A stretch of 64,000 bases of DNA, taken from positions 3,534,001-3,598,000 of the forward strand of contig NZ_CP098455.1 of NCBI RefSeq assembly GCF_023702635.1, in the 5' to 3' direction. The notes beneath the pieces are model-generated. The model ran no database searches. It saw nothing but the letters and a program-made list of their open reading frames with translations, and had not been told where the DNA came from. The stretch's first letter is position 1, and each line of letters starts with the position of its first letter. Source of the DNA: Spongiibacter taiwanensis (GTDB lineage Bacteria; Pseudomonadota; Gammaproteobacteria; Pseudomonadales; Spongiibacteraceae). This document shows positions 1-64,000 of the stretch, one piece after another. Made by a program: the position numbers and the translations under genes.

Positions 1-1
1 A

Positions 2-613
2 TTAGCGGTGAGTAAATACCGGCATCATGCCGATATCCCAGAGGATGACGACTGCGCCCATCAGTGCCATAAAGATGACCATGCAAATGGCAATCACCGC
101 GGAGGCATAAAAGAACCCGCGGTCTTCAGGGATGCTCATGGCGATGGGGATACCGACATACAGCAGGTAGACTGACCAGCCCAATGCGGCAATGCCAAGC
201 ACCAGGTCCAGCCAGAACAGCGGATAGAAGCCAATCAAGCCCGCAGCGAACAGGGGTGTGGCGGTATAACTGGCAAGAACGATTCCCTTCAGCGGGGTTG
301 AGGTGGCGCCGTAGGTGGCGGACATCCAGTGTATGAAATAACCAATCACTGCCAGTGACGCCAGCATGGCCAGGTAAAAGGCGACCACGATCTGAGTGGC
401 GCTGTGTTGAGTGAGGCGCACGGTCTCACCGCCACCCACGGACCAACCGATTTCGCTGCTGCCGTAGTACCAGGCCAGGCAGGGGCCAATGGCGAGAATC
501 AGCGGATAGGCGAGTTTGCCGACCCATTGGGTATCCCGAACCTGGGCGACGCGCTGCCATTGCTGTCGGGGCGATAGGAGAAAACCGAGGGGATTGCTGA
601 TGGTAAGCGGCAT
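2..613 (-). CDS. Yip1 family membrane protein
   Basis: A 203-residue integral membrane protein with about five hydrophobic segments separated by short loops, matching the layout of the Yip1 domain family. In bacteria this family has no settled biochemical role. The N-terminus, with a short cytoplasmic stretch containing a PRQQW motif before the first helix, is typical of bacterial Yip1 proteins. The frame is complete: TAA sits at the left edge and ATG at 611-613. It is the last gene of a minus-strand group after the Anr-type regulator, but it has its own upstream FNR/Anr-like box 63 bases before the start. Oxygen-dependent control is therefore plausible, though inferred only from that site. 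Confidence 0.8.
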   Translation of the reverse strand: MPLTISNPLGFLLSPRQQWQRVAQVRDTQWVGKLAYPLILAIGPCLAWYYGSSEIGWSVGGGETVRLTQHSATQIVVAFYLAMLASLAVIGYFIHWMSATYGATSTPLKGIVLASYTATPLFAAGLIGFYPLFWLDLVLGIAALGWSVYLLYVGIPIAMSIPEDRGFFYASAVIAICMVIFMALMGAVVILWDIGMMPVFTHR

Positions 614-675
614 GGTGGTCTCACTGAAAATGATCGATTCAGGGAGTCAGCATACCGGCGGTGCAGTGCGGCATA

Positions 676-689
676 TTGATCTGCGTCAA
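676..689. promoter_or_regulatory. FNR/Anr-type box upstream of the Yip1 gene
   Basis: TTGATCTGCGTCAA differs from the FNR/Anr consensus (TTGAT, four bases, ATCAA) at one position. It lies between the stop of the regulator gene and the start of the Yip1 gene, in the right place to control the latter. The site is read directly; its function is inferred. Confidence 0.6.
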
Positions 690-701
690 GCTCGCCGAAG
701 G

Positions 702-1454
702 TTAGCGGGCGCAGTGTTCGTCGTGAACGTTGGCTATCGCTTTAAGCCCTTCCACGTTGAGGTCGCTGAGGTCTTTGTTGTCGATCTTCACCAGGCCTTG
801 TTTGGCAAAGCGGCTGAATACCCGGCTGACGGTTTCGACCGTTAAGCCAAGGAAACTGCCGATGTCGGCCCGGGACATAGGGAGACGGAAAGCGCTGGAA
901 GACAGGCCGCGGCGGGCCTGGCGTGCGGAAATGCTGACCAGCAGCGAGGCGAGGCGCTCTTCAGCGGTGTTTTTACTCAGCAGGGTAATGTGGCGTTGGT
1001 CCTCAACAATCTCACTGCTAAGCAGTTTGAAGAAATGGCGGCGGAGATTGGGAATGTGGCCGCTGAGTTGTTCGATCTGCGAGAAGGGAATTTCACAGAT
1101 CGCCGCTGTTTCCAGACTCACTGCCGAGTTGGCATAGCGATTTTGACCGATGCCATCAAGGCCGACGACTTCGCCCGGGAAATAAAAACCGGTGACTTGC
1201 TCCTCACCGGCGTCGGTGATGCTGTAGGTCTTTACCGCTCCAGAGCGCACCGCGAACACCGAGCCAAACTCGTCACCCTCGCGGAAGATGTGACGATTCT
1301 TTTGCAGGGGGCGCCCACGCTGGACGATATTGTCGAGTTTGACGATTTCGTCGCTTTCCAAGGCCAGGGGTAAACAAATCGCACTGAGGCGACATTTGCT
1401 GCAACTGACCGCCGGGTTGTGGGGACATTGCTGGGATGTTTGCGCCGGCCGCAT
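702..1454 (-). CDS. anr: Fnr/Anr oxygen-sensing transcriptional regulator
   Basis: Crp/Fnr family regulator that uses a 4Fe-4S cluster to sense low oxygen and then binds TTGAT-N4-ATCAA sites. The chosen ATG at 1454 gives 250 residues, the usual Fnr length; a longer frame to 1520 adds 22 residues without family support. The N-terminus has the cysteine cluster C10, C18, C21, C27, and a further Cys sits in the ETAAICEIPF segment, matching the fourth cluster ligand of E. coli Fnr. The C-terminal helix-turn-helix includes the GLTVETVSR recognition segment. It lies just downstream of hemN, an arrangement known from pseudomonads. Three candidate target boxes occur in this window. The name anr rather than fnr is chosen by that neighbourhood. 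Confidence 0.93.
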   Translation of the reverse strand: MRPAQTSQQCPHNPAVSCSKCRLSAICLPLALESDEIVKLDNIVQRGRPLQKNRHIFREGDEFGSVFAVRSGAVKTYSITDAGEEQVTGFYFPGEVVGLDGIGQNRYANSAVSLETAAICEIPFSQIEQLSGHIPNLRRHFFKLLSSEIVEDQRHITLLSKNTAEERLASLLVSISARQARRGLSSSAFRLPMSRADIGSFLGLTVETVSRVFSRFAKQGLVKIDNKDLSDLNVEGLKAIANVHDEHCAR

Positions 1455-1592
1455 GGCGTCCTCCAATGACGTTTGCTCTGCCAAAGTGTCATTGAACGCC
1501 GGGCTTGCGCACTTGGTCAAGTCATCACCCCATCTATCGTGGCCAAATTTGTTTGAATGGTTTTCATCGTCGCTTTCTACCCACTCGCTATG

Positions 1593-2996
1593 TCACAAAA
1601 CCTTTGAGTAGCGTGATTGGTCAGCGGTAAGTGAGGTGTCGAAGAGCATGCAGACATTGCGTAAGAACAGCCGGCCGCGCTCGGTGACAGTAATATCCTC
1701 GTGGCTGATATCCAGGATGCCATCGTGTTGGAGTTGGCGTAGCGCAGGTAAAAGGTCGGCAAATTTTTGCGCGAAGGTCACGTGGAATCGCTCTTGCAGC
1801 AGCTTGCAGTCGAGCTTTAGATTGCAAGCAAATTGCATAATGATGAAACGTCGCAGCTGATCTTCTGCGCTGAGCAATACCCCCCGAGCGATGGGCAACC
1901 TGCCTGCTGCTAACGCAGCGTAGTAGTCGTCCAGACTTTTATGATTCTGGGCGTAGCTTCCTCTCAGTGAGCTGATTGCCGAGACACCAATTGCCAGTAC
2001 GTCCGGCGACATGCAAGTGGAGTAACCCTGGAAATTGCGCTGCAGGCGCCCTTCACGTTGATAGATGGCCAGCTCGTCTTCGGGTTTAACAAAGTGGTCC
2101 ATGCCAATGTGGAGGTAGCCTGCCCGGGTCAAACGGTCGATGGCCAGTTGAAGAATGGCCAGCTTTTCGCTTGCGTCTGGCATCGGGTGTTTTTCCAATG
2201 CCCGCTGCCACTTGAACTGTTGGGGGAGGTGGGCGTAGTGGTACAGCGCGATGCGATCCGGCGCCAGGGCAATGGTGGCATTCAGGGTGTGTTCAAAACT
2301 GGTCGGGCTTTGGTGGGGCAGACCGTAAATCAAATCGGTGCTGACGGAACGAAAGCGATATACCCGGGCGGTCTCGACCAGGGCGCTGACATCGTCGAAG
2401 GGCTGCAATCGGTTAATCGCCTGCTGCACCTTGGGATCGGTATCCTGGATGCCAAAGCTGAGCCGATTGAAGCCCAGGCCCCGGAGCAAGGCCAAACTCT
2501 CGGGTGTAACGGTGCGCGGGTCGATTTCTATCGAGTATTCCCGGCGCTTGCTGTCATCGAAGGTGAAATGACTGGCAAGCATATGAATCAGCTCAGTCAT
2601 TTCGGCATCATCGAGGAAGTTGGGGGTACCGCCGCCGAGGTGGAGTTGAGTGACCTTGCGGCATCGGCCAATCGCCTTTGCCAGTAACTCGATTTCGATA
2701 TGCAGGTGATCAAGATAGCGCCGTGCGGCGCCGCGATTCTTGGTGATGACCTTGTTGCAAGCACAGTAGTAGCAAAGACTGCGGCAAAACGGGATATGTA
2801 CGTAAAGGGATAACGGGGAGGTTGATGCTCTGGCGTCGAGCAGTTGTCGCTGGTAATCCGCCTCCGAGAAGCTGTCGCTGAAGTTGAGGGCAGTGGGATA
2901 GGACGTGTAGCGAGGCCCCCTGACGGCGTAGCGTTGCAGCAGGGTTGTGAGGTCGTCCGTCGCGTTTTGCAGGGAAATGGGGGAGGGCATTGTCAT
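1593..2996 (-). CDS. hemN: oxygen-independent coproporphyrinogen III oxidase
   Basis: Radical SAM enzyme that decarboxylates coproporphyrinogen III to protoporphyrinogen IX without oxygen, a step of haem synthesis used under anaerobic or microaerobic conditions. The 467 residues match HemN length. The cluster motif has C71, C75 and C78 followed by C80 (CRSLCYYCAC), and a GGGTPNF SAM-binding segment lies at 121-127. The start codon overlaps the stop of the hemerythrin gene as ATGA, so the two are translationally coupled. A second ATG six bases downstream (2990) has slightly better Shine-Dalgarno spacing. The operon starts near the Anr-type box at 3684-3697, as expected for hemN in Anr-controlled bacteria. 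Confidence 0.96.
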   Translation of the reverse strand: MTMPSPISLQNATDDLTTLLQRYAVRGPRYTSYPTALNFSDSFSEADYQRQLLDARASTSPLSLYVHIPFCRSLCYYCACNKVITKNRGAARRYLDHLHIEIELLAKAIGRCRKVTQLHLGGGTPNFLDDAEMTELIHMLASHFTFDDSKRREYSIEIDPRTVTPESLALLRGLGFNRLSFGIQDTDPKVQQAINRLQPFDDVSALVETARVYRFRSVSTDLIYGLPHQSPTSFEHTLNATIALAPDRIALYHYAHLPQQFKWQRALEKHPMPDASEKLAILQLAIDRLTRAGYLHIGMDHFVKPEDELAIYQREGRLQRNFQGYSTCMSPDVLAIGVSAISSLRGSYAQNHKSLDDYYAALAAGRLPIARGVLLSAEDQLRRFIIMQFACNLKLDCKLLQERFHVTFAQKFADLLPALRQLQHDGILDISHEDITVTERGRLFLRNVCMLFDTSLTADQSRYSKVL

Positions 2997-3571
2997 TTCC
3001 GGGACTCATGAACGGTGGTGGCAGTCGAGCTGGCGGATTGCGGTTGACGAAGCAGCGCCAGATAGGCGTCGCGCTCGTCAATGGCCTCCTGGTCCAGGTA
3101 GTGTTCGATTTCATCTTCAATGCGCTGCCATTGGTCGGCAGTCAGCATTTTTTCAGCGTCGAGAAACAGGCGCCGTTCATCGTGAATATGAGAAATCTGG
3201 CGGGTGTAGTAGTGCTTGCACAAGCGGATGACAGATAGGCCTGCCTTGCTTTGTGCCAAACGCAGCTCGCCAAAAATTTGGACGAGCCGATCACTGAGGG
3301 CCTCCAGCCGTTGGTGGTCCCGCTGTACCTCGGCAATGGCGTGTTGATCGGCCAGGGGGTGTTGGGCAAGGTGGGCAAACAGAATGTCCTCAATCGGGTG
3401 ATGCCATTTTTCCGGGTATACCTGGATGTAATCCAAAATGGAAAGAATGGTATCCACATCGGCTTTTCCTCGATGCAGTCCATAGAACTTGCTGACCTCA
3501 GCATTTAGGGTATATAGCATTTTCAGCATGCGCTGGTGATCAGACTCCAGTCGACTCAACATTGGATGCAT
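2993..3571 (-). CDS. hemerythrin (HHE) domain protein
   Basis: A 192-residue helical protein of the HHE cation-binding family, which forms a four-helix bundle around a non-haem di-iron centre and is linked to oxygen or nitric oxide sensing, binding or iron repair. Candidate metal ligands in order are H12 (DHQRML), H57/H58 with E61 (KWHHPIEDILF), H86 (DHQRLE), and H128/H130 with E132 (SHIHDERR). It is the first gene of a coupled pair with hemN (4-base overlap) and sits beside an Anr-type box. It therefore probably belongs to the low-oxygen response. The exact role (oxygen store, NO protection or repair) cannot be decided from sequence. Confidence 0.88.
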   Translation of the reverse strand: MHPMLSRLESDHQRMLKMLYTLNAEVSKFYGLHRGKADVDTILSILDYIQVYPEKWHHPIEDILFAHLAQHPLADQHAIAEVQRDHQRLEALSDRLVQIFGELRLAQSKAGLSVIRLCKHYYTRQISHIHDERRLFLDAEKMLTADQWQRIEDEIEHYLDQEAIDERDAYLALLRQPQSASSTATTVHESRK

Positions 3572-3683
3572 TTCGATACCCTCACGTCACTGCGGTTGAC
3601 CAGGCGCAACCCTGAGGTCAGGCCGTTCCCCTCATCGCCAGAGGGGTTAGCGTGTAGCCTATCGCTGGACTGATAGGGGGATC

Positions 3684-3697
3684 TTGATGTGGGTCAA
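3684..3697. promoter_or_regulatory. FNR/Anr-type box between hemerythrin-hemN and CoA-transferase genes
   Basis: TTGATGTGGGTCAA matches the FNR/Anr consensus except for G in place of A in the second half. It lies 113 bases upstream of the hemerythrin start on one side and 38 bases before the ATG at 3735 on the other. It can serve the hemerythrin-hemN operon, the divergent CoA-transferase gene, or both. The TTG in this box is also a possible start codon for the long plus-strand frame, which argues against that start. Confidence 0.62.
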
Positions 3698-3734
3698 GGA
3701 GTGGGCTGTTGCTGGTGAAGTCCGGGGGAAACTG

Positions 3735-5879
3735 ATGGTGGCTAAGGGGGCAAGCGTGAGTGAGTGGGACATTGAGTCGGCAGTGGCAGAAATTCTCAAG
3801 CGACTGCCGGGTGACATCGTGGTGGCTATGCCGCTGGGGCTCGGGAAGCCGGTGGCACTTATCGATGCCCTTTACCGGCAGATAGCCAACCTCCCTGACC
3901 GTAAGTTGACCATTTTAACGGCGCTTTCTCTCGGGCGGCCTGTGGAGAAATCCGCCGAGGCAGGGCGATTACTGAATCCGGTTTTTGATCGGCTGTATGG
4001 CAATTACACCGAGCCCCAATACATAACGGATCTGGCCAACGCGGCGTTGCCGAGCAACATCTGTGTGAAGGAGTTTTATTTCAAGCCGGGTAGCCAGGTG
4101 GGAAACCCGCTGGCCCAACGGCATTACATCAGTTCGAACTACACTTTTGCCGCCCGGGATGTGGCTGCCCAAGGCTGTAATCTGGTATTGCAGTTAGTGG
4201 CCAGGGACGACGGTTATCCCGGCCGGGTGAGTACTAGTTGCAACCCAGATACTAGCTCTGAGTTGGTCGATATCTTGCGCTCCCAGAGGCGCCCGCCACT
4301 GCGGGTGGCAGTCATCCACGAAGACCTGCCCTTTATGCATGGCGAGGCCAATGTGGACGAGGGCGAGTTTGACCTGCTGGTCAAACAACCGCTCAGCGGT
4401 CACGGGCTGTTTGGGGTACCTCATCTCGCGCCCATTCCTGCGGCGGATTACGCCATCGGCTTGTATGCCAGCGCGCTGGTGGCTGATGGGGGTAGTTTGC
4501 AGCTGGGCATTGGCGCCATGGGGGATGCCATTGTGCATTGCCTGCTGCTGCGCCACCGGGAGTCCGCGAAATACCAGGCGTTGCTGGATCGCTTCCAGGC
4601 AACCCAGCGGTATGGCGACTTGATCGCCAATGTGGGTGGAACCCGAGCCTTTGAAGCGGGGCTTTACGGCGTCACTGAAATGTTTGTGGAGGGTTTTCTC
4701 GCGCTGTTCAGCGCCGGTGTGTTACGCCGCCAGGTCTACGATTTTTGGGCGCTCCAGCAGCTGGTGAATGATGGCCGCTGTCAGCCCGAGGCGCTGTCCG
4801 ATTCGATATTTCGCGATCTTGCCGACCTTGGGGTCAGGGAGTTGCGCGGCAAGGACTTTGCTATCCTGCAACACCACGGCGTTTTTCGGGATGATTGTCA
4901 GTATCGTGAGGGCCATATCATCGGTGCCGACGGCGAGGCATTTAGTGCCAACGTGGCCAATCCTGAGAGCCAGAAGCGAATGCAAGCCTGTGTGGGTGAG
5001 TCACTGCGCAACGGCACGGTGCTTCACGGCGGCTTTTTTCTGGGAAGTGACCGCTTCTACGAGGCTCTTCGCGGCCTGGATAACAAGGCGCGCCGACAAA
5101 TCGCCATGTGCGGGGTGGACAAGATTAACCAACTCGATGCCAACCCGCGGCTGTTTCGCCAGCAGCGACGGCGGGCGAGGTTTATCAACACCGGGTTGAA
5201 TGTGTCGCTTACTGGCGCAGTGTCGTCGGATACCCTGGAAAATGGTCAGGTGATATCCGGTGTGGGCGGTCAATATAACTTTGTAGCGATGGCCCATCAG
5301 CTCCCGGAAGGGCGCTCTATTCTGATGATTCGGGCGGTACGGGGCGAGGGCAAACACGCCCGTTCTAATGTGCTTTGGCAGTATGGCAGCTGCACCATTC
5401 CCCGGCACCTTCGCGATATTGTCATCACCGAGTACGGCATTGCGGGCTTGCGCTCAAAGACCGATGAGGAGGTCATTCAGGCGCTGATCTGTGTTGCAGA
5501 CAGCCGCTTCCAGCCGCAGCTGGTGGCTGAGGCAAAAGCGGCCGGCAAGTTGGCGAGTGACTGGCAGGTGCCCGTTGCCAGCCGCAATAACCTTCCCGAG
5601 TCGGTGAGCCAAAAAGTGCGGGAGGCCGGCGACGTGCTGCCACCGTACCCGCTGGGTTGCGACTTCACCGAGGTGGAATTGGCGGCGGCCAGGGCCTTAA
5701 AAGCCGTGGCCGGCTTATCGCGATGGGAGAAGGTTCGGGCGCTGATTGCACCCCAGCGCGGGAGCCCGGAGCTCGAGCCGGTGCTGGCTTGTCTCGGATT
5801 GACGTCAGATGCAGCTGATCAGAGTGGCATAAAGGCTCGGGCGCTGAGGAAGCTGCTCGCCTTTGAGCTGGCCCGGTAG
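3735..5879 (+). CDS. acetyl-CoA hydrolase/CoA-transferase family protein
   Basis: A 714-residue protein whose C-terminal half is a recognisable acetyl-CoA hydrolase/4-hydroxybutyrate CoA-transferase domain. It has a GVGGQYNF segment around residues 509-516 and the hallmark TEYGIAGL motif around 565-572. The N-terminal part carries the GDIVVAMPLGLGKP-type start of the family's first domain. The protein is longer than the usual 430-500 residues, with an enlarged middle segment, and resembles a proteobacterial subgroup of about 700 residues. Start choice: the frame opens at a TTG inside an Anr-like box at 3684, whereas ATG 3735 has GGGGGAA upstream. The acyl substrate cannot be named. It ends one base from the convergent next gene. 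Confidence 0.82.
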   Translation: MVAKGASVSEWDIESAVAEILKRLPGDIVVAMPLGLGKPVALIDALYRQIANLPDRKLTILTALSLGRPVEKSAEAGRLLNPVFDRLYGNYTEPQYITDLANAALPSNICVKEFYFKPGSQVGNPLAQRHYISSNYTFAARDVAAQGCNLVLQLVARDDGYPGRVSTSCNPDTSSELVDILRSQRRPPLRVAVIHEDLPFMHGEANVDEGEFDLLVKQPLSGHGLFGVPHLAPIPAADYAIGLYASALVADGGSLQLGIGAMGDAIVHCLLLRHRESAKYQALLDRFQATQRYGDLIANVGGTRAFEAGLYGVTEMFVEGFLALFSAGVLRRQVYDFWALQQLVNDGRCQPEALSDSIFRDLADLGVRELRGKDFAILQHHGVFRDDCQYREGHIIGADGEAFSANVANPESQKRMQACVGESLRNGTVLHGGFFLGSDRFYEALRGLDNKARRQIAMCGVDKINQLDANPRLFRQQRRRARFINTGLNVSLTGAVSSDTLENGQVISGVGGQYNFVAMAHQLPEGRSILMIRAVRGEGKHARSNVLWQYGSCTIPRHLRDIVITEYGIAGLRSKTDEEVIQALICVADSRFQPQLVAEAKAAGKLASDWQVPVASRNNLPESVSQKVREAGDVLPPYPLGCDFTEVELAAARALKAVAGLSRWEKVRALIAPQRGSPELEPVLACLGLTSDAADQSGIKARALRKLLAFELAR

Positions 5880-5880
5880 C

Positions 5881-6921
5881 TTACTCGTACATTTCCGATG
5901 CGCAGGCAGAATAGTAGTTGTCCTGGGCAGACTGCATGTCGTCGATCAGGTTGCAGCCTGCGACTTTGGCATAGCGCCGCATCGCCTGGCCGCAGGCAGT
6001 GCTTTTAGCCTTGATCGGTACGCTGTGGTTGCCTCCGTGGGGGCAGCTGAACTGGAACTGCTCGTCGATGACAAAGCCGCCCCCCGAGCCGCCACCGCCT
6101 GAACCGCCGCCCAGTGCGCCACCGGCGCTGCCTGCGAGATTGCCTGAAGAGGGTACAGAGAGGGAGTTAACGGTGGCCTGCAAGTTGGACATGCCCTCGG
6201 CTCCGCCGTAACTGTCAGCAACAATGGAGCTTAAAATTTTTGCCTGGGCTTCACTGCTCAATTGATCGAGTCCCCCGGCGAGTGCGCCCACCCCGAGGGC
6301 CATCGCTTTACCCCAATCGAAATTAGACTGGGATTGTTGCTGCTGCGCGATGGCTCGACTGATCTCCTTGTCCTTGCTGATCAAATTTCGGCGAATATCG
6401 GTCGCGGAGGCATCGAGCTGGTCGAGTACCTTGGTGACATCGTTGGCGAAGCGTAACTGGCTGGCAACGGCGGTGCTGCCGTGGGCGGATAGGTTTCTCC
6501 CGGCCTGCCATTTGCCACAGGCATCTCGCAGTTGCCCATTCATTTGCGCGGCGGCCTTTTCGCCCGCTTCAATAACGCTGGCTTGACTGATCTGGTGGTC
6601 TGCAAAGTTATAGCAGCCCTGGGTGGCGCAGCCACAACGGTTGGCCAGGCGGCGATCGAAGCCGCGCAGTTCATCAATCGCGCGCTGCTGACGGGTTTGC
6701 TCTCTGCCAGCGTAAATATCATCAAAGCCCAGTGATGGCGATGCGCCGGAGCCCCCGGCTTCGGGAGGCTGCTGAACCTGTGGCTTGTTTGTCGTTGTCG
6801 GTGTTTCGTCCTCCATCAAGGCATCCAGAGACAGCCCCTGGGCCTGGGTGTCGAATGCCGGAAGGCTGAGCGCAGCGGTGAGCAGCAAGAGGGCGAAACA
6901 TGGGAACAAACGGAAAAACAT
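5881..6921 (-). CDS. secreted hypothetical protein, cysteine-containing
   Basis: I do not recognise this 346-residue protein. It has a clear Sec signal peptide (hydrophobic residues 5-23, cut probably after TQAQ near 28), so it should be periplasmic or secreted. Visible parts are a proline/threonine linker, a cysteine-rich patch CGCATQGC around 95-105 followed by helical, Glu/Ala/Gln-rich sequence, a glycine/serine-rich stretch near 270-285, and a C-terminal region with four more cysteines. The even spread of cysteines suggests disulfides. It is convergent with the CoA-transferase gene and divergent from the ankyrin lipoprotein, so it is probably transcribed alone. Confidence 0.7.
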   Translation of the reverse strand: MFFRLFPCFALLLLTAALSLPAFDTQAQGLSLDALMEDETPTTTNKPQVQQPPEAGGSGASPSLGFDDIYAGREQTRQQRAIDELRGFDRRLANRCGCATQGCYNFADHQISQASVIEAGEKAAAQMNGQLRDACGKWQAGRNLSAHGSTAVASQLRFANDVTKVLDQLDASATDIRRNLISKDKEISRAIAQQQQSQSNFDWGKAMALGVGALAGGLDQLSSEAQAKILSSIVADSYGGAEGMSNLQATVNSLSVPSSGNLAGSAGGALGGGSGGGGSGGGFVIDEQFQFSCPHGGNHSVPIKAKSTACGQAMRRYAKVAGCNLIDDMQSAQDNYYSACASEMYE

Positions 6922-7158
6922 TGCAGCGAGATCTCGGTCGGCTCGATCATTCTAACAGGGGGTCTTGGTAGGGTTTGACGGTAAAGGCTGATGGTCGCGT
7001 TTGCAAGGGCTGTCGGCGCCAAGCGCATCCCTTGCCTTGCGCCGCTAGGCCTTAGCGGTTACTTTTTACAGCTTCCTAGTTGCAGCAGTAAGGCATATAA
7101 CGATATCTGCCAATGTGGTGCTTTTGTTCCCATTGGTTGACGCCGACGAGATAGTGTT

Positions 7159-8175
7159 ATGAGTTATTCGATGTCCTGGTCCCGCCTGAGTAAGTTTGTC
7201 ATTGCCCTTGGTTTCTCCGTGTTGGTGGTGGGTTGTTCTTCCCAACCTGCGTTGGTCACCGCGTCGATTGAGGGCAACAATAGCCAGGTAGACGCCCTGC
7301 TGGCGGCAGGGTATGACCCCAATGTGCTGAGTGAGGGCGGCGCGACACCGTTGTACTCGGCTGCCAGGGCCAACCATATTGAAGTGATGAAATCGCTATT
7401 GGCCGCAGGCGCTAAGGTTGATAAGGGCTATGGATTGTGGAGCCCACTAAACGGTGCCTTGCGAACCGACGCCACACTGGACGTTGTCAAAATCTTGATC
7501 GATGCCGGGGCCGATTTGAATACCCGCAATGCCGACGGCTGGACACCGCTGGCCATGGCGGCCCGCTATCGGAGTGCGGCGCATGTGGAGTTGCTGCTGG
7601 ATGCCGGCGCGGATATCGAGGCAACCAATAAGCACGGCATGACGCCACTGTATCTTGCGCTGGCGGGGGAGGACCCGGCAGTGGCCACGCTGCTGGTTGA
7701 GCGAGGTGCTTCACTCTCTGCCACCACCAACGAGGGTAAAACGATTCTCGCTTATGCCGCCGAAAAAAATGGCATCAAGCCGGAGGCGCTGAAAGCATTG
7801 CGGACGAAGTACGAAATTAACGAGCGGAAGGCAACCCTGATTTCGCGACTTGAAGCGGTGGAGGAGAAAGACGCCGAACTGCCGCTAAGTTTGAAGCGAG
7901 ACAAATACCTTGTGGCCTTCACCTCGGCGCTCAAGTCGGAGAATTATATTGAGGCCGTGCTGTACGCCAACTTGTTGGATCGTCTTGGCGAGGCAATGGA
8001 AGATTCCTTTTACTATTTTTGGGGCGAGGCACTATTGGCCGTGGGGTCGCCCGATGCGGCCATCGAGAAGTTGAATTTTTACCTTACGCGGGTTGGCTCA
8101 AGCGGCAAGTACTATACCCAGGCCTTGCAGATGATCTTGAATGCCGAAAAGGCCCGGGATGGTGCCGTGATCTAA
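7159..8175 (+). CDS. ankyrin-repeat lipoprotein
   Basis: A 338-residue lipoprotein. The signal peptide ends in a lipobox LVVGC with C26 as the lipidated residue. Residues about 35-210 hold five to six ankyrin repeats, shown by repeated TPLY/TPLAMAAR starts and LLDAGAD/LLAAGAK ends. The remaining third (from about 225) is helical, with a tetratricopeptide-like look (YIEAVLYANLLDRLGEA). Such proteins usually present protein-binding surfaces in the periplasm, but no partner is suggested by the neighbours. ATG 7159 is used; no better start lies inside the signal peptide. The gene appears to be monocistronic. Confidence 0.85.
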   Translation: MSYSMSWSRLSKFVIALGFSVLVVGCSSQPALVTASIEGNNSQVDALLAAGYDPNVLSEGGATPLYSAARANHIEVMKSLLAAGAKVDKGYGLWSPLNGALRTDATLDVVKILIDAGADLNTRNADGWTPLAMAARYRSAAHVELLLDAGADIEATNKHGMTPLYLALAGEDPAVATLLVERGASLSATTNEGKTILAYAAEKNGIKPEALKALRTKYEINERKATLISRLEAVEEKDAELPLSLKRDKYLVAFTSALKSENYIEAVLYANLLDRLGEAMEDSFYYFWGEALLAVGSPDAAIEKLNFYLTRVGSSGKYYTQALQMILNAEKARDGAVI

Positions 8176-8552
8176 GCGGTTTGCCTCAACCCTTGATATT
8201 GAAGCCTGACTGGCGGCGTTTTTGATGCTCAACAGGGAGGTCGACGGGCACCGTCTTCCTCCTTTCTGCCTGGCAGACAGGCTCTAACATTTATCTTAAT
8301 CCGCATGATTTTAGGTGTGCAGGCTGCGAAGCCGGTCACACTACAGCAAATCCATTTTTGCCCTGTTTGTCGTCTGCTTTTGAAAAAATATAATTAAAAC
8401 AATTTGTTATAAGTTCATTCCTGCTCGGTGCGTGGAATTACGAACTGTTTCTGTCCCCGCGAAATCCCTATCGTCTGTCATACAAGCTCTGTTAGCCTCG
8501 CGCTCAGATTGGCTTCACCCGATTTAGCTCCACCAGAAATGGCAGGTGACTT
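8176..8552. other. intergenic region without a supported gene
   Basis: A 377-base gap. The middle (about 8380-8410) is AT-rich and could hold the promoter of the small secreted protein at 8553. I found no convincing gene, tRNA or repeat; a 30-codon frame at 8305-8397 lacks a ribosome binding site. Confidence 0.5.
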
Positions 8553-8912
8553 ATGATAAAGATAATGCTTTCCGCTGTACTGCTATATGCGTCACTGCTC
8601 GGTGCGTCGGCGACCTATGCCGCCCCCAGTCAGGACAGTGATGTTTGCCTCGATTGGGAGGTTGAAACCTACGCCTCCGGGGACGCCCTTTCGAGTTGCG
8701 CCTACTTTAATCCAGATAAAGTCTCGACCCGCTTTACCGTGATCAATCATTGCAGCACGCCGGTGCGCGGTGTGTTCAGTTACCTCCGCGACACCGAGCC
8801 GAGAGTCATGTCGGTGCAACCCTTTAAAGTGCGGCCCGGTGGCACCGCCGTGGTAGCAAACCCCTGTGATGGGGCTGCTGATTGGTCCTACCAGGTCACT
8901 CAGGTGAATTGA
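8553..8912 (+). CDS. small secreted hypothetical protein
   Basis: A 119-residue protein with a signal peptide (residues 1 to about 23, cut after ATYA). The mature part has four cysteines (C in VCLDWE, SSCAYF, NHCSTP and NPCDGA) that could form two disulfides. It also has a beta-rich pattern (RFTVINHC, VRGVFSYL, WSYQVTQV), suggesting a compact periplasmic beta domain. I do not recognise the family. AGGTG lies seven bases before the ATG. A strong terminator follows at 8961-8984, so the gene is probably transcribed alone. Confidence 0.7.
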   Translation: MIKIMLSAVLLYASLLGASATYAAPSQDSDVCLDWEVETYASGDALSSCAYFNPDKVSTRFTVINHCSTPVRGVFSYLRDTEPRVMSVQPFKVRPGGTAVVANPCDGAADWSYQVTQVN

Positions 8913-8960
8913 ACGCCCGGCTTTCAAATAAGCTGGAAAACCTGCTGCGCAAAACCAACA

Positions 8961-8984
8961 AACCCGGGAAATCCCGGGTTTTTT
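8961..8984. terminator. bidirectional rho-independent terminator
   Basis: AACCCGGG and CCCGGGTT form a GC-rich stem with a four-base AAAT loop, followed by a T-run on the plus strand and preceded by A-rich sequence that gives T's on the minus strand. It sits between convergent genes ending at 8912 and 9004. Confidence 0.85.
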
Positions 8985-9003
8985 GGTTTTGGACTCTGCG
9001 GAA

Positions 9004-10806
9004 TTAGCGCAGGCTGAAATGCGCCTCGGTCATGCCCATCACGCTGCCGGTGCTGCTATCCATCGATTCCGCATGGGCGGTGGCGCGGGGCAGCAGACGT
9101 CTGAAGTAGAACTCGGCCGTTTCCAGTTTCGCCTGATAGAAGTCCACTTCGGTGGTGCCTTCGGCCAGCCGACGCTCCGCCAATTCGGCCATCTGCGACC
9201 AGTAGTAAGCCATCGACAGGTAGCCGCTGTACATCAGGAAGTCGTAGGAGGCGGCGGCGACGGCATCCCGGTCCTTGCTGGCTCTGGCAACCATTTTGAG
9301 GGTTTTCCAGTTCCAGCACAGTGTGCTGCGCAACAGCTTGGCGGCAAAGCCCCGGCGCTTGCCTTTGAACAGGGTTTTCAGGCCATGGCTGTAGAGCTTT
9401 TTACTGAAGGTGGTGTACAGGCGGAAACGATCCAGAACGACTTTGCGGCCAATCAGGTCCATTGCCTGGATGCCGGTGGTGCCTTCGTACATGGTTGCTA
9501 TGCGAGCGTCCCGGTAGATCTGCTCCAGGCCGTGTTCCTTGATATAGCCGTGGCCGCCGTAGACCTGCATGGCATTGCTCGCCGATTCCAGACCTGTCTC
9601 GGTGAGAAAGGCTTTGAGAATGGGAGTCAGGAATCCGAGCTGGTTTTCGGCCTGTTCCCGCTCGGCTTCGGTGCCAGCCTGGGTCATAAAGTCGGCGTAT
9701 TTTGCCGCGTCGTACAGCATTGCCCGGCCACCTTCAGCAAAGGCCCTGGCGGTGAGCAACATGCGCCGAACATCGGCGTGATGGATGATGGCATCGGCAA
9801 CCTGATCCGGGTTTTTGGTGCCCGACAGGGCGCGCATGGAATGGCGCTCCAGTGCGTAGGGAACGGCATTTTGATAAGCCAGTTCCGAGGCGGCCAGGCC
9901 CTGGATCGCAGTGCCCACGCGCGCCGTGTTCATAAAGGTGAACATGGCAGGGAGGCCTTCGTTTTCTTTGCCCAGAAGATAGCCAGTCGCGCCGTCAAAA
10001 TTCAGCACGCAGGTGGCGTTGCCGTGGATGCCCATTTTCTCTTCGATACTGCCGCAGGTGACGCCATTGCGCTCGCCGATACTGCCGTCGGCATTGGGCA
10101 GAAACTTGGGCACGATGAACAGCGAAATGCCTTTCGTCCCCTCGGGTGCTCCGGGAATGCGCGCCAGTACAATATGAACGATATTCTCGGCCAGATCGTG
10201 TTCGCCAGCGGAGATAAAAATTTTGCTGCCAGTGACCCGGAAGGTGCCATCGCTTTGGCGCTCCGCCTTGGTTTTCATTTGGCCCAGATCGGAGCCGCAG
10301 TGGGCTTCGGTAAGACACATAGTGCCGGTCCATTCGCCGCTGCATAGCGGTGTCAGGTAGGTCTGCTTTTGTGCATCGCTGCCATGAACTTGCAGGGTGT
10401 TCATCGCGCCCAGGCTCAACCCGGGATACATGCCCCAGGCCCAGTTTGCTGTGCCCACCAGTTCGGATTTGATCAGGCCAAGGGAGAGTGGCATGCCCTG
10501 ACCGCCGTACTCGGTCGGGTGAGAAAGGCCCTGCCAGCCACCGTCGATCCACATCTGATAGGCTTCTTTGAAGCCCTCGGGGGTGGTGACTTCGCCATTC
10601 TCGAGGCGGCAACCCTGCTGGTCACCGATATGATTGAGCGGAGCGAGCACTTCCTCGGCAAATTTTGCGGCCTCGGCTGAGATCGCATCCACCATGTCCG
10701 GGGTGGCTTCGTCGCCACCAGGCAGCGTTTTGTAGTGGCTTTCGTAGTTCAACAACTCATGGATGACGAACTGAATGTCCCGTAACGGCGCTTTGAATTG
10801 GGTCAT
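9004..10806 (-). CDS. acyl-CoA dehydrogenase (DmdC/FadE-like, 600 residues)
   Basis: FAD-dependent enzyme that introduces the alpha-beta double bond into acyl-CoA substrates. The domain order is N-terminal helical domain, central beta domain (MCLTEAHCGSDL; GSKIFISAGEHD) and C-terminal helical domain with YGGHGYIKEHGLEQIYRDAR. E441 in MYEGTTGIQ is the expected catalytic base. A further C-terminal helical extension brings it to 600 residues, the size of the group that includes 3-methylmercaptopropionyl-CoA dehydrogenase (DmdC) and related enzymes; the substrate cannot be fixed from sequence. It is divergent from an enoyl-CoA hydratase-type gene, which supports a place in acyl-CoA breakdown. Confidence 0.93.
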   Translation of the reverse strand: MTQFKAPLRDIQFVIHELLNYESHYKTLPGGDEATPDMVDAISAEAAKFAEEVLAPLNHIGDQQGCRLENGEVTTPEGFKEAYQMWIDGGWQGLSHPTEYGGQGMPLSLGLIKSELVGTANWAWGMYPGLSLGAMNTLQVHGSDAQKQTYLTPLCSGEWTGTMCLTEAHCGSDLGQMKTKAERQSDGTFRVTGSKIFISAGEHDLAENIVHIVLARIPGAPEGTKGISLFIVPKFLPNADGSIGERNGVTCGSIEEKMGIHGNATCVLNFDGATGYLLGKENEGLPAMFTFMNTARVGTAIQGLAASELAYQNAVPYALERHSMRALSGTKNPDQVADAIIHHADVRRMLLTARAFAEGGRAMLYDAAKYADFMTQAGTEAEREQAENQLGFLTPILKAFLTETGLESASNAMQVYGGHGYIKEHGLEQIYRDARIATMYEGTTGIQAMDLIGRKVVLDRFRLYTTFSKKLYSHGLKTLFKGKRRGFAAKLLRSTLCWNWKTLKMVARASKDRDAVAAASYDFLMYSGYLSMAYYWSQMAELAERRLAEGTTEVDFYQAKLETAEFYFRRLLPRATAHAESMDSSTGSVMGMTEAHFSLR

Positions 10807-11051
10807 GTTGTGCCTCTGTGTACGTCAGGAAGAGTCGGGCATTGGGCCCAGCTCGAGTGTCAAGGAGCTTAGCCGAAGCGGGGAGGCGGGCAATTGGCCG
10901 TGGGCTGGTATCCGGCCTGACGATTGGGTCAATCTTGGTGGCCGAGATACGCCGACAAAATTGCACGCGCGCGCGGATTGTTCGAGAATGAGGCAGGTCG
11001 GATAAAAGGGTTTTTGATGATAATGATGCCGACTGGCCGAGAGGTGTGGCA

Positions 11052-12170
11052 ATGCAAGTTGATTTTGCAGTACATCTGGAGCGACTTTCCCTTCCGGCAG
11101 GGGGGTATCTTGCCCATCTGACCCTCAATGCCCCGCGTCGTCTCAACGCCCTCACGCCGGAAATGGTGGCAATGCTGTTGCGCTTACTGCTGGAGCTGCG
11201 CGACGACCCGGATGCGGTGGCGGTTTTCCTCGATGGCGCTGGCGAGCAAGCGTTTTGCGTGGGTGATGATGCGTTGCGCTTGTGCGAATCGGCGCTGGCC
11301 AATCCGGGGGGCCCGGCAGTGGAAGCCGAGGCATTTTTTGCCCAGGAGTACGCGGTCGCCCATCTGATTCATACCTTTCCGAAGCCCATTATTGTGTGGG
11401 CCTGCGGCGCGGTGATGGGGGCCGGTGTCGGTTTGATGGTGGGTGCCAGCCACCGAATCGTCACCCAAGCCAGCCGGCTGTCGATGCCAGAGATCAGAGT
11501 CGGCTTGTTCCCGGGCCTGGGCGCCAGTTGGTTTCTCCACCAGATGCCGGGTTCGACGGGCTTGTTTTGCGGCCTGACTGGCGCGGAGTTACTGCCCGCC
11601 GATGCGCTGTATGCGGGGCTAGCGGATTATTGTCTGGCGGTGGATTGCCGTCGCGATGTACTGCAGGCCTTGATTCAACTGCCCTGGTGCGATGATAGCG
11701 AATGGAACCGGGAGCAGGTGACTGAGCTGCTCACCGATATAGAAGCAGAGCAGGGCGTGGCGCTTGGTGACTCCCACCTTAAAGGCGCGCGGGAATGGAT
11801 TGAGCGCACCTGCTGCCCCTTGGAGCCGGTTCGGGTGGCACGCAAAATATGCCAGTACCGCGGCGGACAGGCCTGGCTGCAGGCGGCATCGGTCGGGCTA
11901 CAGAGGGGAGCGTCCAGTGCAGCGAAATTGATATTTCGACAGCTCGATCAGGGCAAGGGCTTGAGCTTGAAGGATGTCTTCCGGATGGAGTTGATTCTGG
12001 TGGTTAATCGAATTCGGGATCCGGAGTTTGCCGAGGGTGTTCGCGCGCAGCTGCTGGACCGGGACCGCGATCCTCGCTGGTGTTATCGTTCAATAGAAGA
12101 CGTGCCTGACGCTGAAATCGACGCGCTGTTTTCGGCTCCCTGGCAGGTGCATCCGCTGGCACATTTGTAA
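11052..12170 (+). CDS. 3-hydroxyisobutyryl-CoA hydrolase-like protein
   Basis: Crotonase-fold protein of the ECH_2 group. It is about 372 residues long, the length of 3-hydroxyisobutyryl-CoA hydrolases in valine breakdown rather than the 260 residues of plain enoyl-CoA hydratases. Family marks are LNAPRRLNALTPEMV near the start, GEQAFCVGDD (the usual GxxAFxAGxD with changes), GAVMGAGVGLMVGASHRIVT (the oxyanion region), and MPEIRVGLFPGLGASWFL. ATG 11052 has GAGAGG seven bases upstream; a GTG two codons earlier is less likely. Divergent from the acyl-CoA dehydrogenase. Substrate assignment is by family only. Confidence 0.85.
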   Translation: MQVDFAVHLERLSLPAGGYLAHLTLNAPRRLNALTPEMVAMLLRLLLELRDDPDAVAVFLDGAGEQAFCVGDDALRLCESALANPGGPAVEAEAFFAQEYAVAHLIHTFPKPIIVWACGAVMGAGVGLMVGASHRIVTQASRLSMPEIRVGLFPGLGASWFLHQMPGSTGLFCGLTGAELLPADALYAGLADYCLAVDCRRDVLQALIQLPWCDDSEWNREQVTELLTDIEAEQGVALGDSHLKGAREWIERTCCPLEPVRVARKICQYRGGQAWLQAASVGLQRGASSAAKLIFRQLDQGKGLSLKDVFRMELILVVNRIRDPEFAEGVRAQLLDRDRDPRWCYRSIEDVPDAEIDALFSAPWQVHPLAHL

Positions 12171-12206
12171 ATTCGCTCAAGCCAATCACGGTTTCCCGCT
12201 GAACCA

Positions 12207-12377
12207 TTACATGCCGTGGTCGCGCATCTGCTTTGCCCGCTCGTCGGCTTGTTGCTGCAGCTGGGACTCCATTTGATTGGCTCTATCCAGGGCGTTTTGC
12301 TGGCCGGGACTGAGGACAGTGGATTCCGGTGCCCGACTGCACGCCATCATCGATGCCGCCATGACGATAAAGATCAT
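12207..12377 (-). CDS. small lipoprotein
   Basis: A short lipoprotein of 56 residues from the ATG at 12377. It has a short signal peptide ending in MMAC with C13 as the likely lipid site, then a Gln/Ala-rich helical tail (QQNALDRANQMESQLQQQ). A longer frame to 12443 adds a proline-rich leader that does not fit a signal peptide. No function is known to me; the helical tail after a lipid anchor recalls small outer-membrane lipoproteins in a general way. Confidence 0.6.
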   Translation of the reverse strand: MIFIVMAASMMACSRAPESTVLSPGQQNALDRANQMESQLQQQADERAKQMRDHGM

Positions 12378-12557
12378 CGGTTTGATTGCTCGTCGGCTTG
12401 GTGGGACAGTTCTGATAATGGGTGGCGGGGCAAAGACGGTCATATGGCCTACCTCAGCGAGTGAATGGCACTAAAGATAGGGCAGACCGCAATTGGGGTA
12501 AAGTTGGTGTCTGCATAACGCGGCGCCTTTGCAAGGGGCTATTTTGTGGCACTGCAA

Positions 12558-13190
12558 TCAAAGCAAAGACCCGAGAAAGCGATCCAACTCTGGCCGTTCC
12601 TGTTGCACCTTTTTGACGGCGGCAGCCAGCATGCGGTCCGCCTGAATCGGTCCCAGGCTTTCGCACAGCAACACATAATATTGGTTGATCAACTTTTGCA
12701 GGAGGCTGGGCGGGGCGTTGTCCAGCTCTAGTGGTTGTCTACTGGCCAGCCAGCGCTGAAGGGCGTCCAGTATACTGGGTGGCAGATTTCGGCGGCGCAG
12801 CGCAGCGAATAAGTCGAGGCGCAGTTTGGCCTGCTGACTCTCACCGAGCTGGCCCATCAGGGCGAGCATAAGCTCGGAGAAGGCGGTGCTGTGGCTCAGG
12901 GTGGGTTGTCGCTGGGGGGCAAAGGCTGCTGTGCTGCCATTGGCGCTGGCTGCCTGGCTTGCAGGCAGGTTCATGGCATTGAGCAGGCTGCGTAAAATGG
13001 CGGCGCGCTGGTTTTTCAGGGGGGTGTCCTGGCAAATGTCTGCCACAAAGCGTTGCAGCGCCAGGCTGGGTTGATCTGCATACCGGCTTTCCCAATGGCG
13101 CAGCGCACGCTCTACGCCATGGTCATCCAGAAAACCCTGCAAGCCGGTGGCGATAGCCTGGCGGCGTTGATTGAAATCTTTTTGACTCAT
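12558..13190 (-). CDS. hypothetical helical protein coupled to the ammonium transporter
   Basis: A 210-residue, cytoplasmic-looking, mostly helical protein without membrane segments or signal peptide. I do not recognise a domain. Its start overlaps the stop of the ammonium transporter gene as ATGA, so translation is coupled. In most bacteria amtB is paired with glnK, which blocks the channel; here this unrelated protein takes the neighbouring place. That invites, but does not prove, a role tied to ammonium uptake. The sequence has a low-complexity Ala/Ser/Gln linker around 75-95 between two helical halves. Confidence 0.7.
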   Translation of the reverse strand: MSQKDFNQRRQAIATGLQGFLDDHGVERALRHWESRYADQPSLALQRFVADICQDTPLKNQRAAILRSLLNAMNLPASQAASANGSTAAFAPQRQPTLSHSTAFSELMLALMGQLGESQQAKLRLDLFAALRRRNLPPSILDALQRWLASRQPLELDNAPPSLLQKLINQYYVLLCESLGPIQADRMLAAAVKKVQQERPELDRFLGSLL

Positions 13191-14491
13191 CGCTTGTAAT
13201 CCAGGTCGCCGGCGCGGTCGGCGGTATAGGCGGTATTACCTGAGGGAAACTCGGGGTAGCCAATTTCGGCGTGCTCGCTGAGGTCCAGGCCTCGCTGTTC
13301 GTGCAGCGCGGAGGCGCGCAGCCCCATCGTCAGGTCAATGAGGTAGTACATAATCAAGGCGGTGGAAAAGGTCCAGATGAAGCACGCCAGAATGCCAACC
13401 AGCTGCACCACAATCATCTGGGTATTGAACATATCCTCGGCATAGAACATGCCCGCTGCCAGCGTGCCCCAGGCACCGGCAAAGCCGTGCACTGATACCG
13501 CACCCACCACATCATCCAGATGCAGATTGACCAACATTCTGCCGCCAAGGGTGCACACGATACCGCCGATAAAGCCAGTAAGCAGTGCGAACATGGGGGT
13601 CATGCTGGCGCAGCCAGCGGTGATGGCAACCAGGCCCGCCAGACTGCCATTCACCGTTTCCGTCAGTAATATTGGCCGGCGGCCAACCAACGACAGCAGC
13701 ATGCAGGCGGCCGCGCCGGCCGCTGCGGCCAGTTGGGTGTTCAGGTTGATCAGACCAATGTCAGCACTGGCCGCCAGGGTGGAACCGCCGTTAAAGCCAA
13801 ACCAGCCAAACCAGAGGATAAAACCGCCGAGAGCGACCAGGGTGAGATTGTGGCCGCGAATCTCGCGGGGCTTGCCAGCTTTGTCGTAGCGGCCCAGCCG
13901 CGGCCCAAGAATAATAATGCCGGCCAGTGCCGCCCAGGCGCCCACCGAGTGAACGACAGTCGAACCGGCAAAATCGATAAAGCCCATTTCGGCAAGCCAG
14001 CCGCCGGAATTCCATACCCAGCTGCCGAAAACCGGGTAAATGGCCGCAGTGATGAATACAGCACCGACCAGGTAGGCCTCAAAGCGAGTTCGCTCTGCCA
14101 TGGCGCCACTGGCGATCGTGACGGCGGTGGCGGCAAACATGGTTTGGAACAACAGGCTGCCATAGGTGCTGGCGTCGGCCTCATCGAGCAAGAACAGGTC
14201 GGTGCCAAACAGCCCGGTCGTGTTGGTGCCAAACATCAGTCCGTAGCCCAGTGCCCAGAAGATCAGGGTACCGATGCAGACATCCATGTAGTTTTTCATC
14301 ACTACGTTGAGAGCGTTTTTTGCCCGCGACATGCCGGATTCTAGTAGCGCAAATCCGGCTTGCATCAAAAATACGAGGGCGCTGGCAGTGACCAGCCAGA
14401 CCATGTCCATGGCAGCGGTTGCATCGTCGGCGAGCGTAGGCTGGCTTGCGGCCAGCAAAGCGAGTAAGCCAGTCAGTCGGGTGTGAGTCAT
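13187..14491 (-). CDS. amt: ammonium transporter
   Basis: Amt/MEP/Rh family channel of 434 residues with a signal peptide-like first segment (cut near TLADD) and about eleven membrane helices. The two pore histidines are present in STVVHSVGAWAAL and in VSVHGFAGAW, and the IDFAGS aspartate precedes the first. ATG 14491 has AGAGG at good spacing; the frame continues upstream to 14704 without support. The C-terminal tail after the last helix is about 50 residues (RASALHEQRGLDL onward), as in Amt proteins that bind PII. No glnK is adjacent; an orphan gene is coupled downstream instead. Confidence 0.94.
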   Translation of the reverse strand: MTHTRLTGLLALLAASQPTLADDATAAMDMVWLVTASALVFLMQAGFALLESGMSRAKNALNVVMKNYMDVCIGTLIFWALGYGLMFGTNTTGLFGTDLFLLDEADASTYGSLLFQTMFAATAVTIASGAMAERTRFEAYLVGAVFITAAIYPVFGSWVWNSGGWLAEMGFIDFAGSTVVHSVGAWAALAGIIILGPRLGRYDKAGKPREIRGHNLTLVALGGFILWFGWFGFNGGSTLAASADIGLINLNTQLAAAAGAAACMLLSLVGRRPILLTETVNGSLAGLVAITAGCASMTPMFALLTGFIGGIVCTLGGRMLVNLHLDDVVGAVSVHGFAGAWGTLAAGMFYAEDMFNTQMIVVQLVGILACFIWTFSTALIMYYLIDLTMGLRASALHEQRGLDLSEHAEIGYPEFPSGNTAYTADRAGDLDYKR

Positions 14492-14807
14492 TTGAACCTC
14501 TATGGCAGTGGGGTGGCGGCACCCGGCTTGAAAAGCGGTATTCTCTGCAGACATAGCAACTGCTATGCCACTTGAGGTAAGTGGGATGGGACGGCGTTTT
14601 AGGGTCCCAGACGGGCATTGACGCGAATTTAGCAATAGATGCCATAAGGTGGTGCGGGGCTGTGCGCTAAGCCGGGGCGCCGGGTCTCGAATAGGAAAAA
14701 ACAATGAAAATAGTCGGAAAGATCAATTATGCTTATCAAATAAGAATCGTTATCGTTGGTGCTCAGGTATTTGATGACCTCCACTTCAAGTTAAAGGGGC
14801 AGCAGTG
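14492..14807. other. intergenic region between amt and the DUF2061 gene
   Basis: A 316-base gap between divergent genes. Its right part is AT-rich (about 14690-14755) and includes a Fur-like site listed separately. No gene or RNA was recognised. Confidence 0.5.
14738..14754. promoter_or_regulatory. possible Fur box
   Basis: AAATAAGAATCGTTATC resembles the Fur consensus (GATAATGATAATCATTATC) and is a partial palindrome with ATAA and TTAT arms. It lies 54 bases before the DUF2061 start. Pattern match only. Confidence 0.35.
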
Positions 14808-15014
14808 ATGAAAAAGACCGTCAGTTTCGCCGTTTTGCATTTCAGTGTGGCCTTTTCCGTGGCCTACGTGTTGACCGGCAGTGTCTTAGTGGGCGGTGTG
14901 ATGGCCCTGATTGAACCCGCGATTAACACGGTGGTGTTCTACTTCCATGAGCGGGTATGGCGGCATTTGCAGGCGCCATCAAGCGCCCCGGCAGAGATGG
15001 CGCTGGCGGGTTGA
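14808..15014 (+). CDS. DUF2061 small membrane protein
   Basis: A 68-residue protein with two membrane helices (about residues 5-25 and 28-48). The pattern is that of the DUF2061 family: KTVSFAVLHFSVAFSVAYVLTG, then EPAINTVVFYFHERVW. The helix pair and the YFHERVW segment are its strongest marks. The function of the family is unknown. ATG 14808 with AAGGGG upstream is used rather than the GTG just before it. A Fur-like site in front suggests possible iron control, which is inference only. Confidence 0.82.
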   Translation: MKKTVSFAVLHFSVAFSVAYVLTGSVLVGGVMALIEPAINTVVFYFHERVWRHLQAPSSAPAEMALAG

Positions 15015-15075
15015 GGCCTGCGGATAGAGCCTAGTGCTCTAATGACCTGGGCCGCAGGATCAGGGCGAGGCATGA

Positions 15076-15258
15076 TCAGGGAATCGCACCGCACTGCCTG
15101 AGCATCGCTAATACCAGACCCACCGCGACGAGGGGCAGGATCCAGCGACTGAGTTTGTTTTGGGTCTCAGTGCTGGGCTGGGGGGCATAGCGCTCGATCA
15201 GCGGAATGACAACAAGCAGGGCCAGAAACAGGCCGCTGAGGATGAGCATTAGGGTCAT
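15076..15258 (-). CDS. small two-helix membrane protein
   Basis: A 60-residue protein made of two hydrophobic helices (about 4-20 and 39-54) joined by a polar loop. No family is recognised. It is convergent with the DUF2061 gene. The coding character is reasonable, but the size makes the call tentative. Confidence 0.55.
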   Translation of the reverse strand: MTLMLILSGLFLALLVVIPLIERYAPQPSTETQNKLSRWILPLVAVGLVLAMLRQCGAIP

Positions 15259-15275
15259 CGTTTCTCAAATCCTTG

Positions 15276-15304
15276 CGCGACCCCGGACAGGTTTCGGGGT
15301 CGCG
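15276..15304. repeat. 10-bp inverted repeat (hairpin)
   Basis: CGCGACCCCG and CGGGGTCGCG flank a nine-base spacer. There is no T-run on either side, and the hairpin lies between divergent genes, so it is not an ordinary terminator. Its arm shares the start CGCGACCCCGGA with the terminator at 19729-19752. Confidence 0.6.
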
Positions 15305-15536
15305 TTGCCAAATTGTAAATATTTACCGTAGTCAGTCTGCCACTCGCTGGACGGTTCTTCCAAGCCCCCGCAGGGCGCGTGCTTTGGGCGCTCGCAGCTG
15401 ACAGTCCCTGTTGCTCAGAATGACAAATCGCCATTTCTCTCCGCCAGGCTGGTGAAACTTAGGCCAGCGGGGCCTGCCCAAAAAATCGTGATGGTCTGGC
15501 CGGACGATGTCAGACAGATATTCAGGGAGCGATTTT

Positions 15537-16145
15537 ATGCGAAATCTCAGTGGTGCGTTTCTGCGCGGTATGTTTGTTCTGCTGCCGGTGGTGCTGTCGA
15601 TCCAGCTCGCGGTATGGGTGATATCCACCGCGGAATCCTGGCTGGCACCGCCCTTAAAGGAGTTGCTTGGACCGGTCTACTTTCCCGGGATGGCTCTGCT
15701 GTTACTGGTTGCCCTTACCGTGCTCGTTGGCCTCAGCTCGCGTTGGCCCACGGCCAGCTTTGTCTGGGGCTTACCGGGGCGAGTGCTGGAGCGTACACCA
15801 GTGTTGCGGCAAATCTACGGTACGCTCAAAGACGTGATGGAAATTATGGGGGGCAATAAATTCGATGATGAGGCGGTGGTCATGGTCGAGCTACCCAATT
15901 CAGAAGCCCGCCTGATTGGTATCGTCACGGTGAGGGAGAAGGGCAATGGCAACACGATGGCCAGTGAACTCGATGATGATCATATCGCGGTGTACCTGCC
16001 AATGAGTTATCAGGTGGGCGGTTACACGGTTGTGGTACCTCGGCAGCATACCCGACCGATTGATATGCGTCCCGCCGATGCCTTGCAACTTGTGCTCAGT
16101 GGCGGTGTGGTTTCTGAGCCGGGCCGGGAGCGAAATATTGGCTAG
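15537..16145 (+). CDS. DUF502 membrane protein
   Basis: About 202 residues from ATG 15537, which has AGGGAG upstream; a start 30 bases earlier is possible. Two membrane helices lie near the N-terminus (FLRGMFVLLPVVLSIQLAVWV and ALLLLVALTVLVGL). They are followed by a conserved soluble part with RTPVLRQIYGTLKDVME, which marks the DUF502 family. The family is widespread in bacteria and plants, and its biochemical role is unknown. The gene stands alone. Confidence 0.87.
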   Translation: MRNLSGAFLRGMFVLLPVVLSIQLAVWVISTAESWLAPPLKELLGPVYFPGMALLLLVALTVLVGLSSRWPTASFVWGLPGRVLERTPVLRQIYGTLKDVMEIMGGNKFDDEAVVMVELPNSEARLIGIVTVREKGNGNTMASELDDDHIAVYLPMSYQVGGYTVVVPRQHTRPIDMRPADALQLVLSGGVVSEPGRERNIG

Positions 16146-16156
16146 ACTCTAGACGG

Positions 16157-16170
16157 GTGATCTAAATCAA
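16157..16170. promoter_or_regulatory. FNR/Anr-type box
   Basis: GTGATCTAAATCAA matches TTGAT-N4-ATCAA except for its first base. It lies 89 bases before the start of the small secreted protein at 16260, a usual distance for an activating site. Confidence 0.55.
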
Positions 16171-16259
16171 CGGTCCCGGCAGCGCGGTTTGGCTTAATGA
16201 TGTTGACGTGCCCTTGAATGGATCAAGCAGCCGATGCCCGATAAACAGGAGAGTCATCA

Positions 16260-16661
16260 ATGAGAGTACTAATTTGCGGTATTTCACTGCTGTGGATCGT
16301 CTCTGGCGCCGCTATTGCGGGACAGAGTGGCCCGATTCGCAGTGAAGTGGGTTTTGTCGACGAAACCAGTGGCGCGCGGGTGGAAGCGGTGGAGCCCCAG
16401 GGTGATGGAGAGTATCGGGTGCTGGTCTCGGTGCCTCGGGGTGAAAACACCTCGCCAACGGTGATTGAAGAAATTGTGGTTAGCGCCTCCCGTGATACCC
16501 CGAGGGAGGCTGAGGAACCCGTGCCAGCGCCGCGGTATGAGTTGGTGAAAGATTATGCCAACGACCGCTACGGGCTCTATGTGTATCTGGGCAAAAACCG
16601 TGAGTGGCCATTTCGCTTGTTCTTTAAGGATCACAGCGCTGCGGAAATCCATAACTACTGA
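16260..16661 (+). CDS. small secreted protein with a TonB-box-like segment
   Basis: A 133-residue protein with a signal peptide cut near SGAAIA (residue 20). The mature part starts with a beta-rich stretch, has IEEIVVSASRDTP around residues 68-80, then a proline/glutamate linker and an aromatic-rich tail (YGLYVYLGKNREWPFRLFF). The middle segment closely resembles the TonB box and plug start of TonB-dependent receptors, which normally sits in proteins many times larger. No beta-barrel is present. ATG 16260 follows an AGGAGAG ribosome site. An Anr-like box lies upstream. I do not recognise the family. Confidence 0.68.
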   Translation: MRVLICGISLLWIVSGAAIAGQSGPIRSEVGFVDETSGARVEAVEPQGDGEYRVLVSVPRGENTSPTVIEEIVVSASRDTPREAEEPVPAPRYELVKDYANDRYGLYVYLGKNREWPFRLFFKDHSAAEIHNY

Positions 16662-16694
16662 GCGGTTGCGCACCGGCCTCCCTTGGTCGCTGGG

Positions 16695-17627
16695 CTATTC
16701 GCTTAGCCAGAACAACAGCAACTCGATTTGATGGTGAAGGGGGTTGATGCTCAATCCCGCCAACGTGAGCATCACCGCTACGGTTGAAGCCGTGATGAAC
16801 GGCGAAGGGGGCCTGGGTGCGGGGTTTAACAGGGCCATGACCCGCTGCTCAACGGCTTCGTCGACAAAACTGCTGGTGTGAGGGGCGGCGGCGCAAGACG
16901 CCTCTGCCAGTTTGACAATACAACGCGCGACATCGGCGCGGCTGTGGACCTTGCTGGCAATCAAATCACAGTGTTTCTCGATACCCAGCCGCAACTCACC
17001 GCGGAAACGGGCTGCGCCGGGCATGGGCAGGCTAACCATCTTGGCGAGCAGCAATCGCAGGTTATCGCGGTGGAGAACGTGCCCGCGTTCGTGGCGCAGC
17101 ACAATATCTCTCTCTTTCTCATCGCAATGGGCCAACAGGCCTGAGCTGAGCACAACGCGGGGGGTAAGCAGGCCGACTGTGAAGGCCAAGAGCTGTTGAT
17201 CCGGTACTTCCAGGAAGTCGCCCCGGTCGCGGGAAAACAGGCGAACACTGTCTTTGCAGCGCCGACTGGCAGTGGTACTGCGCCAGCTTTTCCTACTGAT
17301 GGCCACTAGCGCTAGTACCGTTAATACCAGGGACGCCGGTCCGGCCTGAGGCAAGATTCCAACAGGATGATGGTTGGAGCAGACACCGTCGTGACAGTGG
17401 TAGCCGATTAAAAAATCATTAACGAGCGGCAGATACAGCAGCACCGTGGTGGCAACGCTGATTGAGATCGGCAGGAAAACCGCTACTAACAATAGGCTTG
17501 TGGCTTGCTGAGGGTGAAGGCCTCTCAGCAGCATCAGCAGGGGGCGTCGAAGAGCGACCAGAGAGAGGCCGAGAAAGAACCACAGGCTTAGGAAGACAAG
17601 GTTGGCAGTGCCAAGGTGTTCAATCAT
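16695..17627 (-). CDS. M56/BlaR1-type membrane metallopeptidase
   Basis: A 310-residue membrane protein of the BlaR1/MecR1 peptidase M56 family. There are four hydrophobic segments (about 8-27, 44-70, 95-112 and 280-300) and a cytoplasmic zinc peptidase domain between the third and the last. The domain has the motif HERGH at 179-183 and a likely third ligand in GIEKHCD (E217). The penicillin-binding sensor domain of BlaR1 is absent, so the signal it senses is unknown. The partner BlaI-type repressor gene overlaps by eight bases upstream. By analogy it would cut or inactivate that repressor. Confidence 0.88.
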   Translation of the reverse strand: MIEHLGTANLVFLSLWFFLGLSLVALRRPLLMLLRGLHPQQATSLLLVAVFLPISISVATTVLLYLPLVNDFLIGYHCHDGVCSNHHPVGILPQAGPASLVLTVLALVAISRKSWRSTTASRRCKDSVRLFSRDRGDFLEVPDQQLLAFTVGLLTPRVVLSSGLLAHCDEKERDIVLRHERGHVLHRDNLRLLLAKMVSLPMPGAARFRGELRLGIEKHCDLIASKVHSRADVARCIVKLAEASCAAAPHTSSFVDEAVEQRVMALLNPAPRPPSPFITASTVAVMLTLAGLSINPLHHQIELLLFWLSE

Positions 17628-18039
17628 TACCCTTTTTGCGCTCGTGCTGATCGATGAGCTGCTTCATGCGATCCAACGAATCCTTGTCGATACTGGCAGC
17701 CGCGTTAACGAAGCCGCTTAGGATAGTTTCTGCCGGGCCATCGTGCAAAGCGTTTATGACATCGCCAATGAGACGTCCCATCAGCTCGCCGCGCTTCACC
17801 ACCGGGGTATAGATGTAGGCGTGGCCCTGTTTGCTGCGGTTTAGCAGGTTCTTCCGGTGGAGGCGTTCCACGGTGGATTGCAGGGTGCTGATACTTGGAC
17901 GTTTATCCGGGGTGAGGCGGCTAGCCAAGGCTTTTACATCACTGCCGGGCTTTTGCCAAAGCAACTCTAACAGTGCAAGTTCGAGTTCACCGAGCTGGGG
18001 AAGGGCATTGTGACGAGATCGTGCACGCAATAATTTCAT
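17620..18039 (-). CDS. BlaI/MecI-type transcriptional repressor
   Basis: A 139-residue winged-helix repressor of the BlaI/MecI/CopY family from the ATG at 18039; an upstream TTG would add six residues. The N-terminal winged helix holds LGELELALLELLW and a recognition region STLQSTVERLHRKNLL. The C-terminal part is the dimerisation helix region (MGRLIGDVINAL). It overlaps the M56 peptidase gene by eight bases, giving the classical repressor-sensor pair, but there is no beta-lactamase nearby. A candidate operator palindrome lies at 18154-18171. Confidence 0.9.
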   Translation of the reverse strand: MKLLRARSRHNALPQLGELELALLELLWQKPGSDVKALASRLTPDKRPSISTLQSTVERLHRKNLLNRSKQGHAYIYTPVVKRGELMGRLIGDVINALHDGPAETILSGFVNAAASIDKDSLDRMKQLIDQHERKKGND

Positions 18040-18153
18040 ATCAAAAACTGACTCCAAAGCAGTTTTTTGGGGCGGGGTAACTTGCTGCGTAATCTCGGTA
18101 GATTTTCGTATAAGATTTTGAAAATAAAGGATATTTTAGAATTTTCACGCAAA

Positions 18154-18171
18154 GGTTACTCCGCAGTAACC
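18154..18171. promoter_or_regulatory. palindrome, candidate BlaI-family operator
   Basis: GGTTACT and AGTAACC form a perfect 7-bp inverted repeat around CCGC, 115 bases before the repressor start. The TTACT/AGTAA arms resemble operators of BlaI-type repressors in general form. The match is not proof. Confidence 0.5.
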
Positions 18172-18186
18172 CGCCGACAATAACTG

Positions 18187-18202
18187 AATGAGAATCGTTT
18201 TT
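18187..18202. promoter_or_regulatory. possible Fur box
   Basis: AATGAGAATCGTTTTT resembles half of a Fur box (AATGAGAAT-type). It sits 16 bases from the palindrome in the promoter region of the repressor-peptidase pair. The rest of the 364-base gap 18040-18403 holds a hairpin (18295-18323) and the ompA terminator; I see no gene in it. Confidence 0.3.
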
Positions 18203-18349
18203 AAAGAAGTATCTTTCTAGAAAAATATCTGTTCACCAATGGAAATAATGCGGTTCCGGTGAATGTCCAGGGTGAGGCCCGATGGCTATGCGGGACAGGC
18301 GCGCCGATGACTACCGCGCCTGTGTGAGGTTTTGCTGCTGCGCACAAAC

Positions 18350-18376
18350 AAAAAAGGGCAGCTCTGAGAGCTGCCC
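18350..18376 (-). terminator. terminator of the OmpA-family gene
   Basis: GGGCAGCTC and GAGCTGCCC form a 9-bp stem with a three-base loop. The A-run at 18350-18355 gives a U-run in the minus-strand transcript, 28 bases after the gene's stop. Confidence 0.88.
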
Positions 18377-18403
18377 TTGGTAGTGGTTTAGCGCGCCGCC
18401 GAT

Positions 18404-19696
18404 TTAGTTTGGCGAAATGACCTGCAGTTCGACACGACGGTTGCGCTCGCGGCCCTCGTCGGTGTTGTTGCTGGCCACCGGCTTGCTTTCGCCATAACCA
18501 ATCGCTTCCATACGAGTGCGGCCAATGCCCTGGGTGGTCAGGTAATCCACCACGGATTGGGCGCGCTCCTGAGAGAGGCGTTTGTTGTAAGCGTCGCTAC
18601 CGACAGAGTCAGTGTGACCCATGATAATGATCTTCACGTCTGGCTCGTTGTTCAGCGACTCAGCCACTTTGCGCAGGACAGTTTTGGAATCCAGCATCAA
18701 GCGGGCCTTGTCAAACTCAAAGTGAACACCGCTGAGCTCAACGGTTTGCGAAATCACACAGCCGCGAGAATTGACTTTCATGCCAGGCAGGGTGCCAGGA
18801 CACTGGTCAATCTTATTGGGCACGCCGTCGCCATCTTCATCCAGCGGACAGCCTCTGGCATCTACTGGGGTGCCATAAGGGGTGTTCGGGCACTGATCGA
18901 TGTCGTTAGGCACGCCGTCCCGGTCGTCATCAATCGAGCAGCCGTCGACGTTCACTTTGGCGCCCGGAGGTGTGTTCGGACACTTGTCGCGGAAGTCAGG
19001 TACGCCATCACCGTCTTTATCCAGCGGACAGCCGTCGGAATCGACCCGGGTACCCCGCGGGGTGTTGGGGCATTTGTCCAGGCGATCAGGCACACCGTCG
19101 CCGTCAGAGTCGTAATTGTAGGGTAGGGGCTTGGCACCTAGGGGCACCGACACACCCAGCATGGCGCCGTAGGTGTAGAAGGTGTCGTCGTTAAGGGGCG
19201 GCTCCTCCTCGATATTGTCGACCTGATAGCGAATTTCAGCGCGGAACTCCACTTGGTCCAATTGGTACATCAGGCCTACGATCATATCGGTACCGTATCC
19301 TGTCTCGGATGCGCCAATAAAATCCACGTCGTGGTAGGTAGCGCCGGCACCAAAGAAGGGCTGCAGTGCGCGAGAGTCCAGTTCAAAGGCACGGGCAGGG
19401 AAGAACAAAACGTCCAGACCTGCAGCGGTGCGCTCGTATTGGTCACCTATTTCGGTCTCCAGATCACCGTAGGTGCCGTAGAGGTCGAGCATCACATAGC
19501 GGCTAATAGGTTTGCCGATACCAAACTTGTATTGAAAACCGGTATCAAAATCGGAATCGTCGGCCACCATTGAACCGACCATGCCGTGAATACGCCAGCG
19601 GTCATCAATCACGCGTTCGTCTTCGTCCTGGCTGTAGCCGGTGGTGGCTACACAACCTAAAGCAAGGGCAATCGTCCAGTTACGCAACTTGCTCAT
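18404..19696 (-). CDS. OmpA/OprF-like outer membrane protein with TSP3 repeats
   Basis: A 430-residue outer membrane protein. The signal peptide is cut near GYSQ (residue 23). Residues about 30-195 are alternating hydrophobic beta strands, the eight-stranded OmpA-type barrel. Residues about 198-310 hold four thrombospondin type 3 repeats rich in Asp (DSDGDGVPD with KCPNTP) that should bind calcium. The last 110 residues are the OmpA peptidoglycan-binding domain (VHFEFDKARL, IIMGHTDSVG, RRVELQVISPN). It probably links outer membrane to cell wall. The gene follows a large lipoprotein gene on the same strand, with a terminator-like hairpin between. CATATGGAGACC before the start contains the ribosome site. 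Confidence 0.93.
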   Translation of the reverse strand: MSKLRNWTIALALGCVATTGYSQDEDERVIDDRWRIHGMVGSMVADDSDFDTGFQYKFGIGKPISRYVMLDLYGTYGDLETEIGDQYERTAAGLDVLFFPARAFELDSRALQPFFGAGATYHDVDFIGASETGYGTDMIVGLMYQLDQVEFRAEIRYQVDNIEEEPPLNDDTFYTYGAMLGVSVPLGAKPLPYNYDSDGDGVPDRLDKCPNTPRGTRVDSDGCPLDKDGDGVPDFRDKCPNTPPGAKVNVDGCSIDDDRDGVPNDIDQCPNTPYGTPVDARGCPLDEDGDGVPNKIDQCPGTLPGMKVNSRGCVISQTVELSGVHFEFDKARLMLDSKTVLRKVAESLNNEPDVKIIIMGHTDSVGSDAYNKRLSQERAQSVVDYLTTQGIGRTRMEAIGYGESKPVASNNTDEGRERNRRVELQVISPN

Positions 19697-19723
19697 CTAT
19701 TGGGTCTCCATATGTGAGTAGCT

Positions 19724-19752
19724 ATAAAAACGCGACCCCGGAGGGTCGCGTT
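19724..19752 (-). terminator. terminator-like hairpin between lipoprotein and OmpA genes
   Basis: AACGCGACCC and GGGTCGCGTT form a 10-bp stem with a CGGA loop. On the minus strand it is followed by TTTTT. It is 17 bases after the lipoprotein stop and only 28 bases before the OmpA start, so it may act as a partial terminator. Confidence 0.82.
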
Positions 19753-19768
19753 AAGTTTGTTTTTGTTG

Positions 19769-22606
19769 TTAGGGCGCAGGAATCGGCAGCGGAATGCCGG
19801 GTGCTCCTGGCAGCTCTGGTAGCCCTGGAGCGCCTCCGCCGGTCAGGTCGCCGAAGATCGACTGGCACTGTTCTGGCGAGATTGTATCACCAAGTCCGCC
19901 GAAAGCGGTTGGGTCGAGCGTCAACAGGCCGCCCAGTAAGGCTGTCACACTGGTGGTCAAAGGATCAACCGCACAGGCATCCAGCGCGTCAACCAGCGTC
20001 AGCAGGCCAGGAGTCTGATCGGTGCCGCCCAACAGGCCGCCAGTGATCGCACCCAGGCCAAAGGGCGCATCGGTGAATTCCGGCTGACCAGGAATGGACA
20101 GGTCGGAGAAGCTGCCAGTGATCAATGCAGTCAGAATGTCCTCGGTGGGCACGGTGCCGTCGAGTGCGGCGAGGACCGGATCAGCGATCAGGCTAACACC
20201 ATACACCAGTGGCACAACGATGCCGGCTGGCAGGGCGCCTTCGGCTGGTGTGCCTACACCTAAGGTGAGTGCGGGTTCAAGAATCTCACACACTTCGTTT
20301 GAGAAGCTCAGCAGGTCATCATCTGCCGCCGGCAACACCAGTACGGTGGAGCTTTCTTCGGCGATAATGTCGTCTTCACTGAAGCTTTCGTCACCATCGC
20401 TGTCAATAAAGCTCTGAATACAAACGGTGCTCAGACGCAGCTGACCGTTGGACTGCAGCTTACCTTTCTGCTCGCCAGTAAAGCTCGCAGCAGGGCCGGG
20501 GTTCAGGCCAGGCGTATCACCGCCACCGCCAGGCGCACCAGGAAGCTCATCCAGTGGCAGCGTCAGGATGTCGATGACGTCTCCCAGGTAGAAGTCCAGG
20601 ATACCGCCCAAAATGGGGATGCCGGCCAAGGGAGAGTCTGTTCCCGTATCGTCACCGCCGCCAGGAAACTCAGGAATCTCCAATGGCAGCGCAGAGGCAC
20701 AGGTGCCATCGCCATTGGCGTAGCCGGGGAGGGCTGAGAATTTCACAGCATCGGCGCCAGAGACATCGGGCAGGGTGCGCGGGTCGCCGTTGTAGCCGGC
20801 AACATCGCTTTCGAACAATGCGTGGGCGTAGAACTGCTGACTGCCATTAATGAAGGTGTCGCCGGGAGCCAGTGTACCCACCAGGTCGGTTCTACCCACA
20901 CAGGAGAATGCATCCACATTACGCTGGTCCGGCTGGTTGGCGTTAGAAACCTGCAGCAGGTGAAGCTCAACAACGGGATCGTCAACAGTAGTAATCGTGC
21001 GCGAGTCAGAGATACCGGCCGCACAGGTGTACGTCGCTTTGAGGTCCGCGCTTCCCACAGTCTGGTTGTCGGTTGACGACACAGATGTGGTTGAGCCTGT
21101 TGTCGGGTTGACCGTCAACACATCGCCATTGCTGACGCTCCAGCCAACACAGGCATCAGTACAGCTGGCAACCACCGGATTGGTCTCGCCAAAGGTACAT
21201 TGGGCTCGGTAGTCCAGGTCTTCTTCCAGAATGTTGAGGAAGATGGTGTCTGGTGCATTTGGATCGGGATCAACCGGAACGATTTCGATATCGGTAACCG
21301 TTGAATCAACCAGGTTCAGGCGCAGCGTGTCGGTCACCACGGGGCTGTTATTTTTGTTATCGAAGCTGCCAGTGACAACCGCGTTGGGGTTGGTGTCGGC
21401 GATCTCTTGGAACTCGCTCCGCGAAATCAGGCTGGCAGAGCCGTTGGTTGCATCCAGTCCGTCAGCAAAGATAGTGCCGGAGTTGGCAGACCAGGTCAGG
21501 CGGCCACTGGCAGCACACCGGTAATCCACAAATGCGGTTTGATTGGCATTGTTTGGGTTGGTGTAGTTCAGTCGCGCTACCATTTGCAGATTCTCACCCG
21601 CAGGCACATCAATGCTGGCAGCGTTCAGGCCGCGACATTCGCTCAGGTAAGCTTCGTCATCAAAGTTTCCGTCTTCATCACAGGCGTCCACTTCTGGGTT
21701 TACGACACCGCAAACCGTGACGCCACCAGCTTGAACAACGGCAGGAATGAGCTGAACCTGTTTGGGATATTTGCCTTCCAGCACGTTGTCGACGCCGTCG
21801 TTAGGGGTAACGTCGGTGCCAATTTTGTCGCAGGTATATTGTGGGTCAATGACCACAATGGTCACGGTAACGACTTGGTCGTCATCGTTTTCAAAGAAGG
21901 GGTTTTTAAGTGTGGCGGGGGCAGAGCCACCGGTGTAAGGCTGACTGCCCTCAAACTTCAAGAACTCAGCCGGTTGCGGAAGTGAGCAGAAACGCACCGT
22001 GCCGGTTTGGTTTTCTGGAGTGGGGATTTCCTTGAGCGGCTGCAGCAGACGGTAGGCCACGTCAGTCGGCACAACATCGCTGACCGGATCGAGTGCAATC
22101 ACCTCCGGGCCACTAATGAAGGGGTTGCCATTGGGGATTGGCGGCCGCACGGTAAATGCTTCACTGAGGTTGTAGGTGGTGCCGTCAAATGCATAGCTGC
22201 CGCGCAAGGTCAGATTCTTGGTGGTATCCGCGGTGGTCAGGCGAACCGTGCTGAGAATATCAATCACATTACCCAGCGAGCCGGCATTGCGAACCTCTTC
22301 AGCGAGCGCCGCAACTTGTGGCGTGTTGTCTGCGCCGGTGATGCTCCACTGCGTATTTGCGGTAACGTTTAACTCAGGGCCTTGATTGTCTTGTACACCG
22401 TCAGTCTGCAGGCCAAGCATTCTGGCGGGAATCATTGCATTGCCCGTGCCGGCCAGGATATTGCCGTTGGGGAACTCAATTCGAAGGGTGTCTGGGTCGA
22501 GCCGGAGTCCAGGACGATCCGGGCTGTTAGATCCGCCTCCGCCACCACAGGCGGTAAGCAGGCTAACGACTAGCGCTAACGGTAGGCCATGCTTCAAGGT
22601 TTTCAT
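19769..22606 (-). CDS. very large lipoprotein of unknown function
   Basis: A 945-residue lipoprotein with lipobox LLTAC (C20) followed by a poly-glycine run. The body is acidic, rich in Asp, Thr and Val, and looks like several beta-sandwich modules in a row, such as Ig-like repeats; pairs of cysteines recur (DYRCAAS, CTFGET, SCTDACVGW). A DACDEDGNFDDEAY segment and a DSDGDESFSEDD segment look like calcium-binding loops. The C-terminus turns hydrophobic and Gly/Pro-rich (GLPELPGAPGIPLP). I do not recognise a family. Position upstream of the OmpA gene suggests a surface or envelope role, which is inference. Confidence 0.78.
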   Translation of the reverse strand: MKTLKHGLPLALVVSLLTACGGGGGSNSPDRPGLRLDPDTLRIEFPNGNILAGTGNAMIPARMLGLQTDGVQDNQGPELNVTANTQWSITGADNTPQVAALAEEVRNAGSLGNVIDILSTVRLTTADTTKNLTLRGSYAFDGTTYNLSEAFTVRPPIPNGNPFISGPEVIALDPVSDVVPTDVAYRLLQPLKEIPTPENQTGTVRFCSLPQPAEFLKFEGSQPYTGGSAPATLKNPFFENDDDQVVTVTIVVIDPQYTCDKIGTDVTPNDGVDNVLEGKYPKQVQLIPAVVQAGGVTVCGVVNPEVDACDEDGNFDDEAYLSECRGLNAASIDVPAGENLQMVARLNYTNPNNANQTAFVDYRCAASGRLTWSANSGTIFADGLDATNGSASLISRSEFQEIADTNPNAVVTGSFDNKNNSPVVTDTLRLNLVDSTVTDIEIVPVDPDPNAPDTIFLNILEEDLDYRAQCTFGETNPVVASCTDACVGWSVSNGDVLTVNPTTGSTTSVSSTDNQTVGSADLKATYTCAAGISDSRTITTVDDPVVELHLLQVSNANQPDQRNVDAFSCVGRTDLVGTLAPGDTFINGSQQFYAHALFESDVAGYNGDPRTLPDVSGADAVKFSALPGYANGDGTCASALPLEIPEFPGGGDDTGTDSPLAGIPILGGILDFYLGDVIDILTLPLDELPGAPGGGGDTPGLNPGPAASFTGEQKGKLQSNGQLRLSTVCIQSFIDSDGDESFSEDDIIAEESSTVLVLPAADDDLLSFSNEVCEILEPALTLGVGTPAEGALPAGIVVPLVYGVSLIADPVLAALDGTVPTEDILTALITGSFSDLSIPGQPEFTDAPFGLGAITGGLLGGTDQTPGLLTLVDALDACAVDPLTTSVTALLGGLLTLDPTAFGGLGDTISPEQCQSIFGDLTGGGAPGLPELPGAPGIPLPIPAP

Positions 22607-23021
22607 TTATCCCCCTCCAGGAGAGTTCAGCAGTGATTCAAGAAAAAAGGTACATAAGTTATTGTTTGTGCAACTGTCGCGTAGTTTTACGGACTTTACA
22701 CGCAAAAACAATACTGCTCGCATCTAAGTCGTGATGTTAGATCGGGTTTGATACTATTTTCTGTGAAACGAGTAGTAAATACGTAGTTTAATTGCGCATT
22801 TTGCTAATTGTGGGAAGTGAATTTCCCGTCCCTCAATGTTGCTGATGATTACATTTGGAGCCTGACGCAGCGGTGCCAGGGGGTGCTCAAATGGGGCGGC
22901 GCGGCAGTGAGTTCGGCCGCCAGAGCCGGCGTTGCCACCGCAACGCCGGCTGGCTGAGATTGGCACCGAGTGTAATGCCGCAGTCTTAACCGCGCCTTAA
23001 TATCGTTCGCTTGTCTTTGTG
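22607..23021. other. intergenic region with a strong 12-bp hairpin
   Basis: A 415-base gap between two minus-strand genes. Bases 22924-22951 form a perfect 12-bp stem (AGCCGGCGTTGC and its complement) with a CACC loop, 71 bases beyond the gcvP stop. It lacks a T-run. The left part (about 22640-22800) is AT-rich and probably holds the promoter of the large lipoprotein. No gene was recognised. Confidence 0.6.
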
Positions 23022-25898
23022 TTATTGCTGGTAGCTTTCGATCGGCGGGCAGGCGCAAAACAGATTGCGGTCGCCGTAAACGTTATCGATGCGACTGACA
23101 CTTGGCCAAAACTTGTTTGCCCGCAAGCCCGGAACCGGGAAGGCGGCTTGCTCCCGGCTGTAGGGATGAGGCCAGTCGCTGCTGACTGTATCGTTGTGGC
23201 TATGGGGGGCGTTCACCAGGGGATTGTCTTCCAGCGGGAATTCGCCAGCTTCTACTTGGGCAATTTCCCCGCGAATCTGAATCATCGCCTCACAGAACCG
23301 ATCCAGTTCGTACAGGGATTCACTTTCGGTTGGCTCAATCATCAGCGTGCCGGGAACGGGGAAGGACATGGTCGGGGCGTGAAAGCCATAGTCCATCAAT
23401 CGTTTGGCGATGTCTTCTTCACTGATTCCGCTGGCTTCTTTCAGTGGCCGTAGGTCAATAATGCACTCATGGGCAACACGGTCATGGCGACCGGTATAAA
23501 GAATCGGATAGAACTCCGCCAGGCGCTTGGCAACATAGTTGGCGTTGAGAATGGCAACCTGGGTTGCCTTCTTTAAACCGCTGGCCCCCATCAAGCGGAT
23601 GTAGGTCCACGAGATGGGCAGAATACCCGCGCTGCCATAGGTGGCTGCGGAGATGGTGTCGTTTTCGCTCTCCACACCCTTCACTGGCGCGACCGGGTGA
23701 TTGGGCAGGAAGGGCGCCAGATGGGCTTTCACGCCAATGGGGCCCATGCCCGGCCCGCCGCCACCATGGGGAATGCAGAAAGTTTTGTGCAGGTTGAGGT
23801 GGGAAACATCGGCGCCGAACTCGCCCGGAGCGGCAACCCCGACCAGGGCATTCATGTTGGCGCCATCGACATACACCTGGCCGCCACAGTCGTGGACAAT
23901 ATTGCAAATTTCCCGAATACCTTCCTCGAACACGCCGTGGGTGGAGGGGTAGGTGACCATGACCGCAGCTAACTGATCGCGATGCTGTTCTGCCTTCTGT
24001 TTCAGGTCAGCAATATCGACATTACCCTGTTTGTCGCAAGCCACAATAATGACGGACATGCCCGCCATCGCCGCCGACGCGGGGTTGGTGCCGTGGGCCG
24101 AACTGGGGATCAGGCAAAGGTCCCGTTGAAAATCACCGCGACTTTCGTGGTAGCGCTTAATGGCCAATAGCCCGGCATACTCCCCCTGAGATCCGGCATT
24201 GGGCTGCATGGAAAAGCGGTCGTAGCCGGTGCAGGCCACCAATTGCGCTTCAAGCTGATCAATCATCTCGAGATAGCCGGCGACCTGGTCGCGCGGGGCA
24301 AATGGGTGAATACGGGCAAACTCGGGCCAGGTGATGGGGATCATTTCGCTGGTGGCGTTGAGCTTCATGGTGCAGGAGCCCAGTGCAATCATGGAGTGGT
24401 TCAGCGCGATGTCCCGATTCTCCAGCCGCTTCATGTAACGCAGCATTTCAGTTTCAGAATGGTACTGATTAAAGATTGGGTGCGTCAGGAAGGACGAGCT
24501 ACGCTGCAGGTCGGCTGGAATGCCGGGCAGGTCGCCCAGCTGGCGATCAATCTCGCTGACGTTGGGAAGGGCTTGCCCCTTGCTGAACAGTGACCACAGT
24601 GATGTCAGATCGTCCAGGCTGCTGCACTCGTTGAAGCTTACAGACAATTTTCCGGGCAGTCGGCGCAGGTTAATCAGTTGCGCTTCGGCGGCATCGGCAA
24701 TGGCGCTGGTCTCTTCGCCGGTGTCCACCACAATAGTGTCAAAGAACTGTTCGTTGCAGGTGTAACCGAGCTGTTTTAGACCCGCGGCGAAAATGCCTGC
24801 GAGACGATTGCAGCGTTTGGCGATTCGCTGCAGCCCCTCAGGGCCGTGGTAAATGGCATAAAACACCGCCATCACGGCCAGCAGCGCCTGGGAAGTACAA
24901 ATGTTGGAAGTCGCCTTTTCCCTGCGAATATGCTGCTCGCGGGTCTGCATGGCCATGCGTAGGGCGCGACGGCCTTTGCTGTCTACCGAGACGCCGATGA
25001 TTCGGCCCGGAAGAGATCGCTTGAAGGACTCACGGGTTGCCATAAAGGCGGCGTGGGGTCCGCCAAAGCCCATGGGCACGCCAAACCGCTGGGCGCTGCC
25101 AATAACAATATCGGCACCTTGTTCGCCCGGCGGCGTCAGCAACAGCAGGCTGAGAATATCGGCGGCGACGACCGTGCTAATGTCGCGCTCCCGGGCGATA
25201 TCCAGGGTTGGGCGCAAATCGGTGACCTGGCCATCGCTGCCAGGGTATTGCAGCAGCACGCCAAAGCAATCGGTGCTGGCAATCGTGGCTGCCACATCGG
25301 CAACCTGAACTTCCAGCCCCAGCGGCAGGGCGCGGGTCTTCACCACCGCAATGGTCTGGGGGTGGCAATTCTGGTCAATCAGAAACACGTTGCTTTTGTT
25401 CTTGCGGGCGACGCGCTTGCATAGCGCCATGGCTTCGGCGGCCGCCGTCGCTTCATCTAATAATGAGGCATTTGCCAGCTCGAGGCCGGTCAGGTCCATC
25501 GCCATCTGTTGGAAATTGAGGAGCGCTTCCAAGCGTCCTTGGGCGATCTCCGGCTGATAGGGGGTGTATGCCGTGTACCAGCCGGGGTTTTCCAGCACGT
25601 TGCGCAGTATCACTGGCGGAGTAATGGTGTCGTGGTAGCCCATACCGATGTAGCTTTTTGCGACCTTATTTTGTTGGGCAATGCGGCGGAGTTCGGCCAG
25701 CGTGTCCATTTCTCCCTGGGGTGCGGGTAGCGGCATGTCGCCGCGCAAGATGGCGGCGGGTACGGTTTGGCGGATCAGGTCATCGAGGGATTCAGCGCCC
25801 ACTTTCTCCAGCATCTGCTGTTGCTCGCCTTCATCGGGGCCGATGTGGCGCCGTACAAAGTCGTCGTGGGAAAAAAGGGAGTCAATCGCGCTTGTCAT
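23022..25898 (-). CDS. gcvP: glycine dehydrogenase (decarboxylating), P protein
   Basis: The PLP-dependent P protein of the glycine cleavage system: it decarboxylates glycine and passes the aminomethyl group to the lipoyl arm of the H protein. At 958 residues it is the full single-chain form of proteobacteria (E. coli about 957). The PLP lysine is K705 in [18 protein letters not shown], followed by the glycine-rich loop. The N- and C-terminal halves are both complete. gcvT and gcvH are not in the window. No glycine riboswitch motif was seen in the upstream 350 bases. Confidence 0.97.
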
Positions 25899-26252
25899 GC
25901 TGCAGTGTGCCTGTTGTTGAGTCGGGGGGAGAAAAGGGCGCTATTAAACCACAAAGTGGGTCGTTTTTCCTCGATTTGGCCAGTGGCTCGCCGGGTGAGC
26001 GAGCCGGGTTTCCGGGGTAGGGAGATGGCCCAAAAGTGCCCGGAGTTGAGATGTGAGCCTGCCACACCCTGGTGGCGTTTTGTCATGTTGATTTGTCCCC
26101 AAAATGACACTCATAATAATGATGTGTAATAGTATCGTTACATCTATGAAAATAGGTGAAATAGCGAAAAAGAGTTGGCAATTTACAATAGAAAAAATGA
26201 TAGCTAACAATTATAGTCAGACGAATTTCTTGGTTTACATTCACTCTGGGGT
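25899..26252. other. intergenic promoter region between gcvP and a divergent lipoprotein gene
   Basis: A 354-base gap. Near gcvP there is a hairpin (GGCTCGC and GCGAGCC, 25985-26005) in what would be the gcvP leader. The right half (26100-26230) is very AT-rich and should hold the promoter of the lipoprotein gene. No gene or riboswitch was recognised. Confidence 0.5.
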
Positions 26253-27350
26253 ATGACGTTGCGACTGGCTAGTCCACTATTTATGCTGGCAGCGGCAGGT
26301 ATTTTGCTGGCCTGCCAGCTGCCTCCCGCCCAAAATACTTCTACTGCCGCCGCGGTGGTTCCTCCCTATGACACAACCACCGAGCGGGTAGATGAGTTAG
26401 AGAGCGCCCTTGCCGACGCCTTGATTCAAATAGAGCGGCTTCAGGCTGAGCAGGCGGATCAGCAAACGCTGTCGGATATTCCTCCGGATGCAAATGAAAG
26501 CAGCTGCTATGCCAAACTGCTGGTGCCCGCCCAGTATGTGAATCGCAGCGAGCGGCGCATTGTTAAAGAAGCCAGTGAGCGTATCGAAATGCTGCCAGCA
26601 AAACTGGGCTGGGTGACTGAGCGAGTAATGGTAAGTGAGGAATATGTCACGCTGAAGGTAGTGCCCGCCACGTATAAATGGGTCGAGGAGCGGACCCAGG
26701 TGCTGCCCGAGCGTCGCCGTCAGGTAATGGTGTCGCCTGCGAAATATAAGACCGTGGTAGAGAAGGTGGTCGACACTCCCGAGCAACAGGTCTGGCGACC
26801 CGGGCGCGGCGAGCGAGAGCGGGTGGATGACGAGACCGGTCAGATCGTACATCTGGCAACCATTCCGGCCACCTATCGCAATATCACTAAGCAGGTACTG
26901 GTGGCGGAGCCCACTTATCGCACCGAGGTGATCCCCGCCGTCTTTGAAACGGTCTCCAAGCGTGTGGTGGATACGCCCGAGCATACGGTGGAAGAGGTGC
27001 AACCTGCGGTATATAAAAGCGTGCGAGTGAAAAAGGTCCTTGAGCCCGAACGCCAAGTTCGCCATGTCGAGCCGCCGGAATACAAGACTTTCCATTACAA
27101 GGAAAAAGTCGCTGACGCCAAGTTGGATTGGCGGGAGATTCCGTGCAAGCCCACCTTGACTGAAGGCCTGGTTCGCGCGTTGCAGAAGGCCCTCAACGCC
27201 GCGGGCTTTGATGCTGGCTACGCGGATGGTGTTTGGGGGCGGCGCACCGAACAAGCGGTGGCCGCTTACCAAAAAGACAAAGGCCTGGCGACCGGACGTT
27301 TGTCGATGGAGGCGATGCATTCACTGGGGATTTTCCCGACGGTTGAATAA
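26253..27350 (+). CDS. peptidoglycan-binding lipoprotein with internal repeats
   Basis: A 365-residue lipoprotein with lipobox ILLAC (C21). A short coiled-coil stretch (about 44-70) is followed by at least five degenerate repeats of about 30-40 residues with the pattern PAxYK-V-V-P (VPATYKWVEERTQV, SPAKYKTVVEKVV, IPATYRNITKQVL, IPAVFETVSKRVV, QPAVYKSVRVKKV). The last 60 residues are a PG_binding_1 domain (LQKALNAAGFDAGYADGVWGRRTEQAVAAYQ). The design suggests an outer-membrane lipoprotein that holds the cell wall. The repeat part is unfamiliar to me. The next gene starts 50 bases downstream. Confidence 0.82.
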   Translation: MTLRLASPLFMLAAAGILLACQLPPAQNTSTAAAVVPPYDTTTERVDELESALADALIQIERLQAEQADQQTLSDIPPDANESSCYAKLLVPAQYVNRSERRIVKEASERIEMLPAKLGWVTERVMVSEEYVTLKVVPATYKWVEERTQVLPERRRQVMVSPAKYKTVVEKVVDTPEQQVWRPGRGERERVDDETGQIVHLATIPATYRNITKQVLVAEPTYRTEVIPAVFETVSKRVVDTPEHTVEEVQPAVYKSVRVKKVLEPERQVRHVEPPEYKTFHYKEKVADAKLDWREIPCKPTLTEGLVRALQKALNAAGFDAGYADGVWGRRTEQAVAAYQKDKGLATGRLSMEAMHSLGIFPTVE

Positions 27351-27399
27351 TATGGAGTGAGGCTTGCCCGGTGCGGGGGCTTCTGCGCACAATGGCGAA

Positions 27400-27981
27400 A
27401 TGAGTCTATTGTCCGCCTTACTTGCAGAGGTCAGAGACTGTCACCATTGCGAAGACAGTCTGCCTCTGGCCCCCCGTCCGGTGCTGGTTGCCCAGCCTGA
27501 GGCCCGACTGCTGATTATTGGGCAAGCGCCGGGGTTGAAGGTCCACAATAGCGGCATCCCGTGGAATGATCCTTCCGGCGATCGTTTGCGAAGCTGGCTG
27601 GGTATTGATAGACCCCAGTTCTACAGCGACCCGCGAATTGCCATTGTCCCGATGGGGTTCTGTTACCCCGGCAAGGGTAAGTCTGGGGATCTGCCGCCCA
27701 GGCCTGAGTGTGCGCCTCGCTGGCACGAGCGGGTCTTGTCTTTCTTACCTTTGGTCGAGCTGGTCTTGTTAATCGGCCAGTATGCTCAGCGGTATTACCT
27801 TTCACCCCCTGCGCTGTCGCTTACGGAACGAGTGCGCGACTATGATGGTCAGGGACGGTATTTTCCCTTGCCCCATCCGTCGCCGCGAAACCAAATTTGG
27901 TTGAAAAAGAACCCGTGGTTTGAAGCACAAACATTGCCTTTGTTGCGCCGCCGCGTTGCGCCATTATTGGAGTCATTATGA
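27400..27981 (+). CDS. uracil-DNA glycosylase family protein
   Basis: A 193-residue protein of the uracil-DNA glycosylase superfamily. It has the family 4/5-like motif GQAPGLKVHNSG near residue 40 and the C-terminal HPSPRN motif (in LPHPSPRNQIW). Two cysteines in RDCHHC near the N-terminus resemble half of the iron-sulfur site of family 4 enzymes, but the other two cysteines are not obvious. It may therefore be an Fe-S-free member of unknown base preference. ATG 27400 is preferred to the TTG at 27364. It overlaps the Nudix gene by four bases. Confidence 0.82.
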   Translation: MSLLSALLAEVRDCHHCEDSLPLAPRPVLVAQPEARLLIIGQAPGLKVHNSGIPWNDPSGDRLRSWLGIDRPQFYSDPRIAIVPMGFCYPGKGKSGDLPPRPECAPRWHERVLSFLPLVELVLLIGQYAQRYYLSPPALSLTERVRDYDGQGRYFPLPHPSPRNQIWLKKNPWFEAQTLPLLRRRVAPLLESL

Positions 27982-28586
27982 ACAAGGCAGTTGGCCCCTG
28001 GCGGCAGCGATCGATCGAGACGGTTTACGAAAACCCCTGGATTAAGGTGGAGCACCACGAGGTCACCACCCCGGCCGGCAGTGACGGGATTTACGGCAAG
28101 GTGTGCTTCAAGAGCAGGGCGGTGGGTGTGGTGCCCCTGGATGCCAACGGCAACACCTATCTTGTAAAACAATTTCGGTATCCTCTTGAGGAAGTCAGCT
28201 GGGAGATCCCGGAGGGTGGCTGCCCCCTGGGCGAGTCGACGCTATTAACGGCCCGGCGAGAGCTGGAAGAGGAGACGGGTTTTCGAGCAAGCCGGGTTTA
28301 TAAATTGCTGGAACTGCACCTCTCCAACTCGGTCTGTGATGAGGGTGCCGATGTTTTTCTGGCGCTGGATTTGATGCCGGGCGAGGCCTGCCTGGAAGAC
28401 TCCGAAGCGGATTTGGAGGTACTGCAGTTGCCCCTGCACGATGCGATCGCGATGGCCCTGGATGGGCGCATTACCGATGCCATCAGTGTTGCGGCACTGC
28501 TAAAAATTCGCGTGCTGCTAAATGAAGAAAATGGCGACATCGACGCCTTGGTAGCGCGAATGACGGCCCTGGAGCACCTTGCCTGA
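27978..28586 (+). CDS. Nudix hydrolase, ADP-ribose pyrophosphatase-like
   Basis: A 202-residue Nudix protein. The Nudix box runs from G80 to about residue 102, with the signature glycine, Glu six residues on, and RELEEETGF, fitting GX5EX7REUXEEXGU. N-terminal features (TVYENPWIKVEHHEV; VKQFRYPLEEVSWEIPEGG) are those of the ADP-ribose/sugar-nucleotide pyrophosphatase subgroup. The start overlaps the glycosylase stop (ATGA), so the two are coupled. This pairing of base excision with nucleotide clean-up is suggestive, but the substrate is uncertain. Confidence 0.9.
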   Translation: MNKAVGPWRQRSIETVYENPWIKVEHHEVTTPAGSDGIYGKVCFKSRAVGVVPLDANGNTYLVKQFRYPLEEVSWEIPEGGCPLGESTLLTARRELEEETGFRASRVYKLLELHLSNSVCDEGADVFLALDLMPGEACLEDSEADLEVLQLPLHDAIAMALDGRITDAISVAALLKIRVLLNEENGDIDALVARMTALEHLA

Positions 28587-28628
28587 AAGGGTGTGAATGG
28601 CAAAACTACGATGATTGGAGATAACAAT

Positions 28629-29240
28629 ATGAAACTGGGGATGTTCACCTTTTTTTCCCGGGCAGCATTGGTGTTGGCGCTCATGTTCAATGCTCATTTG
28701 GCCGTAGCCCAGTCTGAGCCTGCGCCGGGTGGCCAACAGGGTAAAGACAATCAACAACAAGGTTTCACTCAGGACGAAGTGCTGAATAAGGCCAATGCTT
28801 TTTTTGGTGAGACCACAGAAGGCCTGGCCAAAGCGATTGAAAAAGTCTTTGAAGACCAGGGTAGCCCCAACGCGATTATTGCTGGCGAGGAAGTGTCTGC
28901 GGCCATCGCGGTGGGAGTGCGCTATGGGCAAGGCGAGTTGCAGATGGTCACAGGGGAAACCCACCCGGTATTTTGGCAGGGCCCCTCGGTCGGCTTTGAT
29001 CTCGGCGCAAATGCCTCCAAGGTATTCACCCTGGTTTACAACTTGAATGACACGGAGGTGTTATTTCAACGCTTTCCCGGTGTTGAGGGGAGCGTATACG
29101 TGGTGGCCGGTGTGGGTGTGAATTACCAGCGCAGCGGCGATGTCACGCTGGCGCCAATTCGCACGGGTGTCGGCCTGCGCGGTGGCGCGAATGTGGGTTA
29201 CATTCATTACACCAAGAAGAAATCCTGGCTTCCTTTCTAA
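28629..29240 (+). CDS. DUF1134 (EipA-like) envelope protein
   Basis: A 203-residue periplasmic protein with a signal peptide cut near AVAQ (residue 28), a Gln/Gly-rich linker, then a DUF1134 domain. Marks are GPSVGFDLGANASKVFTLVYNL and the C-terminal RTGVGLRGGANVGYIHYTKKKSW. The family includes EipA of Brucella, a small beta-barrel protein needed for cell envelope integrity. ATG 28629 has GGAG at good spacing, better than the earlier in-frame start. It follows the Nudix gene by 42 bases and could share its transcript. Confidence 0.88.
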   Translation: MKLGMFTFFSRAALVLALMFNAHLAVAQSEPAPGGQQGKDNQQQGFTQDEVLNKANAFFGETTEGLAKAIEKVFEDQGSPNAIIAGEEVSAAIAVGVRYGQGELQMVTGETHPVFWQGPSVGFDLGANASKVFTLVYNLNDTEVLFQRFPGVEGSVYVVAGVGVNYQRSGDVTLAPIRTGVGLRGGANVGYIHYTKKKSWLPF

Positions 29241-29320
29241 ATTCTAGCGGGCACTTTTCAGAGAGTGGTACGGGCCGGCCCGAATGGCGCTTACTTTAGA
29301 CAAATATCGCCCGAATTGTC

Positions 29321-29515
29321 ATTCCCGCGAAGGCCCACTGCTGTCCAGAATAAATTGAGCCACGGCTGGCAAGGACTTTACATCGTGGGCGCAAACAGCT
29401 TCCGCCCGGGGCGAGACTGGATTTACCAAAGCCTGAATGTACGACCGGCCAGAGGGTTTCTGGATTCCCGCCTTCGCGGGGATGACGATATAAAAATTGT
29501 TCCGGACAGTAGTGG
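29321..29515. repeat. composite inverted-repeat element (MITE/REP-like)
   Basis: Two motif pairs face each other. ATTCCCGCGAAGGC (29321-29334) is repeated in reverse as GCCTTCGCGGGGAT (29470-29483), and CCACTGCTGTCCAGAATAAA (29335-29354) is repeated in reverse in AATTGTTCCGGACAGTAGTGG-like sequence (29495-29515). Both show one to a few mismatches. The CCCGC-CTTC-GCGGG hairpin is common in intergenic repeats of proteobacteria. The gap 29241-29757 holds no gene. Confidence 0.65.
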
Positions 29516-29667
29516 CCCTCGAGCCGACGTCCAGCTGCGTAAAAGTCCAACTCCTCTGGGTTCCGGCTCGCAAACAACGCGTCCGGAACGACGCTGTATT
29601 ACGTTGCCATCCCGGTCAGCCTCTGCCCAAGCCGCCGGAGCAATGGCAGCCCGCCTCGCGTCCTGCA

Positions 29668-29716
<49 letters not shown>

Positions 29717-29757
29717 TTCCCGCCCAGCGTCTCCCGTCTCGTCGGAGCCGAACTCGT

Positions 29758-31029
29758 TTAGCCTTCCGCGCTGTTGCTTTGCGCAGGCTCTCGATAGCGG
29801 CGGTGCAGTTCGGCCAGATAGATCGTCAGATAATTCACGACGATCTGTGTGCGCAATGACAATGGGATGTCAAAAGCGTGCTGAGCGTCTGGCAGTTCAG
29901 CGTATGCCACCGCGCTGGCCGATTTTTCTTGCAAGACTTCATAGAGGTTGCGCGACTCGGTGCAGGGCACCAGGGTGTCACACTCGCCGTGAATAATCAG
30001 AAACGGTGGCGCCTTGTCGCTGGCCCAGGTGGCGGGGCAGCCTGACTTCCAGAGGGCAGGCGCCTCGGCCTGGGTCTTTTTGAACAGCTTGGAAAAGACC
30101 CAGGTTTCCACCCCCAGATTGGTACGCTGCTGTTTTAGATTAAGAAAATCGTAAAAGCCATAAAAGGGAATGCAACCTTGCACGGCGGTGTTCTTGTCTT
30201 CAAAACCGGGCTGAAACTCGGGTGCGTTCGCGCTTAGGGCCAACAGGGCCGACAAATGCCCGCCGGCCGAGCCGCCAGTGACAACAATAAAGTCGGCGTT
30301 GCCACCGTAGTCGCCAATGTTTTCTTTCACCCAGCACAGGGCGCGCTTGCAATCAATAATATGGTCGGGAAAGGTTGCGCCGGGGCTGAGTCGATATTCC
30401 GCGGCCACGCAAATCCAGCCATTTTCTGCCATTTGCGCCATCAGCGGGCGGCCCTGCTGCTCTTTGCTGCCCAGGCGTTCTAGCCAGGCGCCGCCATGAA
30501 TTTGCAGCAGTACCGGGGCGTTTTCGGGCTTTTCCGCCGGGCTGTAAATGTCGACATGAAGGGGTCTTCCCTGTTCATGATGGTAGACCACATTGCGCTT
30601 CACAGTGACACCAGGGGGGCTGAAGGCAAAGGGATTTACCAGTCGTTTCAGGGTGGGATCATGCAGTGTCAAAGGGGGGGTATCTGCAGGAGGCGAGGGC
30701 AGGGGCGCATCGGCGGAGAGGGCTAAACCATATCGCACGGCCTGCTCCATTACCGGTGCGGCCCGCTGCCCGCGGAAGTAAAACAGGCCAATGGCCACCC
30801 AGCTGGCCATGGCAATGGCCAGCCCCAGTGCGTCACCCAGGCCGCTTAATTCATCTGCGCTGACAAAGAGCAGGGTAAGTGCCACTTCCAGCGCAATGAC
30901 ATGGAGGGCAAATTCGCCAACCAGCAGACCCAGCAGGAAGCTGGTCACGGCCAGTGCCTCCGGTTTGCCGCGGTGAGGGCTGTAGAGGTTGTAGGCGGTC
31001 CAGGCCCAGATCAGTGACAGAAAGAACAT
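29758..31029 (-). CDS. membrane-anchored alpha/beta hydrolase (esterase)
   Basis: A 423-residue protein. The first 90 residues hold three hydrophobic helices. The rest is an alpha/beta hydrolase of the hormone-sensitive-lipase/BD-FAE type, with oxyanion motif HGGAW at 178-182 and nucleophile elbow GGSAGG with S254. The acid is probably in HGECDTLVP, and the base in DAQHAFDI near residue 380. It likely cleaves short-chain esters at the membrane; the substrate is unknown. The stop lies 18 bases after a degenerate repeat tract. greB is upstream on the same strand, 48 bases away. Confidence 0.88.
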   Translation of the reverse strand: MFFLSLIWAWTAYNLYSPHRGKPEALAVTSFLLGLLVGEFALHVIALEVALTLLFVSADELSGLGDALGLAIAMASWVAIGLFYFRGQRAAPVMEQAVRYGLALSADAPLPSPPADTPPLTLHDPTLKRLVNPFAFSPPGVTVKRNVVYHHEQGRPLHVDIYSPAEKPENAPVLLQIHGGAWLERLGSKEQQGRPLMAQMAENGWICVAAEYRLSPGATFPDHIIDCKRALCWVKENIGDYGGNADFIVVTGGSAGGHLSALLALSANAPEFQPGFEDKNTAVQGCIPFYGFYDFLNLKQQRTNLGVETWVFSKLFKKTQAEAPALWKSGCPATWASDKAPPFLIIHGECDTLVPCTESRNLYEVLQEKSASAVAYAELPDAQHAFDIPLSLRTQIVVNYLTIYLAELHRRYREPAQSNSAEG

Positions 31030-31077
31030 GAGGCGTTGCGGCTCCTTTGCAGTGGGTAGCGCGGTCGGTGATGGCGA

Positions 31078-31584
31078 TCAGCCCAGTGGCTCGTAGTCGA
31101 TAGCGACCACATAGTAACACCGCTCTCCTGTTGGGGTGCTGACAATGACCTCATCGTCCAAACGCTTGCCAAGCATGGCCCGGGCCATCGGTGAGTCAAC
31201 CGAGAGCTTGCGCTGGCTAAGATCAAATTCGTCGGGGCCGACAACGCGGTAGCGCTGCTCACCGCCGTCTTCGTCCTCCAGGGTGACCCAGGCGCCGAAG
31301 AAAATGCGCTGTTTGTCGCTGGGCAGATCATGGACCACCGTCAGCTCTTCCAGGCGCTTGGTCAGAAAGCGGACGCGGCTGTCGATTTCTCGTAGACGAC
31401 GCTTACCGTAAATGTAGTCGCCGTTTTCCGAGCGGTCGCCGTTTTTGGCTGCTTCGTGAACGGTGGCGGTGACTTGCGGGCGCTCAACCTTCCACAGCTG
31501 ATAGAGCTCAGCGCGCAGGGCCCGCTCGCCCTCGGGGGTAATATAGCAGGCGCCCTTGGGACGCGGTGGACGGTATCGCGACAT
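31078..31584 (-). CDS. greB: transcription elongation factor GreB
   Basis: A GreA/GreB family factor that enters the secondary channel of stalled RNA polymerase and stimulates cleavage of backtracked RNA. The N-terminal coiled coil contains the acidic tip NGDRSENGDYIYGKRRLREID, with the two acidic residues needed for cleavage. The C-terminal FKBP-like domain has RIFFGAWVTLEDEDG and SPMARAMLGKRLDDEV. The basic patch on the coiled coil and the SRYRPPRP start are typical of GreB. ATG 31584 (168 residues) is chosen; a start seven codons earlier is possible. Confidence 0.93.
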   Translation of the reverse strand: MSRYRPPRPKGACYITPEGERALRAELYQLWKVERPQVTATVHEAAKNGDRSENGDYIYGKRRLREIDSRVRFLTKRLEELTVVHDLPSDKQRIFFGAWVTLEDEDGGEQRYRVVGPDEFDLSQRKLSVDSPMARAMLGKRLDDEVIVSTPTGERCYYVVAIDYEPLG

Positions 31585-31655
31585 GGCCGGATGGCTGTTT
31601 TCCACTGGTTAAAGGAGTATGGTATTGCAGCTGATATTGGAGAAGAAACGGTTCG

Positions 31656-32486
31656 ATGAATAATTTCTTTGCACTGGCGCTGGTGGTAATTGCCTCGACG
31701 GCATTGGCGGAAGAAGTGGAGTTGCGTGGGCAGCTGATTCAGGGGGGCATGGTCTGGGGGCAGGTGGCGCCCGGCACCCGGGTCATTCTCGAGGATGATA
31801 CGGTTCAGGTGGCTGACAATGGCATTTTTGCGATGGGCTTTGATCGCGATGCGCCGGCAAAGATGACGCTGAAATTGTGCGTTTCCGACGATCAATGCGA
31901 GGCCCGGGTTCTGGATATTGAACAGCGCCACTATGATATTCAACGAATCGAAGGCGTGCCCCAAAAAACGGTTACGCCGCCGGCATCGGTGCTGGAGCGG
32001 ATTCGGCGGGAGGCTGCGTTGGTGAGAGAGGCCCGGGCTGAGTTTCTTTATCGCCAGGATTTTACCAAGGCCTTTGTGTGGCCGCTGCAGGGGCCGATCA
32101 CGGGTGTGTTTGGCAGCCAGCGTGTCTATAATGGCTCGCCCGGCCGCCCCCACTATGGGGTGGATGTGGCCGGTCCGGTGGGCGCGGTGGTGACATCGCC
32201 GGCCGACGGCGTGGTGACCCTGACCCACGATGACATGTTTTACTCTGGCGGTACCCTGATTATCGATCACGGCCAGGGCATTTCCTCCACCTTTATTCAC
32301 CTGAGTAAGATTCTGGTGAAAGACGGGCAGGAAATTACCCAAGGCCAGCCCATTGCCGAAGTAGGGGCCACGGGCCGCGCAACCGGGCCGCACCTCGACT
32401 GGCGCATGAACTGGTTTGGTAAGCGCCTTGACCCCCAGTTGCTGGTCGGTGACATGTCTGCGCCAAACCCGCCTTTGCAAGATTAG
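31656..32486 (+). CDS. M23 family (LytM) peptidase-like protein
   Basis: A 276-residue periplasmic protein: signal peptide (cut near STALA, residue 18), an N-terminal beta domain to about 100, a helical linker, and a LytM domain from about 140. The HxxxD zinc motif is present (H166, D170) and H215 fits the catalytic HLS motif. However, the usual HxH reads H246-L-D248, so the third zinc ligand is Asp rather than His. It may still bind metal or may be a regulatory, inactive form. It is divergent from greB and followed by the Trm112-type gene. Confidence 0.88.
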   Translation: MNNFFALALVVIASTALAEEVELRGQLIQGGMVWGQVAPGTRVILEDDTVQVADNGIFAMGFDRDAPAKMTLKLCVSDDQCEARVLDIEQRHYDIQRIEGVPQKTVTPPASVLERIRREAALVREARAEFLYRQDFTKAFVWPLQGPITGVFGSQRVYNGSPGRPHYGVDVAGPVGAVVTSPADGVVTLTHDDMFYSGGTLIIDHGQGISSTFIHLSKILVKDGQEITQGQPIAEVGATGRATGPHLDWRMNWFGKRLDPQLLVGDMSAPNPPLQD

Positions 32487-32506
32487 TGTGTTGATGAGTG
32501 ACAGGA

Positions 32507-32692
32507 ATGATTGACAAGAAACTGTTGGAGATTTTGGTGTGCCCCGTCAGCAAGGCACCCCTGGAATTTGACCCCGAGCGCAACGAGCTGATCTGTCGGC
32601 CCAGCGCATTGGCCTATCCCATTCGCGACGGCATTCCCGTGATGCTGGAATCGGAAGCGCGGCCGCTGACCACCGACGAAAAGTTGGGCTGA
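32507..32692 (+). CDS. Trm112/YcaR family small protein
   Basis: A 61-residue protein of the Trm112 family, similar to E. coli Yca[22 protein letters not shown], then [26 protein letters not shown]. In E. coli this family lies next to lpxK and kdsB; here those genes are absent. Members often bind partner methyltransferases, but the bacterial role is unclear. ATG 32507 matches family N-termini better than the upstream GTG at 32498. It is close behind the M23 gene and may share its transcript. Confidence 0.9.
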
Positions 32693-32724
32693 AGGGTGCT
32701 GAAAGCCCCGTCGGCAGTAGTGCT

Positions 32725-32741
32725 CTGCTCCTGGTGAGCAG
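32725..32741. promoter_or_regulatory. hairpin upstream of alaS
   Basis: CTGCTC and GAGCAG flank CTGGT, 101 bases before the alaS start. E. coli alaS is repressed by its own product at a palindrome near its promoter; whether this inverted repeat has that role is unknown. Confidence 0.35.
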
Positions 32742-32841
32742 GATACAACACCTGCCTTTTTCGCTATACTTCCCGTTTTTTCCGCCAGTCCCAGTCGACT
32801 GGCGGTGTTATTTTTGCCTTGAGATTTGAGAGAGTCGAGTC

Positions 32842-35466
32842 ATGAAAAGTGCGGCTATTCGTGAAGCCTTTATTCGTTACTTTGAGAGTAAGGGGCACAC
32901 TGCAGTAGCGAGTAGTTCGCTGGTGCCGGCAAATGATCCCACCCTGTTGTTCACCAACGCCGGCATGGTCCAATTCAAAGACCTGTTTCTGGGGCGCGAG
33001 TCGCGTTCTTACGTGCGGGCGGTTAGTTCGCAGCGTTGTGTGCGCGCGGGAGGCAAGCACAACGACCTCGAAAACGTCGGTTACACCGCTCGCCATCACA
33101 CCTTTTTCGAGATGCTGGGTAACTTCAGCTTTGGTGATTATTTCAAACGGGATGCGATCAGCTTTGCCTGGGAGTTTCTCACTTCACCCGAGTGGCTCAA
33201 CCTCCCTTCCGAAAAGCTGTGGGTAACGGTATACGCTGAAGACGATGAAGCCTATGACATCTGGCACAAAGAAATGGGTGTGCCCGCCGAGCGGATGGTG
33301 CGCATTGGTGATAACAAGGGCGGCAAGTACGCGTCAGATAACTTCTGGTCGATGGGGGATACCGGTCCCTGTGGCCCCTGCACCGAAATTTTCTATGATC
33401 ATGGCCCGGAAATTTGGGGTGGCCCTCCGGGTAGCCCGGAAGAAGACGGCGATCGCTATATCGAAATTTGGAACAACGTGTTCATGCAGTTTAACCGGGA
33501 TGCCGATGGTTCGATGACACCCCTGCCGGCGCCCTCGGTGGATACCGGTATGGGTCTGGAGCGGATCTCTGCGGTAATGCAACACGTGCACAGCAATTAC
33601 GAGATTGACCTGTTTCAGAATCTGATCAATGCCACTGCCGCGGTTCTCGGCCTGACCGATACCCGCGACAGCTCACTGCGTGTTATTGCCGACCATATTC
33701 GCTCGTGCGCTTTCCTGATTGCCGATGGCGTGATGCCCTCAAATGAAGGCCGTGGTTATGTATTGCGCCGGATCATCCGGCGGGCAGCTCGCCACGGCAA
33801 CAAGCTTGGCGCCACTTCGCCTTTCTTCCATAAGTTGGTCGCTCCGTTGGCGAAAGAAATGGGCGAAGCCTATCCCGAGTTGAATGATCAAGGCAGCCAT
33901 ATTGCCAAGGTGCTGCTGTTGGAAGAAGAGCAGTTTGCCAAGACCCTGGACCAGGGTATGAAGATTCTCGAGCAGGATCTGGACAGCCTTCAGGGAACGG
34001 AAATTCCCGGAGAAACCGTGTTCCGTCTCTATGACACCTACGGCTTCCCGGTGGACCTGACTGCCGACATCGCCCGGGAAAAGCAGTTGACTCTGGATAT
34101 GCCCGGCTTTGAAAAAGCCATGGAAGCACAGCGTCAGCGGGCTCGCAGCGCATCCAACTTCAAAATGGAATCTGGCGTTGAACTAGCTATCGATGGCGAG
34201 ACCCGCTTTATCGGCTATCAGGATCTGTCCGCTCACTGCACGGTGATTGGCTTGTTGAAAGACGGGCAGCAATGCGGCGCCTTGACCGAGGGCGACAGCG
34301 GCGCGCTGGTACTTGACCAAACCCCATTCTATGCCGAGTCCGGCGGGCAGGTGGGGGACGCTGGATTAATCACCGGTGCCAACCTTCGCTTTGAGGTTCG
34401 CGACACCCAGAAGGCCGGAAAATTTCACGTCCACCACGGCGTGGTGGTCGCTGGGAGTGTGGCGGAAGGCGAGGTGTTAACAGCCCAGGTTGACAACAAT
34501 ATTCGCGGGGCAACGGCTCTGAACCACTCTGCAACCCACCTGCTGCATGCGGCGTTGCGTCAGGTGCTAGGGGAGCATGTCAGTCAGAAGGGCTCGCTGG
34601 TTGACTCCCAACGCCTGCGCTTTGACTTCTCGCATTTTGAAGCGGTCAGCAAGGCAGAGCTCGCCCAGATTGAAGCGCTGGTAAATGACGAAATTCGCCG
34701 CAATACGCCTGTCGAAGTGGCGGAAATGGATATGGAAAGCGCCAAGGCTCGGGGTGCAATGATGCTGTTTGGCGAGAAGTACGGCGACCAGGTTCGCGTG
34801 CTTAGCATGGGCGGCGACTTCTCCGTGGAGTTATGTGGTGGCACCCATGTTAGTCGCACGGGTGATATTGGCTTGATGCGTATTGTCAGTGAGTCGGGCA
34901 TTGCTTCAGGCGTGCGGCGGATCGAGGCGGTAACGGGCGCAGGCGCATTGGCTGCTGTGTCCAAGGCGGATAACGACCTCGGCCAGTTGTCGAACTTGCT
35001 GAAGACCGGCCGCGATAAGTTGCTGGATAAGGTCGAGCAAATGCTGGCGCAGCAAAAGCAGCTGGAGAAGGAGCTGGGCGCATTGAAAGCCAAGCTGGCC
35101 AGCTCTGCTGGTGACGACTTGCTGGCCGAAGCCGAGGACATTGGTGGCGTCAAGCTGCTTGCCAAGTTACTCGACGGTGCCGATGCCAAGACCCTTCGAG
35201 ATACCCTGGACCAGCTGAAAAACAAGCTGGGCTCTGCAGTGGTACTGCTCGCCGCAGTGGATGGCGACAAAGTGGCGCTGGCTGCGGGGGTGACCAAAGA
35301 TTTGACCGACCGCTACAAAGCGGGTGAGCTGATGAAACTTGCCGCGCAGGCCGTTGGTGGTAAGGGCGGTGGTCGTCCCGATATGGCTCAGGGCGGGGGC
35401 AGCGATGTTGCCGCGATCCCTCAGGCCCTTGAGGTCGCGCGGGACTACGTCAAAGCGGCTAGGTAA
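32842..35466 (+). CDS. alaS: alanyl-tRNA synthetase
   Basis: Class II synthetase that charges tRNA-Ala and proofreads mischarged Ser and Gly. The 874 residues are the full bacterial length. It has the N-terminal catalytic domain ([55 protein letters not shown]), the editing domain with the zinc motif [11 protein letters not shown] and [11 protein letters not shown], and a C-terminal coiled coil and DHHA1 domain ending [13 protein letters not shown]. The gene order alaS-lysC-csrA-tRNA-Ser is conserved in related gammaproteobacteria. Confidence 0.98.
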
Positions 35467-35562
35467 AACACGTATGGCCGACTCTGGGGCGTTTCCTTTA
35501 CCCTACAACTGGTGTTTAATGGGCGCCCTCTCGCGCAGGGTGCGCATTAGTAGAAAGCAAAC

Positions 35563-36777
35563 ATGAGTCTTATAGTTCAGAAATTTGGCGGTACCTCTGT
35601 CGGGACAGTAGAGCGTATTCAAGCCGTTGCGAAGAAAGTGGCAGGCTTTCGAGATCAGGGGCACGACATCGTTGTTGTTGTGTCTGCGATGAGCGGTGAA
35701 ACCAATCGCTTGATTGAGCTGGCCAAGGCGGTGCAGTCCACTCCAACACCCAGAGAACTGGACGTGCTGGTAGCGACTGGCGAGCAGGTCACCATCTCCC
35801 TGCTGTGTATGGCATTGCACGAACTCGGCTATGGCGCCCGGTCTTATACCGGAACCCAAGTGCGTATTTTGACCGATGAAGCGCACACCAAAGCCCGAAT
35901 AAAGGACATTGATGACGAGAAGATTCGTGCCGACCTCGCTGCGGGCAATGTGGTTGTGGTGGCAGGCTTTCAAGGGGTAGACGAAGAGGGCAACATCACC
36001 ACCCTCGGTCGCGGAGGCTCCGACACCACGGGTGTCGCGCTGGCGGCAGCACTCAAGGCGGATGAATGCCAGATCTACACCGATGTGGATGGGGTTTATA
36101 CCACCGACCCGCGGGTAGTGCCCAAAGCGCGGCGCCTGGAGAGAATCACCTTTGAAGAAATGCTGGAAATGGCCAGCCTTGGTTCAAAAGTATTACAAAT
36201 TCGCTCGGTGGAATTTGCCGGAAAGTACAACGTCCCGCTGCGGGTGTTGCATGCCTTTCAGGATGGCCCCGGCACGTTGATTAGCTTAGAGGAACCACAA
36301 GACATGGAAAACCCGGCGATTTCGGGTATTGCATTCACCCGCGATGAAGCAAAGATCACTGTACTCGGTGTGCCTGACACCCCGGGGCTGGCCTATCAGA
36401 TACTGGGGCCGGTGAGTGATGCGAATATTGAAGTGGACGTGATTGTTCAGAATGTCGCGGAAGACAACACGACGGATCTGACATTTACCGTAAGTCGCGG
36501 CGATATGGCCAAGGCGGAGGGGATTGTTCGCAAGCTGGTGCAACAAACTGGCGCCCGGGAAGTCAAAACAGACGATAAGATCGCCAAGGTCTCTCTGGTG
36601 GGTGTGGGAATGCGTTCTCACGCGGGCATTGCCAGCAAGATGTTCAAAGCACTGGCTGACGAATCAATTAACATTCAGTTGATTACCACCTCCGAAATCA
36701 AGATTTCGGTAGTGATTGATGAGAAGTACTTGGAGCTTGCCGTGCGTGCGCTTCACACCGCTTTTGATCTGGATTGA
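35563..36777 (+). CDS. lysC: aspartate kinase
   Basis: Phosphorylates aspartate, the first step towards lysine, methionine, threonine and diaminopimelate. The 404 residues match the monofunctional class. The kinase domain starts KFGGTSVGTVERIQ and includes TLGRGGSDTTGVALAAAL. Two C-terminal ACT domains (from about 265, and SLVGVGMRSHAGIASKMF near 345) carry feedback control by lysine and/or threonine. It follows alaS by 96 bases and precedes csrA. Confidence 0.97.
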   Translation: MSLIVQKFGGTSVGTVERIQAVAKKVAGFRDQGHDIVVVVSAMSGETNRLIELAKAVQSTPTPRELDVLVATGEQVTISLLCMALHELGYGARSYTGTQVRILTDEAHTKARIKDIDDEKIRADLAAGNVVVVAGFQGVDEEGNITTLGRGGSDTTGVALAAALKADECQIYTDVDGVYTTDPRVVPKARRLERITFEEMLEMASLGSKVLQIRSVEFAGKYNVPLRVLHAFQDGPGTLISLEEPQDMENPAISGIAFTRDEAKITVLGVPDTPGLAYQILGPVSDANIEVDVIVQNVAEDNTTDLTFTVSRGDMAKAEGIVRKLVQQTGAREVKTDDKIAKVSLVGVGMRSHAGIASKMFKALADESINIQLITTSEIKISVVIDEKYLELAVRALHTAFDLD

Positions 36778-36863
36778 TAGCGCAAAACGTAAGAAAGCAA
36801 GGCAGGACCAAGGGAGGGGACGCCAGAGATAATGGATTAGGGCTCTAACAAGGAGAAGCCACT

Positions 36864-37046
36864 ATGTTAATTCTAACGCGTCGTATCGGTGAAACATTGA
36901 TGGTCGGCGATGAAGTCACAGTCACCGTCTTAGGTGTAAAAGGTAACCAAGTTCGCCTGGGAGTGAATGCTCCCAAGCATGTTGCTGTTCATCGTGAAGA
37001 AATCTACGACCGCATTCAGCACGAAAAGACCGGCGGAAAGGAATAG
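36864..37046 (+). CDS. csrA: carbon storage regulator
   Basis: A 60-residue RNA-binding protein that forms a domain-swapped dimer and binds GGA motifs in leaders of target mRNAs, controlling stored carbon, motility and biofilm. The sequence [17 protein letters not shown] and [10 protein letters not shown] are family marks, with R44 in VHREEIY as a key RNA contact. AAGGAGAAG lies before the ATG. Its place between lysC and tRNA-Ser is conserved. Confidence 0.97.
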
Positions 37047-37067
37047 CAGAAAAAGCGCCGTCGGGTC

Positions 37068-37095
37068 TTTGCATATCCGCTCAGTGTGGTATCAT
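37068..37095 (+). promoter_or_regulatory. possible sigma-70 promoter for tRNA-Ser
   Basis: TTTGCA and TATCAT are separated by 16 bases, upstream of tRNA-Ser. A leader of about 160 bases with a hairpin (AAAGACA...TGTCTTT, 37109-37132) would follow. Pattern match only. Confidence 0.4.
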
Positions 37096-37260
37096 GCCGC
37101 CCGTTTTCAAAGACATGCAAGTGTTTGTCTTTATTCCAAAAGCTCTGTGAGAGGGGATGGAAAAAGCGAGCCGTGCAGGGTCAGCGGGCGTCACCATTTG
37201 CAAGGTTGATTTTCTTGCCTTTCGCGCAGGTGATTGGCGCAACGCAGAAAAAATTGTTTC

Positions 37261-37353
37261 GGAGAGGTGGCCGAGTGGCTGAAGGCGCTCCCCTGCTAAG
37301 GGAGTATGGGGTTTGTAGCCTCATCGGGGGTTCGAATCCCCCCTTCTCCGCCA
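37261..37353 (+). tRNA. tRNA-Ser (GCT anticodon)
   Basis: Class II tRNA with a long variable arm. Acceptor strand GGAGAGG pairs with CTTCTCC at the end (one G-U). The anticodon stem CTCCC/GGGAG encloses loop CTGCTAA with anticodon GCT at 37295-37297. The T loop is GTTCGAATC, the variable arm is about 20 bases, and CCA is encoded at 37351-37353. A strong terminator follows. Confidence 0.97.
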
Positions 37354-37360
37354 TTAAATA

Positions 37361-37393
37361 AAAAAGCCCCGGTCGTCAGACCGGGGCTTTTTT
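37361..37393 (+). terminator. rho-independent terminator after tRNA-Ser
   Basis: AAAAAGCCCCGGTC and its exact reverse complement form a 14-bp stem around GTCA. The right side ends in a T-run, directly after the tRNA. Confidence 0.95.
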
Positions 37394-37438
37394 ATTTAAC
37401 CGTGAGTAAGGGTGTGTGGACGAACCCCCCGGTTCGAC

Positions 37439-37596
37439 AAAACGCGCCAGCGTTTTAGACATGACGTTGTCAGTCCTGCCCGAAGGGGCGAAACAGGCCA
37501 CAGCCTGTTTCGATCACAAAACGCGCCAGCGTTTTGAACGCCAGAGCGCAGCGGCGGCGCCCCGGAGGGGTCGAAACGGCCTCAAGCCGTTTCGAT
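37439..37596. repeat. two tandem copies of a 76-79 base hairpin unit with covarying stems
   Basis: Copy 1 (37439-37514) and copy 2 (37518-37596) each start with the same 18-base hairpin AAAACGC-GCCA-GCGTTTT and end with a second hairpin followed by GAT. The second hairpin is GAAACAGGC-CACA-GCCTGTTTC in copy 1 and GAAACGGC-CTCAA-GCCGTTTC in copy 2: the stem bases differ but pairing is kept. A short C-run/G-run hairpin sits between them in both copies (around GCCCGAAGGGGC and CCCCGGAGGGG). A further hairpin CGAACC-CCCC-GGTTCG precedes the pair at 37421-37436. No credible protein is encoded in 37394-37666. Confidence 0.85.
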
Positions 37597-37666
37597 TAAT
37601 CCCTTTGTTAGCATTACATGGTTTCGCACGAAAGCAGGGTGTGGCAGTGCGCCCGCCCGGGCCTTA

Positions 37667-38656
37667 TTACTCCCCCAGATCCCGCAGAATATTGACCTTC
37701 ATTTGCCGAAGCACCTGAACAGCGTGGTGCAATTCTTGGTTGCGAATACCGGTCAGGACAAAGTCTTCGGCTTGGCTAGCCGTATCGCCCACGGACCGGA
37801 GCAGGGCGTTGCCGGGTTTGGCCAGAAACACCCTATTTGAGCGCGCATCCTGAGGATCGGGAATGCGTGCTACCAGATGGTTTTCCTCCAGTTTGACCAG
37901 TAGCGACCCCGCTGCCGCACGACTCATATTCAAAGCTTTGGCCAGATGGCTTTGGGTCATGCCGTCTTGCTCGGCGAGGTAGCTCAGCAGGGCCCATTGG
38001 GCTCGAGACAGGCCAATGGGAAGCAGCAGCCGGTCGATAATGATCTGGCGCATCCGGGAGACGTGGTCGGTGAGGAAGCCAATCTTGTTCAATGCAAAGT
38101 GCTGGTGAAACGACTGAACACGCTGGGAAATCTTGGTAGCTGTTTTGCTGCTGCGTTGACCGATGTGTTTCTTGTGCATATTGCGATCTGCCGCCAGCAA
38201 TACGTCGGCGCCGGCACGCAGGTCGATTTCCGTCAGGCCGGCGCAATTGATCTCAGCGAGGGCGTCCTCGATTCCCGTGGCCTGTTGCAGCAAAGTCGCA
38301 GCGCTGGGGGTGAGGTTGAGTCGCAATGCGCGTTGGTCATCCGGGCAGTGATGGCGACGCAGTAAGGCAGCGGCTTCCATTTTGTGAACCAGTTTGCCCA
38401 GACTTGCCTTGGTGGTACCGATGATGGCCGCTAACTCCGATTGGTTAAGACCGGGGTTCTCGTTATTCATGCGAGCGAGATTTTTCAGTGTCCACCACTG
38501 GGCGCGGCTGATCCCCAGGGGGCTTAAGGCCCGGTCAAACTGGGTTCGCTGTAAGCGGGCTACGCTGTGCACAAGAACGTGAAACTCCGCACCTTCGCCC
38601 GTACGCTCTTTGGGCCTAACGGATGGCGAGGAGCGATGGTTTTCGGCGGTAGACAA
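37667..38656 (-). CDS. tandem double-MarR transcriptional regulator
   Basis: A 329-residue protein made of two MarR winged-helix units in one chain. Unit 1 is at about 22-165 (GISRAQWWTLKNLAR, LNQSELAAIIGTTKASLGKLVHKMEA, RRHHCPDDQRALRLNLT). Unit 2 is at about 190-325 (GLSRAQWALLSYLAE, MTQSHLAKALNMSRAAAGSLLVKLEE, PDPQDARSNRVFLA). MarR proteins normally work as dimers of one such unit, so this is a covalent pseudo-dimer whose halves have diverged. The start is TTG 38656, with GGAGG nine bases upstream; no in-frame ATG precedes the first HTH. It is divergent from the thioesterase gene, a possible target. Confidence 0.88.
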   Translation of the reverse strand: MSTAENHRSSPSVRPKERTGEGAEFHVLVHSVARLQRTQFDRALSPLGISRAQWWTLKNLARMNNENPGLNQSELAAIIGTTKASLGKLVHKMEAAALLRRHHCPDDQRALRLNLTPSAATLLQQATGIEDALAEINCAGLTEIDLRAGADVLLAADRNMHKKHIGQRSSKTATKISQRVQSFHQHFALNKIGFLTDHVSRMRQIIIDRLLLPIGLSRAQWALLSYLAEQDGMTQSHLAKALNMSRAAAGSLLVKLEENHLVARIPDPQDARSNRVFLAKPGNALLRSVGDTASQAEDFVLTGIRNQELHHAVQVLRQMKVNILRDLGE

Positions 38657-38912
38657 CGGGAATTAGCCTCCAAGTCAATTCAAACAAAGTATAGGTTGTT
38701 ACAGATAATTACTCTATCCCTTGCTTTAGCCTATGTTGTCCGGATATCAGGCTGTATTTTTCGGATTTTTAGGTGAGGGGGATTGATTGAATAATGGTAT
38801 CGCAGTTGACAAATGTGGTGGCTTGCGGGCAAAGTGCTTAGGTAGCTAAGCAAATTTGGGGTGGTCGGTTGCGATTCACTCAGGTCGTCTTCCCAGCGAG
38901 TGAGAAAGAGTT

Positions 38913-39335
38913 ATGGCTGAAAATCAGGTCCCAGCGGGTTTTGAACTTCTGGCGGAGTGCGCCGAGTCTCCCTTCGATCAACTTGTCGGCGCGTATTACA
39001 GTAAGGACACGGGTGCCGAGTGGATCATCGGCTTTCGCGTTGAGCCCAAGCACATGAATATAGGTGGTACCTTGCACGGCGGGGTTTTGGCCACCTTGTT
39101 TGATTGGCAGGCTGCCGCAGTAAAGCCTTATCTGGGGATTACTGCCCACACCCCGACGATCAGTTTGAGCGTTGACTACCTGGCGCCGGCCCAATGTGGC
39201 GATTGGCTGGAAATGCAGGTGAAAGCCCAGCAGCGAACAGGGCGGATGCTATTCACTCGTGCCGAGGTCTACGCGGGCGAGCGTTTAATAGGACGCTCAA
39301 ATGCCATCTATCGTATTCCCAGCACCGCGCGGTAA
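38913..39335 (+). CDS. PaaI-family hotdog thioesterase
   Basis: A 140-residue hotdog-fold acyl-CoA thioesterase. The family motif HMNIGGTLHGGVLATLFDWQ is at about 48-67, with the G/H and Asp that act in hydrolysis, and SLSVDYLAPAQCGD follows. Such enzymes release CoA from aromatic or short acyl-CoAs. It is divergent from the double-MarR regulator, 256 bases away, which may control it. It is convergent with the PhzF gene, five bases apart. Confidence 0.9.
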   Translation: MAENQVPAGFELLAECAESPFDQLVGAYYSKDTGAEWIIGFRVEPKHMNIGGTLHGGVLATLFDWQAAAVKPYLGITAHTPTISLSVDYLAPAQCGDWLEMQVKAQQRTGRMLFTRAEVYAGERLIGRSNAIYRIPSTAR

Positions 39336-39340
39336 GCGCA

Positions 39341-40129
39341 TTACGTTAACCACTCAGAACGAATCTGTCCGGTCATTACGGTCACTGCATCGCCGGTTAA
39401 CCAGACGCTTTGGTCTTTGGCGGCGACTTCCAGTTCACCACCTCGCTTCGACAATTGGCGTGCCCGTATGGGGCGCGTCGCAATACTGTCTTGCCAATAA
39501 TCGCTCAAAGCGCAGTGAGCAGAACCGGTAACCGGGTCTTCGTTAATACCGGCGGCGGGAGCGAAAAAGCGCGAGACAATATCGCAGTCTTCTCCCTGGG
39601 CAGTGACGATCAAGCCGCGAATAGGGAGGGCGGTGATGTCAGCGAGGGGAGGGACAAAATCGCGCACTGCCTGCGCGCTGGCCAATTCGATAAGCCAGTC
39701 CTCGCCAGCGCGGGCGGCACGAACTGTCTGCAAGGCTAACGAGTTGGGCAGTGCGTCTGAGGCCAAGGGAGTGCAGTGCGTGATTGGCAGTTTCAACCGG
39801 TAGCCTTGCCGGTATTGCTCTACCCAAAGATCGCCACTTCGAGTTTCAAAACATACCAGCGGGCTGGCTTCTTTCTGCTCGCTGATCAATACATGCCCGG
39901 CTGCCAGTGTGGCGTGACCGCACAAGTTGACTTCTGTTGTTGGCGTGAACCACCGCAGCGACCAGCGGTTTGATTGCAGTGGGAAAACAAAGGCCGTTTC
40001 GGACAGGTTGAATTCCGCGGCCAGTGCCTGCATCAGGTGATCGGGGAGGGGGCTTTCCATCAGGCACACTGCTGCCGGATTTCCAGAAAAGGCACGCTGT
40101 GTAAAGGCGTCGACAATAGCGTATTTCAT
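39341..40129 (-). CDS. PhzF family isomerase/epimerase-like protein
   Basis: A 262-residue protein of the PhzF (phenazine biosynthesis-like) fold, two similar halves with a cleft between. The catalytic glutamate is in NLSETAFVFP (about residue 45), and the second-half motif is NEDPVTGSAHCALSDYW. No other phenazine gene is present, so a role as a general isomerase of unknown substrate is more likely. It follows a small membrane protein gene and is divergent from a MocR-type regulator, whose sites lie in between. Confidence 0.9.
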   Translation of the reverse strand: MKYAIVDAFTQRAFSGNPAAVCLMESPLPDHLMQALAAEFNLSETAFVFPLQSNRWSLRWFTPTTEVNLCGHATLAAGHVLISEQKEASPLVCFETRSGDLWVEQYRQGYRLKLPITHCTPLASDALPNSLALQTVRAARAGEDWLIELASAQAVRDFVPPLADITALPIRGLIVTAQGEDCDIVSRFFAPAAGINEDPVTGSAHCALSDYWQDSIATRPIRARQLSKRGGELEVAAKDQSVWLTGDAVTVMTGQIRSEWLT

Positions 40130-40150
40130 TGGCGGTTACTCTGGGGGTGG

Positions 40151-40294
40151 CTAATGGATATTCCACCACCAGGGAAGGTGGTTCACGCTTCGATGGGCGA
40201 CCAGCAGCCCGGCGCCTGCCAGCAGTACCATCAATATGAAGGCGGCGCCCAAGGCACGCCACCATTTGCCTGAGTATAAGTCTGAATTGGACAT
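40151..40294 (-). CDS. 47-residue single-pass membrane protein
   Basis: A short frame from ATG 40294 to TAG. It has a polar N-terminus (SNSDLYSGKWW), one membrane helix (about ALGAAFILMVLLAGAGLLVA), and a Trp-rich tail (NHLPWWWNIH). GGAGAG lies about ten bases upstream of the ATG. It starts 20 bases upstream of phzF on the same strand, so the two form a small operon divergent from the MocR regulator. No family is recognised. Confidence 0.6.
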   Translation of the reverse strand: MSNSDLYSGKWWRALGAAFILMVLLAGAGLLVAHRSVNHLPWWWNIH

Positions 40295-40352
40295 GGCGTC
40301 GGTACTCTCCGGTTGCTGAGCAAACAGAATGACAAGGATACTATCGCCTATA

Positions 40353-40417
40353 CAGTCACAGATAACTAAAAATTGATGCGATACAGATGTGTTTGTCGCT
40401 AAACTGTCTCTGATAAC
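40353..40417. promoter_or_regulatory. direct repeats, candidate MocR operator
   Basis: CAGTCACAGATAAC (40353-40366) and CTGTCTCTGATAAC (40404-40417) agree at 11 of 14 positions, in direct orientation, 51 bases apart. Paired direct repeats between a MocR gene and its divergent target are the known arrangement for this regulator family. Confidence 0.5.
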
Positions 40418-40432
40418 AGTCAGGAGACGGCG

Positions 40433-41902
40433 ATGTCACCTCAGAAATCGCGACGGGCTACCGCCCCGGTACCCTCGGGCCCCCCCTTATATCAGCAAAT
40501 CGCCGAAAAGCTGCGAGGGGAGCTGATTGAGGCGGGCGGGCTGGTAGCGGGGGACCGAATGCCGGGGGTTCGCCGGATCAGTGCACAGTTCGGCGTCAGC
40601 CTGGCTACCGCGGTTGCCGCGTATCGCCAGCTTGAGCAGGAAAATGTCATTGAGGCTCGGCCTCGTTCCGGCTTTTTTGTACGTCATTGTCAAAGCGACA
40701 TCTGTGCGCCTCCCAGGGAATCCCGGCCGCGCAGTTGGCCGGTTCCGGTGAGCGGTCAGCAGCGGGTGATGCAGATGATAGAGGCTGCGACCGCCCCTGG
40801 TATTTTGGCGCTCGGGGCTGCGGTTCCACATTCCAGCTTTCTGCCGGGCAAAATGGTGCAACGGGCGTTGGCGAGCGCCAGCAGGCATCCCCTGGTGGCT
40901 AACGGGGGTTACGCCTTTCCGCCTGGGTATTTAGGATTGCGCGAGCAACTTTCCCTGCGAATGGCCCGTCTCGGTTGCCGCGTTGCTGCCGACGAAATTG
41001 TCATTACTAACGGTGGTCAAGAAGCGTTGGTGGTTGCACTGAAATCGCTCTGCAAGGAGGGCGACATTGTCGCGCTGGAGTCGCCAGCGTTTTACGGGCT
41101 GCTGCAGATAATTGATTCCCTTGGCCTCAAAGCACTGGAGATTCCCACTCACCCGGATACCGGGTTGTCCCTGGAAGCGCTCGAACTGGCATTGGACAAA
41201 TGGCCGGTGAAGGCCTGTGTCGTGGTGAGCAATTTCAGTAATCCGCTGGGGTGCAGTTTGCCCCTTGAACGCAAAGCATCGCTGGTAGCGCTATTGGCCG
41301 AGCGCGAGGTGGCGTTGGTGGAGGACGATATTTATGGGGACCTGCATTTCGATGCCCAGCGGCCGGCAGTGGCCAAGCATTTTGATCAGCGCGGTGAGGT
41401 ACTGTATTGCAGTTCCTTTTCCAAGACACTGTCGCCCGGTCTGCGGGTTGGCTGGATTGTACCGGGACGCTATCTGGAACGGGTCAACTACCACAAATTT
41501 GTCAGCAGCTCGGCCAATACCACGGTGGCCCAGATAGCCGTGCAACAATTGCTGTTGGACGGGGCCTTTGACCGGCACCTCAATCGCCTGCGGCCGACTT
41601 TACGCAGTGCGGTCGCCAAAATGCGCGACCGTCTCAGCCATCATATGCCGGCGGGTACACGGATTTCCCACCCCGACGGCGGGTTTGTTTTGTGGCTGGA
41701 ACTTCCCAAAGAGGTTGATAGTTTGGCGCTGGCCCAGCAGGCGCTGGAACGGCAAGTGAGTATTGCGCCGGGGCCTTTATTTTCGGCCTCGGAAAAATAC
41801 CGGAATTGCCTGCGCGTCTCCTGCGCCCAGCCCTGGGATGAAAGCCTGGAGCGAGGCCTGGCCACCTTGGGTATGTTGGTTAGAGAACAGCTTGGCGAGT
41901 AA
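40433..41902 (+). CDS. MocR/PdxR-type GntR regulator with aminotransferase domain
   Basis: A 489-residue chimera. The N-terminal GntR winged helix is at about 15-85 (PLYQQIAEKLRGELIEAGGL; GVRRISAQFGVSLATAVAAYRQLEQEN). The remaining 370 residues are a fold-type I aminotransferase-like domain that binds PLP, with the Schiff-base lysine in SSFSKTLSPGLRVGW. Such regulators use PLP or an amino-compound adduct as signal and usually control a neighbouring divergent gene. Here that would be the small membrane protein and phzF. AGGAGACGG precedes the ATG. The effector cannot be told from sequence. Confidence 0.92.
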   Translation: MSPQKSRRATAPVPSGPPLYQQIAEKLRGELIEAGGLVAGDRMPGVRRISAQFGVSLATAVAAYRQLEQENVIEARPRSGFFVRHCQSDICAPPRESRPRSWPVPVSGQQRVMQMIEAATAPGILALGAAVPHSSFLPGKMVQRALASASRHPLVANGGYAFPPGYLGLREQLSLRMARLGCRVAADEIVITNGGQEALVVALKSLCKEGDIVALESPAFYGLLQIIDSLGLKALEIPTHPDTGLSLEALELALDKWPVKACVVVSNFSNPLGCSLPLERKASLVALLAEREVALVEDDIYGDLHFDAQRPAVAKHFDQRGEVLYCSSFSKTLSPGLRVGWIVPGRYLERVNYHKFVSSSANTTVAQIAVQQLLLDGAFDRHLNRLRPTLRSAVAKMRDRLSHHMPAGTRISHPDGGFVLWLELPKEVDSLALAQQALERQVSIAPGPLFSASEKYRNCLRVSCAQPWDESLERGLATLGMLVREQLGE

Positions 41903-41914
41903 GCGCTGGTCAGG

Positions 41915-42685
41915 TCAGTAAGACTGCACCCGGCGCAGAATCTGGATCTCAACCCGGCGATTGCGGGCCCGGCCGTCCTCAGAGTCGTTTGAGTTCACTG
42001 GCTGGTAGTCGGCATAACCTGCCGCCCGGAAGCGTTTGGGGCTGGCGCCGCTGATATCGAGTAGCTCGTGGAGCATGGTGACAGCCCGGGCCGAGGAGAG
42101 GTCCCAATTGGAGCGATAGGAAGCCGTATGAATAGGCACGTTGTCGGTGTGACCCGCCACAATCACGTCGCCGGGAATCTGATTGATGACTTCGGCAATT
42201 TTTAGCGCAATGCTGTTGAAACGCGGGTCGAGTTCGGCGCTTCCGGATGGGAACGAGGCCTGCTCGCGAATGCGAATAATCAGGTACCCATCGGCTGACT
42301 CGTCAACATCCACCTGGTCGAGGGCTATCTCCACCTCGAGAATGGCGCGGGCCAGCTCCAGGTCCTGGGCGAGGGCGTAGCGGTCGAGGTTATTGGTGGA
42401 GTCTTGCCGCACCACATCTTCGGTGGTGACCCGGGTGCGTCCCGGCGTGAATTCCCGGGCGATAATGCTGGTGCCAATGGGGGTATCTTTTGCCGGAATT
42501 TCTTTCTGTACACCGAAGGCGTTTTGCAGCGACCCGGATAGTTCTTTGAATTTCTGTTTGTCCATCTCCGAGAAGGAAAACATCAACACAAAGAAGGCCA
42601 GCAGCAGCGACATCAGATCAGCAAAGGTCAGCATCCATGCGGGGGCGCCGGGGCGGACCTTTTTCTCGGGAGGGGCTTCCAGCAT
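41915..42685 (-). CDS. flagellar stator protein, PomB/MotB-like
   Basis: A 256-residue stator subunit: one membrane helix near the N-terminus in AWMLTFADLMSLLLAFFVLMFSFSEMD, with the ion-binding D23, a plug/linker region, and a C-terminal OmpA-like domain (VIVAGHTDNVPIHT; RARNRRVEIQIL) that anchors to peptidoglycan. The sequence around the helix is closer to PomB of sodium-driven motors than to E. coli MotB. It is one base from the stop-to-start junction with the MotA-like gene. No other flagellar gene is in the window. Confidence 0.92.
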   Translation of the reverse strand: MLEAPPEKKVRPGAPAWMLTFADLMSLLLAFFVLMFSFSEMDKQKFKELSGSLQNAFGVQKEIPAKDTPIGTSIIAREFTPGRTRVTTEDVVRQDSTNNLDRYALAQDLELARAILEVEIALDQVDVDESADGYLIIRIREQASFPSGSAELDPRFNSIALKIAEVINQIPGDVIVAGHTDNVPIHTASYRSNWDLSSARAVTMLHELLDISGASPKRFRAAGYADYQPVNSNDSEDGRARNRRVEIQILRRVQSY

Positions 42686-42686
42686 G

Positions 42687-43457
42687 CTAGGCGGCCTTGT
42701 CGGCTTCTACAGGTTCGGCCTTTTGGTGAGGCACATATGTTGCCAGCAGGGTTTCAAGCACACGAGGTTGGATGCCGGTCTGGATACCGTTGACGGCCTC
42801 GAGGATCAGCTGTCGGTTGCGGCGCTCTTCCGATGTGCGGAAGGCCAGCTTCTCTGCCACCGGGATAAAAATGGTATTGGCGAGCACCGCGCCGTAGAGG
42901 GTGGTTAACAGCGCTACCGCCATTGCGGGGCCGATCGCCTTAGGGTCAGACATATTGGCCATCATTTGCACCAGGCCAATCAGCGTGCCGATCATGCCCA
43001 TGGCGGGAAAGGAGTCGCCAAAGCCGCGAAAGATCGCCTCGCCAGACTCGTGACGCTCAATGGTCAGGTTGATTTCCTTGTTCAGCAGATACTTGACCAA
43101 GTCGTGATCGACCCCGTCAATGGCCATTTGTACGCCTTTATTTAAGAACTCGTTGGTGATTTCCTTGTTTTCCAGCTCGAGCAGGCCTTCTCTCCGCGCA
43201 ATTTTTGCCAGCTCAACGCACTCGTTGCTAAGCTCTTGCGGGCCCATGCTCTTGTGAAAAAAAGCCCTGGACGCGACCTTAAAGGCGCCCAAGGTATCGC
43301 CGAGGGGGAATTTCATCAGGTTGGCGAAGATGCCGCCGCCGATCACGATGAGAATGGAGGGGGTATCAATAAAGCTGCCAGCACTGCCGCCAAATAAAAT
43401 CGCTGCAGCAATAACCGCGATAGCCCCGAGCATTCCAAGTAGTGTTGCGATATCCAT
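42687..43457 (-). CDS. flagellar stator protein, PomA/MotA-like
   Basis: A 256-residue partner of the PomB-like protein with four membrane helices and a cytoplasmic loop that touches the rotor. The N-terminus MDIATLLGMLGAIAVI and the GSFIDTPSILIVIGG segment match PomA. The proline-containing helix AMGMIGTLIGLVQMM and the ALLTTLYGAVLANTIFIP helix line the ion path. ATG 43457 is chosen over a start nine codons earlier. Sodium drive is inferred from the PomA-type sequence. Confidence 0.92.
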   Translation of the reverse strand: MDIATLLGMLGAIAVIAAAILFGGSAGSFIDTPSILIVIGGGIFANLMKFPLGDTLGAFKVASRAFFHKSMGPQELSNECVELAKIARREGLLELENKEITNEFLNKGVQMAIDGVDHDLVKYLLNKEINLTIERHESGEAIFRGFGDSFPAMGMIGTLIGLVQMMANMSDPKAIGPAMAVALLTTLYGAVLANTIFIPVAEKLAFRTSEERRNRQLILEAVNGIQTGIQPRVLETLLATYVPHQKAEPVEADKAA

Positions 43458-43753
43458 TGGCCGGCACGCTTCTAATAAAACCACATTGGCCTCACTGTAA
43501 TGGGCTGCCGACCGTCTTATAATCCGTGTTTTCCGAGGGTTCAGCGCGGTGCTTGCCGCTCCGGCTTGTTCGTTAATGCCTGAATAAACTATTCGTAATG
43601 CTTTTCCGGTGTAAATGACCTGTATAGTAGTGGCCGCAAAGATTGGCCAGCAGCGTCGCTGCGGGCTCTCGACATCGCGCCGGGGAGGGGACCTGGTCGC
43701 AATTCATTTACTGGCAATTGAGAGATAGCCACGCCTTGTTCTAGGGATTGGGG

Positions 43754-44917
43754 ATGACAAAACGGATGGTAGTGATGTTGCTTGGCACGGCCGCGGTCTT
43801 TGGCGGCGTGTTTGGCATGAAGTGGATGAGCAACAGCATGATGAACGACTTCATTGATGCGATGCCAATACCGCCGGTAACGATCTCAACCGCTTTGGTG
43901 GAAGAGACGTCCTGGCCTGCTGAGTTTACTTCTGTGGGGACTTTGGTGGCGGTAAATGGGGCCGACCTTACTGCAGAGATGGACGGCGTGGTGCGTGCCA
44001 TTCACTTTGAATCAGGGGACGAGGTTGCCAAGGGTGCATTGCTAGTCGAGCTGGATTCAGCGGCAGAGCAGGGCGAGCTGGATCGTTTGAAAGCCGAAGC
44101 GGAACTGGCCGAGATCGACAGAAAGCGGATTGAAACCTTGTTTCGTCGGGGCAGTATCTCCCAATCAGAGCTGGATACCGCCGCGGCGAAAACCAAAGCC
44201 GCCCACGCAGCGGTGGTGGCCCAGCAGGGTCGCTTGGATCAAAAGCGGGTAGTGGCTCCCTTCGCCGGGCGTTTGGGGATTCGTCAGGTTAACGTTGGCC
44301 AGTACGTGGCTGTTGGTCAGACCATTGTCACTCTGCAGTCGTTAAATCCGATTGATGTGGATTTCGCTCTCCCTGAAAAATACCTGGCTGAGGTTGCGCC
44401 GGGGTATCCGGTGCAGGCGAAAACCGAGACCCAACAGCCCGCCTCCTACCAGGGGAAATTGATCGCAATGGAGCCCAAGGTCAATCCTAACACTCGCAAT
44501 TTTGCGCTGCGGGCGCGGTTAGAAAACCCTGATGGTGTGCTTAAGCCGGGGCAGTTTGCCTCGATTCGTGTGGTGTTGCCCGAGCAGAAGCGCTACCTCA
44601 CCATTCCCCGCTCCGCTGTCAACTATGCGTCCTACGGCAGCTCGGTCTACGTAGTGCAGACGGTCGAGGGTAAAACTGCGGATGATGAGAGCGCCGAATC
44701 GGATGATAGCGAGGCTGGGCCGAACAAAATTGTGGTGCAGCAATTTGTGAAACTGGGTCCATCCCGGGGCGATTATGTTGCGGTCATTGAGGGGCTCTCC
44801 GGTGGCGAGGAGATTGCCAGTGCGGGGCTGCTTAAGTTGCGCAGCCAGCAACCCGTGATTGTTAATAATGAACTGGCGCCATCCCCCTCATTTTCCCCCA
44901 ATGTGGACGAGGGCTAG
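43754..44917 (+). CDS. RND efflux periplasmic adaptor (membrane fusion protein)
   Basis: A 387-residue adaptor of the AcrA/MexE group: N-terminal membrane anchor (MVVMLLGTAAVFGGVFGM), lipoyl half-motifs (VVRAIHFESGDEVAKGALLVELD and KRVVAPFAGRLGIRQVNVGQYV), an alpha-hairpin between them (about 95-165), then beta-barrel and membrane-proximal domains. An acidic insertion (DDESAESDDSEAGPNK) interrupts the C-terminal domain. It bridges the inner-membrane pump encoded 57 bases downstream and an outer-membrane channel that is not in the window. ATG 43754 is preferred to the TTG at 43748. Confidence 0.93.
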   Translation: MTKRMVVMLLGTAAVFGGVFGMKWMSNSMMNDFIDAMPIPPVTISTALVEETSWPAEFTSVGTLVAVNGADLTAEMDGVVRAIHFESGDEVAKGALLVELDSAAEQGELDRLKAEAELAEIDRKRIETLFRRGSISQSELDTAAAKTKAAHAAVVAQQGRLDQKRVVAPFAGRLGIRQVNVGQYVAVGQTIVTLQSLNPIDVDFALPEKYLAEVAPGYPVQAKTETQQPASYQGKLIAMEPKVNPNTRNFALRARLENPDGVLKPGQFASIRVVLPEQKRYLTIPRSAVNYASYGSSVYVVQTVEGKTADDESAESDDSEAGPNKIVVQQFVKLGPSRGDYVAVIEGLSGGEEIASAGLLKLRSQQPVIVNNELAPSPSFSPNVDEG

Positions 44918-44974
44918 GGTGATCTTTGGAAGCCCGAGTGAGCACGTAGCCCAACAGATGGCGTAGGACGCGAC

Positions 44975-47900
44975 ATGCATTTCACCGATATATTCATTAA
45001 ACGGCCTGTGCTGGCTGTGGTAGTCAGCCTGATTATTTTACTGCTCGGCCTGCGGGCTGGACTCGACCTGCGGGTAAGGGAATATCCCGAGCTGCAAAAC
45101 GCCCTGATTTCAGTGAGCGTTGCCTATCCGGGGGCGGACCCCAAGCTGGTCGAGGGCTTTATCACCACCCCCCTGGAGCGGGAAATTGCCTCGGCTGACG
45201 GAATCGATTTCCTCACTTCCACTTCCTCCCAGGGCCTTGCCCAGATCAATGCCAATCTGCATCTGAGTAAGGACCCCAATGAGGCGCTCACGGAGATTTC
45301 TGCCAAGGTCAACAAGCTGCGTAATCAGCTACCGGTGGGGGCAGAGGATCCGGTGGTGGAGCTGTCTGACGCCGGTGCCACAGCGGCGATGTACATCTCA
45401 TTCTTCTCTGACACCATGGACGACACCCAGATAACGGATTATCTGTCCCGGATTGTTGAGCCCGAGCTGGCTGCGATCCCCGGTGTTGAGCGCCTGCAGG
45501 TGATCGGTGGCAAACCCTACGCCATGCGAGTGTGGCTGGATCCCGAGGGGCTTACTGCCCATAACTTGACGGCCAGTGAGGTGTTTCAGGCGATTCAGCG
45601 GGAAAATGTGCTGTCGGCGGTGGGGCAGACAAAAGGGGGCTATGTGCGGGTCGGTATGTCTGCCGACACCGATCTGAACGATGTTGAGGCCTTCCGGAAT
45701 ATGGTGGTCCGCTCCGATGGTGATGCTCTGGTGCGCCTTCAGGATGTGGCACGGGTCGAATTCGGTGCCGAGGAATATGATTCCAATGGCTTCTGGAACG
45801 GTGAGCCCAGCGTGTTTATTGGTGTATTTGTGCGACCCGATGCCAATCTGCTGGACGTGATGGCGGACATTCGCAGCCTGTGGCCCACCCTGAAAGCCGC
45901 TATGCCTGAGACATTGGGTGCGATGATCGGCTATGACAGCACCATCTACGTAGACAAGGCTATCAAAGAGGTGCGCGCGACACTGATCGAGGCTGTGTTG
46001 ATTGTTGTGGTGGTCATTTTTCTCTTCTTGGGTTCCCTGCGCAGCTCGGCCATTCCGGCTATTACCGTGCCCTTGTCGCTGGTGGGCGCACTGTTTCTGA
46101 TGTATGTGCTGGGCTTCTCCATCAATCTGTTGACCCTGCTGGCCATGGTGTTGGCCATCGGCATGGTGGTGGACGATGCCATTATTGTGTTGGAGAACAT
46201 CCACCGCCACATCGAAGAGGGAATGAAGCCGAAGGATGCCGCAATAGCAGGTGCTCGGGAGCTGGTGGGGCCGGTTACTGCCATGACCATCACCCTGGTG
46301 GCAGTGTATGCGCCGATCGGGTTTCTCACCGGGATTACCGGGGTACTGTTTACCGAGTTTGCTTTTTCGCTGGCCGGGTCGGTACTGATTTCCGGTGTGG
46401 TTGCTCTTACCCTGACACCTATGATGTGCAGTCGCATGCTGAAGCCGTCCCACGGTGAGGCCGGCGAAGAGAGCCGTTTGGCAGTTTACCTTGATGAAAA
46501 GTTTGAAGCCTTGCGCTGTCAATATAAACAGCGTCTGCATGGCTCCTTGGATCAGCCTGCTGTTGTTGCCGTGTTCGGCTTAATTGTGTTGTTGTCTTGC
46601 GGTTTTCTATACGTCGGTAGTCAGTCTGAGCTGGCCCCCGGCGAGGATCTGGGATTTGTCGGGGTGCTCCTGGAAGGGGATGGCTACGCCTCACCAGAGT
46701 ATGTGCGAGAGTACTTCATTCGTAGCCAGGACATTGTTAGAAGCAATCCTGATGTGGCGAATGTGTTCGGTTTTGCTGGCGATGTGACCATGGGCGTGAA
46801 TTCGGGGTTTGTCGGCATGATGGGCAAACCCTGGGATGAGCGCAGTGCCAGCATGGCGCAAGTTGCTGCTGCCCAGACAGAAGCGTTGCAGAGCATTACT
46901 GGCTTGCGGGCTGCGGTGTTTGAGCCGCCACCGTTGCCAACACCCGGTCAGGGATACCCGGTGGAGCTAGTGCTGAAGTCGACGAGTGGGCCTGAAATTA
47001 TGGCCGAGGTGGGCAACGAGGTGGTCAAGCAGGTGATGGAAAGCAAACGCTTTTTCTTTGCTGCCACTATGCTCAATTACGATCGCCCGGAGACCGAGTT
47101 AAAGATTAATCGGGAGAAGGCGGCGCTGATAGGCGTAGACATGGCCACCGTCAGTGCCGACCTGGTGGCATTGATGGCTGGGGCTGAGGTTAATCGCTTC
47201 TCCTACGAGGGTCGCTCCTACAAGGTGATCAGTCAGGTGGAGCGTCAAGCGCGGCTTAATCCGGAACAGTTGCAGTCTTTTTATACCCGCACCCGCAGTG
47301 GTGACCTGGTGCCTCTGTCAACGTTGGTAGAACTGGAAGAAACCATTCAGCCCCGGGCGATTCCACACGCTCAACAGCTCAACTCCAATACCATCGTGGC
47401 GGTGCCTCGCCCCGACGTGACCCAGGGAGAGGCCCTGGCGATGATCGAGGAGATTGCCCGAGAGGTAATGCCGAGCAGCTTCCGACTGGACTACGCGGGC
47501 AGCTCCCGTCAGCTAAAACAGGAGAGTGGTGCACTGCTCGCCACTTTTGTGTTTGCCATCATTATCATTTACCTGGTTTTGGCGGCCCAGTTTGAATCCT
47601 TTCGCGATCCCCTGATCATTCTGGTTACCGTGCCGATGTCGGTCTGTGGGGCGCTGCTTACCATGAATATTTTTGCGCTAACCAATGGAATGCAACTCAC
47701 TCAATTTCCGGGGATGACGCTCAATATATACACTCAGGTGGGATTGGTGACCTTGATTGGGGTGATTTCCAAACACGGTATTCTGATTGTGGATTTTGCC
47801 AACCGCATGCAGCGTCAAGGCATGAGTAAACGCGATGCCATTGAGGAAGCCACATCCATTCGCTTGCGCCCGATACTGATGACCACGGCGGCATTGGTCG

Positions 47901-48076
47901 TGGCCATGGTACCGCTGCTGACGGCCAGCGGTCCGGGCGCCTCTTCGCGATTCTCATTGGGAATGATCATTGCCTCGGGGATGACTATTGGCACCCTGTT
48001 TACCCTGTTTGTTGTCCCGACGGTGTATTTGTATATGGGCCGGGATTACAGTAAACAGCCGGTGGCGGCCGAGTGA
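44975..48076 (+). CDS. RND efflux pump, inner membrane transporter (HAE1/MexF-like)
   Basis: A 1033-residue proton-driven exporter with twelve membrane helices and two large periplasmic loops. The start [23 protein letters not shown] is typical, and the proton-relay aspartates are in [19 protein letters not shown]. The C-terminal half has [18 protein letters not shown]. It should export drugs, solvents or metabolites; the substrate is not predictable. It forms a two-gene operon with the adaptor. A TolC-type channel must be encoded elsewhere. Confidence 0.95.
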
Positions 48077-48146
48077 GACCGCCGCTGAGGTTCTGGCGCC
48101 GGACGAGGGGGGCGAGTATGATTGCGCCTTCGTTTTGGAGGCACCT

Positions 48147-48428
48147 ATGATTAAACACAACACCTATTTCGACGGCGCAGTGCAATCTCTGGGATACGCT
48201 GGCGCCGAAAAGCCTGAGTCCCTTGGTGTGATGGCACCCGGTGACTACCAGTTTGGCACCGATGCTGCCGAGCGTATGGAAGTGTTAAGCGGCGCGTTGA
48301 CCGTGAAGCTGCCAGGCAGTGACGAGTGGCAAACCTTTTCTGCCGGCCAGGGTTTTGATGTGCCCGCTTCCAGCAAATTCGATCTTAAGGTTGCGCAAAA
48401 TACCGCCTACCTCTGCATCTACGGCTGA
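48147..48428 (+). CDS. ppnP: pyrimidine/purine nucleoside phosphorylase
   Basis: A 93-residue cupin-like protein of the PpnP (formerly DUF1255/YaiE) family, which splits many nucleosides with phosphate. Family marks are the start [15 protein letters not shown], then [23 protein letters not shown] and the end [16 protein letters not shown] 48147 has TTGGAGG at good spacing. The stop lies six bases from the convergent DUF1704 gene. Confidence 0.93.
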
Positions 48429-48434
48429 GCTTTT

Positions 48435-49724
48435 TTAGCCAATCTTCCGGAACAGGGCCTGGAAATGGTCCTGTACCCGGGCCACATCCAGTACTGACAT
48501 CCCGCTGGAGAAGCCAAACCACACGTACAGACCGTTGAGGTCCTTGAACATGGGCGGCAGGTATTTGGGAGCGGCGATCAAGCCTTCCTGCTGGTAGTGG
48601 TACAACACCGGCACATCATCCAGGGCTACCTTGCCCACAAACATCAGCGGCAACACTTCTGGCCGGTCTGACAGAATAGCGCTGCGGATAAAATTGACGG
48701 TTTCCACAAAGCCTTTGACGTAGGAAAGGTCTTTGGTGAAACAGCTGCCTCCGCGAATATCACCGCCCCGAAAAACGCGCTGGGCTATCTTGTAGCAGTC
48801 CTTGGGCGGCAACCCCTGATCGATAAAATAGCGGTAGACCTCCATAAAATCGGCGCCATTTTCAGCCAGGTCGATGGCGACAACCCGGTCGCTGATACGG
48901 CGCGCCCGGGCCGGGAAGGAGCTGAAGGTCAGGGTTTCAATCAGCACCGCCAGCCCTTCCTGGGGCGCGGTGATTCGGGGTGAACCGACACTCAGCCAGC
49001 TGGCCCAGGGCTGATTGCGACCGTTGAGGGTGGTGCCCACGTGAACCCAACCCTCGTGCACTTCCAAGACCTGCAAGTCGAGGCTGGAAAAGGCGGCATG
49101 GGTGTTGACCTTGATGCAGTCGCCCCCGGCAGAGGCGTCGGAGACAATGCCATCGGTTTCTTTTACCGTGAACGCGCTGTCGGCGAAATAGGGCAGAAGG
49201 CGTCGCTGAAGTTGGCGCACCGCCTCATCGGCGGGAATATTCTTGGGATAGGCCGCAGCGAGGTGCTTGGCTGCTGGCAGTGAAAATATGTGGCACAGCC
49301 GCTGCCCCATTTCGATCAAGGTCATTTTGTCGCCGCGAAGATGGTCCCGGGCCGATCCGTAAAGCTGTTGGCTCGCCCGCTGAAAGCCGGGCTTGCCCCG
49401 TTGGCTGACCAGCTCCACGACCAGTTCGTACTGCTCGATTGTCTCTTGCAGAATCGCGCCCAGCGGGTCCTGCCCACCCAGTTGAGTGGTGATTTTGGTT
49501 TTGAGATTCGCCAGCTGGCTGCGGATTTGCTTCGGATCAAAACTCAGGGGAAAGCCGTCGTAATAATCCGGCGGAATGGTGGGTAGGGCAGTGGCGCCCT
49601 TGGCAAAAAAATCCTGCTCGATGGCCTGGGGCCACTTGATTGCATCGAGAATCAGAATCGGCTTTTGAATGGCGATCAGCTCATCCGACAGGGCCTTGAG
49701 GGCCTGGGCGTAGTCAGTCTTCAT
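48435..49724 (-). CDS. QEGLA-motif (DUF1704) predicted zinc carboxypeptidase
   Basis: A 429-residue protein of the DUF1704 family, named in databases as a flavohaemoglobin expression-modulating QEGLA-motif protein. Sequence shows an HExxxH motif (H223, E224, H228 in VHEGWVHVG) and the QEGLA motif at 255-259 with E256. The same pair forms the zinc site of the eukaryotic tubulin tyrosine carboxypeptidase MATCAP, which belongs to this family. A metallocarboxypeptidase activity is therefore likely, but the substrate is unknown. ATG 49724 overlaps the stop of the GNAT-C39 gene by 11 bases, so both are translated from one message. Confidence 0.87.
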   Translation of the reverse strand: MKTDYAQALKALSDELIAIQKPILILDAIKWPQAIEQDFFAKGATALPTIPPDYYDGFPLSFDPKQIRSQLANLKTKITTQLGGQDPLGAILQETIEQYELVVELVSQRGKPGFQRASQQLYGSARDHLRGDKMTLIEMGQRLCHIFSLPAAKHLAAAYPKNIPADEAVRQLQRRLLPYFADSAFTVKETDGIVSDASAGGDCIKVNTHAAFSSLDLQVLEVHEGWVHVGTTLNGRNQPWASWLSVGSPRITAPQEGLAVLIETLTFSSFPARARRISDRVVAIDLAENGADFMEVYRYFIDQGLPPKDCYKIAQRVFRGGDIRGGSCFTKDLSYVKGFVETVNFIRSAILSDRPEVLPLMFVGKVALDDVPVLYHYQQEGLIAAPKYLPPMFKDLNGLYVWFGFSSGMSVLDVARVQDHFQALFRKIG

Positions 49725-50856
49725 CAGTGGATGGGTGTCCTCCCGTGGTGGTGCGGGGATGAATGGCCAGCAGGCAGCGCAATCGGCGTCTGCCAAAGCT
49801 GGCCATAGAGATAAACGCGTCGATATTTACCGGCACATGGCGGCAATCGGCGGCGGTGTGACCCAGGTCGTCGTCGGTGTCGGGGTCGTTAACATAAACA
49901 AAATTGGCGTCGCTGCGGCTGATATACACCCAGTGAGGCGCTCGATTGCGGTTCAGGGCCCAGGTGCTTATCAGCGCGATCAGGTGGCTCTCCTGCTCCA
50001 GAATCTCTTTGAACTGCTTGGGGCCCAGCGGGTTGACCTCTACGGGTGTGCCGAACTGGCCGAGCTGGCTGACAAAGTCCTGATGAACCAGCTCGATGAC
50101 GCTGCGCTTTTCCTGGCTGCGCACGCTATCGATAAAGGGCGTTTCTGCGCTGCTGATAAACAGTTTTGCGCCAAACCCGCGGCGCAGCGCTGCCAGCGCC
50201 AGGCCATGGGGCGAGCAGCCGCCGTGTCCTGAGGTCATGTAAATGGTGGTCGCCTCACGCCAAAGCCGCATTTCCTCCTGCCGGTCGATGACGGCGGCGG
50301 GGTCGATGCTGTGCATGGCCATCATCAGGGCCGCGGGGCCGCAGGTGAAATCGGTGGTTTGGGCGTAGTATCGCGGCGCCTGCTCGCTGCTGAGCGTGGC
50401 GGCAGTGTGCAGACGCTTTTCGAAGCGCAGTGCGCTGCAGCCGTCTTCGTAATAGTGCTCCACCGTATCAAAGCAGAGATAGCCTTCCCGCCGGTACAGG
50501 GCGATGGCCGCGTTGTTGTCCTCACGCACTTCCAGGCGCAAAAACACGCAGCCTGCCTGTTGCGCCCGTTGATGCGCGTCGTGAAGCAGCTGGGTCGCCA
50601 GGCCCCGGCCCCGGTAGTCAGGGTTGGTAGCGATGGAGTAAAGGCGGGCCAGGCTGGTGCCGGTGCGGTACAGCAACAGGCTGTAACCCATGATTTGGCC
50701 GGCCTCTTCAATTATCGCCAGCTCATGGGGGCCAGCTTTGATAAACCGTTTGAAGCTGCGGCGGGACAGCCGGTCTCCGGGAAAACAGCGCAGCTCGAGC
50801 TTGAGTAGGGCCGCTAAATCAGCATCGGTCGCGGTGCGAAGGCGGGGTTGAGACAT
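49714..50856 (-). CDS. GNAT acetyltransferase - C39-like peptidase fusion
   Basis: A 380-residue two-domain protein. Residues 1 to about 150 form a GNAT N-acetyltransferase of RimI type (IATNPDYRGRGLATQLL is the acetyl-CoA site; YRREGY follows). Residues about 162-365 form a papain-like peptidase of the C39 type with C172 in TDFTCGPAALMM, H308 in APHWVYI and D324/D326 in VNDPDTDDD, so the triad looks intact. ATG 50856 is chosen over an upstream TTG. Divergent from the RimK-like ligase gene and overlapping the DUF1704 gene. Joint action on a peptide or protein end is inferred. Confidence 0.88.
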   Translation of the reverse strand: MSQPRLRTATDADLAALLKLELRCFPGDRLSRRSFKRFIKAGPHELAIIEEAGQIMGYSLLLYRTGTSLARLYSIATNPDYRGRGLATQLLHDAHQRAQQAGCVFLRLEVREDNNAAIALYRREGYLCFDTVEHYYEDGCSALRFEKRLHTAATLSSEQAPRYYAQTTDFTCGPAALMMAMHSIDPAAVIDRQEEMRLWREATTIYMTSGHGGCSPHGLALAALRRGFGAKLFISSAETPFIDSVRSQEKRSVIELVHQDFVSQLGQFGTPVEVNPLGPKQFKEILEQESHLIALISTWALNRNRAPHWVYISRSDANFVYVNDPDTDDDLGHTAADCRHVPVNIDAFISMASFGRRRLRCLLAIHPRTTTGGHPSTDED

Positions 50857-51015
50857 GGCAACATCCAAGACGGCTCCGGCTGGCGGAAAAGCCCGGCCAG
50901 CAGGCGGATGATACTGCGCAATATTTCCTTATCTCAATGCGAATTTGCATCTTGAGGTTGGAAAAGTTTGGTCGCAGAATGCCGAACTTCGCTATCCGCC
51001 CGAGGCCACCGCGCT

Positions 51016-52482
51016 ATGGCTCGCTTTTACGTTGTTGTCGATGATCTCAAAGATTGGTCCCCCTACTTTCCCAGCCAGGATGTGGTCACCTTTGACCAGT
51101 ATCTGGAGCAGGCGGGCTCGGCGGCCGACGAGCGGGTGCGGGTGATAAACCTTTGTCGCAGCTATCGATACCTCGGCACGGGTTATTACTGCTCGCTGCT
51201 GGCCGAGGCCCGCGGCCATAATGTGTTGCCCTCGGTGAAAACCCTCAGTGAGCTGGGGCGCAAGTCATTGTCAGTGATTCAGTGGGAGGGGGTAGAGCCG
51301 CTGTTGTCGAAGTTGCCCAAAGGCCAGGCGGGTGAAGAGCTGGAAATTCACTGCTGGTTTGGTCACACCTTGAATGAGGATCACGAGGCCCTGGCCAAGG
51401 CGGTGTTTGAGCGCTTCCCCAGCCCGGTACTGGAAATTACTCTGGAATTTAAGGGGCATTGGCGGCTGCGTAAGGTGCAGGCGGCGTCCTTGAAAAATTT
51501 GAGTGCCGGTGCTGAGCAGGATGCCTTTGCAGCGACTTTCGAATCCTTCAGTAACAAGATGTGGCGCAAGCCTCGGGCGCGCAAGCAGTTTCGTTATGAC
51601 CTGGCGATTCTGGTGGACCCCGAAGAGAAGTTGCCCCCCAGCGACAAGGCGGCTCTGCGCAAGTTTGTGAAAGCCGCCCAGCAGCTGGGCATCTCGGCGG
51701 AGATGATTACCCGCAAGGATTACATGCGCCTGCCGGAATATGACGGCCTGTTTATCCGCGAGACCACATCAGTGGATCACCACACCTACCGCTTTGCCAA
51801 AAAGGCCGAGGCGGAGGGGCTGGTGGTGATGGATGACCCCACGTCAATTTTGCGCTGCACCAACAAAATTTATCTCGCAGACCTGCTGCGCAGCCATAAA
51901 GTGCCGGTGCCCAAAACCGAGTTTCTGCGCCGGGAAAACGAAGAGGAGCTGCGCCGCATTGCGGACACACTGGGTTTTCCCATGGTGCTAAAAGTGCCTG
52001 ATGGCGCCTTTTCTCGCGGTGTGGTGAAAGTCGCTAACTGGGAAGAATTGGTGAGCGAAAGCGAACGCTTGTTGGCAAAGTCGGCGCTGCTGTTGGCCCA
52101 GGAATTTATGTACACCGAATACGACTGGCGCATTGGCGTGCTCGATGGCAAGCCCCTGTATGCCTGCCGGTATTACATGGTGAAAAACCACTGGCAGATC
52201 TATAAACACAGCAGTAGCCGCAGTCAGTCTGGCGGTTTCGACACCATGCCAACTTACGAAGTCCCCAAGAAAGTCCTTGATGCGGCGTCCAAGGCGGCCC
52301 GGCTGATCGGCAACGGTTTCTACGGGGTTGACCTGAAACAGAATGACAAACAAGTGGTGGTCATCGAGGTGAACGACAACCCCAGCATTGATTCCGGGGT
52401 GGAAGACCTGTTTATGGGCGAGGGCCTGTATCAGTCGGTGATGGAAGTGTTTTTGCGGCGTATGGAGCAGCGTCGCCGTTAA
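51016..52482 (+). CDS. RimK-family ATP-grasp ligase
   Basis: A 488-residue ATP-grasp enzyme. The N-terminal part (to about 230) includes a RimK-like pre-ATP-grasp region (FYVVVDDLKDW; RYLGTGYYCSLLAEARGHNVLPS), and the C-terminal ATP-grasp core has FPMVLKVPDGAFSRGVVKV, EFMYTEYDWRIGVLDGKPLYACRYYM and the metal-binding VVVIEVNDNPSIDSG. E. coli RimK adds glutamates to the C-terminus of ribosomal protein S6; this longer form is a separate subfamily whose substrate is unknown. The gene is divergent from the GNAT-C39 gene, 159 bases apart. The ends overlap the convergent DUF3080 gene by four bases. Confidence 0.9.
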   Translation: MARFYVVVDDLKDWSPYFPSQDVVTFDQYLEQAGSAADERVRVINLCRSYRYLGTGYYCSLLAEARGHNVLPSVKTLSELGRKSLSVIQWEGVEPLLSKLPKGQAGEELEIHCWFGHTLNEDHEALAKAVFERFPSPVLEITLEFKGHWRLRKVQAASLKNLSAGAEQDAFAATFESFSNKMWRKPRARKQFRYDLAILVDPEEKLPPSDKAALRKFVKAAQQLGISAEMITRKDYMRLPEYDGLFIRETTSVDHHTYRFAKKAEAEGLVVMDDPTSILRCTNKIYLADLLRSHKVPVPKTEFLRRENEEELRRIADTLGFPMVLKVPDGAFSRGVVKVANWEELVSESERLLAKSALLLAQEFMYTEYDWRIGVLDGKPLYACRYYMVKNHWQIYKHSSSRSQSGGFDTMPTYEVPKKVLDAASKAARLIGNGFYGVDLKQNDKQVVVIEVNDNPSIDSGVEDLFMGEGLYQSVMEVFLRRMEQRRR

Positions 52483-53534
52483 TTGCCACCCGGCGACAGG
52501 CCGCATTGTTTGAGCAGCGCTGACGCGCTTGCAACATGTTCGCGGTAGGCCTGGGTGGCCTGCTCCAGTAGCGCCACACGCTGGCTCCGCCAGGTCAGAT
52601 ACTCCGTTGCAACCGCTTCCATCGCGTCAAACAGCGGCAGCTCAATCGCCGCAATGGCCGCGTTGAGTTGTTGCTGGTGGCGATTGATGCGCGCCGCCCG
52701 GGGCTGAAGTTCACCGACAAAACGCGCCTGCAGCAGTGCGCGCAGGTGGTTGGCCTTCGGTGTCGGTTGGGGCTTGAGGCATAGCGGCCTGCCATGCAGG
52801 CGTTGCTGCAGTATGTCACTGGCCCGCTGTAAATGGCTGACCGCGATTCGCTGGGCTTGCAATAGCTGGCCGCCCTGGCCCTGGCGAATTTCTCCGAGAG
52901 TAGTGAGTAGTGCATCACCGCTGCCGTCTTCTAATCCTGCCGACCAGTTTCCCGCAAGCCACTGGGCTTGCCATGTCGCCCAGCGCTGCAATGCCGCCAC
53001 GGCCACATCTTCACCGTTGGGCTGATACGTTTGGCGTTGCTCGGGCGGGGACCAGAGTTCACGAAATTCTGCTCCCGCCAGGCTGGCGGCAAAGATGCGC
53101 CGGGGTAATTCCTGGGCCTTTACTTTTTTGGCGCGCAGCAGTGCGTCGGCGAGCGCATGCTGATCCCGGGCGGCCAGGCTGATTGCGCAGTTGTCGACCT
53201 GAGACAGAAACTGTAAATCAAACACCAGCAAGCTGGCGGCGTCGCCATGCTTGCCCAGAATGCTATTGCGCTGGGCCAGGGTTTGCCCGAGCTTACAGCG
53301 CCCGAGCCGAAGAAATTCCAGCAGGTTGATATCGGGTGACGAGAATTGCTGTGCCATGGCCTTTCCCCGGGGGTAGTGGGGGAAGGGGGGGAGAGGATGC
53401 GGTTGCTGCGCCTCCCGGTCGAGTAGTCGGGTGAGCCCGTCGGTGTAGGCTTGCCAGCCCTCGGTCCAACTGTCACTGGCGCTGCAGGCGACCAGTGACA
53501 GTAGCGCCAGCAGACCCAGGGTAGCGCGTTTCAT
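52479..53534 (-). CDS. DUF3080 lipoprotein
   Basis: A 351-residue lipoprotein with lipobox SLVAC (C17). The mature protein is mostly helical, with the conserved YTDGLTRLLD start and RLGRCKLGQTLAQRNSILGKHGDAAS region that mark the DUF3080 family of gammaproteobacteria. Its role is unknown. The gene lies upstream on the minus strand, ending where the RimK gene ends. The glutathione peroxidase gene is 27 bases upstream on the same strand, so the two probably share a transcript. Confidence 0.8.
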   Translation of the reverse strand: MKRATLGLLALLSLVACSASDSWTEGWQAYTDGLTRLLDREAQQPHPLPPFPHYPRGKAMAQQFSSPDINLLEFLRLGRCKLGQTLAQRNSILGKHGDAASLLVFDLQFLSQVDNCAISLAARDQHALADALLRAKKVKAQELPRRIFAASLAGAEFRELWSPPEQRQTYQPNGEDVAVAALQRWATWQAQWLAGNWSAGLEDGSGDALLTTLGEIRQGQGGQLLQAQRIAVSHLQRASDILQQRLHGRPLCLKPQPTPKANHLRALLQARFVGELQPRAARINRHQQQLNAAIAAIELPLFDAMEAVATEYLTWRSQRVALLEQATQAYREHVASASALLKQCGLSPGGN

Positions 53535-53561
53535 TGGCCTGCCGGGTCATTGCCCACCCGT

Positions 53562-54131
53562 TTATTGCCCAGCCGTTGATTGCCCACTCAAGGCCCCTTC
53601 AATGGATTTTTTCAGCGAGTCCGATGAGGGCTTGGTCATTGAGGAAAAGCTTTCGGTCTCGCCGGTGGCCGGGTTGAGCACGTATTTGTAGAAGTTCCAC
53701 TTCGGTTTGGTGCCGCTGGCCTCGCTGACCAAGGCCAGCAGCGGGTCGGGTTCATCGCAACGAATGCAGGCCTTGCGGAACATGGGGAAGGTCACCCCAT
53801 AATTTGCATGACAGACTTTTGAGGTCTTGGCCGCATCGTCATATTCCTGTCCGCCAAAATCTGCGGTGGGCACACCGAGCACCACCAGCCCCTGGTCTTT
53901 GTACTCCTGGTAAAGTGCTTCGAGGCCTTCAAATTGCGGGGTGAAGCCGCACATGCTGGCGGTGTTGACCACTAACACCGCTTTGGCATTTTTCACCGTG
54001 TCGCACAGGTTAAGCTCACCGGCTTCAAGGGTGGGGCGCGTGGTGTTGAGGCTGTTGGGGCATTGCCAGTCGGCCTGAGCGGCCACGGCGGGAACTGCCA
54101 GGCTCAGAAAAAAACACAGTTTGCGAATCAT
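53562..54131 (-). CDS. secreted glutathione peroxidase-like protein
   Basis: A 189-residue thioredoxin-fold peroxidase with a signal peptide cut near VAAQA (residue 20), so it acts in the periplasm. The active-site cysteine is C61 in NTASMCGFTPQFEGLEALY, in place of selenocysteine; the usual Gln/Trp tetrad partners appear as GVPTADFGGQEY and PKWNFYKYVL, with GVPTADF in place of the common GFPCNQF. Additional cysteines (CHANYG, ACIRCDEPD) could form disulfides. It should reduce peroxides. ATG 54131 begins the signal peptide; the long upstream extension has no support. Divergent from the WYL gene. Confidence 0.88.
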   Translation of the reverse strand: MIRKLCFFLSLAVPAVAAQADWQCPNSLNTTRPTLEAGELNLCDTVKNAKAVLVVNTASMCGFTPQFEGLEALYQEYKDQGLVVLGVPTADFGGQEYDDAAKTSKVCHANYGVTFPMFRKACIRCDEPDPLLALVSEASGTKPKWNFYKYVLNPATGETESFSSMTKPSSDSLKKSIEGALSGQSTAGQ

Positions 54132-54301
54132 GATGCTGCTTGCTCCTCGCCCGAGAGGCGGTTCGGGGCGTTGTGTGTTAAAACAGGGCCGGTGGGCCGA
54201 GTGTTTGTTATACCGCCAGCCCAAGCAGTGTGGATCATAGCCTTTGAAACTGGCCACTGTAAAAGCGGCTTTGTTTGTGACAGGACGTTGCCGGGGGTTG
54301 C

Positions 54302-55288
54302 GTGGATAAATTTGATCGATTCCAATTGCTGCATCGCCAGTTTTGTAGCCACCGGCGCCCCATTGCTCTGGGCAAACTCGCGGATGCTCTGGAATGCTCC
54401 GAAAGAACGGTCAGGCGCACCATCGACCAGATGAAGGACTACCTCGGCGCGCCCATTGATTACTTTCCCGAACACAAAGGCTGGCACTATTTGGATTGGC
54501 ACTGTAGCGACGGTGAGCGGGTGCTGTTTGAACTGCCCGGTTTATGGCTGACCGGCGGCGAACTGCAGTCCCTTGCGCTGCTGCTGCAACTACTGGGCAC
54601 GTTTGGTAGCGGTCTGCTCAACGATGAACTGGCTGTGATTGAGCACAACATCAACCGCCTGCTTGCGGCCCGAGGGATCAGTCGTAGTGACTTCGATCAG
54701 CATGTTAAAGTGCTGCCCCATGCCAACCGCTATCTCGCCAACCCGGTGTTTGTTGGGGTGTGCGAGGCATTGCTCAAACGTCATAAGATAACGATTCGCT
54801 ATTCGTCCTATAACAATAAAGCGAGTCATCGTGATATTAGCCCCCAAACCCTCGTTTATTACCGCGAGAACTGGTACCTGGACGCCTGGTGCCACCTGCG
54901 TCAGGACCTGCGTACCTTTTCGTTGGCGCGGATTGAGCGCCTGGTACCACAAAAGGCGCGGGCCAGGGAGGTGGCGCCTACCCAGCTTAAGACCCACTTT
55001 GCCCAGGGCTATGGCATCTTTGCAGGTGCGGCTGACAATCGGGCTGTGTTGCGCTTTCTTCCTGTGGTCGCTAAAGAGATCGCCTTGCAGCAATGGCACC
55101 CCGCGCAGCAGGGGCGCTGGGAAGGTGATGATTATCTTCTCACCCTGCCTTACAGCGATGACCGAGAGCTGATCCAAGATATTCTCCGCCATATCCCCAA
55201 TGTGGTTGTAGAGGCGCCCACCGCATTGCGCAGTGCGGTGTTGGCGCGCCTGCAACAGGGCATTCAGTTGTATAACCAAGAGGTTTGA
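54302..55288 (+). CDS. WYL-domain transcriptional regulator
   Basis: A 328-residue regulator starting with GTG. The N-terminal helix-turn-helix (about 15-60: IALGKLADALECSERTVRRTIDQMKDYLGAP) is of DeoR type. The WYL domain is at about 155-220 (ITIRYSSYNNKASHRDISPQTLVYYRENWYLDAWCHLRQDLRTFSLARI) and a WCX-like domain follows. WYL proteins sense ligands, often nucleic acids or nucleotides, and are common regulators near CRISPR and phage-defence genes; the cas operon begins 2 kb downstream. The stop TGA at 55286-55288 overlaps an ATG in the junction to the SWIM gene. Confidence 0.9.
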   Translation: MDKFDRFQLLHRQFCSHRRPIALGKLADALECSERTVRRTIDQMKDYLGAPIDYFPEHKGWHYLDWHCSDGERVLFELPGLWLTGGELQSLALLLQLLGTFGSGLLNDELAVIEHNINRLLAARGISRSDFDQHVKVLPHANRYLANPVFVGVCEALLKRHKITIRYSSYNNKASHRDISPQTLVYYRENWYLDAWCHLRQDLRTFSLARIERLVPQKARAREVAPTQLKTHFAQGYGIFAGAADNRAVLRFLPVVAKEIALQQWHPAQQGRWEGDDYLLTLPYSDDRELIQDILRHIPNVVVEAPTALRSAVLARLQQGIQLYNQEV

Positions 55289-55312
55289 TGTGCAGAAATT
55301 ACTGATCAGCTA

Positions 55313-56992
55313 TTGATTCGGCTTGCCGGTGAAGCAGCCTACAAACGCGGCGTGGGCTATTACCGTGAGGATCGGGTGGGCCCGCTGCGCCACAAAGGCA
55401 AAAGCGTTATTGCCGAGGTGGATGGCAGTGAGACTTACCAAGTAGTGTTAACGCACACCGGCAAAGTATTCGAAGGTGTCTGTGATTGCCCAGCATCTGA
55501 TGGCGTTGATTTTTGCAAGCACTGTGTTGCCGCGGCGCTGGTATACCGGGATGCCCTGCAACAAGAGCTGCAATTGCAAAGTAGCAAAAATAAAGATCGG
55601 TTGCCCACCTACTTGATGGGCATGAGCAAGGAAGCCCTCGTTGAGCTTCTGATGGAACAGCTTAAAAATGACCGGGATATGCTGGCACAACTGACTATCA
55701 AAGCAGACCTGGCCGCCGGTAAGCTCAATGATCGTGCGATAAAAAAGCAGATTACCGCTGCCATGCCCCTCAATCGCAATCTGTTCCGTTACGCCCAAGT
55801 GCGCAGTTACTTTGCCCGGCTTGAGACCGTGCTGGATAACCTGGACAGCGTGATTCTCGATTTACCGCCCGCCAAGGCCCTGGCGTTGATCGACTACAGC
55901 TTTGACCGCATCGAGCGTGCCCTGCACACCATTGATGATTCCGGCGGCTTTCGGCTAGCTGTGCTGGCGCAGCTGGGTCGTTGGCATCGCCATATTCTGG
56001 ATGCTTCAGCGCTGACAGAGGCGCAATTGGCGCAATACCTGTTTGAGCGCTTTATGAGTCCTGCCTGCGATTTTTATCCGGAGATTCCCGGGGATTACCG
56101 AGACTTGCTGGGCGATGCCGGTATGCGCGATTTTATCGCCCTGATAAGACAGGCCTGGGATGCATTGCCGCCGATGCAGGAAAAAGACTGGGAGCGCATG
56201 GGGGACTACTACCACCTGCGCGGCCCTTTAGAGGACGATGCTGAAACCCGCCAGGACCATCAGCTGATCATCGACCTGCATGCTAAAACCGCCGTGGACT
56301 TTCGGGATTTTTTGATGCAGTCCGAGCGGTGCCTGGAGCACGGCCAGCTGGACCAAGCCTTGGTCTGGCGCCAGCGGGCAGAGCGCGTGGCTGGCAAACA
56401 ATACCACTACGCCCAAGCACTGGAAGATAACCAGATTGCCATTGACCTCTACAATAAACAGTACGCGCCAGTGGTGGAGCTGCTATGGCAGCGTTTTGCC
56501 AAACAGCCCGGGATGGAAGGCTACCAAAAGATATTGGCGATACCCAAGCAAAGGGACGGCAAAAGCAACCGCAACAAAGCCATCGAACTGGCCACTATCG
56601 CGGCCGCAAACACCAGCAACGCCTATTTGTGTTGGCAGGGTAGAAACACCCTGGCTGAACTTTATCTGCATTTTGAACAACCTGAAGATGCATTGCGCAT
56701 TGCCGAAACGCATCAGCTTGAGTCGGTTCTGCTTGTTCAGGTAGCCCAGGCCAACCCCGACCACGCTGGACGCGGCTTACCTCTGCTCTACGGCGCCGTA
56801 CGACATCTGATCGACCAGAGTAATAACAAAAGCTATCAGGACGCCATCGACATCCTTAAACACGCCAGAGCGTTAGCCGGTGACCGGTATCGCGCCGCCA
56901 TTATAGATGAATTGGCGGGGATTTTGGTGGAGTACAAACGAAAGCGGAATTTTTGTAGCTGGGTTCGGGAAGCCTTCGCTGAGGTGTCTTAA
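55313..56992 (+). CDS. SWIM zinc-finger protein, start unclear
   Basis: At least 559 residues with a SWIM zinc finger near the N-terminus: C57, C59, C68, H70 (CDCPASDGVDFCKHC, CxCxnCxH). The long remainder is helical, with tetratricopeptide-like character (LEHGQLDQALVWRQRAERVAG). SWIM fingers bind DNA or proteins. The start is a problem: the frame has no ATG, and TTG 55313 lacks a ribosome site. An ATG with AAGAGG upstream at 55288 overlaps the WYL stop, but it is one base out of frame and ends after five codons. Removing one base near 55291 would give MAEITDQLLIRLAG, a natural family N-terminus. Confidence 0.8.
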   Translation: MIRLAGEAAYKRGVGYYREDRVGPLRHKGKSVIAEVDGSETYQVVLTHTGKVFEGVCDCPASDGVDFCKHCVAAALVYRDALQQELQLQSSKNKDRLPTYLMGMSKEALVELLMEQLKNDRDMLAQLTIKADLAAGKLNDRAIKKQITAAMPLNRNLFRYAQVRSYFARLETVLDNLDSVILDLPPAKALALIDYSFDRIERALHTIDDSGGFRLAVLAQLGRWHRHILDASALTEAQLAQYLFERFMSPACDFYPEIPGDYRDLLGDAGMRDFIALIRQAWDALPPMQEKDWERMGDYYHLRGPLEDDAETRQDHQLIIDLHAKTAVDFRDFLMQSERCLEHGQLDQALVWRQRAERVAGKQYHYAQALEDNQIAIDLYNKQYAPVVELLWQRFAKQPGMEGYQKILAIPKQRDGKSNRNKAIELATIAAANTSNAYLCWQGRNTLAELYLHFEQPEDALRIAETHQLESVLLVQVAQANPDHAGRGLPLLYGAVRHLIDQSNNKSYQDAIDILKHARALAGDRYRAAIIDELAGILVEYKRKRNFCSWVREAFAEVS

Positions 56993-57263
56993 GAGAGCGC
57001 TGGGGATGGAAAACAGTACTGGATAAAACGCCAGGACAGGTTTTGGCCGACAGCTTGGCTAAAGTAGCGTCAATACTGGTGGAACTGAGAAAGCCATGGA
57101 ATCCATTAGAAAGTTGCTGAATTGCGAAAAGCGCATTGCGGATGAATGGATCGAGAGAGCCTAGGTCGATGTGATGGTGAAGTTTGATCCCCCTGCGGTG
57201 GAATGGAATAAGGACGAACAGTGATTATCGCTAATAGTGTTCCGTAAGCGGTGGAGGACGGTG
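56993..57263. other. intergenic stretch before cas3 with short coding-like pieces
   Basis: No intact gene. Three short frames look protein-like: a piece ending PGQVLADSLAKVASILVE and on to about 57119 in one frame, a 22-codon frame at 57096-57164 (MESIRKLLNCEKRIADEW) in another, and a piece to 57223 (MVKFDPPAVEWNKDEQ). They may be a decayed gene. The ribosome site of cas3 (GTGGAGG) is at 57251-57257. Confidence 0.4.
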
Positions 57264-60011
57264 ATGGATGAAAAGGTAATTGCCTCCGAACCCGTACCGG
57301 ATTTTTATCGGTATTGGGGCAAGGCCAAAAGAGACGATGTGTCACCAGGGCCAGACTATCATCTGTTGGCTTATCACAGTCTGGATGTGGCGGCCTGTGG
57401 CTGGCTGTTAATGTCGGAGGAATACCCTTACGTAGCGCGAATTGCAGAGACTTTGGGTATTGATGAACATCAGCTGCGTCGCTTGTTTGTGCTGTTTCTG
57501 TGTCTGCACGATCTCGGCAAATTTGCCCGGGCATTTCAGGGGCTAGCACCCGGCTTATCTGCACAACTCGTCGCGCCAATGCCCGGTATGAGTTATGAGG
57601 TGCGCCATGATTCCCTGGGTTTTTGGCTGTGGCGGGAGTCTGCTGAGCTTCAAGACGTGTTTGCCAAGGCATTTAATGTAGATCAAAAGCAAGTGCGGCG
57701 GTTGCATCAGCTCGATACTTGGTTAGAGATTGTGACCGGTCATCATGGCCAGCCTCCCCAGTATCCAGGAAATATCCGCCTTCTTGATCATTTTGATAAA
57801 TCCGATATTGCCTCCGCGGTGAGCTTCTCGGGAGAAATGCTTAGGTGGTGGTTGCAAGCGGAAGACCTCGGCTTTTTGCAGGATAAAGCGCTGAACAAGG
57901 AACTTAAAAGCCAGTCCTGGTGCTTGGCGGGATTGGCTGTGCTGGCGGATTGGTTGGGGTCCAATCAGCGCTATTTCGGTTACTGCGCTCAACGCGTTCC
58001 TTTAAAAGACTATTGGGAGGAAAGCGCGCTGCCCTCGGCCCGTAAAGCACTGGCGCAATCGGGCCTCCAGCGCCGCCCCGTGCAAGGATTTGAATCGATC
58101 AGACAGTTATTTCCTTTTGTCGAAACGCCTACCCCTTTGCAGCATTACGCCATTTCACAGCCGCTAGTAGAAGAGCCTCAGCTTTTTATTCTGGAAGATG
58201 TGACGGGTGCAGGTAAAACCGAAGCGGCGATGGTGCTGGTTCATCGCCTGATGAGCGTCGGATTGGCGGATGGCCTATATGTTGGCTTGCCCACGATGGC
58301 CACCGCCAATGCTATGTATGGACGCATGGCGGAGTGTTATCGGGCCCTCTATCCACAGTCAGAACGGCCTTCTTTGATTTTGGCCCACGGGGCCAGGCAT
58401 TTATCGGCGGAGTTTTCCGACTCTGTTGGTTGGGGGAACCAGCAGCCAAGTGACGTTGATTACGCAAGTGGCGAAGCCAGCGCCTCTGCCTATTGCAATG
58501 CCTGGTTTGCTGATAACCGCAAAAAGGCGCTGCTCGCTGATATTGGGGTTGGGACGATAGATCAGGGGCTGTTGGGCGTTTTACCAGCACGCCATCAATC
58601 TTTGAGATTGGTGGGTCTGAGTCGAAAGGTTTTGCTGATTGACGAAGTACACGCCTATGACCCCTATATGAAAAAGCTGTTGGAAAACCTGCTTGAAATG
58701 CATGCCGGCCAGGGTGGCAGCGCCATATTGCTGTCGGCAACGCTGCCGTATCAAATGAAACGCGATTTGATCGCCGCTTACGCCAAGGGGACAGGCAAAG
58801 ACATGTCTGCGCTCGATTCGACAGCCTATCCCCTGGCGACGCAGTTTCCTGCGATTGCAGAGCCCCAGTGCGCACTAGCAACCCGGCCGGAGGTAGCGCG
58901 CCGAGTAGAAGTGCAGAGGCTGAATGGCGTAGACGCGGCTCTGGCGTTGATTGCAGAGACAGTGGCGCAAGGTCAATGTGTTTGCTGGATCCGCAACACG
59001 GTGGATGACGCTCGGTGGGCCCGTCAACAGGTGCGCAATATCTTGGCAAGCGATGAAGTCGTTCAGTTATTCCACAGCCGCTATGTCATGTTGGATCGGC
59101 AGAATATTGAAGCGGATGTGCTGGCCCGCTTTGGTAAGCATAGCGACGGCGCAAAACGAAAGGGACGGGTGCTAGTCAGTACGCAAGTAGTGGAGCAGAG
59201 CCTTGATCTTGATTTCGATGTACTGATCTCCGATCTGGCGCCAATAGACCTGTTACTTCAGCGCGCTGGTCGCCTGCATCGCCATCGTCGGGACGCCCAA
59301 GGTAATCCCGTTGATTCGCCGGGCGAAGCGGATCAGCGCCCACCCGCTGTATTTTACGTTCATTCCCCTGATCCACAGGACGATGCCGATGAGAATTGGC
59401 TGGACGGCCAGAAGGGGACCCTGGCGGTATATCGTGATCTCGGCCAGCTCTGGCGTTCGGCCAAGGTCTTGTTTTCCAGAGGTGGATATCGGATGCCGGA
59501 AGATGCCCGGGAACTGATTGAGTCAGTGTATTCATCGGCAACCTCGCTAATCACTCCAGAAGCCATCGAGGAAGCCTCCTTCTCTGCGGATGGCGACCGC
59601 CGGGCCGCGGCCAGTATGGCGGGTTTCAATATGCTGGATATGAGTAAAGGCTATACCCGGAAAAGCAATGACGCGGGTTGGGGGGAGGAGGTTAATGTAC
59701 CGACCCGGCTAAGTGACGCGTCAGTGAGTGTGGTGCTGGTGAAACCGGATGGGGAGGGCAGTTGGCGAGCCTATGCGGAACACCCGCACTACCCCTGGGA
59801 TTTAAGCACGGTGAGTATGAGGGAAAACCTCTGGCGGCAGGCGGAAAAGGCACTGTCGTCAGAGCTGATAAAGCAAATGGCTGACTTGCAGGAAAATCAT
59901 AACGCTTTGAAATGGAAGAGACTGTTTCCGTTGGCGGGGGTATTGGATAGCTACTACGACCAAGAGGTAGGGTGGTTGGGAGGCCCCGCCGAAGCGGGGA
60001 ACGGGCAATAA
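57264..60011 (+). CDS. cas3: Cas3 helicase-nuclease, type I-E CRISPR system
   Basis: Signature enzyme of type I systems: recruited by Cascade to the target, it nicks and unwinds the invading DNA. At 915 residues it is a full-length fusion. The N-terminal HD nuclease has H38, H82-D83 in CLHDLGKFARAF and HHGQPP. The superfamily 2 helicase has Walker A VTGAGKTEA (K318), the DEVH box at 460-463 and SATLPYQMKRDL, and the last motif QRAGRLHRHRRDAQG. ATG 57264 has GTGGAGG at good spacing; an in-frame GTG at 57237 is less likely. It is followed by a 316-base gap before cas8e. Confidence 0.95.
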   Translation: MDEKVIASEPVPDFYRYWGKAKRDDVSPGPDYHLLAYHSLDVAACGWLLMSEEYPYVARIAETLGIDEHQLRRLFVLFLCLHDLGKFARAFQGLAPGLSAQLVAPMPGMSYEVRHDSLGFWLWRESAELQDVFAKAFNVDQKQVRRLHQLDTWLEIVTGHHGQPPQYPGNIRLLDHFDKSDIASAVSFSGEMLRWWLQAEDLGFLQDKALNKELKSQSWCLAGLAVLADWLGSNQRYFGYCAQRVPLKDYWEESALPSARKALAQSGLQRRPVQGFESIRQLFPFVETPTPLQHYAISQPLVEEPQLFILEDVTGAGKTEAAMVLVHRLMSVGLADGLYVGLPTMATANAMYGRMAECYRALYPQSERPSLILAHGARHLSAEFSDSVGWGNQQPSDVDYASGEASASAYCNAWFADNRKKALLADIGVGTIDQGLLGVLPARHQSLRLVGLSRKVLLIDEVHAYDPYMKKLLENLLEMHAGQGGSAILLSATLPYQMKRDLIAAYAKGTGKDMSALDSTAYPLATQFPAIAEPQCALATRPEVARRVEVQRLNGVDAALALIAETVAQGQCVCWIRNTVDDARWARQQVRNILASDEVVQLFHSRYVMLDRQNIEADVLARFGKHSDGAKRKGRVLVSTQVVEQSLDLDFDVLISDLAPIDLLLQRAGRLHRHRRDAQGNPVDSPGEADQRPPAVFYVHSPDPQDDADENWLDGQKGTLAVYRDLGQLWRSAKVLFSRGGYRMPEDARELIESVYSSATSLITPEAIEEASFSADGDRRAAASMAGFNMLDMSKGYTRKSNDAGWGEEVNVPTRLSDASVSVVLVKPDGEGSWRAYAEHPHYPWDLSTVSMRENLWRQAEKALSSELIKQMADLQENHNALKWKRLFPLAGVLDSYYDQEVGWLGGPAEAGNGQ

Positions 60012-60013
60012 TG

Positions 60014-60059
60014 AACCACTGAAAAGTGGTTCTATCACGGTTGATCCCAAATGTTGGGA
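60014..60059. repeat. two hairpins just after cas3
   Basis: AACCACT-GAAA-AGTGGTT (60014-60031) begins two bases after the cas3 stop, and TCCCAA-ATG-TTGGGA (60045-60059) follows. Neither has a T-run, so they are not classical terminators. They could slow decay or processing of the cas3 message. Confidence 0.6.
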
Positions 60060-60142
60060 ACGGGAGAGATTGTACAGCAAGTGAATTTTATTGAAAACTG
60101 ATTTTATCACTTAAGAAATGTGTGGTAGTCTCGCTAGTATCT

Positions 60143-60158
60143 CCTTTTGGCCAAAAGG
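60143..60158. promoter_or_regulatory. perfect 16-bp palindrome before the small frame and cas8e
   Basis: CCTTTTGGCCAAAAGG is its own reverse complement. It ends nine bases before the ATG at 60168. It may be an operator; its right half also contains the only AAGG-type ribosome site for that frame, so pairing could hide it. A matching promoter is not certain. Confidence 0.55.
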
Positions 60159-60167
60159 TTTAGCGCG

Positions 60168-60293
60168 ATGCGAGTAAGTGACTTGGTGGAATTGATTCAG
60201 GTGATTGACCGAGCAAATTGGTCGACAAAGCTTCTGTTGGGGATTGTGGCGTCAGCCGTGATTGTTGCAGGAGTTGGTGTATACGTTTCTTAG
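60168..60293 (+). CDS. 41-residue single-helix membrane protein inside the cas operon
   Basis: A short frame between cas3 and cas8e. Residues 1-20 form a possible amphipathic stretch (MRVSDLVELIQVIDRANWST). Residues 21-41 are one hydrophobic helix (KLLLGIVASAVIVAGVGVYV) that runs to the C-terminus, so the protein would be a small membrane peptide. AAAAGG ten bases upstream may serve as the ribosome site. The stop is 34 bases before the cas8e ATG. It is not a known type I-E component. Coding is supported by the ordered polar-then-hydrophobic pattern but is unproven. Confidence 0.5.
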   Translation: MRVSDLVELIQVIDRANWSTKLLLGIVASAVIVAGVGVYVS

Positions 60294-60327
60294 ATTGCAC
60301 ATGGAGTTTGGTGAGGGAATACGAGCT

Positions 60328-61920
60328 ATGAACCTATTGTCGTCTCAATGGATACCTGCCATCCGGCGGGATGGAAGCCAATGCAAAATTGCCCCTTGGC
60401 AAATAGCAGAAACTGACAACCCGGTTGTTGAGCTATGCGCACCTAGGGCGGATTTTCAGGGAGCACTCTACCAATTTTTGATTGGGCTGTTGCAAACCTG
60501 TGTTGCGCCGGAAGATATTGTCGAGTGGGAGGAACGTTATGTTGAACCTATGTCATCGAGGTATCTTCAGGAGGCGTTCGGCGCCTGGAAAGATGCATTT
60601 GCATTGGATGCCGAGGTGGGCAGCCCCGCTTTTCTCCAAGATCTCACTTTGGAGGATGGCGAAGAAAAGGGTATTGCTGGGCTGCTGATTGATGCGCCGG
60701 GGGGGAAGACCCTTAAAGACAATCTCGATTTTTTTATTAAGGGGGGCTTGGTCAATGCGCTGTGTCCGTCCTGTACTGCTTTGGCTTTATTTACCCTGCA
60801 AACCAATGCGCCTTCTGGTGGCGTGGGGCATCGTGTTGGTTTGCGTGGCGGCGGTCCCCTTACCACGCTCTTGCGACCTGTGGGTGATAGCAGTCTGTGG
60901 CAAAAGCTCTGGCTCAATGTATTGGATCAGGAGCAGGGGCTGAAGACGTCGGCAGAGTCTATGGATGCGTCGATACTGCCTTGGCTGGCGCTAACCAGAT
61001 TATCTGACAAAAGTGGTAAGGCAACGTTGCCAGATGATACCCATCCGCTGCAAATGTATTGGGGAATGCCCCGACGTATCAGACTTTGCCCCGCAAGCCA
61101 GTCAGGTGAGTGCGATCTGTGCGGTGAGCAGGATTTGCCGCTCTATTCCCGCTATCGAACCCGTAACTATGGTGTCAATTACGAAGGCCCTTGGCTTCAT
61201 CCGCTTACGCCGTACCGCTTTGATCTCAAGAAAGAAAACGAACCCCTGTCGTTAAAAGGTCAGAAAGGCGGCCTTGGTTATCGGCACTGGTTGGGCTTCA
61301 TGTTTCACGACGATGGCAATGGTGACCGCGCATCGATCATTGTTCAGGATTTTTTTAACAATAAATCGCGGGAGCTGGATAGTGAGAAACAGCTAAGCCT
61401 GTGGTGCTTTGGCTATGACATGGACAACATGAAAGCGCGTTGCTGGTACGAACATATTTTGCCAGTCTTTCATTTGGAGCCTGAACAAATCGTCAATGTG
61501 CAGGCATGGATACAGACGTTACTTACCAGCGCTAAAGATAGCGCGCCCTTGCTTAGAAAATACGTTAAAGAGGGTTGGTATCGGCGACCTGAAGATGCGA
61601 CAGGCGATGTGGGCTTTATCGACACAGAATTCTGGCAGGCCACTGAAAATGACTTTTACCGATTGCTGGGGCAGATGGCGGCTTTGCCGGTGGGTGCTGA
61701 TCGTGTACCACCAGAAATCTATGGCGACTGGCGGTCAGTCCTTTATAAGTCCGTTCTTGAACTGTTCGATCACTTCACTCTGCAAACCTCGGTGGAAGAG
61801 CTGGATTTGAAGCGAATTGTTAATGCCCGCGATGCACTGGTTAAAAAATTTAATTCAATGAAATCGATTAAACACCTGAGGGAAAAAGGCCAAGTTGCCA
61901 AGGAGGTTGCCAATGGCTGA
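60328..61920 (+). CDS. casA: Cascade large subunit Cas8e (Cse1/CasA)
   Basis: Large subunit of type I-E Cascade, which reads the PAM and calls Cas3. From ATG 60328 it has 530 residues, near the usual 500-520. The start NLLSSQWIPAIRRDGSQCKIAPW is typical, and GGGPLTTLL around residue 195 is the glycine-rich loop of Cse1. CPASQSGECDLCGE with CPSCTALALF suggests a small metal site. An in-frame extension to 60262 would overlap the small membrane frame and is not used. The stop overlaps the Cas11 start by eight bases. Confidence 0.93.
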   Translation: MNLLSSQWIPAIRRDGSQCKIAPWQIAETDNPVVELCAPRADFQGALYQFLIGLLQTCVAPEDIVEWEERYVEPMSSRYLQEAFGAWKDAFALDAEVGSPAFLQDLTLEDGEEKGIAGLLIDAPGGKTLKDNLDFFIKGGLVNALCPSCTALALFTLQTNAPSGGVGHRVGLRGGGPLTTLLRPVGDSSLWQKLWLNVLDQEQGLKTSAESMDASILPWLALTRLSDKSGKATLPDDTHPLQMYWGMPRRIRLCPASQSGECDLCGEQDLPLYSRYRTRNYGVNYEGPWLHPLTPYRFDLKKENEPLSLKGQKGGLGYRHWLGFMFHDDGNGDRASIIVQDFFNNKSRELDSEKQLSLWCFGYDMDNMKARCWYEHILPVFHLEPEQIVNVQAWIQTLLTSAKDSAPLLRKYVKEGWYRRPEDATGDVGFIDTEFWQATENDFYRLLGQMAALPVGADRVPPEIYGDWRSVLYKSVLELFDHFTLQTSVEELDLKRIVNARDALVKKFNSMKSIKHLREKGQVAKEVANG

Positions 61921-62479
61921 AACAATGGAGGCGAAAAAACACTTTTACTACCTTCACGGCGCGGCGCCTGATCGCTTGCTCGCTTGGTGGTCGTCGCTGG
62001 ATGAAAATCGTGGTTTGCGCGCTCGCTTGCGCCGGGTGGAGCGCCCGGATGATGCTTTGTTGACGGAGGCTTTCTTTAATTTTCTGGAGTATGTTCCGCC
62101 GCGCTGGGCTGAAACAGAACATCTTTACGCGAGTGCGTTGGTTGCCTGTGCCTTGGCTCAAGTAAGGCATAACCAACCTGGGAGAAGTTTTGCTGCTCAA
62201 TTAGGCGGCGGTGAAGACGTTGCTGTAATGAGTGATCTCCGTTTTCGGCAGCTGATTAAAAGCCGTACCCCTGAGGAATTCTTTCGCAGGCTGATTCGGG
62301 CCATTCGTATGCTCAATGGTGGTGTCAATATTCTTTCCCTTGTTGAGGGCATTCTGCGTTGGTACGACGAATATCAAACAGGTCCCGATCGCAATCCGGT
62401 AAACCGGCTCAGTGTGCTATGGGCCAAGGATTATTACCTTCCATCTAACTCATCTACTACTTCAAAAGGAACTGAATAA
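61913..62479 (+). CDS. casB: Cascade small subunit Cas11 (Cse2/CasB)
   Basis: The 188-residue small subunit that forms a dimer along the belly of type I-E Cascade and holds the displaced DNA strand. It is helical, with the family's WWSSLDENRGLRARLRRVERPDDAL start and RFRQLIKSRTPEEFFRRLIRAIRML middle part, which gives the positive face. ATG 61913 has AAGGAGG upstream. It overlaps casA by eight bases and touches casC by one base. Confidence 0.92.
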   Translation: MAETMEAKKHFYYLHGAAPDRLLAWWSSLDENRGLRARLRRVERPDDALLTEAFFNFLEYVPPRWAETEHLYASALVACALAQVRHNQPGRSFAAQLGGGEDVAVMSDLRFRQLIKSRTPEEFFRRLIRAIRMLNGGVNILSLVEGILRWYDEYQTGPDRNPVNRLSVLWAKDYYLPSNSSTTSKGTE

Positions 62480-63555
62480 TGAGCCGCTTTATCCAGATAC
62501 ATCTACTTACTGCATATCCTCCCGCCAATTTGAATCGTGACGATCAGGGGCGTCCAAAAACCGCCAAAATGGGTGGCGTTGATCGTTTGCGTGTTTCTTC
62601 TCAAAGTTTGAAGCGCCATTGGCGTACCTCCGAATTGTTTGGGCAAGCGGTGTCTGGCCACTTGGGTACGCGTACCAAGCGACTGGGACTGGGAATTTAT
62701 GATCGTCTGACTGAGGCAGGCATAAAGGATAAAAATGCGTTGACCTGGGCAGCCACCATCGCTGGAGAGTTTGGTAAGAATAAAAAGGCGGATAAGAATG
62801 ATCCACTTAATGAATTGGAAATTGAACAATTAGTCCATATCGGGCCGGATGAACAGGCCCAAATAGATCAGCTGGTCGCAACACTTATTGAGGAGCAGCG
62901 CGCGCCGGAAAAAGGCGAATTGGACTTGCTGCGCGAGACTACCTCTGCGGTGGATATTGCCCTGTTCGGTCGCATGCTGGCGTCAAAGCCAGCATACAAC
63001 ATTGAGGCGGCCTGCCAAGTTGCCCATGCCATTAGTGTGCATCCGGTTGTGATAGAAGATGACTACTTTACCGCTGTTGATGATCTGAATGACGGTCGGG
63101 AAGATGCGGGTTCATCGCATATTGGTGAAACAGGCTTTGCCGCGGGCTTGTTTTATTCCTACCTGTGTATCAATCGTGAACAACTTATTGAAAACCTGAA
63201 TGGGGATGCCGCGTTGGCTAACCGCGCGATCGCGGCATTGATAGAAACGGCGATTAAAGTGCCACCCTCAGGGAAGCAAAACAGCTTTGCCCATCAGGGC
63301 TACGCGAGTTATGTGCTGGCTGAGGCGGGCAATCAGCAACCGCGATCCCTTTCGGTTTCTTTCCTTAAGCCGGTGGAGGTTCGCGGCTTGATTGATAAGG
63401 ATTATCTTACCCAGGCTGTAGATGCCATTCGCCAGCAGTATCAGGGCTTTGACCAGGTGTATGGCCCTTGCGCTGATCGCCGATATGAAATTTGTGTTGG
63501 TGAGCGCCTCGGTGCCATGGGCGAGCTGCTGGACTTTGTGGGTGGAGCCGAATAG
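62479..63555 (+). CDS. casC: Cascade backbone subunit Cas7e (Cse4/CasC)
   Basis: A 358-residue RAMP protein; six copies form the backbone that carries the guide RNA. The start FIQIHLLTAYPPANLNRDDQGRPKTAKMGGVDRLRVSSQSLKR is the hallmark of Cas7e, and SHIGETGFAAGLFYSYLCINREQL and GKQNSFAHQGYASYV lie further on. The start overlaps the casB stop by one base (TAATG). The next gene follows after nine bases. Confidence 0.95.
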   Translation: MSRFIQIHLLTAYPPANLNRDDQGRPKTAKMGGVDRLRVSSQSLKRHWRTSELFGQAVSGHLGTRTKRLGLGIYDRLTEAGIKDKNALTWAATIAGEFGKNKKADKNDPLNELEIEQLVHIGPDEQAQIDQLVATLIEEQRAPEKGELDLLRETTSAVDIALFGRMLASKPAYNIEAACQVAHAISVHPVVIEDDYFTAVDDLNDGREDAGSSHIGETGFAAGLFYSYLCINREQLIENLNGDAALANRAIAALIETAIKVPPSGKQNSFAHQGYASYVLAEAGNQQPRSLSVSFLKPVEVRGLIDKDYLTQAVDAIRQQYQGFDQVYGPCADRRYEICVGERLGAMGELLDFVGGAE

Positions 63556-63564
63556 GAGGCGATA

Positions 63565-64000
63565 ATGGATTATCTGCTGTTTCGGCTTTACGGCCCCCTG
63601 GCCAGTTGGGGGAATATTGCCATTGGCGAATCCCGGCACAGCTTTCATGGGCCAACAAAATCTGCGGTGATGGGGCTGGTGGCGGCAGCTCTGGGTATTC
63701 GCCGTGAGGAGGAGTCCCAGCATCTGCGGTTGAATCGCGAGTATCACATGGCGTCAGCCTTGTTCAGCCAAGGCAGTTTGTTGCGGGACTACCACACGGT
63801 GCAGGCACCGGATACTGTAGGAAAATTTACCTATCGCAGTCGTCGAGATGAGTTGGTGATCGGCAAAGACCGTCTGGGTACGGTGCTTTCCAGTCGCGAA
63901 TATCGTAGCGATGCCCTGGCATGGGTGGCTTTGCGTGCAGAGGACGGGGTTCCCTATACCCTTGAGCAGATTGCAGATGGATTGCGAACGCCCATATTTA
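63565..64000 (+). CDS. casD: Cascade subunit Cas5e (CasD), cut by the window edge
   Basis: The first 145 residues of Cas5e, which caps the 5' handle of the guide RNA. The start LLFRLYGPLASWGNIAIGES and HGPTKSAVMGLVAAALGI are typical. AGGAGG precedes the ATG. The frame is open to the end of the window. Expected next genes are cas6e, cas1 and cas2 and the repeat array, which lie outside. Confidence 0.93.
   Translation, partial: MDYLLFRLYGPLASWGNIAIGESRHSFHGPTKSAVMGLVAAALGIRREEESQHLRLNREYHMASALFSQGSLLRDYHTVQAPDTVGKFTYRSRRDELVIGKDRLGTVLSSREYRSDALAWVALRAEDGVPYTLEQIADGLRTPIF

Follow-up and report, generated by a model that had tools for sequence, protein, structure and literature searches.

Hairpin modules in the T-loop of a partial tRNA copy behind tRNA-Ser of Spongiibacter taiwanensis resemble the E. 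coli tyrT repeats in plan

Behind a tRNA-Ser gene of Spongiibacter taiwanensis two similar hairpin units stand back to back, and the locus raises the question of what these units are and how they come to lie beside a tRNA gene. We analyzed the surrounding window of 64,000 nucleotides (positions 3534001–3598000 of the complete 3.71 Mb genome). The initial annotation had described two adjacent copies of a hairpin unit with an identical first hairpin and a last hairpin whose stem is altered on both sides while its pairing remains intact, and all of these features are present (Table 1). The first hairpin, AAAACGC-GCCA-GCGTTTT, is the same 18 nt in both modules; with up to 3 mismatches allowed, it was found 2 times in the window compared to 0.02 times expected from shuffles. 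The last hairpin is completely paired in module 1 (GAAACAGGC-caca-GCCTGTTTC) as well as in module 2 (CGAAACGGC-ctcaa-GCCGTTTCG). The three hairpins described per unit exist in the order given, although a further small hairpin in each unit had been overlooked (CCCGAAGGG in unit 1, CCCCGGAGGGG in unit 2). Module 1 is laid out as C, first hairpin, AGAC, hairpin H2, small hairpin, last hairpin, and GATCA. Module 2 begins right after this GATCA end, head to tail, and reads C, first hairpin, GAAC, H2, small hairpin, last hairpin, and ATTA. The stretch holding the pair folds better than 200 of 200 shuffles on either strand (z of −5.5 and −4.8).

Table 1 Features of the array behind tRNA-Ser, in window positions. 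R1 and R2 are covariance models with and without flanks; both were built with the window copies, so that the bit scores of the modules are those of training members.
Feature	Position	Strand	Basis
tRNA-Ser (GCT), intact, host gene of the array	37261–37353	+	ARAGORN; Rfam tRNA 57.7 bits
Intrinsic terminator of tRNA-Ser, GCCCCGGTC-GTCA-GACCGGGGC and T run	37366–37393	+	sequence
Degenerate inverted copy of the tRNA-Ser 3' part (acceptor and T-stem)	37394–37429	−	82% over 34 nt, terminator counted in
GGTTCGA, T-loop left half, left break point	37431–37437	+	sequence; direct match to host tRNA
Hairpin module 1, 79 nt	37438–37516	+	R1 84.9 bits, R2 72.2 bits
Hairpin module 2, 82 nt	37517–37598	+	R1 75.8 bits, R2 84.5 bits
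ATCCC, T-loop right half and beginning of the T-stem 3' strand	37599–37603	+	sequence

The pair interrupts the T-loop of a tRNA: GGTTCGA is followed by the two back-to-back modules and these by ATCC. This break point was overlooked in the initial annotation, as was the likeness to the E. coli tyrT repeats discussed below. A longer inverted repeat is centred on the terminator of tRNA-Ser; its arms (37341–37374 and 37379–37412, 82% complementary) extend into the 3' end of the tRNA gene, and CGAACCCCC within the inverted copy is an exact 9-nt complement of the host T-arm. What had been taken for a third hairpin ahead of the pair, CGAACC..GGTTCG, does exist; it is the junction of the inverted T-arm copy with the direct GGTTCGA. 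The T-loop break point and the inverted tRNA copy explain the observed hairpin pair. The left flank resembles the host tRNA more than any other of 16 tRNA types, with 0 of 100 shuffles equal (row L087), whereas the right flank failed the same test and the remainder of the tRNA 3' copy beyond ATCCC is unrecognisable in the window. A convergent ORF (37667–38656, minus strand, 329 aa) resembles by eye two MarR-type domains in one chain.

BLAST of the unit identified two further places in the genome (E below 1e-9), at tRNA-Ser GGA and tRNA-Met, both downstream of a tRNA gene with a terminator. The genome has 41 tRNA matches, and reading 38 distinct tRNA-downstream stretches in addition to the window's own (stretches alike in their first 60 nt taken once) added a module at tRNA-Arg CCG and a shortened form at tRNA-Gln. 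R1, built from 15 copies (alignment A3) with stems from RNAalifold and one more set by hand, gave eight matches in the 3.7 Mb at E ≤ 1e-4, seven of them at tRNAs, and R2 found the same eight places at E ≤ 0.01. The six best R1 matches (E ≤ 2.1e-14) belong to tRNA-Ser GCT (two), tRNA-Ser GGA (two), tRNA-Met, and tRNA-Arg CCG; the weak ones are a second copy at tRNA-Arg (E 9.7e-5) and a match at 1663791 (E 2.1e-5) with no tRNA within the 7 kb read. The latter (genome 1663791–1663872, minus strand; L135 3792–3873) is a weak module after a terminator-like hairpin, about 4.4 kb past a tRNA-Ala/Ile pair and perhaps behind an rRNA operon. The Ser-GGA locus has a double back-to-back arrangement like that of the window, and as in the window its left flank passes the host comparison and its right flank fails it. 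At tRNA-Leu GAG (L059 48–562, genome 2815047–2815561), three tandem 146-bp copies were detected by TRF; their unit repeats the 3' end of the tRNA (TCGGCACCA) and also has a terminator-like hairpin, and its hairpins differ from those of the Ser, Met, and Arg units.

A common plan emerged at related loci. Near a tRNA, the intact gene is mostly followed by a terminator; next come a degenerate inverted copy of the gene's 3' part and GGTTCRA, and behind the module stands a right tail of ATCC and the host tRNA's own 3' strand, which at many loci is complete to CCA. Modules are mostly 70–90 nt long, start with C/T-AAA, and end in ATCA or similar, and in tandem arrays the whole unit is repeated every ~160–200 bp. 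For the statistics we used 146 modules in fetched loci (116 of one set and 30 of the 42 of another), among which at least L107/L140 and L106/L147 each represent one place counted twice; the 12 excluded rows are mostly loci already represented, plus the weak row L136 and the non-tRNA copy L135. A same-strand tRNA ends within 1 kb upstream in 117 of the 146 rows and within 150 bp in 89, and the hosts span 16 anticodons in the loci analyzed. Most of the other 29 rows were read: some lie at contig ends, some are displaced units that retain a tRNA 3' fragment, others lie within tRNA copies, and the rest are unclear. Of the 89 close loci, the host tRNA matched better than every other of 16 types at 52 for the right flank and at 49 for the inverted left flank, compared to ~5.6 expected if all tRNA types were equal; the comparison failed at 37 and 40 loci, respectively, including the right flanks of the window and of Ser-GGA. 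At 57 of the 89 loci, the left flank outscored no fewer than 99 of 100 shuffles. The T-loop of the inverted copy reads GAGAA at 41 loci, the expected TTCGAA at 5, and neither at 43. In genome G208, the inverted repeat is near-perfect, with arms of ~42 bases and the terminator at its centre.

The break point itself is largely uniform. With the flank-free model R2, GGTT(C/T)RA stands directly before the module in 89 of 100 matches, a share biased upward since the source loci had been fetched by flank-bearing queries. Sorted by eye, the other 11 comprise two modules in a D-loop, four behind another module, three with degenerate T-like flanks, one on the other strand of a module, and one unexplained case (L219). 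A strict DNA pattern run over named genomes returned at least 118 stretches, and a tRNA lies within 600 bp upstream in 103 of 145 matches among those listed. Among the listed matches lacking such a tRNA, many interrupt the T-loop of a tRNA copy whose 5' half is preserved. When modules were excised in silico (8 matches at record ends were left out), ARAGORN recovered a tRNA in 12 of 37 listed matches without an upstream tRNA, compared to 1 of 101 listed matches with one and 0 of 130 in another set. Nine of the 12 restored tRNAs use the module's own right flank; for L241 and L310 the tail of the next tRNA was used, and L221 gave an undefined tRNA. An intact tRNA follows within 700 nt downstream in 19 of these 37 listed matches, and at L229 one and the same tRNA-Ser is preceded by an interrupted copy and followed by a unit.

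Other loops are used as well, with D-loop modules recognized by eye at L210, L286, L134, and L196 and an anticodon-loop module at L226. At L134 (5211–5303) and L196 (minus strand, 330–417 after reversal), the modules lie in the D-loop of a tRNA-Ser 5' copy; the neighbours at L134 are by eye alaS/lysC-like, as in the window. At L210 (minus strand, ~7896 after reversal), one tRNA-Ser copy apparently bears modules in both its D-loop and its T-loop.

The initial annotation had suggested selection on pairing, and covariation supports this strongly. In 113 distinct copies aligned to the covariance model, 92.8% of stem cells are paired, both-sided changes number 460 compared to 102 in shuffles, and the covariation score is 0.499 compared to 0.123 in shuffles, with slid controls far lower. 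This alignment was fitted to the model; a MAFFT alignment of 15 copies agrees with it (36 both-sided changes compared to 10.7). G-U pairs are scarce in the module stems (1.4%). We rejected this scarcity as proof of DNA-level selection, since the acceptor stems of 65 tRNAs from these loci are similarly low (1.8%; T-stems 4.9%); on this measure DNA-level and RNA-level selection cannot be separated. The conserved unpaired motifs, a GAC linker and a GNA loop, fit an RNA equally.

The initial annotation had also proposed a covariance-model search of relatives, and besides the eight places in the window genome, R1 matched 118 of 293 genomes of the order, from 50 of its 118 genera (E ≤ 0.01). In a sample across the phylum, 36 of 299 genomes matched at E ≤ 1e-4. 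Of the 36, 22 belong to classes other than that of the window, with a single family contributing 21, and in two of three such loci read an intact tRNA precedes the unit. The strict pattern matches listed include Woeseiaceae, Nevskiales, Chromatiales, Spongiibacteraceae, Serratia, Photorhabdus, Dickeya, and Buttiauxella, together with a few alphaproteobacterial records. Nearest relatives were determined for 113 modules from 88 genome-by-tRNA loci in 49 genomes: they lay at the same tRNA in another genome in 47 cases (10.0 expected), at another tRNA in the same genome in 16 (1.7 expected), and at neither in 50 (101.3 expected). By these counts, units are inherited in place and are sometimes copied or converted between tRNA genes; the window unit is closest to the Ser-GGA unit of its own genome. 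The suspected spread of a palindromic family is thus partly supported, in that copies occur at other tRNA genes here and by the hundreds in relatives, with some copying between tRNA loci.

To our knowledge, the tyrT repeat of E. coli has so far been treated as a one-locus curiosity. In E. coli K-12, the tyrT/tyrV repeats (RttR/RtT, tpr; RF00391) read GGATGAGAAGC..GGTTCGA, hairpins, AATCC..CCA, and R1 finds them with 18.6 bits (E 2.6e-5 in 2.8 kb). As in the modules described here, the unit runs from T-loop to T-loop, has a GGTTCGA left flank, an AATCC..CCA tail copying the host tRNA, and an inverted T-arm with changed loop (GGATGAGAA), contains a hairpin array with CCCGAAGGGCGA, and occurs in tandem copies. 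In contrast, its first and last hairpins differ from those of the family here, no intrinsic terminator is evident by eye between tRNA and unit, unlike at most of our loci, and the units here are found at 16 anticodons. The window unit fits the RtT plan in position and inverted copy; its right tail is just ATCCC, while many relatives have the full tail.

The Rfam model of this repeat captures part of the range. At gathering score, the tRNA was the sole Rfam match in the window, and of 64 rows for the region at E ≤ 10, tRNA alone exceeded its cut-off; RF00391 (gathering cut-off 45 bits) matched neither window positions 37240–37680 at E ≤ 10 nor the loci L018, L019, and L041 of the same genome at E ≤ 0.05. 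Copies of a genus-mate (L081) scored 36.9 and 35.2 bits, below the cut-off, two Photorhabdus loci lie over it, and one Serratia locus lies under it. Within the order, RF00391 matched 43 of 293 genomes at E ≤ 0.01, 20 of them over the cut-off and the window genome not among them; 34 of the 43 also match R1. A BLAST search for distant matches of the unit in E. coli genomes found none, so that the link to E. coli is based on architecture and the covariance model. Given the shared plan and the failure of the Rfam model to reach the window copy, we conclude from these sequences that the window units represent a variant of the tyrT-repeat kind and not an RF00391 member by score. This kind of repeat is old, little-studied, and far wider than its Rfam model shows. 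A table entry in PMC2658671, which deals with Salmonella serovars, gives a 175-bp repeat-number difference in rtT RNA, and tRNA gene fragments are among the matters treated in PMC9897764. Titles and abstract openings in the open literature revealed no paper on a tRNA-loop hairpin family.

Our preferred reading, to which we assign a probability of roughly 0.6, is that the modules are a tRNA-borne, non-autonomous hairpin repeat that inserts into tRNA loops and shares its plan with the E. coli tyrT repeats. Modules occupy a loop of a tRNA arm, in nearly all cases the T-loop between GGTTCRA and ATCC and sometimes the D- or anticodon loop. The copy that bears the module is redundant, mostly a partial 3' copy behind the intact gene and its terminator, after an inverted copy, and in other lineages an upstream copy retaining its 5' half. 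A module can also stand directly after the end of another, which probably gave rise to the window pair. That loops are interrupted at a uniform point, that no target duplication is obvious, and that modules stand right behind the ATCA ends of other modules suggests insertion of a folded strand, and a putative recombination or transposition activity on tRNA stem-loops might use the folded single strand of the module; unequal exchange could then multiply whole units into arrays. Counting against an insertion element, the Y1 comparison yielded no mobilising enzyme, no insertion was observed within any one species, the host comparison of the flanks failed at many loci, and one copy of the window genome lies away from any tRNA.

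The main rival of an inserting repeat is that the modules encode a structured small RNA like RtT RNA, made from read-through tRNA transcripts or from the minus strand, with selection acting on the RNA fold. We regard this as an improbable but serious alternative. The E. coli K-12 annotation places the RttR ncRNA and tpr inside the same kind of repeat, RF00391 matches relatives, and both the strong covariation with its conserved loops and the G-U rate, which resembles that of tRNA acceptor stems, would suit an RNA. Yet a simple test placed a terminator-like hairpin between the tRNA and the module at 73 of 89 loci, the window included, and there the separation of array and tRNA transcription claimed in the initial annotation holds. 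The transcription context is not shared either, since modules of other lineages interrupt upstream tRNA copies, and in two genus-mates (L064, L084) the module at tRNA-Ser GCT retains its first hairpin but is otherwise different. The same terminator, which together with the inverted repeat belongs to many units, could instead make the whole an oversized bidirectional terminator or insulator that was duplicated along with the tRNA end, and in the window the MarR-like ORF converges on the array. This is quite unlikely, however, since copies upstream of or inside tRNA genes cannot insulate a 3' end, 16 of the 89 loci scored without a terminator (the simple test misses a few), and in E. coli none is evident.

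Class II (T-loop) tRNA sites are used by tyrosine-integrase islands, and several of the host tRNA types are known island targets. The modules could accordingly be leftover ends of islands whose integrases cross in the T-loop and duplicate tRNA 3' ends; the T-loop break point and the restored tRNA 3' end are shared with such sites, copies within one genome are separated by 43.5 kb (L143/L144), 2.5 kb, and 1.5 kb, and an ORF that by eye is integrase-like adjoins the module at L145. However, the typical unit of ~160–200 bp has no gene of its own in sight, even if some copies are near larger inserts, and the att site of a single integrase would not account for one type of module that occurs at 16 anticodons, in D-loops, and after other modules. 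The inverted tRNA copy is left unexplained, and most displaced copies read (e.g. L131, L132, L144, L145) keep a tRNA 3' fragment and terminator before the module, as if units had moved ready-made. We thus hold an island origin unlikely. Least probable is a REP/BIME-type family mobilised by a RAYT (Y1) transposase, a behaviour that the initial annotation had considered. It would agree with short, dispersed, non-coding palindromes under pairing constraint, with the conserved linker of GGAC/AGAC type, with the lack of an obvious target duplication, and with the one Y1 gene of the genome. On the other hand, the modules are bound to tRNA loops and number just eight in 3.7 Mb, and the genus genomes G002, G004, and G006 have 5, 9, and 10 copies without a Y1 match at E ≤ 0.001. 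Co-occurrence of Y1 and modules over 293 genomes is weak (p = 0.05), with Y1 absent from 39 of 118 module genomes, and inspection by eye of 1.4 kb around the Y1 gene revealed no module. We therefore rejected Y1/RAYT as mobiliser, as it is not required. Identity with integron attC sites is unlikely as well, since attC forms one long imperfect hairpin with R and L boxes and the modules hold several separate ones.

If the modules do insert into tRNA loops, one may go further and tentatively picture widespread non-coding mobile hairpins in gammaproteobacteria and some relatives, which would enter T-, D-, and anticodon loops by recognizing stem-loops in single-stranded DNA or RNA and of which the E. 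coli tyrT repeats, already described decades ago, would be one fossil; the host would survive since it always retains one intact copy of the tRNA. The tyrT repeat now stands beside a family at many tRNA genes, and the defined T-loop break point, host-specific flanks, and strong covariation of this family make the origin of the tyrT repeat testable. It can now be asked what activity places hairpins in tRNA loops and why duplicated tRNA ends persist, and the family may show how hairpin repeats live at essential genes. Annotators should be aware that interrupted tRNA copies occur. As further observations, L143 and L144 (G233 C6), which have matching hairpin units, may be the two sides of a large island behind tRNA-Ser GGA. 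The Rfam family AaHKsRNA22 (Aggregatibacter sRNA 22) scored 33.0 bits over module 2 (37508–37610, plus strand; cut-off 39.8) and 38.7 bits on L170, and AaHKsRNA22 might be another member of the hairpin family.
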